A stretch of DNA of 34,949 nt from a virus. The notes below the pieces were generated by a model. The model made no database searches, had not been told where the DNA came from, and worked only from the letters and a program-made list of their open reading frames with translations. Every line of letters begins with the position of its first letter. Within the stretch, counting starts at the first letter, position 1. Location: IMG/VR virus record IMGVR_UViG_3300044985_000073, positions 1 to 34,949 of that record; one strand, written 5' to 3'. This document shows, piece after piece, positions 1-34,949 of the stretch. Made by a program: the position numbers and the translations under genes.

Positions 1-24
1 ATAATAAAATACAGGGATAACATT

Positions 25-273
25 ATGAGATGCAAGTGTAATGCAATTCTTCCTGATCGGCGTATACGTAAAACTATGAAAGTTCCTCACGAAACTATCG
101 AGGGTTACTACACAGTAGTAGAGCTAGATGACGAAGAAGATTTATGCAGTAAGTGTATATCTGTAGCCAGAAGCATGAACCTTTGTGATCATAGTTATAA
201 TTGTAACAACGAAGATTTAGCTGAGCTGGGTATAGATTTACCAGAACTAAATCATGATCACTACGAGAATTAA
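25..273 (+). CDS. Small Cys-rich, possibly zinc-binding phage protein
   Basis: An 82-aa protein of unknown function. It begins MRCKC and has further cysteines at about residues 41, 44, 54 and 60. A CxC near the N-terminus plus a CxxC at mid-length is the pattern of small zinc-binding phage proteins, but zinc binding is an inference. The middle and C-terminal parts are acidic. The start is an ATG preceded by an AGGGA ribosome binding site. It ends 8 nt before the next gene and is probably cotranscribed with it. No enzyme motif is visible. Confidence 0.7.
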   Translation: MRCKCNAILPDRRIRKTMKVPHETIEGYYTVVELDDEEDLCSKCISVARSMNLCDHSYNCNNEDLAELGIDLPELNHDHYEN

Positions 274-281
274 GGTGTATT

Positions 282-626
282 ATGAGTGAAGAAAAGAATT
301 TAGGTGGAGCACCCACTCTAGAAGAACAAGCTGTAAACAGGCACAAAGAAGGTGAAGTACGTTTTGATATCTCAATGGGTAAATTAATGCCCGATGCGAT
401 AAAGAAGTTTCAAAACCTATACAAGAATGAGTATGAGAACTTAAAATACAACCAAAAGCTTGATATACTTAAGTATGTGTTTGCACACAATAAAGAATTT
501 ATGAAGGAGATGGCTAAACTAGAGGCCAAGGATGTCCATAAAGCTATGCAAGATAGTTTAGAAGATGAAGATGATTTCATGCCTACTATCCAGCTGACAC
601 CAAGTAAAGAGAAGTCACTAAACTAA
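282..626 (+). CDS. Hypothetical protein in small-terminase position
   Basis: A 114-aa protein with a Gly/Ala-Pro-containing N-terminus, a mostly helical charged middle (about residues 30-90) and an acidic stretch (EDEDD) near the C-terminus. I recognise no family. It lies a few genes upstream of terL, where a small terminase subunit would be expected, and a small helical acidic protein would fit. There is no clear N-terminal helix-turn-helix, so this is only a positional guess. The ATG is preceded by AAGGTG. The following 260 nt hold no gene. Confidence 0.65.
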   Translation: MSEEKNLGGAPTLEEQAVNRHKEGEVRFDISMGKLMPDAIKKFQNLYKNEYENLKYNQKLDILKYVFAHNKEFMKEMAKLEAKDVHKAMQDSLEDEDDFMPTIQLTPSKEKSLN

Positions 627-870
627 CCTTTACGGGTGAAACTAGATTAACAACAACCATCACGTAGGTTCCCTCTCCTTCCTACTAAGATGGGGCGTAG
701 CTATACTAGCTACAAAACCCTCAGTAAGAGATACTACTTCACTTTCATTGGCGTTATTAAGTTAGCTAACCAATCTAAGCCTCTTACTAACACTACCTAG
801 GCACTTCATGTGCCTAACACAACTCTCCCCTCGCCCCGAACCTTCCTCTCCGAAGGGGAGGGGCTTTTTT
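627..870 (+). other. Structured non-coding leader or small RNA region
   Basis: No credible gene lies in this stretch. It contains a series of inverted repeats: GTAGG/CCTAC (664-668, 681-685), GTAGCTA/TAGCTAC (697-703, 707-713), AGTAAGAG/CTCTTACT (723-730, 781-788) enclosing ATTGG/CCAAT (747-751, 770-774), and TAGGCAC/GTGCCTA (798-804, 810-816). It ends in an intrinsic terminator. It could be a small RNA, an attenuated leader of the next gene, or a packaging-related site. No promoter was recognised inside it. Confidence 0.45.
845..870 (+). terminator. Intrinsic terminator or attenuator before the LamG-like gene
   Basis: Stem CCTCTCC (845-851) pairs with GGGGAGG (855-861) around a GAA loop and is followed by GGC and six T. 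It ends only 18 nt before the ATG at 889, too close for an independent promoter to fit between. The downstream gene is therefore either read through or attenuated here. Upstream C-rich segments (827-832, 833-837, 672-680) can pair with the same G-rich strand. Confidence 0.7.
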
Positions 871-888
871 GTATACAGGACACAATAC

Positions 889-1611
889 ATGAAAACTACA
901 GAATTAAGGTCAAGGTACTTAACCAGTACATTTTTAAAATCAAATCCTATCGAGGCATTAAGACCAACTGTAGGTAATCAACAAGACATAATACACCTAC
1001 CAGATTGTAGGCAAATACTCACATTAAATGGTATAAACCAATATATAGATTGCCCTCGAATAGACGATGTAGAGATACCTAACCCAGCTTTCGAGCTTGA
1101 AGGGTATTTCGACTTAACTACAGGGGGTTCCTTGTGGAGTCAGAATGATGATCCATTTTCATTCTTCAGCTCATTTCATGTTGATATTAACTTTGGTTCG
1201 CCCACAGTAAATATAACTTTACGTGGATCTTCCACTTCCTTCTCAATACCTGAGATAGAGAGAGGTTTTGGTCTATGGGCTTTAAAGATTGCAGCGGGGA
1301 ACTACACTTTCAGGAAGGACGGTAATGTACTGTCTAGTGGTGCAGCTAGTGAAGGTACAGCTACAGAACCAAGCGCAACATTTAAGATCGGTGCTGAGGG
1401 CTTAAGTGGTGGAGCCAGTAATTATATCACTGGGGAGACAAGAGACCACAAGCTTTGGATCAACGGTGACAGAGATACAGGAACCCTACACAGACACTAC
1501 CCACTAGACGATGGTTTCGCTAATGATCCCACAGCTAGGGAGTTAGTATCTGGAGCTGACGGTGTTGTAGTTAATGCCACAGGCGGTTCTTGGGGCGATA
1601 GTTGCCTGTAA
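889..1611 (+). CDS. LamG/concanavalin-like domain protein, probable virion surface protein
   Basis: A 240-aa protein. The ATG at 889 is preceded by AGGA at 8 nt; the open frame extends upstream to 808 but that part lies over the terminator and lacks a ribosome binding site. From about residue 50 on it looks like a LamG/concanavalin A-like jelly roll: LTLNGINQYIDCP, then alternating strands, a KDG-N turn, and a DHKLWINGD segment near the C-terminus. Such domains bind sugars or decorate virions. There is no signal peptide. The gene sits alone between a terminator and a DUF1353-like gene, away from the tail genes. Role inferred from fold only. Confidence 0.65.
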   Translation: MKTTELRSRYLTSTFLKSNPIEALRPTVGNQQDIIHLPDCRQILTLNGINQYIDCPRIDDVEIPNPAFELEGYFDLTTGGSLWSQNDDPFSFFSSFHVDINFGSPTVNITLRGSSTSFSIPEIERGFGLWALKIAAGNYTFRKDGNVLSSGAASEGTATEPSATFKIGAEGLSGGASNYITGETRDHKLWINGDRDTGTLHRHYPLDDGFANDPTARELVSGADGVVVNATGGSWGDSCL

Positions 1612-1678
1612 TTATTGGCAACTATGTGATGGCTGTTTATAAAGACATATGTAGTAGGTAGACGATACAGGAGAGTCT

Positions 1679-2116
1679 GTGAGAATATATAAGTGGTTAA
1701 CTGAAGAAGAGGTGTACTTTGGGCTAAAAGTCCACTACGGGACTCCCTACACGCTCTTTGCTAAAGGTAAGAAAGAATTAGTTATGTACCATGCATCAGG
1801 TAATATGTATATCAACCCTGCTTTTGCGTGGGACGGTTGTAGCCCTACTATAGTTGTGTTTGATAGTGGAACTAAGCTAGGTATATGGGATGGGGATATG
1901 GATGGCATCACAAAGAAGCAGAAGCTATATTACCCTACATTAAAGCATGATATACTGTGCCAACTATTAGCTAAATACAAAGATAAGTTTTGTTACACAC
2001 AAAAAGAAATAGATGAAGAATTTAAGAAAGATATGAAAGCAGTTAAGTTCATATTCACAGTACCATACTACTTAGCTGTCAGGCTTTATCAGACAGTCAA
2101 GGGTTGGTTTAAGTAA
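1679..2116 (+). CDS. DUF1353-like phage protein
   Basis: A 145-aa protein starting at GTG 1679 with AGGAG 5 nt upstream. Residues about 48-56 (PAFAWDGCSP) and 87-93 (TLKHDIL), followed by a helical segment with KEIDEEFKKDMK, follow the DUF1353 pattern of a WDGAS-type turn and a conserved HD. The biochemical role of that family is not established; a peptidase-like fold has been suggested. The C-terminus is hydrophobic and basic (about residues 125-145), possibly membrane-associated. It is 18 nt upstream of the HNH gene. Confidence 0.6.
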   Translation: MRIYKWLTEEEVYFGLKVHYGTPYTLFAKGKKELVMYHASGNMYINPAFAWDGCSPTIVVFDSGTKLGIWDGDMDGITKKQKLYYPTLKHDILCQLLAKYKDKFCYTQKEIDEEFKKDMKAVKFIFTVPYYLAVRLYQTVKGWFK

Positions 2117-2134
2117 AATAAAAGAGGGGAAATA

Positions 2135-2860
2135 ATGACAGAGATTTGGAAAGGTATACAAGAGGTTGATGGACGATATCAAGTATCTAATCTTGGTAAG
2201 GTTAGGAATACGAACACAGGTAGGGTCTTAAAGCCTAAGTCAGATAAAGACGGTTATCATGAGTACTGCTTAAGGAAAGATAAGAAGAACCTACATAGAA
2301 GAGGGCATAGGCTAGTTTTGCAAGCGTTCACACCTACCACAGATAGTGAGTTAGTTGTGAATCATAAAAACAATATCAAGTACGACAATAATATATTAAA
2401 TTTAGAATGGGTTACAGTGCAAGGTAATACCCAACACTACTACGGAGGCTACCACAAAGAGGGTAGAGGGTTGTCTACCTTAAGCAAGTTAGAGTGGAGC
2501 TACGTACTATACTTACACAGAGCAGGCATCAGCTACCCAGCTATAAAAGCTAATATAGGCCTCAATATAAGTAGAGCAGACTCTATAGGAACAGTGCTTA
2601 GCGGGGAGAGACTTAGTGCTTTTACTGGATTCACTACAGATCAAAGAATAACGGATCGTATAGTAGGCAAGATAAGTAAAGAGCAAGTTAAGAGTATATT
2701 GACAGACTATTACGACAAAGGGGTCACCAACGGACAACTAGCTTTGAAATATAGTATATCTATAGCACAAGTACATAGAATCTGTAACGGAACTAGACAC
2801 AAAGAGGTGTACGAAGATTTTGTAACGAGTAGAGGTTCTGATGCCAAGAAAAAACAGTAA
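2135..2860 (+). CDS. Free-standing NUMOD4-HNH homing endonuclease
   Basis: A 241-aa DNA endonuclease. The N-terminus (about 3-28, EIWKGIQEVDGRYQVSNLG) is a NUMOD4 motif, and residues about 62-95 form an HNH_3 nuclease with VNHKNNIKYDNN and NLEWVT. The C-terminal half shows two helix-turn-helix-like units (about 117-165 and 180-225), probably for target recognition. The start is an ATG after GAGGGG. Its 3' end overlaps the terL start by 20 nt, leaving terL intact. Such genes spread by cutting a related phage lacking them. Because the adjacent terL intron has no ORF, this enzyme is the obvious candidate to mobilise it, but its target is unknown. Confidence 0.88.
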   Translation: MTEIWKGIQEVDGRYQVSNLGKVRNTNTGRVLKPKSDKDGYHEYCLRKDKKNLHRRGHRLVLQAFTPTTDSELVVNHKNNIKYDNNILNLEWVTVQGNTQHYYGGYHKEGRGLSTLSKLEWSYVLYLHRAGISYPAIKANIGLNISRADSIGTVLSGERLSAFTGFTTDQRITDRIVGKISKEQVKSILTDYYDKGVTNGQLALKYSISIAQVHRICNGTRHKEVYEDFVTSRGSDAKKKQ

Positions 2861-5716
2861 AAGAAAGAGTAAGTTTGCAGAAACTAAACCCCAAGAAGGC
2901 AAGCAAACTCTAGCTTTCACGACAAAGGTAGATTTTATGATCTACGGAGGTAAACTTGTGCCTCCCCTTCCACAGTAATGTGATTGCCAAAAACCTATCT
3001 AATCGGGGAAACCTAAACAGTTAATGCTGTAGGCAATCCTGAGCGAAGTCCACTGTTAGTGGATGTGCCAAGAGACTAAAGGTGATGAGTGTAGCCTTGT
3101 AAGACTGTAAGCGATAGACAGTTTGAAACGGTAGGCATCCTGAGAAAGGATGAAGATATAGTCCGACACCATAAGAAATTATGGGAGGTGTAGCGACCTC
3201 ATAACGCCAAGGCAAGGGGCGCTGGTAAAGCAGTGCCTGTAAACCAAGCAATACCAACAGAAGGTGGTTTTGTTAATTTAATTGATATCTCTGAAGGAGA
3301 TTACGTCCTAGGTTCAGACGGAAAACCTAACAAAGTAGTGAAGTTACACCCTATAGAGTCACAAGACACTTATAAGCTGTCCTTCTCAGATGGGACAGTA
3401 CAAGAGTGTTCTGGAAACCACCTATGGAACGCTTGGAGAGCGAATCAAGCTGTGACTATAAATGGTAAAAGAGTCTCAGGAGTAGCCTCACAAAAGACTG
3501 TAGACACCCTAAAGCTACTAGAGTGGGTCAGTAAAGCAAAGATTGCATCAGGAACTAAAAGATACCCATTACTACCTCTATCAGGTGAAGTAACATTCAA
3601 CAAGAAAGAGTTACAGATAGACCCATACACTCTAGGATTGTTGCTAGGAGATGGGTGCATCACAGAGAAAGCCAACACAACTATAACTACAATTGACAGT
3701 AGTATTCGAGAGTACCTACAAGGTAAATTCCCAGCAGGAGTATCTGTAGATAGTAAGATAGGTACAGAGGCAGTAGCAGTACGTTTCAAAGGCAGTACAC
3801 TAGTAGCCCTAAAACAGAAACTAGAAACCCTAGACTTGTACGGAAGAGATAGCAAGACTAAGTTCGTACCTAAAAACTACCTACAATCGTCTATCGAAGA
3901 TAGGTATGAGATATTGCAAGGACTGTTAGATACAGATGGTACTGTAGATAAAAGGGGGCAGGTGTACTTTTATAGCTGCTCTAAAGAGTTAGCAGTAGGT
4001 GTAAGGTCTTTAGTGGAGTCGTTAGGTGGTGTTTGTACTATGACATCTAAGCTAGGTAAGTATAAAGATAAAGAAGGCAATACTGTATCTTGCTCTGAGT
4101 ACTTCACTGTAAGAATAAAACACAGAGAACCTCACAAACTCTTCAAACTACATAGAAAATTAGAAAGGGTGAAAGTATGTCAAGGTTTTTACAGAAAACT
4201 GATTGACATTGAAGTTTTACCTGCACAAGATATGCGGTGTATTACTGTTGAGAGAGAAGATGGATTATTCCTTACTGGAGATAGGTTTCTAGTAACCCAC
4301 AATTCGGAGTTACTAGCTATGCGCCCACTAGAGTACGTCAACGACCCTAATTTTTCAGGGGTATTCTTTCGTAGGCAGTATGCAGAATTAACAGGGGCAG
4401 GAGGTTTGTGGGATAAGTCTAAGAAGATGTACCCAGAGTTTAAAGCTAAACCTAATATATCCAACTTGAGGTGGGATTTCCCTACGGGCGCACAAGTCAG
4501 GATGTCCCATATGCACACAGAAGATAGTAAGGAGTCTCACAGGGGACTGCAATACTCTTTTATAGGTTTCGATGAAATAGATCAGTTCTCAAAAGATCAA
4601 GTACAATTTCTCCTAACATGTTTACGTTCAGAAGCAGATATGGATTCCTTCTGCATAGGTACATGTAACCCTAACCCCGATAGTTGGGTTCTAGAGTTAG
4701 TGAAGTGGTATTTGGATGAAGAGGGTACTCCAAGAGAGGATAGGTGTGGGACTATAAGATACTACATAGTATTAGATGGAGATTTTGTTTTTGGTGAATC
4801 TGAGGAGTATTTCAAAGAGAACTATCCAGATGCAGTATTTGTACACAACCCGACTACTAAAGAAGACATCTACATACCCCCTAAAACTTTCACATATATA
4901 CCGGGAAATATTTTTGATAACCCAGCACTAATAGAAGCTAACCCTAGATATTTATCAGAATTACAAAATTTACCTGACCACGAAAGGGCAAGACAATTAT
5001 GGGGGAATTGGTATGCAAGGCCAAGCGGAAGTTCCAGTTGGGAGAGGTCTTGGCTAGTAGGTGCAGACCGAGTACCCGCTAATAGTCGAGGAGTTAGAGC
5101 ATACGACCTAGCAGCCAAAGAACCTTCAGAAGTCTATCGTCACCCAGATGCGACAGTCTCGGTACAAATGTGGAAATGCCCTCAAGGGTACTACTACTTA
5201 ACAGGAAACTACCACCCTAAGTTCATAGATAACGTAGACAATAAAGAAGTGTACGGTAGGGTCAGAAAGCGTATCGGTGACAGAAACAACGTCATGTTTG
5301 ACCAGTGTGAACTGGACGGGATAGACATCCCAGTAGTACTACCTCAAGATGTAGGTGCAGCAGGAATACAGGCGTTAGAGGATTTACAGAAACAATTCGC
5401 AAGTAGGGGCTACAGGACTATGAAAGACCCCATGCCTACTACAAGAGGTAAGCTTCTTAGGTTCCTACCCTTTGCAGATGCCTCACAAAATGGACTAGTG
5501 CGTATTGTACTAGAAACTTTCCCTAATCAAGACACACTAAATTACATATTCAAAGAGTTAGAGGCTTTTGATGGAGAGAGAAGTACGGCACATAGGAAAG
5601 ATGATTTCCCTGATGCAATAGCCACTGCCTACAATGCTTTAAACAAACAGGCAGTACATACCCCAGCTATATTCTCTGCCATCAACTCCCCAACACTAAT
5701 ATCCAATCTGCGCTAG
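2841..5716 (+). CDS. terL: Terminase large subunit, interrupted by a group I intron and an intein
   Basis: The DNA-packaging motor ATPase/nuclease. Exons are 2841-2951 (37 aa) and 3212-5716. The second contains six terminase residues (3212-3229), the intein (3230-4303) and the C-extein (4304-5716, 470 aa). The mature protein would be about 513 aa, normal for TerL. Splicing both elements out rebuilds a P-loop, YGGARGAGKS. Downstream are a Walker B-like FIGFDEID, a TCNPNPDSW coupling-like motif, and nuclease-domain features RAYDLAAKEP and DDFPDAIATAYN. The ATG at 2841 follows AGAGG at 5 nt and overlaps the HNH gene by 20 nt. An unspliced transcript would stop at TAA 2976-2978 inside the intron, so both splicing steps are needed for packaging. 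Splice boundaries are inferred from sequence. Confidence 0.93.
2952..3211 (+). mobile_element. Group I intron in terL, ORF-less
   Basis: A 260-nt intron. P1: exon GGAGGT (2946-2951) pairs with guide GCCTCC (2960-2965), leaving the expected U-G pair at the 5' splice site. Core elements: P-like AATCGGGGAAACC (2999-3012), Q-like AATCCTGAGC (3035-3044), R with GACTA (3074-3078) and S AAGATATAGTCC (3153-3164), giving P7 GACTA/TAGTC. P8 is CATCC/GGATG. The intron ends in G (3211), as group I introns do, and joins GGT to GCA in frame. It resembles the IA group of phage T4-like introns. It has no endonuclease gene of its own. Confidence 0.9.
3230..4303 (+). mobile_element. Class 3-type intein with LAGLIDADG endonuclease in TerL
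   Basis: A 358-aa protein-splicing element in frame within TerL, between P-loop Lys and Ser. It starts with Ala1, not Cys or Ser, and ends THN with Ser at +1. Splicing block B reads SGNHLW (His64, Trp66), block F has RCITVE with Cys337, and Thr356 precedes the terminal His-Asn. This Trp-Cys-Thr set is the signature of class 3 inteins, which do not need an N-terminal nucleophile. The homing endonuclease has two LAGLIDADG motifs, LGLLLGDGC (135-143) and LQGLLDTDG (229-237), and looks intact. A GTG-started frame at 3233 is not a real gene start. Confidence 0.92.
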
Positions 5717-5773
5717 ATATTAGCACTAAAACAGCATAGAGACTACCTCGCAACCCCCAAGTACTGCAAAAGC

Positions 5774-5802
5774 TTGACATATTGTGAGATAGTCTTTATA
5801 AT
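5774..5802 (+). promoter_or_regulatory. Consensus sigma70-type promoter for the head gene cluster
   Basis: TTGACA (5774-5779) and TATAAT (5797-5802) are separated by exactly 17 bp. Both hexamers are perfect consensus. It lies in the 134-nt gap after terL and points at the portal gene, so it probably drives portal, protease, scaffold and capsid genes with the host RNA polymerase. Confidence 0.88.
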
Positions 5803-5850
5803 TATATCTATAACGTAATAAATTAAATAATCTCTCAGAGGAGGCTAAAA

Positions 5851-7380
5851 TTGGAACCTCAATCCAACAAGGATACTGAGGTAATCTTAGATAAAGAAAC
5901 TATCGTTAAAGCAGCTTCCATTGATGAGAACACCACTCGCTTAAGACTAGGGGAGACAGGTTATCCCGCCCTTTGGGTTAATCAAGATCAAATAGAAGAA
6001 GATAAGATATGTGAGTTAAGCTTCCCTAACAGCATTAACACGTACAATGATATGTACATGGATGATGCGATATTTAAAGGTGTGACATATACCTCTAACT
6101 ATTTAAAGAAAGCTCTAAGCACACATTGTATCGAAACTCATTCCAAACATGAGACTACAGAACCTTCAGCTAAATCCAAAGAAGCTAGAGACTTTGTAGA
6201 CTATTGCTTTAATAGCGTAGACGGTGGATTATTCCCTTTCTACAATAACTTGCTAACTTACGTAAAGAATGGTACTAGTATTATTCATAAGAGTTACACC
6301 AAAGTAACTAAAGGTAAGTATACAGGTAAGCTTAGAATCAAAAGATTATCTCCAAGAGCAGTAAGGTCAGTTAATAAATGGCTGTTTGATAAAGACCAAG
6401 TACTAACTGGTTTTGAACAAGACAACTTCTATCGTGACCCTGCCAAAAGAAACACTACCCCAGACCTCGTTCAGTACACTGAAATACCAGCCAGTAAGAT
6501 TATGGTGTTTGCACACAATGCAACGCTAGGTAATCCTTTTGGTAGGAGTGTGTTGGATAGTGTTTGGACTTTGTGGAAAGAAAAGAAAGCCATATCTAAT
6601 TACCAGAATATAGGTATCTCTAAGAACCTTAGCGGTGTACTTAAGATAGAAGTTCCTAGTGAAGATTTAGCAGCAGCAGCTACAGACCCCACTGGTGCGG
6701 TAGCCCAATCTATTAAGATATTAAGTAAGAACGCAGCTCTCTCCCACAGAGGAGAGAATACTTTCTTGATGTTACCCTCAGATACATTCGATGCAGGCAG
6801 TATTAAGAAATACAACGCTACGCTAATGGGTGTGGAAGGTGGTACTTCTAATATAGATTTAAGTAACATACTTAACACTAAGAATAAAGACATTCTTGAT
6901 TGCTTTGGTTGTGGTTTTATCACACTAGGTAATGATGGTGGTGGTTCTTTCTCACTAGCTGAGACTAAGACTAACGCATTCGCAATATTATTGCAAGAGC
7001 ATTTATTCTTTATTGAAGATGTTATCAACAGAGAGCTTATACCTCAGCTACTAGCAATGAATGGCTTTCATCTCGAACAAGAAGATATGCCTATATTTAA
7101 AGCTGGTGATATTGAAGGTATCTCTTTAGATGAAGTTGGTAAATACATGCAACGTGTAGCAGCAGTTGGTATCTTATCTAAAGATCAAGACTTAGACGCT
7201 TACGCAAGAGCACAACTACCTAAAGCACCTAAACCCGCATACGACAAACCTCTGCCTGAAAACGTAGTTGATGAAACTTCCAGAAGTGGAGATGGTATGT
7301 CAAGTGGTATGAACAATGGTGTAGGTAAAATTAATGGTAGTTCAGGTGATACATCAACAGCTAATGTAGAGAATAATTAA
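5851..7380 (+). CDS. Portal protein
   Basis: A 509-aa protein forming the dodecameric DNA channel at the capsid vertex. It starts at TTG 5851, 6 nt after GAGGAGG. Length, position between terL and the capsid protease, and motifs such as GNPFGRSVLD (about 225) followed by a long helical region and a LAETKTNAFAILLQ helix (about 375-390) fit DUF935-type portals. The C-terminal 40 residues are low-complexity Ser/Gly/Asn, as is common in portal tails. No membrane segments. It is 1 nt upstream of the protease gene and is probably translationally coupled. Confidence 0.87.
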   Translation: MEPQSNKDTEVILDKETIVKAASIDENTTRLRLGETGYPALWVNQDQIEEDKICELSFPNSINTYNDMYMDDAIFKGVTYTSNYLKKALSTHCIETHSKHETTEPSAKSKEARDFVDYCFNSVDGGLFPFYNNLLTYVKNGTSIIHKSYTKVTKGKYTGKLRIKRLSPRAVRSVNKWLFDKDQVLTGFEQDNFYRDPAKRNTTPDLVQYTEIPASKIMVFAHNATLGNPFGRSVLDSVWTLWKEKKAISNYQNIGISKNLSGVLKIEVPSEDLAAAATDPTGAVAQSIKILSKNAALSHRGENTFLMLPSDTFDAGSIKKYNATLMGVEGGTSNIDLSNILNTKNKDILDCFGCGFITLGNDGGGSFSLAETKTNAFAILLQEHLFFIEDVINRELIPQLLAMNGFHLEQEDMPIFKAGDIEGISLDEVGKYMQRVAAVGILSKDQDLDAYARAQLPKAPKPAYDKPLPENVVDETSRSGDGMSSGMNNGVGKINGSSGDTSTANVENN

Positions 7381-7381
7381 T

Positions 7382-7906
7382 ATGAGCGATAAAGAGAATA
7401 AAGTAACAGCTTACCTTCTCAAGGCGTTATCTATTGCTACTAGTGGTTACACTACAGCAGAAGGTATCGTAAGTGAGATACAGAAAGAGGTAGGGGAATC
7501 CATACCTGTTCACAAGCAGCTTGACGAAGAAGAGATGATTGCTATCGAACCTTTGTATATCAAACCTAATGATGCAGATGCTCACGGTGATGGTATTACA
7601 GAGCAAGATCTTCGTAAGATGGTTGATAACTTCAATGACAATATCTCTACTATAAAGAGTAAGATTCATCATCAAGTAGAAGTGGATGGCTTCCATCCCG
7701 TCAAGGCTTGGGTTAATGAAGTGGAATGTTACATTGGTGACACACTAGTTCCTGAATTACAGCCAGTAGTTAAGATGCAGTTCACTGATAAAACTCACTG
7801 GGAAAGGCGTAAAGCCAGTACATATAAAGGTGTGAGTATCGGTGCTCTAGGTAAACGAATACCTAACCCAGACTATATAGATGAGGATAACGCTAGTGAC
7901 AGCTAA
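7382..7906 (+). CDS. XkdF-like prohead serine protease
   Basis: A 174-aa protein matching the XkdF family of capsid maturation proteases: PLYIKPNDADAHGDGITEQD (about 57-76), a helix, then KIHHQVEVDG (about 97-106), KAWVNEVE, and near the C-terminus KGVSIGALGKR. The HH and the Ser in GVSIG are likely catalytic by analogy with this family. Expected role: trims scaffold and capsid protein after prohead assembly. It ends 11 nt inside the next gene, which is in another frame; in related phages protease and scaffold can be one polypeptide, so these two frames may be a split version. Confidence 0.8.
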   Translation: MSDKENKVTAYLLKALSIATSGYTTAEGIVSEIQKEVGESIPVHKQLDEEEMIAIEPLYIKPNDADAHGDGITEQDLRKMVDNFNDNISTIKSKIHHQVEVDGFHPVKAWVNEVECYIGDTLVPELQPVVKMQFTDKTHWERRKASTYKGVSIGALGKRIPNPDYIDEDNASDS

Positions 7907-8879
7907 AAAGAATACTAAAGCAGAGTTTATGTTAACCGACTTAAGCTTTGACCATGAAGATGCAGAGATCAGCTATACGCTAGGTTCTGGTGCAGCTTCT
8001 GGTAAGAACGATGCCTTTATCCTTAAGAGTGATGATACACCCCTAGGAGACAAAGCGCAAGCAGTTTTAGACGAGATTAAGAAATCACAATCCTACACAA
8101 ATGACTTAAGACGTAACCTTGAAACAGCCTTAGAGAAGAAACTCAAAGATGTAGCAGGTTGTTGTGTTTGGCCTTGGGTTAAGGATTTTAATGATACATC
8201 AGTAATATACGAGACTAACGATATAACATACCAACGCTCCTACACAGAAAATAATGGTGTAGTTACTTTAGGTGACGATCCAAAAGAAGTGGTAGTCAGT
8301 ACAGACTATATTGCTAAGAGTAAAGAATCAACAGAGACAGCAGACGTTGTTAATGTAGATAAGAAATCTACTGAGGTTGAGTCTCCAGTAGAGAATTTAG
8401 ATGAAATCGAAAAGGGGACTCTCCCCAATAAAATTAATGACGAGGATACTATGTCAGATATCACAGTAGAAGCTCTATTAAAAGCACAAGAAGAACAAGT
8501 GGCACTTAATAAAGCGTTAGAAGAAAAGTTAGAAGCCGTACTTAAATCCACAGAAGCAAGTGAAGCAGCCCTTAAAGAGCAAATCGCTAAAGCAGCTGAG
8601 AAAGAGAAAGTATTAGTTGTTAAAGCTATTACAGATGAAGTTACCTCTATTGCTGGTTTATCAACTGAAACACGTAAAGACGTAGTTAAAGCTATCGTTC
8701 CTTTACACGGACAAGATTCTTACAACACAATCATGAAAGCTTTTGAAGAGATCACTAAATCTCTGGAAGCAGTTGCTGTTGAAGAGGTTGGTGCAGAAGG
8801 TACTGACGAAGAAATTACTAAAGCAGTTGATGATAGTTTAATCGCATTAATCAATGCTGCAATTGACGAACAAGCTTAA
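7896..8879 (+). CDS. Capsid assembly protein with C-terminal scaffold domain
   Basis: A 327-aa protein starting at GTG 7896, with GAGG 8 nt upstream; an ATG at 7881 in frame lacks a ribosome binding site. Residues about 80-135 (WPWVKDFNDTSVIYE followed by QRSYTENNGVVTLGDDP) resemble the C-terminal part of long phage capsid proteases. From about residue 186 the protein is a Glu/Lys/Ala-rich coiled coil typical of scaffolds, ending in an acidic helical tail. Expected role: internal core for prohead assembly, degraded by the neighbouring protease. An internal start at 8451 may give the scaffold part alone. Confidence 0.75.
   Translation: MTAKKNTKAEFMLTDLSFDHEDAEISYTLGSGAASGKNDAFILKSDDTPLGDKAQAVLDEIKKSQSYTNDLRRNLETALEKKLKDVAGCCVWPWVKDFNDTSVIYETNDITYQRSYTENNGVVTLGDDPKEVVVSTDYIAKSKESTETADVVNVDKKSTEVESPVENLDEIEKGTLPNKINDEDTMSDITVEALLKAQEEQVALNKALEEKLEAVLKSTEASEAALKEQIAKAAEKEKVLVVKAITDEVTSIAGLSTETRKDVVKAIVPLHGQDSYNTIMKAFEEITKSLEAVAVEEVGAEGTDEEITKAVDDSLIALINAAIDEQA
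8451..8879 (+). CDS. Probable internal-start scaffold protein
   Basis: A 142-aa in-frame product inside the preceding gene. ATG 8451 has GAGG at 8442-8445, 5 nt upstream, and a small GGGGA/TCCCC hairpin (8414-8426) lies just before. The product begins MSDITVEALLKAQEEQ and consists of the coiled-coil scaffold region only. Nested in-frame scaffolds are known, e.g. lambda Nu3 inside C. Existence of this shorter protein is an inference from the start signals. Confidence 0.5.
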   Translation: MSDITVEALLKAQEEQVALNKALEEKLEAVLKSTEASEAALKEQIAKAAEKEKVLVVKAITDEVTSIAGLSTETRKDVVKAIVPLHGQDSYNTIMKAFEEITKSLEAVAVEEVGAEGTDEEITKAVDDSLIALINAAIDEQA

Positions 8880-8895
8880 GAGAGAGGAATAAGAA

Positions 8896-9318
8896 ATGCC
8901 AAAGATTCAAGACCAAGGTAAAGTAGCTGGTGACGTATTTTACTTCATCCCAGATGTGGCTTCAGGTATTAACTTTGAAGGTGATCAAGAAGTAGTTGTA
9001 GACCTAGTTGGTTTACCAGCAAGTACTTTCGTAGACGCAGGTTCTGTTATGTTTTATGACAGCTCAGCTACAGAGTGGGTTGTACCTACTGACGCATTAG
9101 CAGGTGCTGCTTATGTATGGGGTATCGTATACTCAGATGGTTTACCACTGTTAGTTCAAGGCGCAGGCGAGCCTAACCTAGAAGCAGTAGTGTTCCAACG
9201 TGGCGATGCTATTGTACGTGGTTCGGCACTATTATGGCCTGCCGTGGCTACATTATCAGCTCCTAACCGTGTGTTAGTAGAAGCTGAAATGAAGAAAACA
9301 ATTAAGTTACAGGGTTAA
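8896..9318 (+). CDS. Putative capsid decoration/head stabilisation protein
   Basis: A 140-aa beta-rich protein with no charged helices, lying directly between scaffold and major capsid genes, the usual place of capsid cement proteins (lambda D position). Gly/Val/Ala-rich strands, including AAYVWGIVYSDGLPLLVQG (about 70-88), suggest a small trimeric barrel-like fold. Good ribosome binding site (AGAGGAA) before the ATG. It is 12 nt upstream of the capsid gene. The function is based mainly on position. Confidence 0.7.
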   Translation: MPKIQDQGKVAGDVFYFIPDVASGINFEGDQEVVVDLVGLPASTFVDAGSVMFYDSSATEWVVPTDALAGAAYVWGIVYSDGLPLLVQGAGEPNLEAVVFQRGDAIVRGSALLWPAVATLSAPNRVLVEAEMKKTIKLQG

Positions 9319-9330
9319 GGGGAATAAATA

Positions 9331-10383
9331 ATGCCAGTCCGTCAACATAACGATCAATTTAAAGTAGCAGAGTATACGGGTGCAATCAACCGTATTGCAA
9401 ATAAACACAATATTATCTCAACGTCAGGTATGTTCACAGTTAATAAAACTAGCTTACCAACATTCACTTTTGACCTAGAGAAACAAACAACTACTATTAC
9501 AGGTACTACGTCTGAGGTTGGTCGTGATTTCGATCCAATGACTCGTAGAAGTGCTTCTGTACATGTAATCGTGCTAGACTCTTTCGAGAAACGCTCTACA
9601 ATCACATTAGATGACTTAGAAGGTTATGTAGAGATTGGTACAGAAGGTAAGCAAAAGTCACTAGCAAATGAATCAGCTAAACGCTTAACTGACTTATCAG
9701 CGGATATCAGCCAAACCCACGAATATTTGCAAATGACAGCTATGCAAGGTGTAACTAAATCTCCGTTAGGTGAAGTATTACATGACGCATACGCAGAGTT
9801 TGGTGAAACTCGTATCGAGATTGATTTCGATTTAGGTAATGCTGCTTCTGATATTGATGCACATATCAATGATCTAATCCAAGCAACAGCAGACAACCTA
9901 CAAATAGGTGCAGCCACTAGCTTACCTCATGTATTTGTTAGCCGTGAATTCTTCGACAAACTAGTTGGTCACGATAAAGTGCGTGACGCATGGCAGTCTT
10001 ACATGAACAACGGTGCTCAACGTTTACGTGACTCACTAGCGTTATTCTACGCAGGTGGTGCTAACTTAGTGTTTGAACATCGTGGTGTGGTATTCTTATC
10101 ATACAACCCTCCATTCGCTATCCAAGCTAAAGACGGTACAGTATCTACTGGTCGTGTACTAGCAGCTAACGATGGTATGTCTGTTCCAAATGCTAAAGGT
10201 GTATTACAAGCAGTATACGGTTCACATCGTAAACTTAGCTCTTACGCTACAGCTGGTGAGAAGATGTACGCAGAGCAGTATCGTGACCCTCGTGATGAGT
10301 ATGTAGAGTTAATCGCAAGCTCACGCTGCAAATACGTAAACTTGAATCCTAAATCCTGTTGTCGCGTGCATACAAGTACGTGA
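9331..10383 (+). CDS. Major capsid protein, lambda gpE family
   Basis: A 350-aa protein with the features of the phage capsid E family: TFTFDLEKQTTTITGTT near the N-terminus, RRSASVHVIVLDSFEKRSTI (about 72-91), a long helical spine with KRLTDLSADISQTHEYLQ, the GGANLVFEHRGVVFLSY strand region (about 243-260), and a C-terminus with YRDPRDEYVELIASSR followed by PKSCCRVHTST, typical of this family. It follows the decoration gene with AAGGGG as ribosome binding site and is followed by a strong terminator. GC-richer codon choices such as CGT and GGT are frequent, as expected for the most highly expressed gene. Confidence 0.92.
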   Translation: MPVRQHNDQFKVAEYTGAINRIANKHNIISTSGMFTVNKTSLPTFTFDLEKQTTTITGTTSEVGRDFDPMTRRSASVHVIVLDSFEKRSTITLDDLEGYVEIGTEGKQKSLANESAKRLTDLSADISQTHEYLQMTAMQGVTKSPLGEVLHDAYAEFGETRIEIDFDLGNAASDIDAHINDLIQATADNLQIGAATSLPHVFVSREFFDKLVGHDKVRDAWQSYMNNGAQRLRDSLALFYAGGANLVFEHRGVVFLSYNPPFAIQAKDGTVSTGRVLAANDGMSVPNAKGVLQAVYGSHRKLSSYATAGEKMYAEQYRDPRDEYVELIASSRCKYVNLNPKSCCRVHTST

Positions 10384-10434
10384 TTTGTAAAGAGTTTTTT
10401 ACTTAGTATAACTCTTTAAACACAACAAACATAT

Positions 10435-10470
10435 AAAAAACCTCCATCATTTATTTGGTGGGGGTTTTTT
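10435..10470 (+). terminator. Intrinsic terminator after the capsid gene
   Basis: The A-rich 5' arm with CCTCCATCA pairs with TGGTGGGGG followed by six T; the A/T flanks allow use in both directions. A second hairpin, AAAGAGTT/AACTCTTT (10389-10396, 10410-10417), lies just upstream. It separates the head operon from the next promoters. Confidence 0.85.
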
Positions 10471-10488
10471 ATTGCCAAAAATTTAGTG

Positions 10489-10542
10489 TTGACATAACAC
10501 CATTATTTGTGTATAGACACAAAAAGTGAATTATGGTATAAT
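10489..10542 (+). promoter_or_regulatory. Tandem overlapping promoters
   Basis: Two sigma70-like promoters overlap: TTGACA (10489-10494), 17 bp, TATAGA (10512-10517); and TAGACA (10514-10519), 17 bp, TATAAT (10537-10542). They lie immediately downstream of the capsid terminator and upstream of the gene at 10572. Confidence 0.75.
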
Positions 10543-10571
10543 CCTTGTATTAATAGCATAAAGGAAAATTT

Positions 10572-10916
10572 ATGGCTTTACCAAATAAAGTAGACTATGA
10601 AATCTACGCAGGAGATACATTTGAAGATGTAATCTCTTACACTGGCTCTAGAGATTTAACAGGAGCTACAGCCTTATCTCAAGTCAGATTGTACACCAAC
10701 GCCACTACCGTACTACTAGAGGTAACACCAACAGTAGATGAAATACAGAATGAAATAACACTAACCATGACTGCATCTGAGACAGGTAATTTAATCACAT
10801 ACTCTTCTTCATGTCAAGAGGTTGTGTACGATATACAGGTAACTTTCACAGGAAGTGAAGTTGAGACGATTCAAAGGGGTAGCTACAAAGTTACTACGGA
10901 TGTAACTAGAACTTAG
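10572..10916 (+). CDS. Small beta-rich virion-associated protein (BppU/IgG-like fold type)
   Basis: A 114-aa protein with the pattern IYAGDTFEDVISYTGSRDL, then TGATALSQVRLY, ITLTMTASETGNL, and a closing strand with QRGSYKVTTDVTRT. This succession (GDT, DLTGAT, ITLTL, G-V-TVT-DVTR) is common in small phage structural proteins resembling the N-terminal domain of BppU-like baseplate or head-fibre adaptors. It might link the fibre-like protein at 11857 to the capsid. Ribosome binding site AAAGGA. Function unproven. Confidence 0.6.
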   Translation: MALPNKVDYEIYAGDTFEDVISYTGSRDLTGATALSQVRLYTNATTVLLEVTPTVDEIQNEITLTMTASETGNLITYSSSCQEVVYDIQVTFTGSEVETIQRGSYKVTTDVTRT

Positions 10917-10994
10917 ACAAACTAAATCATAGGAGGCACTGGCAAAACTTGTTGTATTGTTAGGTCTTAGTATAAATAAAAAGGATAAATGATA

Positions 10995-11282
10995 ATGGCT
11001 ACTATACCAGATATCACAGTAGATAGTACAGAATACGTTTCTGTAAATACACTAACAGGGATTGCTGTAGGTACGGCAATGAGTATATTAAACAAGACAA
11101 CAAACTGGACTAGAGTACAAGAGATAGTCGCTAAGCCAGCAGACACAGATACCGCAGGAGTTCTTATTTCAAGTATGAGTGAAAGTTATGCTAGAGCTGA
11201 TGTAGCATTAGGAAGTTCAGAGATTTGGGTTCGTGTAGCGGAAGAAGGAAGGGTTGCTACTTTATCTGTACAGGAGATTTAG
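10995..11282 (+). CDS. Small hypothetical virion-type protein
   Basis: A 95-aa beta-rich protein, MATIPDITVDSTEY onwards, with a C-terminal VRVAEEGRVATLSVQEI. Such short all-beta proteins between capsid and connector genes are often head decoration proteins. Two in-frame ATGs exist (10989 and 10995); 10995 is preferred because AAAGGA is 9 nt upstream rather than 3. One nucleotide separates it from the next gene. No family recognised. Confidence 0.65.
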   Translation: MATIPDITVDSTEYVSVNTLTGIAVGTAMSILNKTTNWTRVQEIVAKPADTDTAGVLISSMSESYARADVALGSSEIWVRVAEEGRVATLSVQEI

Positions 11283-11283
11283 T

Positions 11284-11835
11284 ATGCCCGTAATCGTAGG
11301 TGATAGTCATGTTATCATTGAACAGAAGATAGAAGCCCTAAAACAAGCCATTGCAGATAATTACGTCATTGCAGGCAGAGGTGGGATAGGGGTAGACACT
11401 CCCGCAGCTATGGGGACTATCAACACCACACCCAAACTGGTAGACGGGTTTGATACAGAACTTATAACGGACACTAGAGGCATAACACAAACACCACTAT
11501 CTAACAACGGCATAATATTTGATGTACAAGGTGTTTGGCTCTGGAACATTAAGGTAGCTCTGACATTTGATGAGTTGAATGCTGGCAGACAGATTAACTT
11601 ACAAATATACAATGCAACACTAGCCGCCCCCTCCACCACAGATTTTGTATTTTTTGTTGGTAGGAATGTAGGTGGGGTTAATTTAGCAATAAATATACCT
11701 GTAGAGGTAGGTGTTGGTTTTGTAGGAGACCTATACCAACTAAGAATTCTATCCGATGCAGACACATTCACTAACACAACAGATATTGGTTCGACTTTCT
11801 CAGTGACTCATGTTAGTGAGGGTCAAGCTCTATGA
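11284..11835 (+). CDS. Hypothetical beta-rich structural protein
   Basis: A 183-aa protein starting at ATG 11284, 5 nt after AGGAGA; a longer frame from 11254 has no ribosome binding site. The first 45 residues form a helix followed by a Gly-rich turn. Residues about 75-183 are alternating beta strands (GVWLWNIKVALTFDEL, RQINLQIYNATL, SFSVTHVS near the end), resembling a jelly-roll receptor or decoration domain. The C-terminal part resembles in style the end of the protein at 11857. Possibly a head fibre component; function unknown. Confidence 0.6.
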   Translation: MPVIVGDSHVIIEQKIEALKQAIADNYVIAGRGGIGVDTPAAMGTINTTPKLVDGFDTELITDTRGITQTPLSNNGIIFDVQGVWLWNIKVALTFDELNAGRQINLQIYNATLAAPSTTDFVFFVGRNVGGVNLAINIPVEVGVGFVGDLYQLRILSDADTFTNTTDIGSTFSVTHVSEGQAL

Positions 11836-11856
11836 TAATATTAATAAGGACTAAAA

Positions 11857-13116
11857 ATGGGCATCCTAGTAGGAAATAACACAGGAGCGGGGGCAGGCGG
11901 AGGCAGTGTCCCACCATCCACACTAACAAAAAGGATTGCAGTAACACAAGCTAGTGATTTAGCGGGGACACTAGATAGTATGGCGCAGTACTTTATAGAT
12001 GGCATCATAGACATGGGTAATCAGTCTATAGAAGTACCTGCAGGAGGTTTAACACTAGCGGGGTACAGTTTTGACATATCCAAACTAACATCTTCGCAAA
12101 CAAACTATACAATGTTCACCTCTCCAGTCGGTGGTTGTGGGGATCTACTTGGAGCTTCTTTTGCGATTGAAGTTACAGGAACATCTTCGGCAGTTTATGC
12201 ACTTAATGATACCACAGGTAATAACTCTGTAGAGTTGACTATGGTAAACTTCAACAACTGCACCTCACTCGGCACATTAGATGGTTTTAGGCAGGGACTT
12301 GAAACACTTACGGGGCGGTTTGGGGGTACACCAACACTAACACTAGAGGGTGCTTGGTCTGGAGGTTATTTTATAGATACCTCAATAGTCAGGGCATTGT
12401 CTGCAGGTATGACAGAACCTTTGTATATGAAGGGATCTTCCTTTACTATGCAATCTAGATTTAGATCCAATCAAAATATAGACCTACCTGCAAATGCCAG
12501 CTTTTTTGATTTCTCTGCTGTAAACTTCCCCAACCCATCAACCGTACAAATAGAGTCAGCATTAATCACCCGCAACGGAGTGGATAACCCAGCAGACCCT
12601 AATGTAACACCTAACATCTCTCCAGCGGAGGTTCCTTGTAGTTGGAAGAATAATAAGGGTATGGGTAACACTTTTGTAGGGGGAAGCCAAAGACTGACCA
12701 CAGAGATTACAACAACCATAAACACTATTGGAGTGTTTGAAACTTTACTTGGCACAACTACACCAAATGACTTACAGCACTTTGATACACCTGCCAGTGG
12801 ACAACTCAGACATATTGGATCTGACCCAATTGATTTCACCTTCAATTTTTATGGTGCGGTTGATGGAGGACAGGGAGATGACCTGTCACTACAATTAGTG
12901 TTATGGGACGATTCAGCGTCAGGTTTTGTAGTAATTGGAGCGCAAACAAGACCAGTCAATGCCTTGTCTGGTGGGCGTGATGTAGCATTTTTTGGTGGGT
13001 CTATAAATCTGCAAATGGAAATTAACGATTATGTTTTCTTGGAGGTTGCTAACCTAACATCAACAACAAATGTGACTCTGGAGCTTGATGCAGCGTTTAG
13101 GGTAGCAGAGCGTTAA
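11857..13116 (+). CDS. Putative head fibre/decoration protein with beta-rich body and jelly-roll end
   Basis: A 419-aa protein. A Gly-rich N-terminus (GNNTGAGAGGGS) is followed by repetitive short strands (about 30-270) of the right-handed beta-helix type, with QYFIDGIIDMGNQSIEVPAG and LTLAGYSFDIS. The last 130 residues look like a TNF-like or jelly-roll trimer (HFDTPASGQLRHIGSDPIDF, FNFYGAV, LSLQLVLWDD, NVTLELDAAFRV). It lies between capsid and connector genes, so a capsid-attached fibre is more likely than a tail spike. No catalytic residues recognised. The ATG follows TAAGGA. Confidence 0.6.
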   Translation: MGILVGNNTGAGAGGGSVPPSTLTKRIAVTQASDLAGTLDSMAQYFIDGIIDMGNQSIEVPAGGLTLAGYSFDISKLTSSQTNYTMFTSPVGGCGDLLGASFAIEVTGTSSAVYALNDTTGNNSVELTMVNFNNCTSLGTLDGFRQGLETLTGRFGGTPTLTLEGAWSGGYFIDTSIVRALSAGMTEPLYMKGSSFTMQSRFRSNQNIDLPANASFFDFSAVNFPNPSTVQIESALITRNGVDNPADPNVTPNISPAEVPCSWKNNKGMGNTFVGGSQRLTTEITTTINTIGVFETLLGTTTPNDLQHFDTPASGQLRHIGSDPIDFTFNFYGAVDGGQGDDLSLQLVLWDDSASGFVVIGAQTRPVNALSGGRDVAFFGGSINLQMEINDYVFLEVANLTSTTNVTLELDAAFRVAER

Positions 13117-13130
13117 CTTACTTAGTATAA

Positions 13131-13159
13131 TTGACAAGGAAGTCAATCCACTATATAAT
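13131..13159 (+). promoter_or_regulatory. Consensus sigma70-type promoter for connector and tail genes
   Basis: TTGACA (13131-13136), 17-bp spacer, TATAAT (13154-13159), both perfect consensus, 32 nt before the TTG start at 13191. A TATAAT overlapping the start of the -35 (13126-13131) belongs to the repeated CTTAGTATAA motif. Confidence 0.88.
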
Positions 13160-13190
13160 TATACTATAGATATAAAACCAAGGATTTAAA

Positions 13191-13703
13191 TTGGCATACG
13201 ATAAAGAAAAGATGATAGCTGATGTCAGACTTATGCTTGCGGGTATATGTGAAGATCAGCTACCAAGTGAAGTAATTATCAGTGTTGCTGATTGTTACGA
13301 CAGTAATCCTCTATATACAGATGACTACAATATGGTTTGGTTTAAGACCACGATATACTGTATTGATTGGTTAATACGAAAAGCTATTCTAAGCGGTGGT
13401 GGTTCTTCCGAAGGTACGAAACGTACAGAGAAAGTAGGTAACACTACCCTCACTATTGAGAACAACAGCAGCACTGGTGAAACACCAATAGATAACTTAG
13501 AAAAACTTAAAGAGATGTTGTTGAAAGACCCCACTTGTTTTGGTATTCCAACATCAAGTGCTTTAAGCTTAATAACTATCGGTGGTGTAAGTGTAGCAGA
13601 ATATGAGGCACTTAAGAGTGACCCTGACGCTAAGGGTATGTGGGACGAGTTAGACCCACTACAAGCAGCACAGAGTACATACGCAGGATTACGTAGAATT
13701 TAG
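13191..13703 (+). CDS. Putative head-tail connector protein
   Basis: A 170-aa protein starting at TTG 13191 with AAGGA 6 nt upstream. The N-terminal half is helical (DKEKMIADVRLMLAG, then a WFKTTIYCIDWLIRKAILSGG helix), as in gp6/gp15-type adaptor proteins that bind the portal. The middle has a conserved-looking KRTEKVGNTTLTIENNS hairpin, and a GIPTSSALSLITIGG segment follows. It is first in the connector-tail operon. The exact type of connector cannot be fixed by eye. Confidence 0.65.
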   Translation: MAYDKEKMIADVRLMLAGICEDQLPSEVIISVADCYDSNPLYTDDYNMVWFKTTIYCIDWLIRKAILSGGGSSEGTKRTEKVGNTTLTIENNSSTGETPIDNLEKLKEMLLKDPTCFGIPTSSALSLITIGGVSVAEYEALKSDPDAKGMWDELDPLQAAQSTYAGLRRI

Positions 13704-13717
13704 AGGTACATGTAAAC

Positions 13718-13903
13718 ATGGTACAGAAATCACATATTAAGAAATACAAAGATGGTGTTTTAATTGACACTATCTACCCAGATTTGACTACCCCTAACGT
13801 ACAAGTAGAAGAGGTGGAAGAGATTGCAGTTAAAAGTAAGAGTAGACGCAAGCCGTCTAAAAAGAAAGCTAAACAAGCTAAAAAAGAAACTACAGAAGGT
13901 TGA
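13718..13903 (+). CDS. Small protein with Lys-rich tail
   Basis: A 61-aa protein. Residues 1-30 form a short strand-turn-strand (VQKSHIKKYKDGVLIDTIYP) and the last 20 are dominated by Lys/Arg (KSRRKPSKKKAKQAKK). The 3' 80 nt overlap the next gene in a +1 frame, where the second frame also gives Lys/Arg-rich sequence. Possibly a minor head protein with a nucleic-acid-binding tail; no family recognised. GAGGT lies 11 nt before the ATG. Confidence 0.55.
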   Translation: MVQKSHIKKYKDGVLIDTIYPDLTTPNVQVEEVEEIAVKSKSRRKPSKKKAKQAKKETTEG

Positions 13904-14303
13904 TAGGCAGGAGGTGTATATTGGTTACTATGATGACCAAGATATGCACTCAAAAGCTAAGATACGGCTAGTAGACTTAATGGCAATACATGAGTTCGGT
14001 TCCCCAGAGAACGGTATCATACCACGTCCAGTTTTACAAAACACACAAAGTTACGGTATGTTTACCCCAGAAGATAAGCTAGCTATTAAGAGGGCTTTCA
14101 CAGGTTATTTCGTTAAGAAGATTCAAATGCAAACCCCTCTAAATAAGATAGGGCAGTACTACGAAGATAAAGGTAAAAACATCTTCGGCAACCTCACTTA
14201 CTTAGCAGCCACACAAAATGGCAATGATCCTCTAATACAGACTTCTGAACTTAAAGATAACTTCTTATACAGAACCTCCATTACATATACAACACAAGGT
14301 TAA
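13824..14303 (+). CDS. HK97 gp10-like neck/tail completion protein
   Basis: A 159-aa protein. After a basic helix (residues 8-25), EVYIGYYDDQD, LVDLMAIHEFGSPENGIIPR, PVLQNT and a helix ending before a C-terminal LIQTSELKDNFLYRTS match the HK97 gp10 family (Mu gpG type), which joins head and tail. Start is uncertain: TTG 13824 with a GGAAGA site gives a complete first strand but overlaps the previous gene by 80 nt. A very strong AGGAGGTG (13909-13916) lies within the coding region and would fit a rare ATT start at 13920. Confidence 0.75.
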   Translation: MQLKVRVDASRLKRKLNKLKKKLQKVDRQEVYIGYYDDQDMHSKAKIRLVDLMAIHEFGSPENGIIPRPVLQNTQSYGMFTPEDKLAIKRAFTGYFVKKIQMQTPLNKIGQYYEDKGKNIFGNLTYLAATQNGNDPLIQTSELKDNFLYRTSITYTTQG

Positions 14304-14309
14304 TACGCT

Positions 14310-14738
14310 ATGGCAGTAGATATACAACCTTCGCTAGCAGGTAGTATCTTCGACACCTTATTCCAAGATGAGATAAGTATACGAAGACCTACTGCTGGGC
14401 AAGGTGAAGTTAGTGAATTTGGTGAATGGGTTACATCCACATCCATAAATACTATTACAATGAAAGGTAATGTACAACCGTATATTAACACGGACGTATC
14501 AAAAGGTCAAGCATCTATACCAACAAAAGATGGTTTTAATGATTCTCAAGCTAGAACAGTGTTTACTGACCAGCTAACAAGACCTGTTGACAGTTACTCT
14601 GACCAAGAACCAGATGAAACAACAATTGATGGAGAAGTTTATGTGTGTTGGAGAGTTATTAATAACCTTAACTCACCTCTGGAACACTTACGTCATTGTG
14701 AGTCAGTGTTCTTACGCAGAGCGTTCCTAGGAGGTTAG
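14310..14738 (+). CDS. Putative head-tail stopper (head closure) protein
   Basis: A 142-aa protein of beta-rich type: DEISIRRPTAGQGEVSEFGEW, then a GNVQPY strand, a variable loop, TVFTDQLTRPVD and GEVYVCWRVINNLNSPL near the end. This order (x-R-R-T.., G.W, VQP, IYT, Y.V..V..W...L.H) is that of phage head-closure proteins placed between gp10-like and tail terminator genes, as here. It is 6 nt after the gp10-like gene and 1 nt before the next one. Confidence 0.65.
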   Translation: MAVDIQPSLAGSIFDTLFQDEISIRRPTAGQGEVSEFGEWVTSTSINTITMKGNVQPYINTDVSKGQASIPTKDGFNDSQARTVFTDQLTRPVDSYSDQEPDETTIDGEVYVCWRVINNLNSPLEHLRHCESVFLRRAFLGG

Positions 14739-14739
14739 T

Positions 14740-15384
14740 TTGGCTATAAATGCTAGAGATATACAGAAAGAGCTAGTAAAGCTCACAGGCGACCTTGTAG
14801 GAAGTCTAATATACAACTACCCATCAGGGCAAGAGGCAGTGTTCCTTTCAGGAGCTTTTAATAGTAAAACACCACCTTCCCCTAAGTATCCATATATAGC
14901 TATAGACAGCGGAACTCCTGTCACCCCTTATCAACATAAGTTGAAAGAGGGTTGGATAGAAGACCCAGATGCGGACATCACACTAGGGTATTACGTACAA
15001 CAAACAAGAGTACTTCCATACACTATCACAGTGTACGGAGATGGCAATATAGACCTCATATCAATTTCAAATGAATTAGCCCTACGTCTTAAGCGTTCTA
15101 AGAACATTGAGTATATGAAAGAGTTCGAAGCTTTCTACTATCAAATTACCAACCCACTAAGAACTTCCATTCTAGTGAGTGACGAATATAAAGAAATAGT
15201 AACCTTCACAGTATCCTACACAGTAACAGACTTTGTAGTAGACATAGAAGGTGACGGTATCATATCTAAAGTTGAGGTAGATACTGAGGTTCATAAGGAT
15301 GAGGACGGTCGTGCAGGTCTATACGATGCACCTGATGACACCACACCATTACATATTCAAACAGGATTAATCGAGGCTCCATAG
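14740..15384 (+). CDS. Tail terminator/neck protein, LIC_12616-like
   Basis: A 214-aa protein from TTG 14740, 5 nt after AGGAGG. It contains PPSPKYPYIAIDSGTPVTPY (about 45-64), a strand pair around VLPYTITVYGDGNIDLISIS, and helices with a NELALRLKRS motif. This matches the phage neck terminator family that caps the tail tube and fixes tail length. It sits just upstream of the sheath, as in other myoviruses. The C-terminal 45 residues are acidic and probably flexible. Confidence 0.7.
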   Translation: MAINARDIQKELVKLTGDLVGSLIYNYPSGQEAVFLSGAFNSKTPPSPKYPYIAIDSGTPVTPYQHKLKEGWIEDPDADITLGYYVQQTRVLPYTITVYGDGNIDLISISNELALRLKRSKNIEYMKEFEAFYYQITNPLRTSILVSDEYKEIVTFTVSYTVTDFVVDIEGDGIISKVEVDTEVHKDEDGRAGLYDAPDDTTPLHIQTGLIEAP

Positions 15385-15433
15385 CTTCACTTAATATCAT
15401 ATATGATAATACAACAATAACGAGGAGCTAACG

Positions 15434-17156
15434 ATGGCTTACCAAGAGCTTGCACAGGTTAACATTAGCCTTGCAACAGCAACAACAGAGAGAGTGGGGT
15501 TTGGCGTACCACTCTTTGTGTCAGCACACAGGTTCTTTCCTGAGCGTGTGAGAGTATACAGCTCAATAACTTCTGTAGCAGAAGACTTTGATACAAACAG
15601 CTTAGCATACGCAGCAGCGCTATCTGCATTCAGCCAGTCTAATGGCTTGTCATCACTGATGATTGGTCGTAGAGAAGCGGATATGTTACTATACCCCACT
15701 GTTGTCCCAGTACAGAATGATGTATATGAGTTAACTATTGAAGTTAATGATGGCGATAAAAGTACATTCGTGTATACAGAGACAGCCGTAACCCCTGATG
15801 AGGAAGATGTAGTCACTGGTATTAAGGCATTAATAGATGCGGATTTAGATATTTCAGGTCACATCACAACTACTATCGAAGGAACAGGTGCAACTGCCAA
15901 GTTAAAAATAGTAGCAACACTATCTACAGATTTCTTTGTTGTAACCGACATTGATGATTTAAGCTATACTTTCGAATCTACAGAAACGGCAGAGGAAACT
16001 ATCTCAGCTATTGACGTAGAGAATAGTGGATACTACACCATCTCAGCTGATGATAAAACTCCAGCTTATATCTTAGCAATGAGTATATCAGGTAATGCAC
16101 GTACTAAGCAATACTGGGTATCTACTTATGAACAAGATTCATTAGCAGCACTACCAGAGCCAGCTACAGATACACTAGGTTTACTGGCAGCTTCTAACGC
16201 AGAACGTACTGTTGGTATCCATCATCAAGGGGCAGCAACCACTTTCCCTGAAATGGCTATTTTAGCTTACAACCTACCATTTGACTCAGGTTCTATTGTG
16301 TGGGGTAACGATGTAGTTTCAGGAGTAGCAGCTTCTACAGACCCTGCCACTGGTGAGAACTTATCAGAGACCCAGAAGACTAACTTACTTACACGTAAGA
16401 GTGCTTTCTTTGATAAGCAAGGTGGAGCTATCTTCTTCAACTCTGATGTTAAAACCATGAGCGGTGAGCGCCCTGAGAATGTGCGTGGTAGAGATAACAT
16501 GGAAGCGGATATGACATCTGACTTACGTGACTTACTACTACAACAAGTAGGTACAAAAATTCCGTTAACATTAGCGGCTTAGTCTGGTAACAGATTTAGC
16601 AAACCTTGTGAACTGCTGGAAAGCCCTTAGAGCTTAACTAACTACAACGTAACTTGAAAAGGTAAGCGTGAATGTTTAAAAATAGTTAAGATTGGGTAAT
16701 CAGCATCCAAGCTCCTTTAAAATGGAGAAGGTTCAACGACTATCGAAACCACACCGCAAGGTGGAAGGGAGTAGAGTAGAGAGGAAGTCCTCTCGAAGTG
16801 CAAGGCATCCTAAATAAGGATGAAGATATAGTCTGGTCTTTGGTGAAAATCAAAGCTGCTTATATAAATAAACCTAACAAAGCAGAGTAAGAGTAACGAC
16901 CTTACTTAACATAAACGACAATAATCGAGGCATTGCTCAGATTAAATCTCCTATCGAGTCTGTACTTAATAAGTATAACTTACGTGGATTTATTGAAGCA
17001 GGCTATAAAATTACTGTACCTGATGCTAACACAATTAGTGCGGGGGATAAAGCTACTCAAATCTTTGATGAACTAACTTTCGTAGCTCAACTATCTGGAG
17101 CTATTACTATGGTAGAAATTACAGGTACACTACAACTTAACGAGGTACTTGCATAA
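15434..17156 (+). CDS. Tail sheath protein, DUF3383 type, split by a group I intron
   Basis: The contractile sheath subunit. Exons 15434-16565 and 16918-17156 join to 456 aa across a Tyr codon, giving KIPYNNRGIAQIKSPIES. The unspliced frame ends at 16582. DUF3383-type features: an N-terminal NISLATATTERVGFGVPLF, the middle TKQYWVSTYEQDS, EMAILAYNLPFDSGSIVWGN, RKSAFFDKQGGAIFFN, and the C-terminal NKYNLRGFIEAGYKI and TMVEITGTLQLNEV. ATG 15434 follows CGAGGAG. The stop codon overlaps the tube start (TAATG). The joined end lies in the conserved C-terminal domain needed for sheath assembly, so splicing is required for function. Confidence 0.92.
16566..16917 (+). mobile_element. Group I intron in the sheath gene, ORF-less
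   Basis: A 352-nt intron. P1: CCGT (16562-16565) pairs with GCGG (16574-16577), with the U-G pair at the splice site. P element AACTGCTGGAAAGC (16611-16624), Q AATCAGCATCCAAGC (16698-16712), R with GACTA (16738-16742) and S AAGATATAGTCT (16823-16834) form the catalytic core; P7 is GACTA/TAGTC. It ends in G (16917). The core matches the T4 td-like IA2 type. Segment 16803-16833 is 28/31 identical to 3133-3163 in the terL intron. There is no endonuclease gene inside. Confidence 0.93.
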
Positions 17157-17650
17157 TGGCTATTTTACGTCCTTATATCCCAGAAGAAGTTGTAGTTCTG
17201 TATGGCGGTTATCCTATAGATGGCTGGAACACTGTTACAGTGTCCTACGATGAAGCAAAGATTAACGCAACTCAAGGTAGTGAGAACACCATCGGCGTCA
17301 CTAAGATGCCTAGTTCAGTTGGTACTGTAGAGCTTGCCCTACAAGGTAACTCAGATGCCAACCACTTCTTCAATGCGGTATTAGCTAAACAGGAACAGGA
17401 AACTGGTATCCCTACAGCATCTATGTTAATTGAAGATTTAACAGGTAATACTCTTTACGAGTGTAATTTCTGTGTTATTGAGACTCCGCCTTCACAGGTT
17501 TTAGGTGCTAGTCACGAAGATAACGAAAAGACTTGGACTTTTAAAGTACTTGAAATCAAGGCCAGAGGATTACTAAATCCGGGAATTGCTACATCTTCTT
17601 CAGCAGCTATCGGCGCTGTAGTTGGGTCGCTACCGTTACTAGGTCAATAA
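17156..17650 (+). CDS. Tail tube protein, DUF3277 type
   Basis: A 164-aa protein directly after the sheath, the conserved order in myoviruses. The sequence has the form of DUF3277-type tubes: PEEVVVLYGGYPIDGWNTVT, TKMPSSVGTVELALQGNSDA, FNAVLAKQEQETGIP, LIEDLTGNTLYEC and EKTWTFKVLEI. The tube passes DNA through the sheath. The ATG overlaps the sheath stop by 1 nt, with GAGG upstream. A strong terminator follows, consistent with high expression. Confidence 0.88.
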   Translation: MAILRPYIPEEVVVLYGGYPIDGWNTVTVSYDEAKINATQGSENTIGVTKMPSSVGTVELALQGNSDANHFFNAVLAKQEQETGIPTASMLIEDLTGNTLYECNFCVIETPPSQVLGASHEDNEKTWTFKVLEIKARGLLNPGIATSSSAAIGAVVGSLPLLGQ

Positions 17651-17665
17651 CAAAACACACATATC

Positions 17666-17689
17666 AAGGAGGCTAACGCCTCCTTTTTT
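17666..17689 (+). terminator. Intrinsic terminator after the tube gene
   Basis: A perfect 8-bp stem AAGGAGGC/GCCTCCTT (17666-17673, 17678-17685) with a TAAC loop, continuing into a run of T. It likely reduces transcription of chaperone and tape measure relative to sheath and tube. Confidence 0.9.
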
Positions 17690-17726
17690 GTCTTAAAATT
17701 ATAGAAATAACGAGGGGAACAAGATT

Positions 17727-18272
17727 ATGGAGATGAATCCAGAATTAGCAGAACTAGCAGCAAAGCATGGCATGGTACTGCAGAAAGAAGTGACAAACAA
17801 AGAAGATTCAAAGTGGAGACACGTCACAATCAACGACAATACATACTCAGTACGGATGATGGGTGCTATCAAAGGCGCAGGGCTAGCAATCAAGCTTAAA
17901 GGTATCGCATTACCATTGATCGGTAAGTACGCGGACGGTGTGAATCAAGAAGATGACTTACTTAACCCACCACAGACTTTTACAGATATGGCTCAAATAC
18001 TTACTTACCAACTTGAGAATGCAGATGTAGGTGATATTATATTTAGTAAGCTACTAAAAGATATAAAGTTTAACGGAGAACTAGTGACAGATATAGACGA
18101 TATATTCTCAGCTAACTACGGGGATTTAATTGAGTTGGTAGCTTTTACTATTAAGGAGAACTTTGGTAGTTTTTTTACAGGCAGTGGTTTGATGAGAAGT
18201 GTCCAAGAAAAGATGCAAAAGCTCTTGGGATCAAGTCAGGAAACCACGCAAGAGACTACAGAGCAAGAGTAG
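17727..18272 (+). CDS. Tail assembly chaperone, zero-frame product
   Basis: A 181-aa protein between tube and tape measure, the usual place of chaperones that coat the tape measure during tail assembly. IIFSKLLKDIKFNGELVTDI followed by FSANYGDLIELVAFTIKEN and FGSFF match the phage tail assembly chaperone pattern (LL..NG..D.F...Y.EL..L....L..NFG.FF). The end is Gln/Thr-rich and probably disordered. ATG 17727 follows CGAGGGG. Seven T at 18170-18176 right after the conserved core may allow -1 frameshifting into the next frame. Confidence 0.82.
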   Translation: MEMNPELAELAAKHGMVLQKEVTNKEDSKWRHVTINDNTYSVRMMGAIKGAGLAIKLKGIALPLIGKYADGVNQEDDLLNPPQTFTDMAQILTYQLENADVGDIIFSKLLKDIKFNGELVTDIDDIFSANYGDLIELVAFTIKENFGSFFTGSGLMRSVQEKMQKLLGSSQETTQETTEQE

Positions 18273-18466
18273 ATGGCTATTTGAAGATAGGCTTATCTAT
18301 TGAATCTCAGTATATGATGGAGATTCTTTCTAGTGAATATAATACAGAATCTTACAGTGATATGCTAGATAACTGGACATTTGTACAACTTGACGAATAC
18401 AAGACAATCTTAGCCATACTAGCTGACTCTAAGCTTGCCACAACATTAGACAATCGCCCTGAATAA
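18170..18466 (+). CDS. -1 frameshift extension of the tail assembly chaperone
   Basis: The -1 frame is open from directly after TAG 18167-18169 to 18466. Slipping on T-TTT-TTT (18170-18176) would join 150 residues of the chaperone to 96 residues from this frame, giving a 246-aa protein analogous to lambda gpGT. The extension contains IGLSIESQYMMEILSSEY and ends in helices (DEYKTILAILADS). The only in-frame start, TTG 18281, has no ribosome binding site, which supports frameshifting rather than a separate gene. Not proven. Confidence 0.6.
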   Translation, partial: FFYRQWFDEKCPRKDAKALGIKSGNHARDYRARVDGYLKIGLSIESQYMMEILSSEYNTESYSDMLDNWTFVQLDEYKTILAILADSKLATTLDNRPE

Positions 18467-18482
18467 CGCATTTAGGGCTTTT
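18456..18482 (+). terminator. Weak intrinsic terminator before tape measure
   Basis: GCCCT (18456-18460) pairs with AGGGC (18474-18478), with additional AAT/ATT pairing inside, then five T. It overlaps the stop of the chaperone extension. Probably partial termination. Confidence 0.5.
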
Positions 18483-18519
18483 TAGTATTTAGATAAAACC
18501 TTACAGGAGGTGTGTGATT

Positions 18520-21312
18520 ATGTCTAGGTTCAATGACCTGTTGATATCTATTGGTATTGACACTAAAGGTGCTCAGAAAGAAATAAAGAAAGTTGAGAAG
18601 ATGTTTGATGGACTAGCATCATCACTCACGAAAACAACTAAAGTTAGGCAGAAAGACGAACAAACTATAAAGAAACAAGTTGTTGGTGCCAAGAAAATCT
18701 CCAAGGAAGAAAAAGATTTAGCTAAGTTCAAGGATGCTACATCTAAAGAAAACCTTAAAGATATTAAGCTCTCTCAGAAAGCCAAAGAAGCTTCAATTAA
18801 TAAAACCAAGAGTTTAGAAGCTGCTAGAATAAAGCAAGCTATAAATAACCAGAATATACTTTCCAATAAGAAAGCTAAAGACTCTGCTGAAGTGTTTAAT
18901 CAAGTAATAAAAGAGAAAGACTTAGCTGCTAAGTCTTTGAAGTTTAAGGTAGATAGGGAGAGAGAAAACTTTATTAAGTCTAAGCAGCACAAAGCTAAGC
19001 TAAGAGATTTAGGGAAAAAAGAAGCAATAAGAGCTGATGCTCAAGCCAAGAAAGAATTAGCTAATAGGTTGAAAGTCTTTAAAGCTGAAAAAGCTAATCA
19101 AGCTAGTAAACTAAAAGCTGAAAAAGCTAATCAAGCTAGCATAGAAAAAAGTAGTGCTTTATCTAAGAAAGCTGATGATGCCAGAGGTAAGAGCCTAGAT
19201 AAGTTAAAAATGAAGGCTCAGCAGTTAGAAGAGACTATAAGACTTTCTAGTGGTTTTAGAAGACTGCCTCAAGCACAGCAACGTAGGTTTGAGCCTCAGT
19301 TCGCACAAGCAAGGCACAGTATGGAAGGCGGCGGTGGTAACAGAGAATTTAGAAAGCTGTCATCAGACGTAAGAGAGTTTAAAAGGTCTCTAGTAGGACT
19401 ACAGACTGTACAGATGGGACTTACTGATAGTACAAAGAATATGGTTAGGTCTTACGCTAGTTTGTTTGCCCTGCTTGAAGGTACTCGTGCTATTGAAAGA
19501 GTGGGTATGGATTTCCAAGGTATGCGTATTGGTATGCTTGCTGTTTCAGGGGATGCTAAGAAGACAGCAGACAACCTTAAGTTTATCCAAGGACAAGCTG
19601 ACAGGTTAGGTTTTAGTGTCTCTCAAGGCTCTAAGGCGTTCGTCAAGCTGTACGCAGCGGCAGAAGGTAAGGCTACTCATAAAGAGATTAAAGATTCCTT
19701 CACAAGCATTATGGAAGCTTCTACGGTATTCCAGCTCTCAGCTGATGATACTATTGGTACTATAAAAGCCATACAACAAATGTTCTCCAAAACAGGTATT
19801 AGGGCAGAGGAATTCAAAGAGCAACTAGGTGATAGAATACCTATCGCGATGCGAGCATTAGAAAAATCCACAGGTAAGACATCTAAAGAACTTCTCAAGA
19901 TGATGGAGCTAGGTAAACTAGACACTAAATTCATCGTACCATTTGTTAAGGCGTTAGGTGAGATCGCAGATAATGGGAATGCTGTAGCTAAAGCGATACA
20001 AACAGCCAGAACACAAAAAGCCCGATTCGTAAATGAGTCAGCTAAAGCAGCAGATACTATTTTTAAATCTGGCTTTGAGAAAGGGATAAAAGACATATAT
20101 GAAGAACTCACTAAACAATTAAAAGGTTCAGGTAAATCATTAGAAGATGTGGGTGACTTATATGGTAAATTATTTAAGGTTATTAGAGCAGGTATTAAGC
20201 TAGCAGTCCCCGCTTTGAAGGTATTGATCAGCGTATTTAATGGAGTATCGGACGCAGTAGAGACCTCAGCTAAAGGTTGGGTTATGCTGTTCGACCTTAT
20301 GGAAAGGAAAACACCTGTACTATCTGGTTGGGTTAAAGGTATAGGATTAGCAGCCTTAGCTTTTAGAACCCTCACAGGTAGGATAATGTTAGCCCTTGGT
20401 GCTGTACAAGAGATTGTTAGTCTGTTTGATGATAGATTAATTGGGCAATTAGAAATATCAATGGGTAAGCAAATTAACATTGGTAAAGGTACTACCTCCG
20501 AGTTTACTAAGAAAGATGGTAAGTTTTTTGCTACAAAAGATTCTGAGAAGAAGTTCACTTTAGAGGGTGGTGGAGAACTATTCAGCAAACTTACAGAATC
20601 AAGCACTGGAGTTATAACTGCATTTGTAGTTGTGACGGCCTCTCTGTGGGGCTTTAAAAAGGTTATTGGTGCGGTAGTTAGCACACTAGGTATCTTTAAG
20701 AAAGGTGTGGGTACAGCAGGTAAGATGTTTGGTGCATTCAAGAAAGTACCTCCAGCAGCCACTAAAGCAGCTACAAGCCTAGGTAGTCTACCTAGGCTTG
20801 TAGCTGGTATAACGGGTTATATAGCAGGTAGGGCAGCAATTGATCAGGTAAAAGAATCCACAGGGTTTGACATTGACAAACACGCACAAGAGTTTTTCAG
20901 GAAACTCCGCCCTTCTGTATTTTCAGCTCAAGTTGCAGCTAACCAATCATCAGCTAGACTAGAGAATATGCGTAGGTTTACCATACTTGAGGAAAAGCAA
21001 GAGAGAGGGGGTAAACTATCTGGGCAAGAGAAGTTGCAACTAGGACTATTGCGATCAGCTGCTGGACTATCTGACGAGAGGGTACTACCACTAATACCTA
21101 ACTCACCTTTACTAACAGCCGCTACTACAACACAACAAATAAACCAACAAACCTCACAACAGATATCTAAAGAAATCGTACTGTCTGGACTCGAAATCAA
21201 TGTCAACATGACAGAAGGTATGAATCCTCACGAAGCTGGTATGGAGGTGGGCAACGGTATTATGCAACAACTAAGCAGTCAGCTATCATCTATAGTTGCG
21301 GGAGGAAATTAA
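18520..21312 (+). CDS. Tape measure protein
   Basis: A 930-aa protein that sets tail length and occupies the tube. The first 230 residues are Lys/Glu/Ala-rich coiled coil. Then comes the conserved tape-measure N-terminal domain (about 310-480), with GTRAIERVGMDFQGMRIGML, DRLGFSVSQGSKAFVKLYAA, GIRAEEFKEQLGDRIPIAM and FIVPFVKALGEIA. Hydrophobic segments follow (about 610-630 and 700-720), expected for membrane or tube contact. The C-terminus (QQINQQTSQQISKEIV) is Gln-rich. Start ATG 18520 has AGGAGG 9 nt upstream; GTG 18514 is too close. Nothing like a lytic domain was seen. Confidence 0.92.
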   Translation: MSRFNDLLISIGIDTKGAQKEIKKVEKMFDGLASSLTKTTKVRQKDEQTIKKQVVGAKKISKEEKDLAKFKDATSKENLKDIKLSQKAKEASINKTKSLEAARIKQAINNQNILSNKKAKDSAEVFNQVIKEKDLAAKSLKFKVDRERENFIKSKQHKAKLRDLGKKEAIRADAQAKKELANRLKVFKAEKANQASKLKAEKANQASIEKSSALSKKADDARGKSLDKLKMKAQQLEETIRLSSGFRRLPQAQQRRFEPQFAQARHSMEGGGGNREFRKLSSDVREFKRSLVGLQTVQMGLTDSTKNMVRSYASLFALLEGTRAIERVGMDFQGMRIGMLAVSGDAKKTADNLKFIQGQADRLGFSVSQGSKAFVKLYAAAEGKATHKEIKDSFTSIMEASTVFQLSADDTIGTIKAIQQMFSKTGIRAEEFKEQLGDRIPIAMRALEKSTGKTSKELLKMMELGKLDTKFIVPFVKALGEIADNGNAVAKAIQTARTQKARFVNESAKAADTIFKSGFEKGIKDIYEELTKQLKGSGKSLEDVGDLYGKLFKVIRAGIKLAVPALKVLISVFNGVSDAVETSAKGWVMLFDLMERKTPVLSGWVKGIGLAALAFRTLTGRIMLALGAVQEIVSLFDDRLIGQLEISMGKQINIGKGTTSEFTKKDGKFFATKDSEKKFTLEGGGELFSKLTESSTGVITAFVVVTASLWGFKKVIGAVVSTLGIFKKGVGTAGKMFGAFKKVPPAATKAATSLGSLPRLVAGITGYIAGRAAIDQVKESTGFDIDKHAQEFFRKLRPSVFSAQVAANQSSARLENMRRFTILEEKQERGGKLSGQEKLQLGLLRSAAGLSDERVLPLIPNSPLLTAATTTQQINQQTSQQISKEIVLSGLEINVNMTEGMNPHEAGMEVGNGIMQQLSSQLSSIVAGGN
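19081..19139 (+). repeat. Tandem 33-bp duplication in the tape measure coil
   Basis: A 26-bp unit at 19081-19106 recurs exactly at 19114-19139, a period of 33 bp or 11 residues (KAEKANQAS twice). It keeps the heptad-like 11-residue coil phase, so it looks like a recent in-frame tail-length duplication. Confidence 0.85.
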
Positions 21313-21313
21313 A

Positions 21314-22000
21314 TTGGCTTCAAAATTTTACATACAATCTGAGAAGGGGGCTGTCTATGAACTGACAGTCACCTCGGAGGTTGAGGTGTTTGAAACCACT
21401 TCAATAACACGATACAGAACTGAGAGTAAGGAAGTTATTTCGGATAACGCTGTAGTTAATAATCGTACAGTTAGATACAATGGATTTGTATCCTCTATAC
21501 GTAGGCTAGACCAATTGGATACACACACCAACCCATTCCAAGACCCAGTAGCTGCCTTACAAAAAGCAGCTCAAGGGGACTTCGAATCCTTGTATGGGCA
21601 GAAAGAGCAATCCCCTAATAAAAATAACTTTAAAGAACCATCAGAGTTTATTAAGGGGATATCTACTTTACGTAATGACAAGGAGACTGTGACCTTTTTT
21701 GTTAGTGAATTAGAAGCAATCCCTAACTGCATGATCACTAGTTTTAGTTACATAAAAGATAAGTCAATGGGACTAACTAGTTGGAAGATAACACTTGAAG
21801 GTGAGGAGATAAGGATATCAGACTCTGCCATCGCAGGTGTTGTAGAAGTACCTAAACCCTCAGTGGCAGACATCACAGGCAAAGAAAACGATTCAGGTAA
21901 TGGGTCTACTACAGATTCAGGGGAGTTAACTACAACCATAATCGTCAGTGGTGTATCTCTTACAGGTGTCAACACTGGAGTAGCAGGAGCGAATAATTAA
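21314..22000 (+). CDS. Dit-like baseplate protein
   Basis: A 228-aa protein from TTG 21314, 7 nt after GGAGGA; an upstream frame from 21296 lies in the tape measure gene and is unlikely. ASKFYIQSEKGAVYELTV, then RYRTESKEVISDNAVVNN and VRYNGFVSSIRRL match Dit-like hub proteins (strand, D-N-V-V, then I.G.VS). A SFSYIKDKSMGLTSWKITLE strand pair follows. The last 60 residues are Thr/Gly/Ser-rich. Expected role: ring joining tube end to baseplate hub. Its stop overlaps the next start by 1 nt. Confidence 0.7.
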   Translation: MASKFYIQSEKGAVYELTVTSEVEVFETTSITRYRTESKEVISDNAVVNNRTVRYNGFVSSIRRLDQLDTHTNPFQDPVAALQKAAQGDFESLYGQKEQSPNKNNFKEPSEFIKGISTLRNDKETVTFFVSELEAIPNCMITSFSYIKDKSMGLTSWKITLEGEEIRISDSAIAGVVEVPKPSVADITGKENDSGNGSTTDSGELTTTIIVSGVSLTGVNTGVAGANN

Positions 22001-22332
22001 TGGCACTAAAAATAGACATACCAGATAACCCAAACACCTTACAGGAATTGACTTTAGCAAGCAAAACCTATATACTTAATAGTAAGTATAACTCCAGATC
22101 TGACAGGTGGAATTTGACCTTAAAGAACACTAATAATGAAGTCATTATCGGGGGTGATAGAGTCATAACCAATCAAGCCTTCACTGTACCACACTACTTA
22201 CCGTCCCTAGATGGGGTGTTGATTGTGATAGGGGATAGTACCAAAGTTACTAGAAATAACTTTGGAGTAGATAAAGCACATGAGTTATTTTATTTAACCA
22301 ATGATGAGTACGCTGTGTACTCTAGTTTGTAG
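22000..22332 (+). CDS. Baseplate plug protein, Pam3 gp18-like
   Basis: A 110-aa beta protein. PNTLQELTLASKTYILNSKY, SRSDRWNLTLKNTNNEVI, GGDRVITNQAF, LPSLDGVLIVIGDS and NNFGVDKAHELFYL follow the pattern of the small baseplate plug family found between Dit-like and hub genes. It is translationally coupled to the preceding gene (stop and ATG share one base). Confidence 0.75.
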   Translation: MALKIDIPDNPNTLQELTLASKTYILNSKYNSRSDRWNLTLKNTNNEVIIGGDRVITNQAFTVPHYLPSLDGVLIVIGDSTKVTRNNFGVDKAHELFYLTNDEYAVYSSL

Positions 22333-22347
22333 TTATGGAGGGGTGTT

Positions 22348-23349
22348 TTGGCTACTAAGAATTTTATACGTAAATATGAGCTAACTGTTTCTAAACCTAC
22401 AAAAGTAGATAAGACTAAACAAAAACTCACACCAGAAAAGACAGAGAATGTGGTGATATCAGATGACAAAGCATCCTCTGACTTACGTGCTGTAGATAAA
22501 TCAGATGCTATCATACTTAGTGACTTACACATAGACGCTAAGATTTCAAATAATAATTCCAGTGGAAGTAGTACCTGCACTATAACAATATATAACTTAT
22601 CTGAGTTCTCACTAAGTTATATGTCGAGTAACTCAGTTATTATACTGAAGGCTGGGTACAAAGGGGATTCTATACCCATAGTTTTTACTGGTCAAGTAAG
22701 TAAAGTACAAACCAAGACAGTTAATGGCTCGAAGGTTACAGAATTAAACTGCAAAGAAGCATATACACCAGCCTCGTCACTAAAAATATCTAAGAAGTTT
22801 CCAGTAGACACTACGTATGAATCCATACTAATAGAACTAGCTGCAGTGTATGCCCGAAATGGTATACCGATAGGACGAGACATAGACTCTTTACGAGATA
22901 AGTTAGGAGATAACGCAGCCCTACCCATAAACGAAATGAAGGTTAAGAGTGGGTATTCGGTGCTAGGAACTCTGCAAAAGGTTTTAGATAGTGTCTGCAA
23001 AGAGTGTGGTTTCGTTAACTACATTTCTAACGGTAAGCTGTATATTGAGCCGAGTAATAATACGATTATTATCGACCAGTTCACCCTTGATAAGGGGAAA
23101 ATACGGTCACTACAGAAGAGAAATACTTCCCAAGACACAACTTCAAAGGACACTACTAAAAACGTAGGCAGTGGCTATACAGTGGAATTGTTGTGTGATG
23201 GGAGGATGGAAATAGGTAAGTACATTAAGCTCACTGAGAAAGATATTAAAGGTACATTTAAAATAACTAACGTCAATCATAACCTATCATTCGAAGGTAG
23301 AAGTTGGTTTACAACTGTGGAGGTGATAGATAGTGGAATCAATAGCTAG
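22348..23349 (+). CDS. Baseplate hub protein, gpD-like
   Basis: A 333-aa protein from TTG 22348 with GGAGGGG upstream. The SDLHIDAKISNNN and TCTITIYNLSEFS strands (about 60-85), VFTGQVSKVQTKTVNGS and KELNC-like strand, then CKECGFVNYISNGKLYIEP (about 217-235) and GYTVELLCDGRMEIGKYIKL are the layout of phage hub proteins related to P2 gpD / T4 gp27. It forms the trimeric platform for the spike. It overlaps the spike gene by 17 nt. Confidence 0.78.
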   Translation: MATKNFIRKYELTVSKPTKVDKTKQKLTPEKTENVVISDDKASSDLRAVDKSDAIILSDLHIDAKISNNNSSGSSTCTITIYNLSEFSLSYMSSNSVIILKAGYKGDSIPIVFTGQVSKVQTKTVNGSKVTELNCKEAYTPASSLKISKKFPVDTTYESILIELAAVYARNGIPIGRDIDSLRDKLGDNAALPINEMKVKSGYSVLGTLQKVLDSVCKECGFVNYISNGKLYIEPSNNTIIIDQFTLDKGKIRSLQKRNTSQDTTSKDTTKNVGSGYTVELLCDGRMEIGKYIKLTEKDIKGTFKITNVNHNLSFEGRSWFTTVEVIDSGINS

Positions 23350-24193
23350 TTTAATGCTGAAAGTTGTAAAGACCCACATAGCCCAAGATAAAGAGACAGA
23401 GTTCACCCAATTCCCTGCTAGAATAGTAGCATACAGTAACCAAATTGCAAGTGTTATTCCTGTAATTAACCACTTATTTAGTGATGGGGATGAAGCTGAG
23501 CTACCTCAGATAGACGGAGTTCCTGTCATTTTTCCTAGCGGTGGTGGTGGGATTATGTCCTTCCCCATACAAGTGGGAGATCCTGTTTGGATAGAGTGCA
23601 GCATGTCTGCAATAGATGAGTGGTTAGAGCAATATCGAGATAACATACTCCCTTCCGCAAGACGAAGGCATAATCTTACTGATGCAGTGTGTCTGCCGTG
23701 TATCTACCCTAAAGACAGACAAATAGGTGTAGATAACGACCATGTAGAGCTTAAGTTCACTAAGCCTAGTGAAACAGAGGGAGAACCTTCTGAGAATATA
23801 AATAGTCTTAAGATGCTTAACGATGGATCTGTAGAACTTACTACAGAGCTTAATCACAACTTAAAACTGAACACAGATAAGAGTGTTATCTTACAGAGTG
23901 AAGACCTCAGTACTAAAGTACACCTACTAGCTGACAAAAGTATTGTCATAGGGAGTGGGGACGCAGGTAATAAGATTGAGTTACTGGCAGATGGCACAGT
24001 AGAGATAACAACAGCCTCCACAATAAAAATACAGAATGGTAGTGAGGAGTTGGTTAACTTACTGAGTGAGGTGGTAGGATTACTTGCTGATGTAGGGCTA
24101 ACCACAACAAACACCAGTATTGGGCCGATGCCTTTAAACAGTGCTCCGGCATTGCAGGCACTCCAAGTTAGAATTGATACACTGAAGGGGTAG
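23333..24193 (+). CDS. Baseplate spike protein, Gp138/gpV-like
   Basis: A 286-aa protein from GTG 23333, 9 nt after GGAGG. The N-terminal OB-type domain has FTQFPARIVAYSNQIASVIP, GVPVIFPSGGGGIMSFPIQV, GDPVWIEC and SMSAIDEWLEQY, matching Gp138 N-terminal domains. DAVCLPCIYP follows. Residues about 145-235 are a triple beta-helix type repeat (DGSVELTTELNHNLKLNTDK, GNKIELLADGTVEITT). It pierces the outer membrane and caps the tube. No C-terminal iron-binding HxH is apparent. Confidence 0.82.
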   Translation: MESIASLMLKVVKTHIAQDKETEFTQFPARIVAYSNQIASVIPVINHLFSDGDEAELPQIDGVPVIFPSGGGGIMSFPIQVGDPVWIECSMSAIDEWLEQYRDNILPSARRRHNLTDAVCLPCIYPKDRQIGVDNDHVELKFTKPSETEGEPSENINSLKMLNDGSVELTTELNHNLKLNTDKSVILQSEDLSTKVHLLADKSIVIGSGDAGNKIELLADGTVEITTASTIKIQNGSEELVNLLSEVVGLLADVGLTTTNTSIGPMPLNSAPALQALQVRIDTLKG

Positions 24194-24197
24194 AATT

Positions 24198-24395
24198 ATG
24201 GCTATGGACGCAGCAACACTAGCTAGTTCCATGAAAAGTAAGATGGATGCTGTAGCGGCATCATACAAGAATGGCGAGAAAGATAATTTTGATGCATTAG
24301 AGACTTTAGCAGAAGCTATTATAGAGCACATACAAACTAACGCACAAGTTATTATAGCAGGAGGTTCCTCTTCTGGAACTTATCCGGTGGTATAG
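24198..24395 (+). CDS. Small hypothetical baseplate-region protein
   Basis: A 65-aa protein. Helical (SSMKSKMDAVAASYKNGEKD, then LETLAEAIIEHIQ) with a Gly/Ser tail. It sits between spike and gp25-like genes, 4 nt after the spike and 3 nt before the next gene, with AGGGGT before the ATG. Many myoviruses have a short gene here; no function recognised. Confidence 0.65.
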   Translation: MAMDAATLASSMKSKMDAVAASYKNGEKDNFDALETLAEAIIEHIQTNAQVIIAGGSSSGTYPVV

Positions 24396-24398
24396 ACT

Positions 24399-24761
24399 AT
24401 GAGTGATTTTTTATTAGGTGCAGACAACGACCTAGCTGTCTCAGATGCAGGAGACTTAATAGTCATAGACAGCAGGGCAGTATTAGCAGCACAAATTTGT
24501 GAGATAAGACTTAAAACCTACAAGGGTGAGTGGTTCTTAGACCAAGAAGAGGGTATCCCCTACTTACAAGAGTTACTTACGAGTAAGGCAGATACCCTAT
24601 TAATAGACTTGACAATCAAAGCAGCCACACTAGCTACTCCCGACATAACAAGTATTGAAACTTATAGAGCAGAGCTAGACAACTCCACACAAATTTACAG
24701 TATATTTATGACAGCCAGAGTTACAGGTGGTACTGTCATACCAATTACATTAGAGGTTTAG
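24399..24761 (+). CDS. Baseplate wedge protein, T4 gp25-like
   Basis: A 120-aa protein. DFLLGADNDLAVSDAGDLIV, then AAQICEIRLKTYKGEWFLDQ, EEGIPYLQELLTSK and the helix ending in AATLATPDITSIETYRAELD are characteristic of gp25-like/DUF2634 wedge proteins. They connect sheath to baseplate. No strong ribosome binding site; probably coupled to the gene 3 nt upstream. Confidence 0.85.
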   Translation: MSDFLLGADNDLAVSDAGDLIVIDSRAVLAAQICEIRLKTYKGEWFLDQEEGIPYLQELLTSKADTLLIDLTIKAATLATPDITSIETYRAELDNSTQIYSIFMTARVTGGTVIPITLEV

Positions 24762-24762
24762 A

Positions 24763-26202
24763 ATGGCAGGATTAACAACTACAGGTCTGGAGATAAAAAG
24801 GTTTGACGAGATCCAAAGCGAAGTTCAAGCTGCTCTAGATAGTAAAAATACAAACATAGTAATAGACAGTACATCAGATTCAGCAGCAAAGAACTTAGCA
24901 AACCCCTTGATTTTATCATATGCAGAGCTGTGGGAGTTTGGTGAGCAAGTATACAACAGCTTTAACATATATAAAGCAGAAGGTTATGCGCTAGACCAAT
25001 TAGTCCTATTTAAAAATCTAACAAGAATACAGCCATCATCTTCATCAGGTTTCATAGAACTGTTCTGTACGCAGCAGCTGGGCGTTACAACAAATACTCA
25101 GTTCAGGGATAATAAGAATAGGCTAGTAATATCAACTCAAAACAAGACAATGGGACAAGGTACTTTCCGATCTATTAACATTACAGTTGATAATGTTATT
25201 GATAGTACTAACTATTACGTAGTTATTAATAACTTAGAGTTTTCATACGTTTCCGGTATAGGGGATACACCTCAGATAATACTTGACGGCATCAGAGATG
25301 ACATAAATCTTGGAAGTATAGCAACAGCATCTACAACAACAGATAATCTGTTTGTAGAGATAGTGGCACCTAATGCTGCCAGTTTCATACTTTTCGCTGA
25401 ACTACTTAGTGGTGATTTTTCTGATACAATTATAGCAGCATCACCTACCGAAGGGGCTATTGTGTTCCCACTAGACACTATAACAGAGTTAGTAGATGTT
25501 ATTAGTGGTGTCACATCTGTAAATAACCCTGCTGATTTCACGATAGGTATTGATGGTGAGACAGATGAAGAACTAAGGACTCGCTACTTAAATACTTCAG
25601 GTGCGTTTGGTAATGCAACTATTAATAGTATTATAAATGATGTAGGACTTGTTGAAGGGGTTACTGGGGTGGCACTAATAAACAATCCCCTAGATATAAT
25701 TTCTGTAGAAGGGCTCCCTCCCCATAGTTTTGAAGTTGTAGTAGAAGGCGGGGATGACCAAGATATAGGAGACTCGATACTAGCTACGGGTGCAGCAGGT
25801 ATTACGCCTTTTGGAGCTGTATCAGTCACCTCTACAGACATAGGTGGGAGTGACCATGCTATAAGCTTCTCCAGACCAGATAACATATACATATTCCTCA
25901 AAGCTACCTACTCCACTTACGATGAAGAGGTCTTCCCAACAAGTGGAGAGGCCACGATGATTGAAAGTCTAGTGGCGTATGGCGCTGCACTAGACTCAGA
26001 TGAAGATGTTATACCACCAAGATTCAACACCTCTATTTACGCAAATGTAAGTGGAGTGGGGGACTTACTTATCGAAGCGGGGTATAGCACAAACCCAGTA
26101 GCAGTAGTACCTGATTTTGGTTACGCAGCTACAACTATCCCCATATCCTTTCGAGAAATAAGCTTATTTGAAGCTTCAAGGGTCACTATAATTGAGGTGT
26201 AA
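24763..26202 (+). CDS. Baseplate J-like protein
   Basis: A 479-aa protein. GLEIKRFDEIQSEVQAALDS, NPLILSYAELWEFGEQVYNS, EGYALDQLVLFKNLTR, then PADFTIGIDGETDEELRTRY and INDVGLVEGVTGVALINN are the regular succession of baseplate J/gp6/gp47-like wedge proteins. FRPD-type SRPDNIYIFLKATYS lies in the last third. It forms the wedge ring around the hub. It follows the gp25-like gene by 1 nt. Confidence 0.88.
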   Translation: MAGLTTTGLEIKRFDEIQSEVQAALDSKNTNIVIDSTSDSAAKNLANPLILSYAELWEFGEQVYNSFNIYKAEGYALDQLVLFKNLTRIQPSSSSGFIELFCTQQLGVTTNTQFRDNKNRLVISTQNKTMGQGTFRSINITVDNVIDSTNYYVVINNLEFSYVSGIGDTPQIILDGIRDDINLGSIATASTTTDNLFVEIVAPNAASFILFAELLSGDFSDTIIAASPTEGAIVFPLDTITELVDVISGVTSVNNPADFTIGIDGETDEELRTRYLNTSGAFGNATINSIINDVGLVEGVTGVALINNPLDIISVEGLPPHSFEVVVEGGDDQDIGDSILATGAAGITPFGAVSVTSTDIGGSDHAISFSRPDNIYIFLKATYSTYDEEVFPTSGEATMIESLVAYGAALDSDEDVIPPRFNTSIYANVSGVGDLLIEAGYSTNPVAVVPDFGYAATTIPISFREISLFEASRVTIIEV

Positions 26203-26205
26203 CAT

Positions 26206-26793
26206 ATGTATGAAATACAAAGTATAAACCATCTCGACAAAGTGGCATTGATGCTATCTACTTTCCAGAACAAACCCCGCATGACTAATTTTGTACTGTC
26301 TTTTGCAGAACAAAGTGAAGACCTAGAAGTTATGTTCAGACAGCTCTTAGAAGAGAGGTCGCTAGATACATCATCAGGAGTCCAGCTAGACGCTATAGGA
26401 ACAATAATAGGAGAAGCAAGGCTAGGCAGAGATGATGCTGAGTACTTGCTTGCACTAAGGATTAGGATAGCGATAAACAGTTCCTCTGGTACTGTAAGAG
26501 ATATTATAGAAGTAACTAGATTAGTGTTAGCTCAACCTGATATTGACATTATTGTTAATAGGGTAGCTCCAGCAGTAATCTCGATGTACGTAGGTACAGA
26601 AGACACTTTAGATGAGTTGCGGGCAATACTGGAGCAAACAATAGCAGCAGGTGTAAGACTAGAAGATATATTCTACCCTAGTGACAGATTACCCCTCATA
26701 TTTACAGAAGAAGGCGGTGGTGGTGTTGAAGGTATATTACCTGAGGAAGGTAGTAATAATATAGCTGACCGTGTATTTGTAGAAGAACTATAA
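26206..26793 (+). CDS. DUF2612-type baseplate protein
   Basis: A 195-aa protein. LEVMFRQLLEERSLDTSSGV, QLDAIGTIIGEARLGRDDAE, YLLALRIRIAINSSSGTVRD and a DELRAILEQTIAAGVRLE segment match the DUF2612 (tail protein I-like) family placed after J-like genes, thought to link wedge and fibres. The C-terminal 30 residues are Gly/Glu-rich with GGGGVEGILPEEGSN. GAGGTG precedes the ATG. Confidence 0.8.
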   Translation: MYEIQSINHLDKVALMLSTFQNKPRMTNFVLSFAEQSEDLEVMFRQLLEERSLDTSSGVQLDAIGTIIGEARLGRDDAEYLLALRIRIAINSSSGTVRDIIEVTRLVLAQPDIDIIVNRVAPAVISMYVGTEDTLDELRAILEQTIAAGVRLEDIFYPSDRLPLIFTEEGGGGVEGILPEEGSNNIADRVFVEEL

Positions 26794-26804
26794 GAGAATA
26801 AATA

Positions 26805-27920
26805 ATGGCAACTAAACCAATTGTAAGTACAGAGTGGGCTACAGATTTCACTACAGCAGGTACATCAGGGAATCCCAACAAGACAGACCCACCAACAAAT
26901 ATTAAAGACTTTGGGGCAGCAGAAGCTTTCCCTACAGCAAGACAACACATTAACTACGACCTCAATGCACTAGACCAGTGGAAAGTGTACTTCGACCTAA
27001 GTATAGATGAGATAAACAATAACTTTGGCAACTTTGTACCTTTACTGAATTCTTACTTGACCCCCACCTTACTGGGGACTACTGACTTAGATACAGTAAA
27101 GGACACAGGGTTCTACTACCAACACAGTAATGGCCTTACAGCAGGTAATAACTACCCAGTAGAAGAAGCAGGGTCTTTGCAGGTACTTAGGTGGTCACAA
27201 GTAGAGGACATTATACAAACATACACTACATTCAACAATGTAGTGTATGTAAGACGCAATGATGATGCGACATGGACTTCTTGGAACAAGCAATACTCTG
27301 AGAATGCTAAACCCACAGCTACCGAAATAGGTGCAGTGGATTTAGTTAACTCCTACCTAACCCCTACAGATTTAGGTACAACAGATTTAGATACAGTCAC
27401 AGACTTAGGTTTCTACTTACAAAACACTAACGGAGATACCCCCAGCAATAACTACCCAGAAAATGTAGCAGGCACCTTGGAAGTTCTACAATGGACAGAC
27501 GATGTGGGTTACAGGATCCAGAGATACACAACATTCGATAATCAGCGGATATACATTAGGGTATCTACAGTCGGGGTTTGGTCTGACTGGAATTTACAGT
27601 ACTCAGAGAATGCTGAACCACACTCAGTAGTACAGCACAATACTACGGCGACAGTGGTTAGAGATGGTAAGTTGACAGAGGTTGTAGTGTATAACCTAGG
27701 TAACACAACTAAGACCCTAGATAGCTCAACCTTTAGAGTGAATGACGAGGTAGTACTACGTAAAGTACTTGAATTAGGGGACTTGACTGTGGCATGTAGT
27801 ACGGGAGTAATCTTATTGCCTGACAATACTAGCGGAGCTTCTCATGTTGTAGAGGCTGGAGACCATGCAGTTTTAGTGTTGTTTTTTAACGGCGTTAACT
27901 GGACTTTAAGTATAAAATAA
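26805..27920 (+). CDS. Tail fibre with two pyocin-knob repeats
   Basis: A 371-aa receptor-binding or fibre protein. The N-terminal 60 residues (WATDFTTAGTSGNPNKTDPP) are a baseplate-attachment segment. Two homologous units follow at about 81-168 and 181-271, each SYLTPT.LGTTDLDTV, GFY.Q, NNYP, AG.L.VL.W, YTTF, and a final W..WN.QYSENA. This is the pyocin-knob layout of fibre shafts. The last 100 residues (from EPHSVVQ on) form a separate beta domain likely to carry the tip. The two units are 100 residues apart, pointing to internal duplication. Confidence 0.83.
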   Translation: MATKPIVSTEWATDFTTAGTSGNPNKTDPPTNIKDFGAAEAFPTARQHINYDLNALDQWKVYFDLSIDEINNNFGNFVPLLNSYLTPTLLGTTDLDTVKDTGFYYQHSNGLTAGNNYPVEEAGSLQVLRWSQVEDIIQTYTTFNNVVYVRRNDDATWTSWNKQYSENAKPTATEIGAVDLVNSYLTPTDLGTTDLDTVTDLGFYLQNTNGDTPSNNYPENVAGTLEVLQWTDDVGYRIQRYTTFDNQRIYIRVSTVGVWSDWNLQYSENAEPHSVVQHNTTATVVRDGKLTEVVVYNLGNTTKTLDSSTFRVNDEVVLRKVLELGDLTVACSTGVILLPDNTSGASHVVEAGDHAVLVLFFNGVNWTLSIK

Positions 27921-27933
27921 TAGGAGAATAAGA

Positions 27934-28338
27934 ATGGCAATATTAAATCCGTTTATCAGTGGTGGTGGTATCCTTATAACTAAACTAATTTCAGGGGGAC
28001 TCACTGTGTCGTCTGGGGCAAGTGGGACTCTAGTATCCTTAACGCCTCCAGCGGGGGAGAGGGTCGTTATTACTAACCTAGTGTCCGACACAGGAGGTAT
28101 AGAGGCAGACCTATCTGTAGAGGTAGGAGGTACAGCTGTGATATCAGGAGGTACACTAGCTAGTGGTAATATAACAGGGGGCTCCTCTTTTTACGTAGGT
28201 ATTAATAATACAGATACTAACGGTGCAGCAAACGGTATCCTAGGTATTACTGGGGGTAAGAACGAAACTATTGATATAATAAAAGACTCCGGCACTACTT
28301 CATTCGACATACACTACCAATACATGTTCGGTAAATAA
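27934..28338 (+). CDS. Hypothetical fibre-region protein
   Basis: A 134-aa protein rich in Gly, Ser, Thr and Ile with no charged helix, beta-rich throughout (GGILITKLISGGLTVSSGA, PAGERVVITNLVSDTGGIEA). The type is that of small trimeric fibre or carbohydrate-contact proteins. AGGAGA lies 7 nt before the ATG. Its position after the fibre suggests a tip or accessory fibre protein; family unknown. Confidence 0.65.
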   Translation: MAILNPFISGGGILITKLISGGLTVSSGASGTLVSLTPPAGERVVITNLVSDTGGIEADLSVEVGGTAVISGGTLASGNITGGSSFYVGINNTDTNGAANGILGITGGKNETIDIIKDSGTTSFDIHYQYMFGK

Positions 28339-28356
28339 GGGGTTTGCAATAAGCAC

Positions 28357-28872
28357 ATGAAAAAATATAACGAAATAAAAGATGTAAGTGGGAAGTGGAT
28401 AGCAGGACAACCCACTACGGACGGGCAAGTATACCGTACAGTAATGGAGTTCTCAGAAACCTCTAAAGGTTATGAAGAGAAAACCTACTACACCAATAAA
28501 TCCCCTACGATACCTGTATTCCCTGTGACAGAGGTTATAGTGATAGGGCATAAGAGACTACGTAGAGGTATCTATGATGTAGATGAAGGTGTCACTATAC
28601 TAGTACAAGGGCAAGTAGGCTTACCAGACACCCCAGATGAAGAACCCTTCATGGTAATGCTACAAAAACTAAAAGATGGTAATATCCCGATAGAAGATGA
28701 CTTACGGTTTGAAGCGACTATAAGAGATAGTGTATTTAGATTACACTTAAAACTCCCTACAGGCAACTACAGACTATCTCAGGATAGGTTAAACTTGGGA
28801 TTAGCTAATATTGGTATACCAATTAAACTGCAGTTTGATGATATTGAATTTGATAGTATTGTCGTGATTTAA
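28357..28872 (+). CDS. Hypothetical late protein, last gene of the tail operon
   Basis: A 171-aa protein. KKYNEIKDVSGKWIAGQPTT and a DLRFEATIRDSVFRLHLKLP segment suggest a mixed beta fold without signal peptide. It could be a fibre assembly factor, since such genes often follow the fibre, but no motif proves it. The ribosome binding site is weak: AAGGGG lies about 13 nt upstream of the ATG. A terminator follows 18 nt after the stop. Confidence 0.6.
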   Translation: MKKYNEIKDVSGKWIAGQPTTDGQVYRTVMEFSETSKGYEEKTYYTNKSPTIPVFPVTEVIVIGHKRLRRGIYDVDEGVTILVQGQVGLPDTPDEEPFMVMLQKLKDGNIPIEDDLRFEATIRDSVFRLHLKLPTGNYRLSQDRLNLGLANIGIPIKLQFDDIEFDSIVVI

Positions 28873-28890
28873 TATCTGCAGATACAAGAA

Positions 28891-28926
28891 AGCCCCTAAA
28901 CTCTTAATTGAGTTAGGGGCTTTTTA
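28891..28926 (+). terminator. Strong terminator between convergent operons
   Basis: AGCCCCTAAACTC pairs with GAGTTAGGGGCT (one bulged A) around TTAATT, followed by five T. It ends the tail operon. From the opposite strand the hairpin is followed by TTCTT, so it may also stop the minus-strand SSB-like transcript. Confidence 0.9.
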
Positions 28927-28968
28927 TTGTCTATAGTATTATAAACTTCTTGTAAATCAAAGACTTAT

Positions 28969-30156
28969 CTAGAAAGGAATTTCATCTGAGAAGTCGTCAT
29001 CATGACTCTCAACTACTTTAGGTTCATCCTTATCAGGCTCAACCTTGGTAGGTTGGGTAGTATTTTTTGCTGCAGCACCTTCCTCTTCCTTAACGTTACT
29101 GGCGGGGGCAGTACTGCCACTACCACTTCCGAAATTACCACCTAAAGCTTTACACAGAGAAGAATCCACCCAATTACAGCCTAGGATGAAGTCAGGAAAC
29201 TTAATCGCTGAAGGTTTGAAATTAGCAGCTCTTGGTAGCACTGCCTTCAAACCTTTATCGTGTCGGATAGTATCCACTGCCTGCGGGTCATACACAGCAT
29301 TCTCTACATCAAACCATAAACCTACAAAAGGGACTGGACATTCTGGAATCTGTTGCTCTACAGAGACATTGATAGCTCCAGCAGATACTGGGTTTATCTT
29401 AGAATGAGCACCTAAGTCTGTATTGTAGTAAATTTTACCATCCTTAGTGTTCTTAGTCACTACGATCTCCCAACTACAAGCTGTTGTAGCTAAAGCACCT
29501 AAATCATAACCACTACCTTCAAAGTTAGCAGAAGTCCCATCCTTGTTGACAGAAGCAGCAGCAATCTTAGCTAATACACTCTTATCAGAAATAACTTTAG
29601 TTTTGTAGTTAGGGTCAAACTTAATATGCTTACGGAAATCATCACGACCACCCCAGTTAGAGTAACCATTCACACTAACTCGAAGAGGTACACAACCTAA
29701 TTTATGTAAGTCTTCAATTGGATGCTTTGCCCAATCCACCACAATATCAGGGAAATCATAAGAAAAATGATACTCTTGTACTGGGTTCTGTGGACGGCAC
29801 TGTAGGCGCTTACCATCTTTATCGAATTTGAAGTAGTTGTTCTTAAACTTATCAAGGTGTGCAAGTTCTTCCGCTGAGTGTTCCTCACCTTCCGCAGGTT
29901 TATCAAGCCTAGACTCGTACTCTGCGTCTAACTGTTCTTGGAAACCGCAATCAACTATTCGATTTAAGATACCTACTTTAGGTACTTTCTTAACTACCTT
30001 GTTAGGTATAACATCGCCCTCTTTATTTTTAGCAGGGAGTTCCTCTGCTTCAAACAGACCATAGTAGTACTCATTCCAAGCACTCCAATCACCTGTAGAA
30101 GCACCACCACCAGAGTTTGATAAAGAAGTTACCGAAGGTTTCATTGAAAAAGTCAT
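28969..30156 (-). CDS. SSB-like single-stranded DNA-binding protein
   Basis: A 395-aa protein. The start at ATG 30156 has AGAGGA upstream; a longer frame to 30279 runs through leader palindromes and is unlikely. The C-terminus, after a Ser/Gly/Lys/Glu-rich linker (about 340-380), is acidic and ends DDDFSDEIPF, the hallmark of SSB proteins, used to recruit replication partners. The first 330 residues have an aromatic-rich body (DWSAWNEYYYGLF, YHFSYDFPDIVVDWAKHP) compatible with an OB-type DNA-binding core, though not the bacterial Ssb sequence. It is probably the phage replication SSB. It has its own promoter and leader. Confidence 0.68.
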   Translation of the reverse strand: MTFSMKPSVTSLSNSGGGASTGDWSAWNEYYYGLFEAEELPAKNKEGDVIPNKVVKKVPKVGILNRIVDCGFQEQLDAEYESRLDKPAEGEEHSAEELAHLDKFKNNYFKFDKDGKRLQCRPQNPVQEYHFSYDFPDIVVDWAKHPIEDLHKLGCVPLRVSVNGYSNWGGRDDFRKHIKFDPNYKTKVISDKSVLAKIAAASVNKDGTSANFEGSGYDLGALATTACSWEIVVTKNTKDGKIYYNTDLGAHSKINPVSAGAINVSVEQQIPECPVPFVGLWFDVENAVYDPQAVDTIRHDKGLKAVLPRAANFKPSAIKFPDFILGCNWVDSSLCKALGGNFGSGSGSTAPASNVKEEEGAAAKNTTQPTKVEPDKDEPKVVESHDDDFSDEIPF

Positions 30157-30175
30157 ATATTTTCCTCTTATTAAT

Positions 30176-30216
30176 ACCCAATTGGGTTTTATGTTTATTT
30201 TAATCTCCACTTGGAG
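30176..30216 (-). promoter_or_regulatory. Palindromic leader of the SSB-like gene
   Basis: Two palindromes lie in the leader just upstream of the ribosome binding site: ACCCAATTGGGT (30176-30187, perfect 12 bp) and CTCCACTTGGAG (30205-30216, nearly perfect). They may bind a regulator or, in RNA, the SSB-like protein itself, by analogy with T4 gp32 autoregulation. Role inferred. Confidence 0.45.
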
Positions 30217-30315
30217 TGTAGGTTTGGTTATTATCTTACTAATTCTCTCCCCTGTAATCTCACTATCTCTAGCAAGCAATGCTTAGTGTATTCAGGATTA
30301 ACTCCCTATAAGTTT

Positions 30316-30343
30316 ATTATATAGTAAAGATTTACTAAGTCAA
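30316..30343 (-). promoter_or_regulatory. Promoter with operator palindrome in its spacer
   Basis: On the minus strand TTGACT (30343-30338), 16 bp, TATAAT (30321-30316). The spacer is exactly the palindrome TAGTAAAGATTTACTA (30322-30337). A second imperfect copy, TTTACCATATAGTAAA, lies at 30353-30368, centre to centre 31 bp away. The arrangement suggests a repressor or activator acting on the SSB-like gene. Confidence 0.7.
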
Positions 30344-30370
30344 TAGTGTAAGTTTACCATATAGTAAAGG

Positions 30371-30589
30371 TTACTCCACACCTATTGAGGAGTTTGTCAC
30401 CCCACTCTCAATTATGTAATCTCTGATCTCAATAGCCTTTGATCTGGTAACTAGTACCTTGTAGTTGTTCTTACTATTCAGTACTTTAGTGTTTAGTAGT
30501 TGTGTAAACATAACATCACTATCTACATTACAGTTAGAGCAGTACGCTTCTTTAAAAGCTTTGAGAGTTCTACTTTGAATCTCTGTCAT
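30371..30589 (-). CDS. Small hypothetical protein
   Basis: A 72-aa protein, MTEIQSRTLKAFKEAYCSNC onwards; ATG 30589 has an AGGAGGAAGG ribosome binding site. The upstream in-frame ATG at 30640 lies in the preceding gene. Helical with a Cys pair (CSNC, about residues 17-20). It is the last gene of the minus-strand lysis/protease operon. Family unknown. Confidence 0.6.
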   Translation of the reverse strand: MTEIQSRTLKAFKEAYCSNCNVDSDVMFTQLLNTKVLNSKNNYKVLVTRSKAIEIRDYIIESGVTNSSIGVE

Positions 30590-30602
30590 ATTATCCTTCC
30601 TC

Positions 30603-30890
30603 CTAGTAGTAGAATTTCTTAGATTTACTAAGTTCTTCATCTATAAAAGCCATCTTATCCCTCATGTTTTGTAGTTCCTCGATCAAGCTATCCAGCTTAC
30701 TTATGCGCTTAGGTACATCGCTACTGTGGTAGCAAGAGAAGTCTAATATAATAACCTCACTACAATCCCCAAGCCTTAACTCCCCATCCATAGTATATAA
30801 CCCCATCCTACCGTCTGTATTTAAGTACCAACCTACACTCCCATACTCTTCATGGGAGTCACTAATAAATCTCTTACCTCTGAATTTCAT
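30603..30890 (-). CDS. Hypothetical protein with C-terminal coiled coil
   Basis: A 95-aa protein. Start ATG 30890 shares TAATG with the stop of the upstream gene. The first 45 residues form beta strands with SVGWYLNTDGRMGLYTMDGE; from about 60 on there is a heptad-like coil (ISKLDSLIEELQNMRDKM). An upstream TTG at 30899 has no usable ribosome binding site spacing. Function unknown. Confidence 0.65.
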   Translation of the reverse strand: MKFRGKRFISDSHEEYGSVGWYLNTDGRMGLYTMDGELRLGDCSEVIILDFSCYHSSDVPKRISKLDSLIEELQNMRDKMAFIDEELSKSKKFYY

Positions 30891-31396
30891 TAGCTCCAAT
30901 CTCCTCTAGTCTTTAAAGTCTCTTTTATCTTAATAGCCCTACCCTCAAGACAAGCATCTAGTAGTAAACACTTTCCGACTAAGGAGTATTCTTCCTTAAG
31001 TAGGTATTTGTAAGAGAAGGACTGCTCATTGTATACAAAGTCATTGTTGTTGTCTAGGTATTTAGTAACACCATTATCAACATACTTGAGGATAGCATGG
31101 TAATTCTTTCCCTCCTTACCTGTAACAATAACATAAGTGAGTTTAGTGGGGGATATGCCAGCGTGTAAGAGCCTGTAAGCCTTTAATACAGCGTAGTCCT
31201 CACAATCACCCTCCCCTCTTAGTAGAGTGTCTCTGGGGGATTGCCACGTATCCTTACCATCCCTCTTATAAACTATTTCTGAGTTAACACCTACGTTAAT
31301 AACCTCCTCAATAGGTGTAGGTTTTTGATTAATAGCAAAGTACCCTACTACCATCAGCACACTTAGCGGCACTATATTGTGTAAGTGTTTTCTCAT
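30890..31396 (-). CDS. LapG-like transglutaminase-fold cysteine protease (BTLCP family)
   Basis: A 168-aa protein. Residues about 8-22 (IVPLSVLMVVGYFAI) are a membrane anchor or signal sequence, so the enzyme should face the periplasm. The core TWQSPRDTLLRGEGDCEDYA contains the catalytic Cys65, with His100 (YHAIL) and Asp115 (LDN), the Cys-His-Asp triad of the bacterial transglutaminase-like cysteine proteinase family that includes LapG. LapG cleaves large surface adhesins and detaches biofilm cells. Start at ATG 31396 with GGAG upstream, 1 nt after the previous stop. The substrate here is unknown; release, entry or host surface change are possible. Confidence 0.82.
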   Translation of the reverse strand: MRKHLHNIVPLSVLMVVGYFAINQKPTPIEEVINVGVNSEIVYKRDGKDTWQSPRDTLLRGEGDCEDYAVLKAYRLLHAGISPTKLTYVIVTGKEGKNYHAILKYVDNGVTKYLDNNNDFVYNEQSFSYKYLLKEEYSLVGKCLLLDACLEGRAIKIKETLKTRGDWS

Positions 31397-31397
31397 A

Positions 31398-31649
31398 TTA
31401 ACTCCAGCTAATCGTAATGTAAGTGCCACCATCTACTAACCCAAAACCTGAATTCTCCAACCAAGATTGATAATTCAGAGGGCATATATCAAGTAGTTTT
31501 AAATCTCCTTTATGAATAATAACTTCCTTACTACAACTCATCGCAGCTTCAGGTGCTACAGCCTCTGTAAGAAAGTTAATGTATTTCAATTCCAACTCTT
31601 CTTGTATCTCTTTAATACTATTCATAAAGATCTCTTTTACATCACCCAT
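31398..31649 (-). CDS. Hypothetical protein
   Basis: An 83-aa protein with a helical first half (EIFMNSIKEIQEELELKYIN) and a beta second half ending in GGTYITISWS. The ATG at 31649 follows GGGGAAGGG. One nucleotide separates its stop from the start of the LapG-like protease gene, which suggests joint expression. No motif recognised. Confidence 0.65.
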   Translation of the reverse strand: MGDVKEIFMNSIKEIQEELELKYINFLTEAVAPEAAMSCSKEVIIHKGDLKLLDICPLNYQSWLENSGFGLVDGGTYITISWS

Positions 31650-31661
31650 AATACCCTTCCC

Positions 31662-31817
31662 CTATTTCAATTGATCCACAGTGACCACACCTTTCTGCAA
31701 ATCACTCGTAACTTTCACAGCTTTAGGTTTACTGTCCGACACGTATACAGTTACCTTCTCTTTTGTATCAAACACTTCCCAAAACCCATCCATACAGTTT
31801 AATGTATACCTACTCAT
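31662..31817 (-). CDS. Small hypothetical protein, 51 aa
   Basis: A 51-aa protein beginning MSRYTLNCMDGFWEVFDTKE with a YVSDSKPKAVKV strand. ATG 31817 is preceded by AGGAG at about 9 nt. It fills the gap between the transglycosylase gene and the 83-aa gene and has the same codon style, so I regard it as real. It has no signal peptide. Function unknown. Confidence 0.65.
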   Translation of the reverse strand: MSRYTLNCMDGFWEVFDTKEKVTVYVSDSKPKAVKVTSDLQKGVVTVDQLK

Positions 31818-31834
31818 ATTATATTATCTCCTAA

Positions 31835-32362
31835 TTATTTAAAATTGATACAACCTTTAAGTTGGTTCATAGTGTATATAACTCTATTTGCATAGTCAAC
31901 ACCTTTCTTATAAATCTTTTTATCTTTCTTCCAACCATAACCTGTATTATACCCCATCAACATCTCTCTATATGTATGAGACTTCTTGAAATGCTCTAAT
32001 ACATCAACAGCTAGATAAGCATTCAAGCCATCATCATATATTAGTTGCTGTGCTAATTCAACCTTTTTAAGATATTTAGTTACCCCTAATATTTTAGTAG
32101 CTGTCTTAATATTTATTTGAAACAACCCCACATCTTTAGAATCTAGGTTTAGTCTATACTTACCAGCGGAACTTTCTACTATAGTAATAGCAGCTAGCGT
32201 CCAAGCTAAGTCATACTCCACCCCATAATTAAAAGCAAACCGCACTCTATTTTGTTGGTGAGTGTTAAGTTCATCCCATAAACTACACTCTACTGCCCCC
32301 ACCCCATTACTACATAATAACAGCCCTAAAGTAAGTACAACTCTCTCTAACCTAATCAACAT
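31835..32362 (-). CDS. Exported SLT lytic transglycosylase
   Basis: A 175-aa peptidoglycan-cleaving enzyme. Residues 1-24 are a signal peptide (basic start, LGLLLCSNGVGA). The SLT fold shows IVESSAGKY with catalytic Glu63, DVGLFQIN (77-84), AYLAVDVLEHF and MGYNTGYGWKK, in order. Start ATG 32362 has a full AGGAGGTGA site 8 nt upstream; GTG 32374 overlaps that site and is rejected. It is the first gene of the minus-strand operon and probably works as an endolysin or cell-wall-processing enzyme in the periplasm. No holin is recognisable nearby. Confidence 0.87.
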   Translation of the reverse strand: MLIRLERVVLTLGLLLCSNGVGAVECSLWDELNTHQQNRVRFAFNYGVEYDLAWTLAAITIVESSAGKYRLNLDSKDVGLFQINIKTATKILGVTKYLKKVELAQQLIYDDGLNAYLAVDVLEHFKKSHTYREMLMGYNTGYGWKKDKKIYKKGVDYANRVIYTMNQLKGCINFK

Positions 32363-32398
32363 TTCTAAACTCACCTCCTACATAATTTAATTGTGTGT

Positions 32399-32427
32399 AT
32401 TGTATAGTTGTTTGTTTGCTTTGTAAA
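32399..32427 (-). promoter_or_regulatory. Promoter for the transglycosylase/protease operon
   Basis: On the minus strand TTTACA (32427-32422), 17 bp, TACAAT (32404-32399), about 37 nt before ATG 32362. It diverges from the plus-strand promoter at 32452. Confidence 0.6.
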
Positions 32428-32451
32428 GAGATAAAATATAAGTAAATGTTG

Positions 32452-32480
32452 TTGACAAGAGGTAGTCACCTCTATAATAT
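32452..32480 (+). promoter_or_regulatory. Promoter with operator palindrome, for the prs-nadV region
   Basis: TTGACA (32452-32457) with TAATAT (32475-32480) at 17 bp, or TATAAT (32473-32478) at 15 bp. The spacer starts with a perfect palindrome AGAGGTAGTCACCTCT (32458-32473). A further inverted repeat ACCTCAA/TTGAGGT (32483-32489, 32505-32511) covers the ribosome binding site of the next gene. It looks regulated by a repressor and perhaps by leader folding. Confidence 0.7.
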
Positions 32481-32514
32481 ACACCTCAACGAATACATGA
32501 GGGGTTGAGGTATT

Positions 32515-32733
32515 ATGGGGAAACAAGAATGGACATTAAATGGTGGTGAGTGGCTTAAGTCTAAATCAGAGTTAGAGGTTGCCGTAGGCTCTCTATTAAA
32601 ATCTTTGAACTTAGACTTATGGGATACTCAAAATACAGAGACACTTTTTATGAAAGTAATGCAGGAAAGTTATTTACATGGTGCTAGGGATGGTATGGAA
32701 TTTGTTAATAGGCAATATAGAGGAGAGGTATAA
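32515..32733 (+). CDS. Small hypothetical protein
   Basis: A 72-aa protein starting GKQEWTLNGGEWLKSKSELE; ATG 32515 follows TTGAGGT, part of an inverted repeat that may hide it. Mostly helical, with an ESYLHGARDGMEFVNRQ segment. It is first in the operon with the PRPP synthetase-like gene and ends in TAATG shared with the next ORF. Function unknown. Confidence 0.65.
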   Translation: MGKQEWTLNGGEWLKSKSELEVAVGSLLKSLNLDLWDTQNTETLFMKVMQESYLHGARDGMEFVNRQYRGEV

Positions 32734-32828
32734 TGTTCACAGCTAAAGACTTACAACAAGTAATAGATGAGAGTGAAGCAGGTTTAGTAAAGTTTTTAGG
32801 GGAGAATAAGAATGATAACAGTATTTAG
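32733..32828 (+). CDS. Very small ORF before the PRPP synthetase-like gene
   Basis: A 31-aa frame, MFTAKDLQQVIDESEAGLVK onwards. The ATG has a strong AGGAGAG site and overlaps the previous stop (TAATG); it overlaps the next start by 17 nt. It may be a real small protein or a leader that couples translation of the enzyme. No homology recognised. Confidence 0.45.
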   Translation: MFTAKDLQQVIDESEAGLVKFLGENKNDNSI

Positions 32829-33672
32829 TGATAATAACGAGGTTCCAGTAAACAAAGTAGAATTCAGTGATGGGGCTATCACTTTCAAATTAGAGGGGTT
32901 GAAACCAGATGCAAAGTACATATCTATTAATGTAGACCCCGCCACACCAGTTAATTTGGTTAGGGAAGAGTTACTACTGATTGCGGATTGCCTAACTTCT
33001 CTGGCTATTTTTGAGTACTTTGATAGTAGTTTAAAAGTAATCCTCAATCTACCTTACCTACCATACGGGAGGTGTGATAGAGTATTTGAAACAGGGAACC
33101 CTAACGGACTACTAAGCTTCTTGTATACACTATCTGAACTCACAATATTTGATGAAATGCATGTATGTGATATACACAACAAGAGTGCTGTAGAACAAGC
33201 TGCTTGCTTACGTCACTTGCCTGTAGTAGAGAAAGACCAACTACAGTGTTTCAAGGAGAGCTTGCCCTATGATTTCAACACAGACTATGATTATATTATA
33301 GCCCCTGACAAGGGAGCTGTAGAGAAGGCTAAGACTATTGCAGCTCATCTTGAAGTAGGTATTGAATTTGCTAATAAGGTTCGTGACGTTTCCACAGGGA
33401 AGCTCACAGAGATGAATATCCCTGACTGTGACTTCACTGGTAAAAAGGTTCTTATTCCAGATGATATTGCAGATAATAGTGGTACTCATGTTTGGTTAGC
33501 AGAGTTACTGAAAAAAGCTGGTGCTTCTCAAGTTGACCTTTATATAACACATGCAATATTTCCAAAAGGTATGAAACACTTGACAGGTATAATTGATAAT
33601 GTATACTGCTATCAAACTGTTGCAGGACATATCAATAAACAAACAGTTTTAGATTTTAATTTAGGTAAATAG
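32812..33672 (+). CDS. prs: Ribose-phosphate pyrophosphokinase family enzyme (PRPP or ADPR-PP synthetase)
   Basis: A 286-aa enzyme of the PRPP synthetase family, transferring pyrophosphate from ATP to the 1-position of a ribose phosphate. Motifs: LPYLPYGRCDR (80-90, usual YxPYxRQDR), DIHN (120-123), APDKGA (164-169), catalytic-loop KVRD (189-192) and PRPP-type loop DDIADNSGT (217-225, usually DDxxDTGGT). It is somewhat shorter than bacterial Prs (about 315). The adjacent Nampt-family gene indicates NAD+ metabolism: the product could be PRPP for NMN synthesis, or ADPR-pyrophosphate as in NARP1 (Adps). ATG follows GGGGAG. Confidence 0.88.
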   Translation: MITVFSDNNEVPVNKVEFSDGAITFKLEGLKPDAKYISINVDPATPVNLVREELLLIADCLTSLAIFEYFDSSLKVILNLPYLPYGRCDRVFETGNPNGLLSFLYTLSELTIFDEMHVCDIHNKSAVEQAACLRHLPVVEKDQLQCFKESLPYDFNTDYDYIIAPDKGAVEKAKTIAAHLEVGIEFANKVRDVSTGKLTEMNIPDCDFTGKKVLIPDDIADNSGTHVWLAELLKKAGASQVDLYITHAIFPKGMKHLTGIIDNVYCYQTVAGHINKQTVLDFNLGK

Positions 33673-33674
33673 AT

Positions 33675-34424
33675 ATGGATAGTGTTCTTGAAAAACAGTT
33701 GAAAAGTAGTAACGCTATAGTGTTGGAAAAATTAAGTAATACCCGATCAAAAATAAAGTTTATGGATACAGGGTATATAGCAGATTTTTATAATGTAAAT
33801 ATAGAGAGGGGTGAGTTTAAAGATCGGCTAAGACCTAGTTTATGTGGAGTAGGTTACGGGGTTATGAGAGGGGACTCTATTAGTCCTTTCCATAAGACAT
33901 GGCAAAATATGATAAATAGGTGCCACAACCCAACATACAATGATAAATACAAGTCATACTCTGATTGCTCTGTGATAGAAGGTTGGTACGATTTTCGTAA
34001 TTTCCGTGAGTGGTGCGAACATACCCACCCTTATAACACAGAAGTGAAGTTTGAATTGGATAAAGATATGAGGTTACAAGGTAATAGAGTGTACTCACCT
34101 GAAACCTGCATGTGGATACCAAAGAAACTCAACCAGTACATAAACGAGGTCAAGGGTGCATCTTCTGTTACAGGAGTTAAGGGAGTGTCCCCCGCTATGA
34201 GGTCTGGGGAAGGAGTGACAGATGGGGTGTACGAAGTACGTTGCGCTGATGGAAAAGGTGGGAGAGTCTTCTTAGGGCATGTTAACTCCATAGAAGAAGG
34301 TTCTCTAATATACAAAAATTATAAAGAGGGTAGACTGAAGTTTCTGGCAGAAGAATACTTAGTGAGTGGGGTTATACCAAAAGCCACTTACGAAATTATA
34401 GTTAAATATAAGATAGGAGAATAA
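33675..34424 (+). CDS. HNH/AP2-like free-standing homing endonuclease
   Basis: A 249-aa protein. The N-terminus (LEKLSNTRSKIKFMDTGYIA) and the core HKTWQNMINRCHNPTYNDKY, WYDFRNFREWCEH, ELDKDMRLQGNRVYSPETCM match the phage HNH-type endonuclease family (W.NM..RC...Y..Y, LD.D...GN..YSPE.C.W). The last 95 residues (SVTGVKGVSPAMRSGEG, then GRVFLGHVNSIEEGS) look like an AP2-type DNA-binding domain. It is inserted between the prs and nadV-like genes, 2 nt after the former and 2 nt before the latter, so it has not disrupted either. Probably a selfish mobile gene. Confidence 0.82.
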   Translation: MDSVLEKQLKSSNAIVLEKLSNTRSKIKFMDTGYIADFYNVNIERGEFKDRLRPSLCGVGYGVMRGDSISPFHKTWQNMINRCHNPTYNDKYKSYSDCSVIEGWYDFRNFREWCEHTHPYNTEVKFELDKDMRLQGNRVYSPETCMWIPKKLNQYINEVKGASSVTGVKGVSPAMRSGEGVTDGVYEVRCADGKGGRVFLGHVNSIEEGSLIYKNYKEGRLKFLAEEYLVSGVIPKATYEIIVKYKIGE

Positions 34425-34426
34425 TT

Positions 34427-34949
34427 ATGAACAGAGTACAACAAGCAACAGTGATAGATCTATACAAAGGCGACCATATCAGCCAGTACATACCAAATAC
34501 CGAGTATGTTTGGTCAAACATGACCCCTAGGTCAGACAGGTTGGCTAGAGTAATGAGAGAGCATTTTGACGGCAAGATGGTGTGGTTTGGTATGCAATAT
34601 GCACTTAAGAATATGGTAGATAAGTGGGATGCTACATTTTTTAATATTGAGAAGTCAGTTGCAGTATCTAAGTATAAGAGGTTGCTGGAAAATGCTGTTG
34701 GTAAAGACCACACAGATCGACAAGTAGAAGCAATGGGGGATCTTCACGACTTAGGCTACCTACCTATAAGCGTTAAGACATTACCTGAGGGGTGTCTAGT
34801 TGATATGCAAGTGCCAACTTTCACTATTACTAATACAAACCCTAATTTTTTCTGGTTAGTTAACTATATGGAGACTTATTTGTCTTGTACAATCAGGCCT
34901 TTCTGTAATGCTGCGGGAGTGACAAGACAATACCGACAAACCTCACAAA
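34427..34949 (+). CDS. nadV: Nicotinamide phosphoribosyltransferase family enzyme, 5' part
   Basis: The first 174 residues of a protein that runs off the window. ATVIDLYKGDHISQYIPNTE, VWSNMTPRSDRL, WFGMQYALKNMVDKW, LGYLPISVKTLPEGCLVD and PNFFWLVNYMETYLS are the N-terminal features of Nampt (NadV). Nampt joins nicotinamide and PRPP to NMN; the NARP1 enzyme Namat uses ADPR-PP and gives NAD+ directly. After ETYLSCTI the sequence (RPFCNAAGVTRQYRQT) departs from what I expect (a WKP-T-AT pattern), so it could be divergent or reach an intron boundary. ATG 34427 follows AGGAG. Confidence 0.87.
   Translation, partial: MNRVQQATVIDLYKGDHISQYIPNTEYVWSNMTPRSDRLARVMREHFDGKMVWFGMQYALKNMVDKWDATFFNIEKSVAVSKYKRLLENAVGKDHTDRQVEAMGDLHDLGYLPISVKTLPEGCLVDMQVPTFTITNTNPNFFWLVNYMETYLSCTIRPFCNAAGVTRQYRQTSQ

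Follow-up and report, generated by a model that had tools for sequence, protein, structure and literature searches.

How can a phage make its packaging motor when the ATP-binding loop of the large terminase subunit is split at the RNA level and, only 18 nt further, at the protein level, and does this proximity reflect cooperation between two elements or a hotspot that was hit twice? The question is raised by terL of an uncultured phage, represented by the IMG/VR virus record IMGVR_UViG_3300044985_000073, of which positions 1-34,949 (34,949 nt, the whole stretch analysed) are referred to here as the window. In this gene, the Walker A motif is interrupted twice, by a group I intron at YGG/ARGAGK and by an intein at GK/S (slashes mark insertion sites; Table 1). 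The account that we favor, with a probability of roughly 0.87, is that two selfish splicing elements were independently acquired in the Walker A motif of terL, are kept there and spread by homing. Structure, boundaries, empty sites and recurrence form the sequence-based part of this account; splicing in the window phage, homing activity and the role of the HNH protein are the parts that we infer.

Table 1. Features of the terL region of the window.
Feature	Position	Strand	Basis
Free-standing HNH homing-endonuclease gene (NUMOD4 and HNH_3), 20-nt overlap with the terL start	2135-2860	+	Pfam, phrog_59
terL exon 1 (N-extein, residues 1-37, ...VDFMIYGG)	2841-2951	+	In-frame homology to uninterrupted TerLs across the junction
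P1 exon strand GGAGGU (Gly-Gly codons), U2951 at the 5' splice site	2946-2951	+	6 bp with 2960-2965, including U.G
ORF-less group I intron, 260 nt, last base G3211	2952-3211	+	Rfam RF00028, fold, J2-1 sister
Internal guide, CUUGU (P10 with 3212-3216) then GCCUCC (P1)	2955-2965	+	P1/P10 pairing
terL exon 2, 18 nt, ARGAGK, between intron and intein	3212-3229	+	
Class 3 intein, 358 aa, with LAGLIDADG endonuclease, A1...THN/S	3230-4303	+	LAGLIDADG_3, Hom_end, WCT triplet
Trp66 of the WCT triplet	3425-3427	+	Invariant
Cys337 of the WCT triplet (branch nucleophile)	4238-4240	+	Invariant
Thr356 of the WCT triplet	4295-4297	+	Invariant
terL exon 3 (C-extein from the +1 Ser; remaining ATPase and nuclease domain)	4304-5716	+	Terminase_6N, Terminase_6C

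The terL gene starts at ATG 2841, and unspliced read-through of exon 1 yields YGGKLVPPLPQ followed by a stop after eight intron codons. Removal of both elements gives a 513-aa Terminase_6 TerL, which matches Terminase_6N (PF03237, 1e-20) and Terminase_6C (PF17289, 1e-7), the ATPase and the RNase H-like nuclease, is 48% identical, over 98% of its length, to the TerL protein of Pseudoalteromonas phage H101 and aligns with uninterrupted relatives without gaps at both junctions. Because of the stop in the intron and the split between the Walker A lysine and serine, TerL production is predicted to need RNA splicing and then protein splicing. The original prediction, which placed an intron and an intein 18 nt apart in the P-loop with six terminase residues (ARGAGK) between them, is confirmed by the covariance model, the P1 and P10 pairings, the WCT triplet and relatives with empty sites. 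It also held that YGGARGAGKS is restored in frame, which agrees with the junction alignments and with contig L184, where the identical peptide is unbroken; the empty sites that it proposed to look for in related phages were found in L184, in H101, which is likewise unbroken, and in the allele pair L274/L276 described below. Since the window comes from an uncultured virus, its contig could in principle be a misassembly of unrelated fragments; however, frame and homology are continuous over all junctions and the same stacking is present in other contigs, including the separate records L274 and L275, and such an artefact can be practically dismissed.

The intron matches RF00028 at 2942-3185 with 82.4 bits (E 1e-19; gathering threshold 50 bits) over the complete model (1-253). 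In P1, GGAGGU ending at 2951 forms 6 bp with GCCUCC (2960-2965), with a U.G pair at the splice site; P1 thus uses exon bases of the motif start, the Gly-Gly codons, as had been proposed. P10 is formed by GCAAG of the 3' exon (3212-3216) and CUUGU (2955-2959), 5 bp, and is as good at only two of 90 alternative positions ending in G. Together with the terminal G, these two pairings define where the intron begins and ends. The fold of the intron RNA beats 200 of 200 shuffles (z -4.5), and the element combines a covariance core, the U.G in P1, a terminal G, P10 and an intronless homologous site, as expected for a group I intron whose RNA splicing can be predicted. Its sister is the P-loop intron of Pseudoalteromonas phage J2-1 (100/100 support). 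The two introns lie at different P-loop codons, both directly after GGAGGU, and therefore the intron appears to follow a nucleotide target, of which Gly-rich P-loops offer several. Another group I intron of the window, at 16556-16855 and scoring 94.9 bits, splits the tail sheath gene (phrog_205) into an N-terminal part at 15434-16565 and a C-terminal part from about 16900 in a different frame.

Automatic gene calling would place the terL start at GTG 3233, within the intein. With AAGGGG about 13 nt before it, this codon could serve as the start of an N-terminally truncated TerL in a phage whose intron had lost the ability to splice. However, this product would begin within the intein and lack the Walker A sequence YGGARGAGK; P1, P10 and the core are intact, P1 and P10 hold across independent introns, and the homologous intron of the Vibrio phage ICP1 splices (PMC10448857). 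A truncated TerL is thus very improbable.

The intein matches LAGLIDADG_3 (2e-10) and Hom_end (2e-6) in Pfam. Class 3 inteins are defined by the WCT triplet, and their internal cysteine forms the first branched thioester (PMC7891396); W66, C337 and T356 match this triplet and are unchanged across 12 relatives. Residue 1 is alanine, and relatives at the same K/S or K/T site start with V, L, A or Q; this variability fits a non-catalytic role of residue 1, as expected for class 3. The C-terminus is HN357-358, with the downstream junction THN/SELL. The AlphaFold model (pLDDT 88) has its best PDB match in PI-SceI and also matches the class 3 DnaB intein 6bs8. On the basis of the triplet and the non-nucleophilic first residue the intein is of class 3, in line with the Hint fold and the terminal HN followed by Ser, and protein splicing is predicted to proceed via Cys337. 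While the stack itself was described correctly in the original prediction, the intein class, the tail sheath intron and the HNH gene that overlaps the start of terL had been missed. A second intein site of the P-loop, YGGxAG/SGKS, is occupied by Cys1 inteins in L014 (Vibrio phage PWH3a-P1), L028 and L007, which are short in L014 and L028, and L195 carries an intein elsewhere in TerL, near residue 400 of the window TerL.

A single-sequence TerL scan of viral contigs gave no relative, and alignment queries were required. The intein is present without the intron at the window site in Pseudoalteromonas phage HM1, in contigs L023 and L043 and in others. The reverse state, an intron without an intein at the exact window site, is found in the Rheinheimera Barba phages (VIGG/AAGSGK), where the insertion is common to 112 records of at least 99% identity. 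Introns without an intein are located one codon further (YGGA/AGSGK) in Shewanella phage 1/40, L026 and L220, and at yet other P-loop codons in Barba19A and J2-1; a literature search on terL introns of Shewanella phages gave no papers. ICP1 carries a group I intron between ORF129 and ORF128, with a P1 of 8 bp and a P10 of 5 bp, which Rfam scores at 42.1 bits (below the gathering score; E 4e-9); in our reading of the ICP1 sequence it is placed in the P-loop, at FYGGA/AGGGKS, and no intein is present. Splicing of ICP1 terL has been verified by RNA-seq, RT-PCR and Sanger sequencing, and a T5orf172 homing-endonuclease gene (HEG) lies beside exon 1 (PMC10448857). P1 and P10 are preserved across these P-loop introns despite differing exon sequences, although the Barba introns have a shorter P10 and the L123 P1 contains a mismatch.

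Other parts of these terL genes are interrupted as well. The Walker B region (GF/DE) contains further introns or split genes in L003, L004, L005, L123 (intron at 4698-4930, 99.7 bits) and J2-1, and in L043, which also has the P-loop intein, an HNH-containing insertion at about 2540-3500 splits TerL between GTL and NPNPDSW. Exon 1 of L023 and L123 (about 3160 in L123) shares an in-frame TGA, VIQPQ-stop-Q[KR]GSQELAF, after a good ribosome-binding site. Reading TGA as tryptophan (code 4) did not generally improve the open frames, nor did the surroundings yield a suppressor tRNA.

The stack of the window is not a unique oddity. In L123 (IMGVR_UViG_3300038701_000531), VIYGGA is followed by an intron (3236-3458), AGSGK (15 nt), a class 3 intein and S; this intron is not listed by Rfam and is recognized by its exact insertion relative to L023, by P1 and P10 and by its similarity to P-loop introns. 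In L274 and L275 (IMGVR_UViG_3300037337_000032 and 3300037345_000056, separate records, 98.6% identical), the order is TFYGG, an intron (2756-2982, Rfam 64.3 bits), AAGSGK (18 nt), a class 3 intein and S. The three stacks contain different intron lineages, and their inteins are only about 34-41% identical to one another. Since two unrelated phages have the same stacking, the P-loop is a place where parasitic splicing elements insert repeatedly. The arrangement had been called unusual, which holds in that it is rare and no published case was found in the literature searched, but not in the sense of a single occurrence, as two further independent stacks exist.

Allele pairs show how the elements vary between close relatives. 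L276 is the empty-intron allele of L274, with flanks that are 93% and 96% identical across some 6.7 kb, and at the terL P-loop site the two differ by the intron. In the 21 coding bases around this site there are three changes, all silent, two of which are relevant to the ribozyme: A to T at -1, needed for the U.G pair, and T to A at +3, which adds a P10 pair. These changes may reflect short-tract co-conversion or later adaptation. L023 lacks both the HEG and the intron of L123, and the intein is common to both; between J2-1 and HM1, the HEG and most of terL are exchanged as a block, with flanks that are 94-98% identical. It has been proposed in the literature that splicing elements act as sensors, and, as each element interrupts the ATP-binding loop, TerL could not function before both had been spliced out; serial RNA and protein splicing might thus form a two-step checkpoint that times the packaging ATPase, for instance in response to Mg2+, temperature or redox state. 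However, presence or absence differs between phages that are about 93-96% identical (L274/L276), many relatives are without one or both elements, and no conserved extra domain or regulatory motif was found; we consider such a checkpoint improbable.

Whether intron and intein favor each other was addressed in 32 dereplicated TerL lineages that share at least about 39% identity with the window, which were sorted by hand and form a convenience sample (L123 and L274 came in through intein searches). In the P-loop, six lineages have an intron, nine an intein at either site and two have both, compared with 1.7 expected under independence (Fisher one-sided p 0.55). Statistical cooperation is thus unsupported, and as the overlap matches independence, no cooperation need be invoked; a hotspot hit twice is the simplest account. 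It could still be argued that HNH gene, intron and intein move as one unit and reinforce each other's spread and immunity at TerL P-loops, with stacking itself under selection: at 15-18 bp, either endonuclease would co-convert both elements, each insertion would shield the target of the other, and some 20 bp of the locus would be subject to as many as two cutting specificities. The three independent stacks, with their distinct intron lineages and divergent inteins, the joint presence of HEG and intron in L123 and their joint absence from L023, and the block exchange between J2-1 and HM1 are all in keeping with such a cassette. However, the overlap is what chance predicts; L274/L276 and L123/L023 differ in the intron but share the intein, which argues against inheritance as a unit; and no long divergent conversion tract surrounds the L274 intron. 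Selected stacking therefore appears unlikely, although it is the least improbable of the alternatives.

The gene upstream of terL bears on how the intron might spread. Its product matches NUMOD4 (7e-14) and HNH_3 (7e-9) in Pfam as well as phrog_59 (4e-37), and its closest phage relative (38% identity), from Vibrio phage 184E37.1, likewise overlaps terL, which is unbroken in that phage. A Barba upstream fragment was rejected as a relative; it shows weak similarity to the window HNH (32% over 53 aa chosen by eye) and no PHROG match. Collaborative homing has been described for other systems (PMC6083498; PMC3984707), and the layout of the window, in which a free-standing HEG adjoins an ORF-less intron, resembles it and would fit such a mode of spread. 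Upstream of terL, GIY-YIG genes are found in L123 and J2-1, T5orf172 or CapR-type genes in ICP1, L026, L220 and H101, and an HNH gene in PWH3a-P1, which has an intein instead of an intron. By hand count, an HEG lies within about 1.3 kb upstream in 6/8 intron-bearing versus 5/16 intron-free lineages (one-sided p about 0.055). Presence and absence of HEG and intron agree in L123/L023 and J2-1/HM1 and disagree in 184E37.1, with an HEG and no intron, and in L274, where the intron is present and no HEG is adjacent; because of the latter two, the link between HNH gene and intron is associational and optional. In J2-1, the GIY-YIG gene spans the ends of the linear record (L022/L021), which have a short redundant stretch in common, and ends at the terL start. 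The window encodes another HNH-type endonuclease at 33675-34424 (phrog_953, 2e-44), directly after a ribose-phosphate pyrophosphokinase gene (32812-33672).

According to the account of two independent acquisitions, translation of the intron-spliced mRNA would give a precursor from which the intein excises itself, with Cys337 as the first nucleophile and Ser+1 as acceptor, thereby restoring YGGARGAGKS. Both elements would be retained because the motif is invariant and Gly-rich, and losing either of them imprecisely would be lethal there. The intein would spread via its own LAGLIDADG domain and the intron, probably, via the HNH endonuclease encoded just upstream, that is, by collaborative homing. 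The 18-nt spacing would result from both element types targeting the same short conserved motif rather than from mutual need, and at this distance homing by either endonuclease would usually co-convert both.

The elements are of known kinds; their combination is new. The closest parallel to the intron is ICP1 terL, which likewise has an ORF-less group I intron in the P-loop, a P1 on the Gly-Gly(-Ala) codons, a P10 of 5 bp and a free-standing HEG directly upstream of exon 1 (PMC10448857); in contrast to the window, the ICP1 intron lies one codon further (YGGA/AGGGKS), the HEG is of the T5orf172 rather than the HNH type, there is no intein and splicing has been verified. The intein resembles the MP-Be DnaB-type class 3 inteins in its W/C/T positions, non-nucleophilic residue 1, LAGLIDADG domain and HN/S junction (PMC7891396), but is located in TerL, 18 nt after an intron. 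Its site, between the invariant Walker A lysine and the next Thr or Ser, is also that of the mycobacteriophage TerL1-a inteins (PMC5050341), which lie in Terminase_1 proteins with no intron reported beside them, whereas the window combines Terminase_6 with an intron. For collaborative homing, the comparison is F-CphI beside the intron-bearing psbA of cyanophage S-PM2 (PMC6083498), where cleavage at the intron site has been shown and no intein is present; in the window, such cleavage is proposed. RNA and protein splicing elements occur within the same phages in crAss-like phages (PMC7886860) and phage RNR genes (PMC3653736), and multiple introns and inteins in one gene are mentioned for phage RNR (PMC3653736). 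The literature searched, which covered few subscription papers, holds no description of an intron-intein pair in one motif or 15-18 nt apart, and a search aimed at genes with an intron and an intein at a P-loop gave no hit.

Taken together, a motif of ten residues has received intron insertions at several registers and inteins at two, sometimes both together. The finding also accounts for the mis-annotation of terL genes of this type, which callers start within the intein. If the stacked elements do form compound loci, stacking would be selected rather than accidental. The natural allele series, with neither element, the intron only, the intein only or both, can serve to test cooperation versus competition of neighboring selfish elements, and to test whether the nucleotide target or the protein motif determines where they insert.
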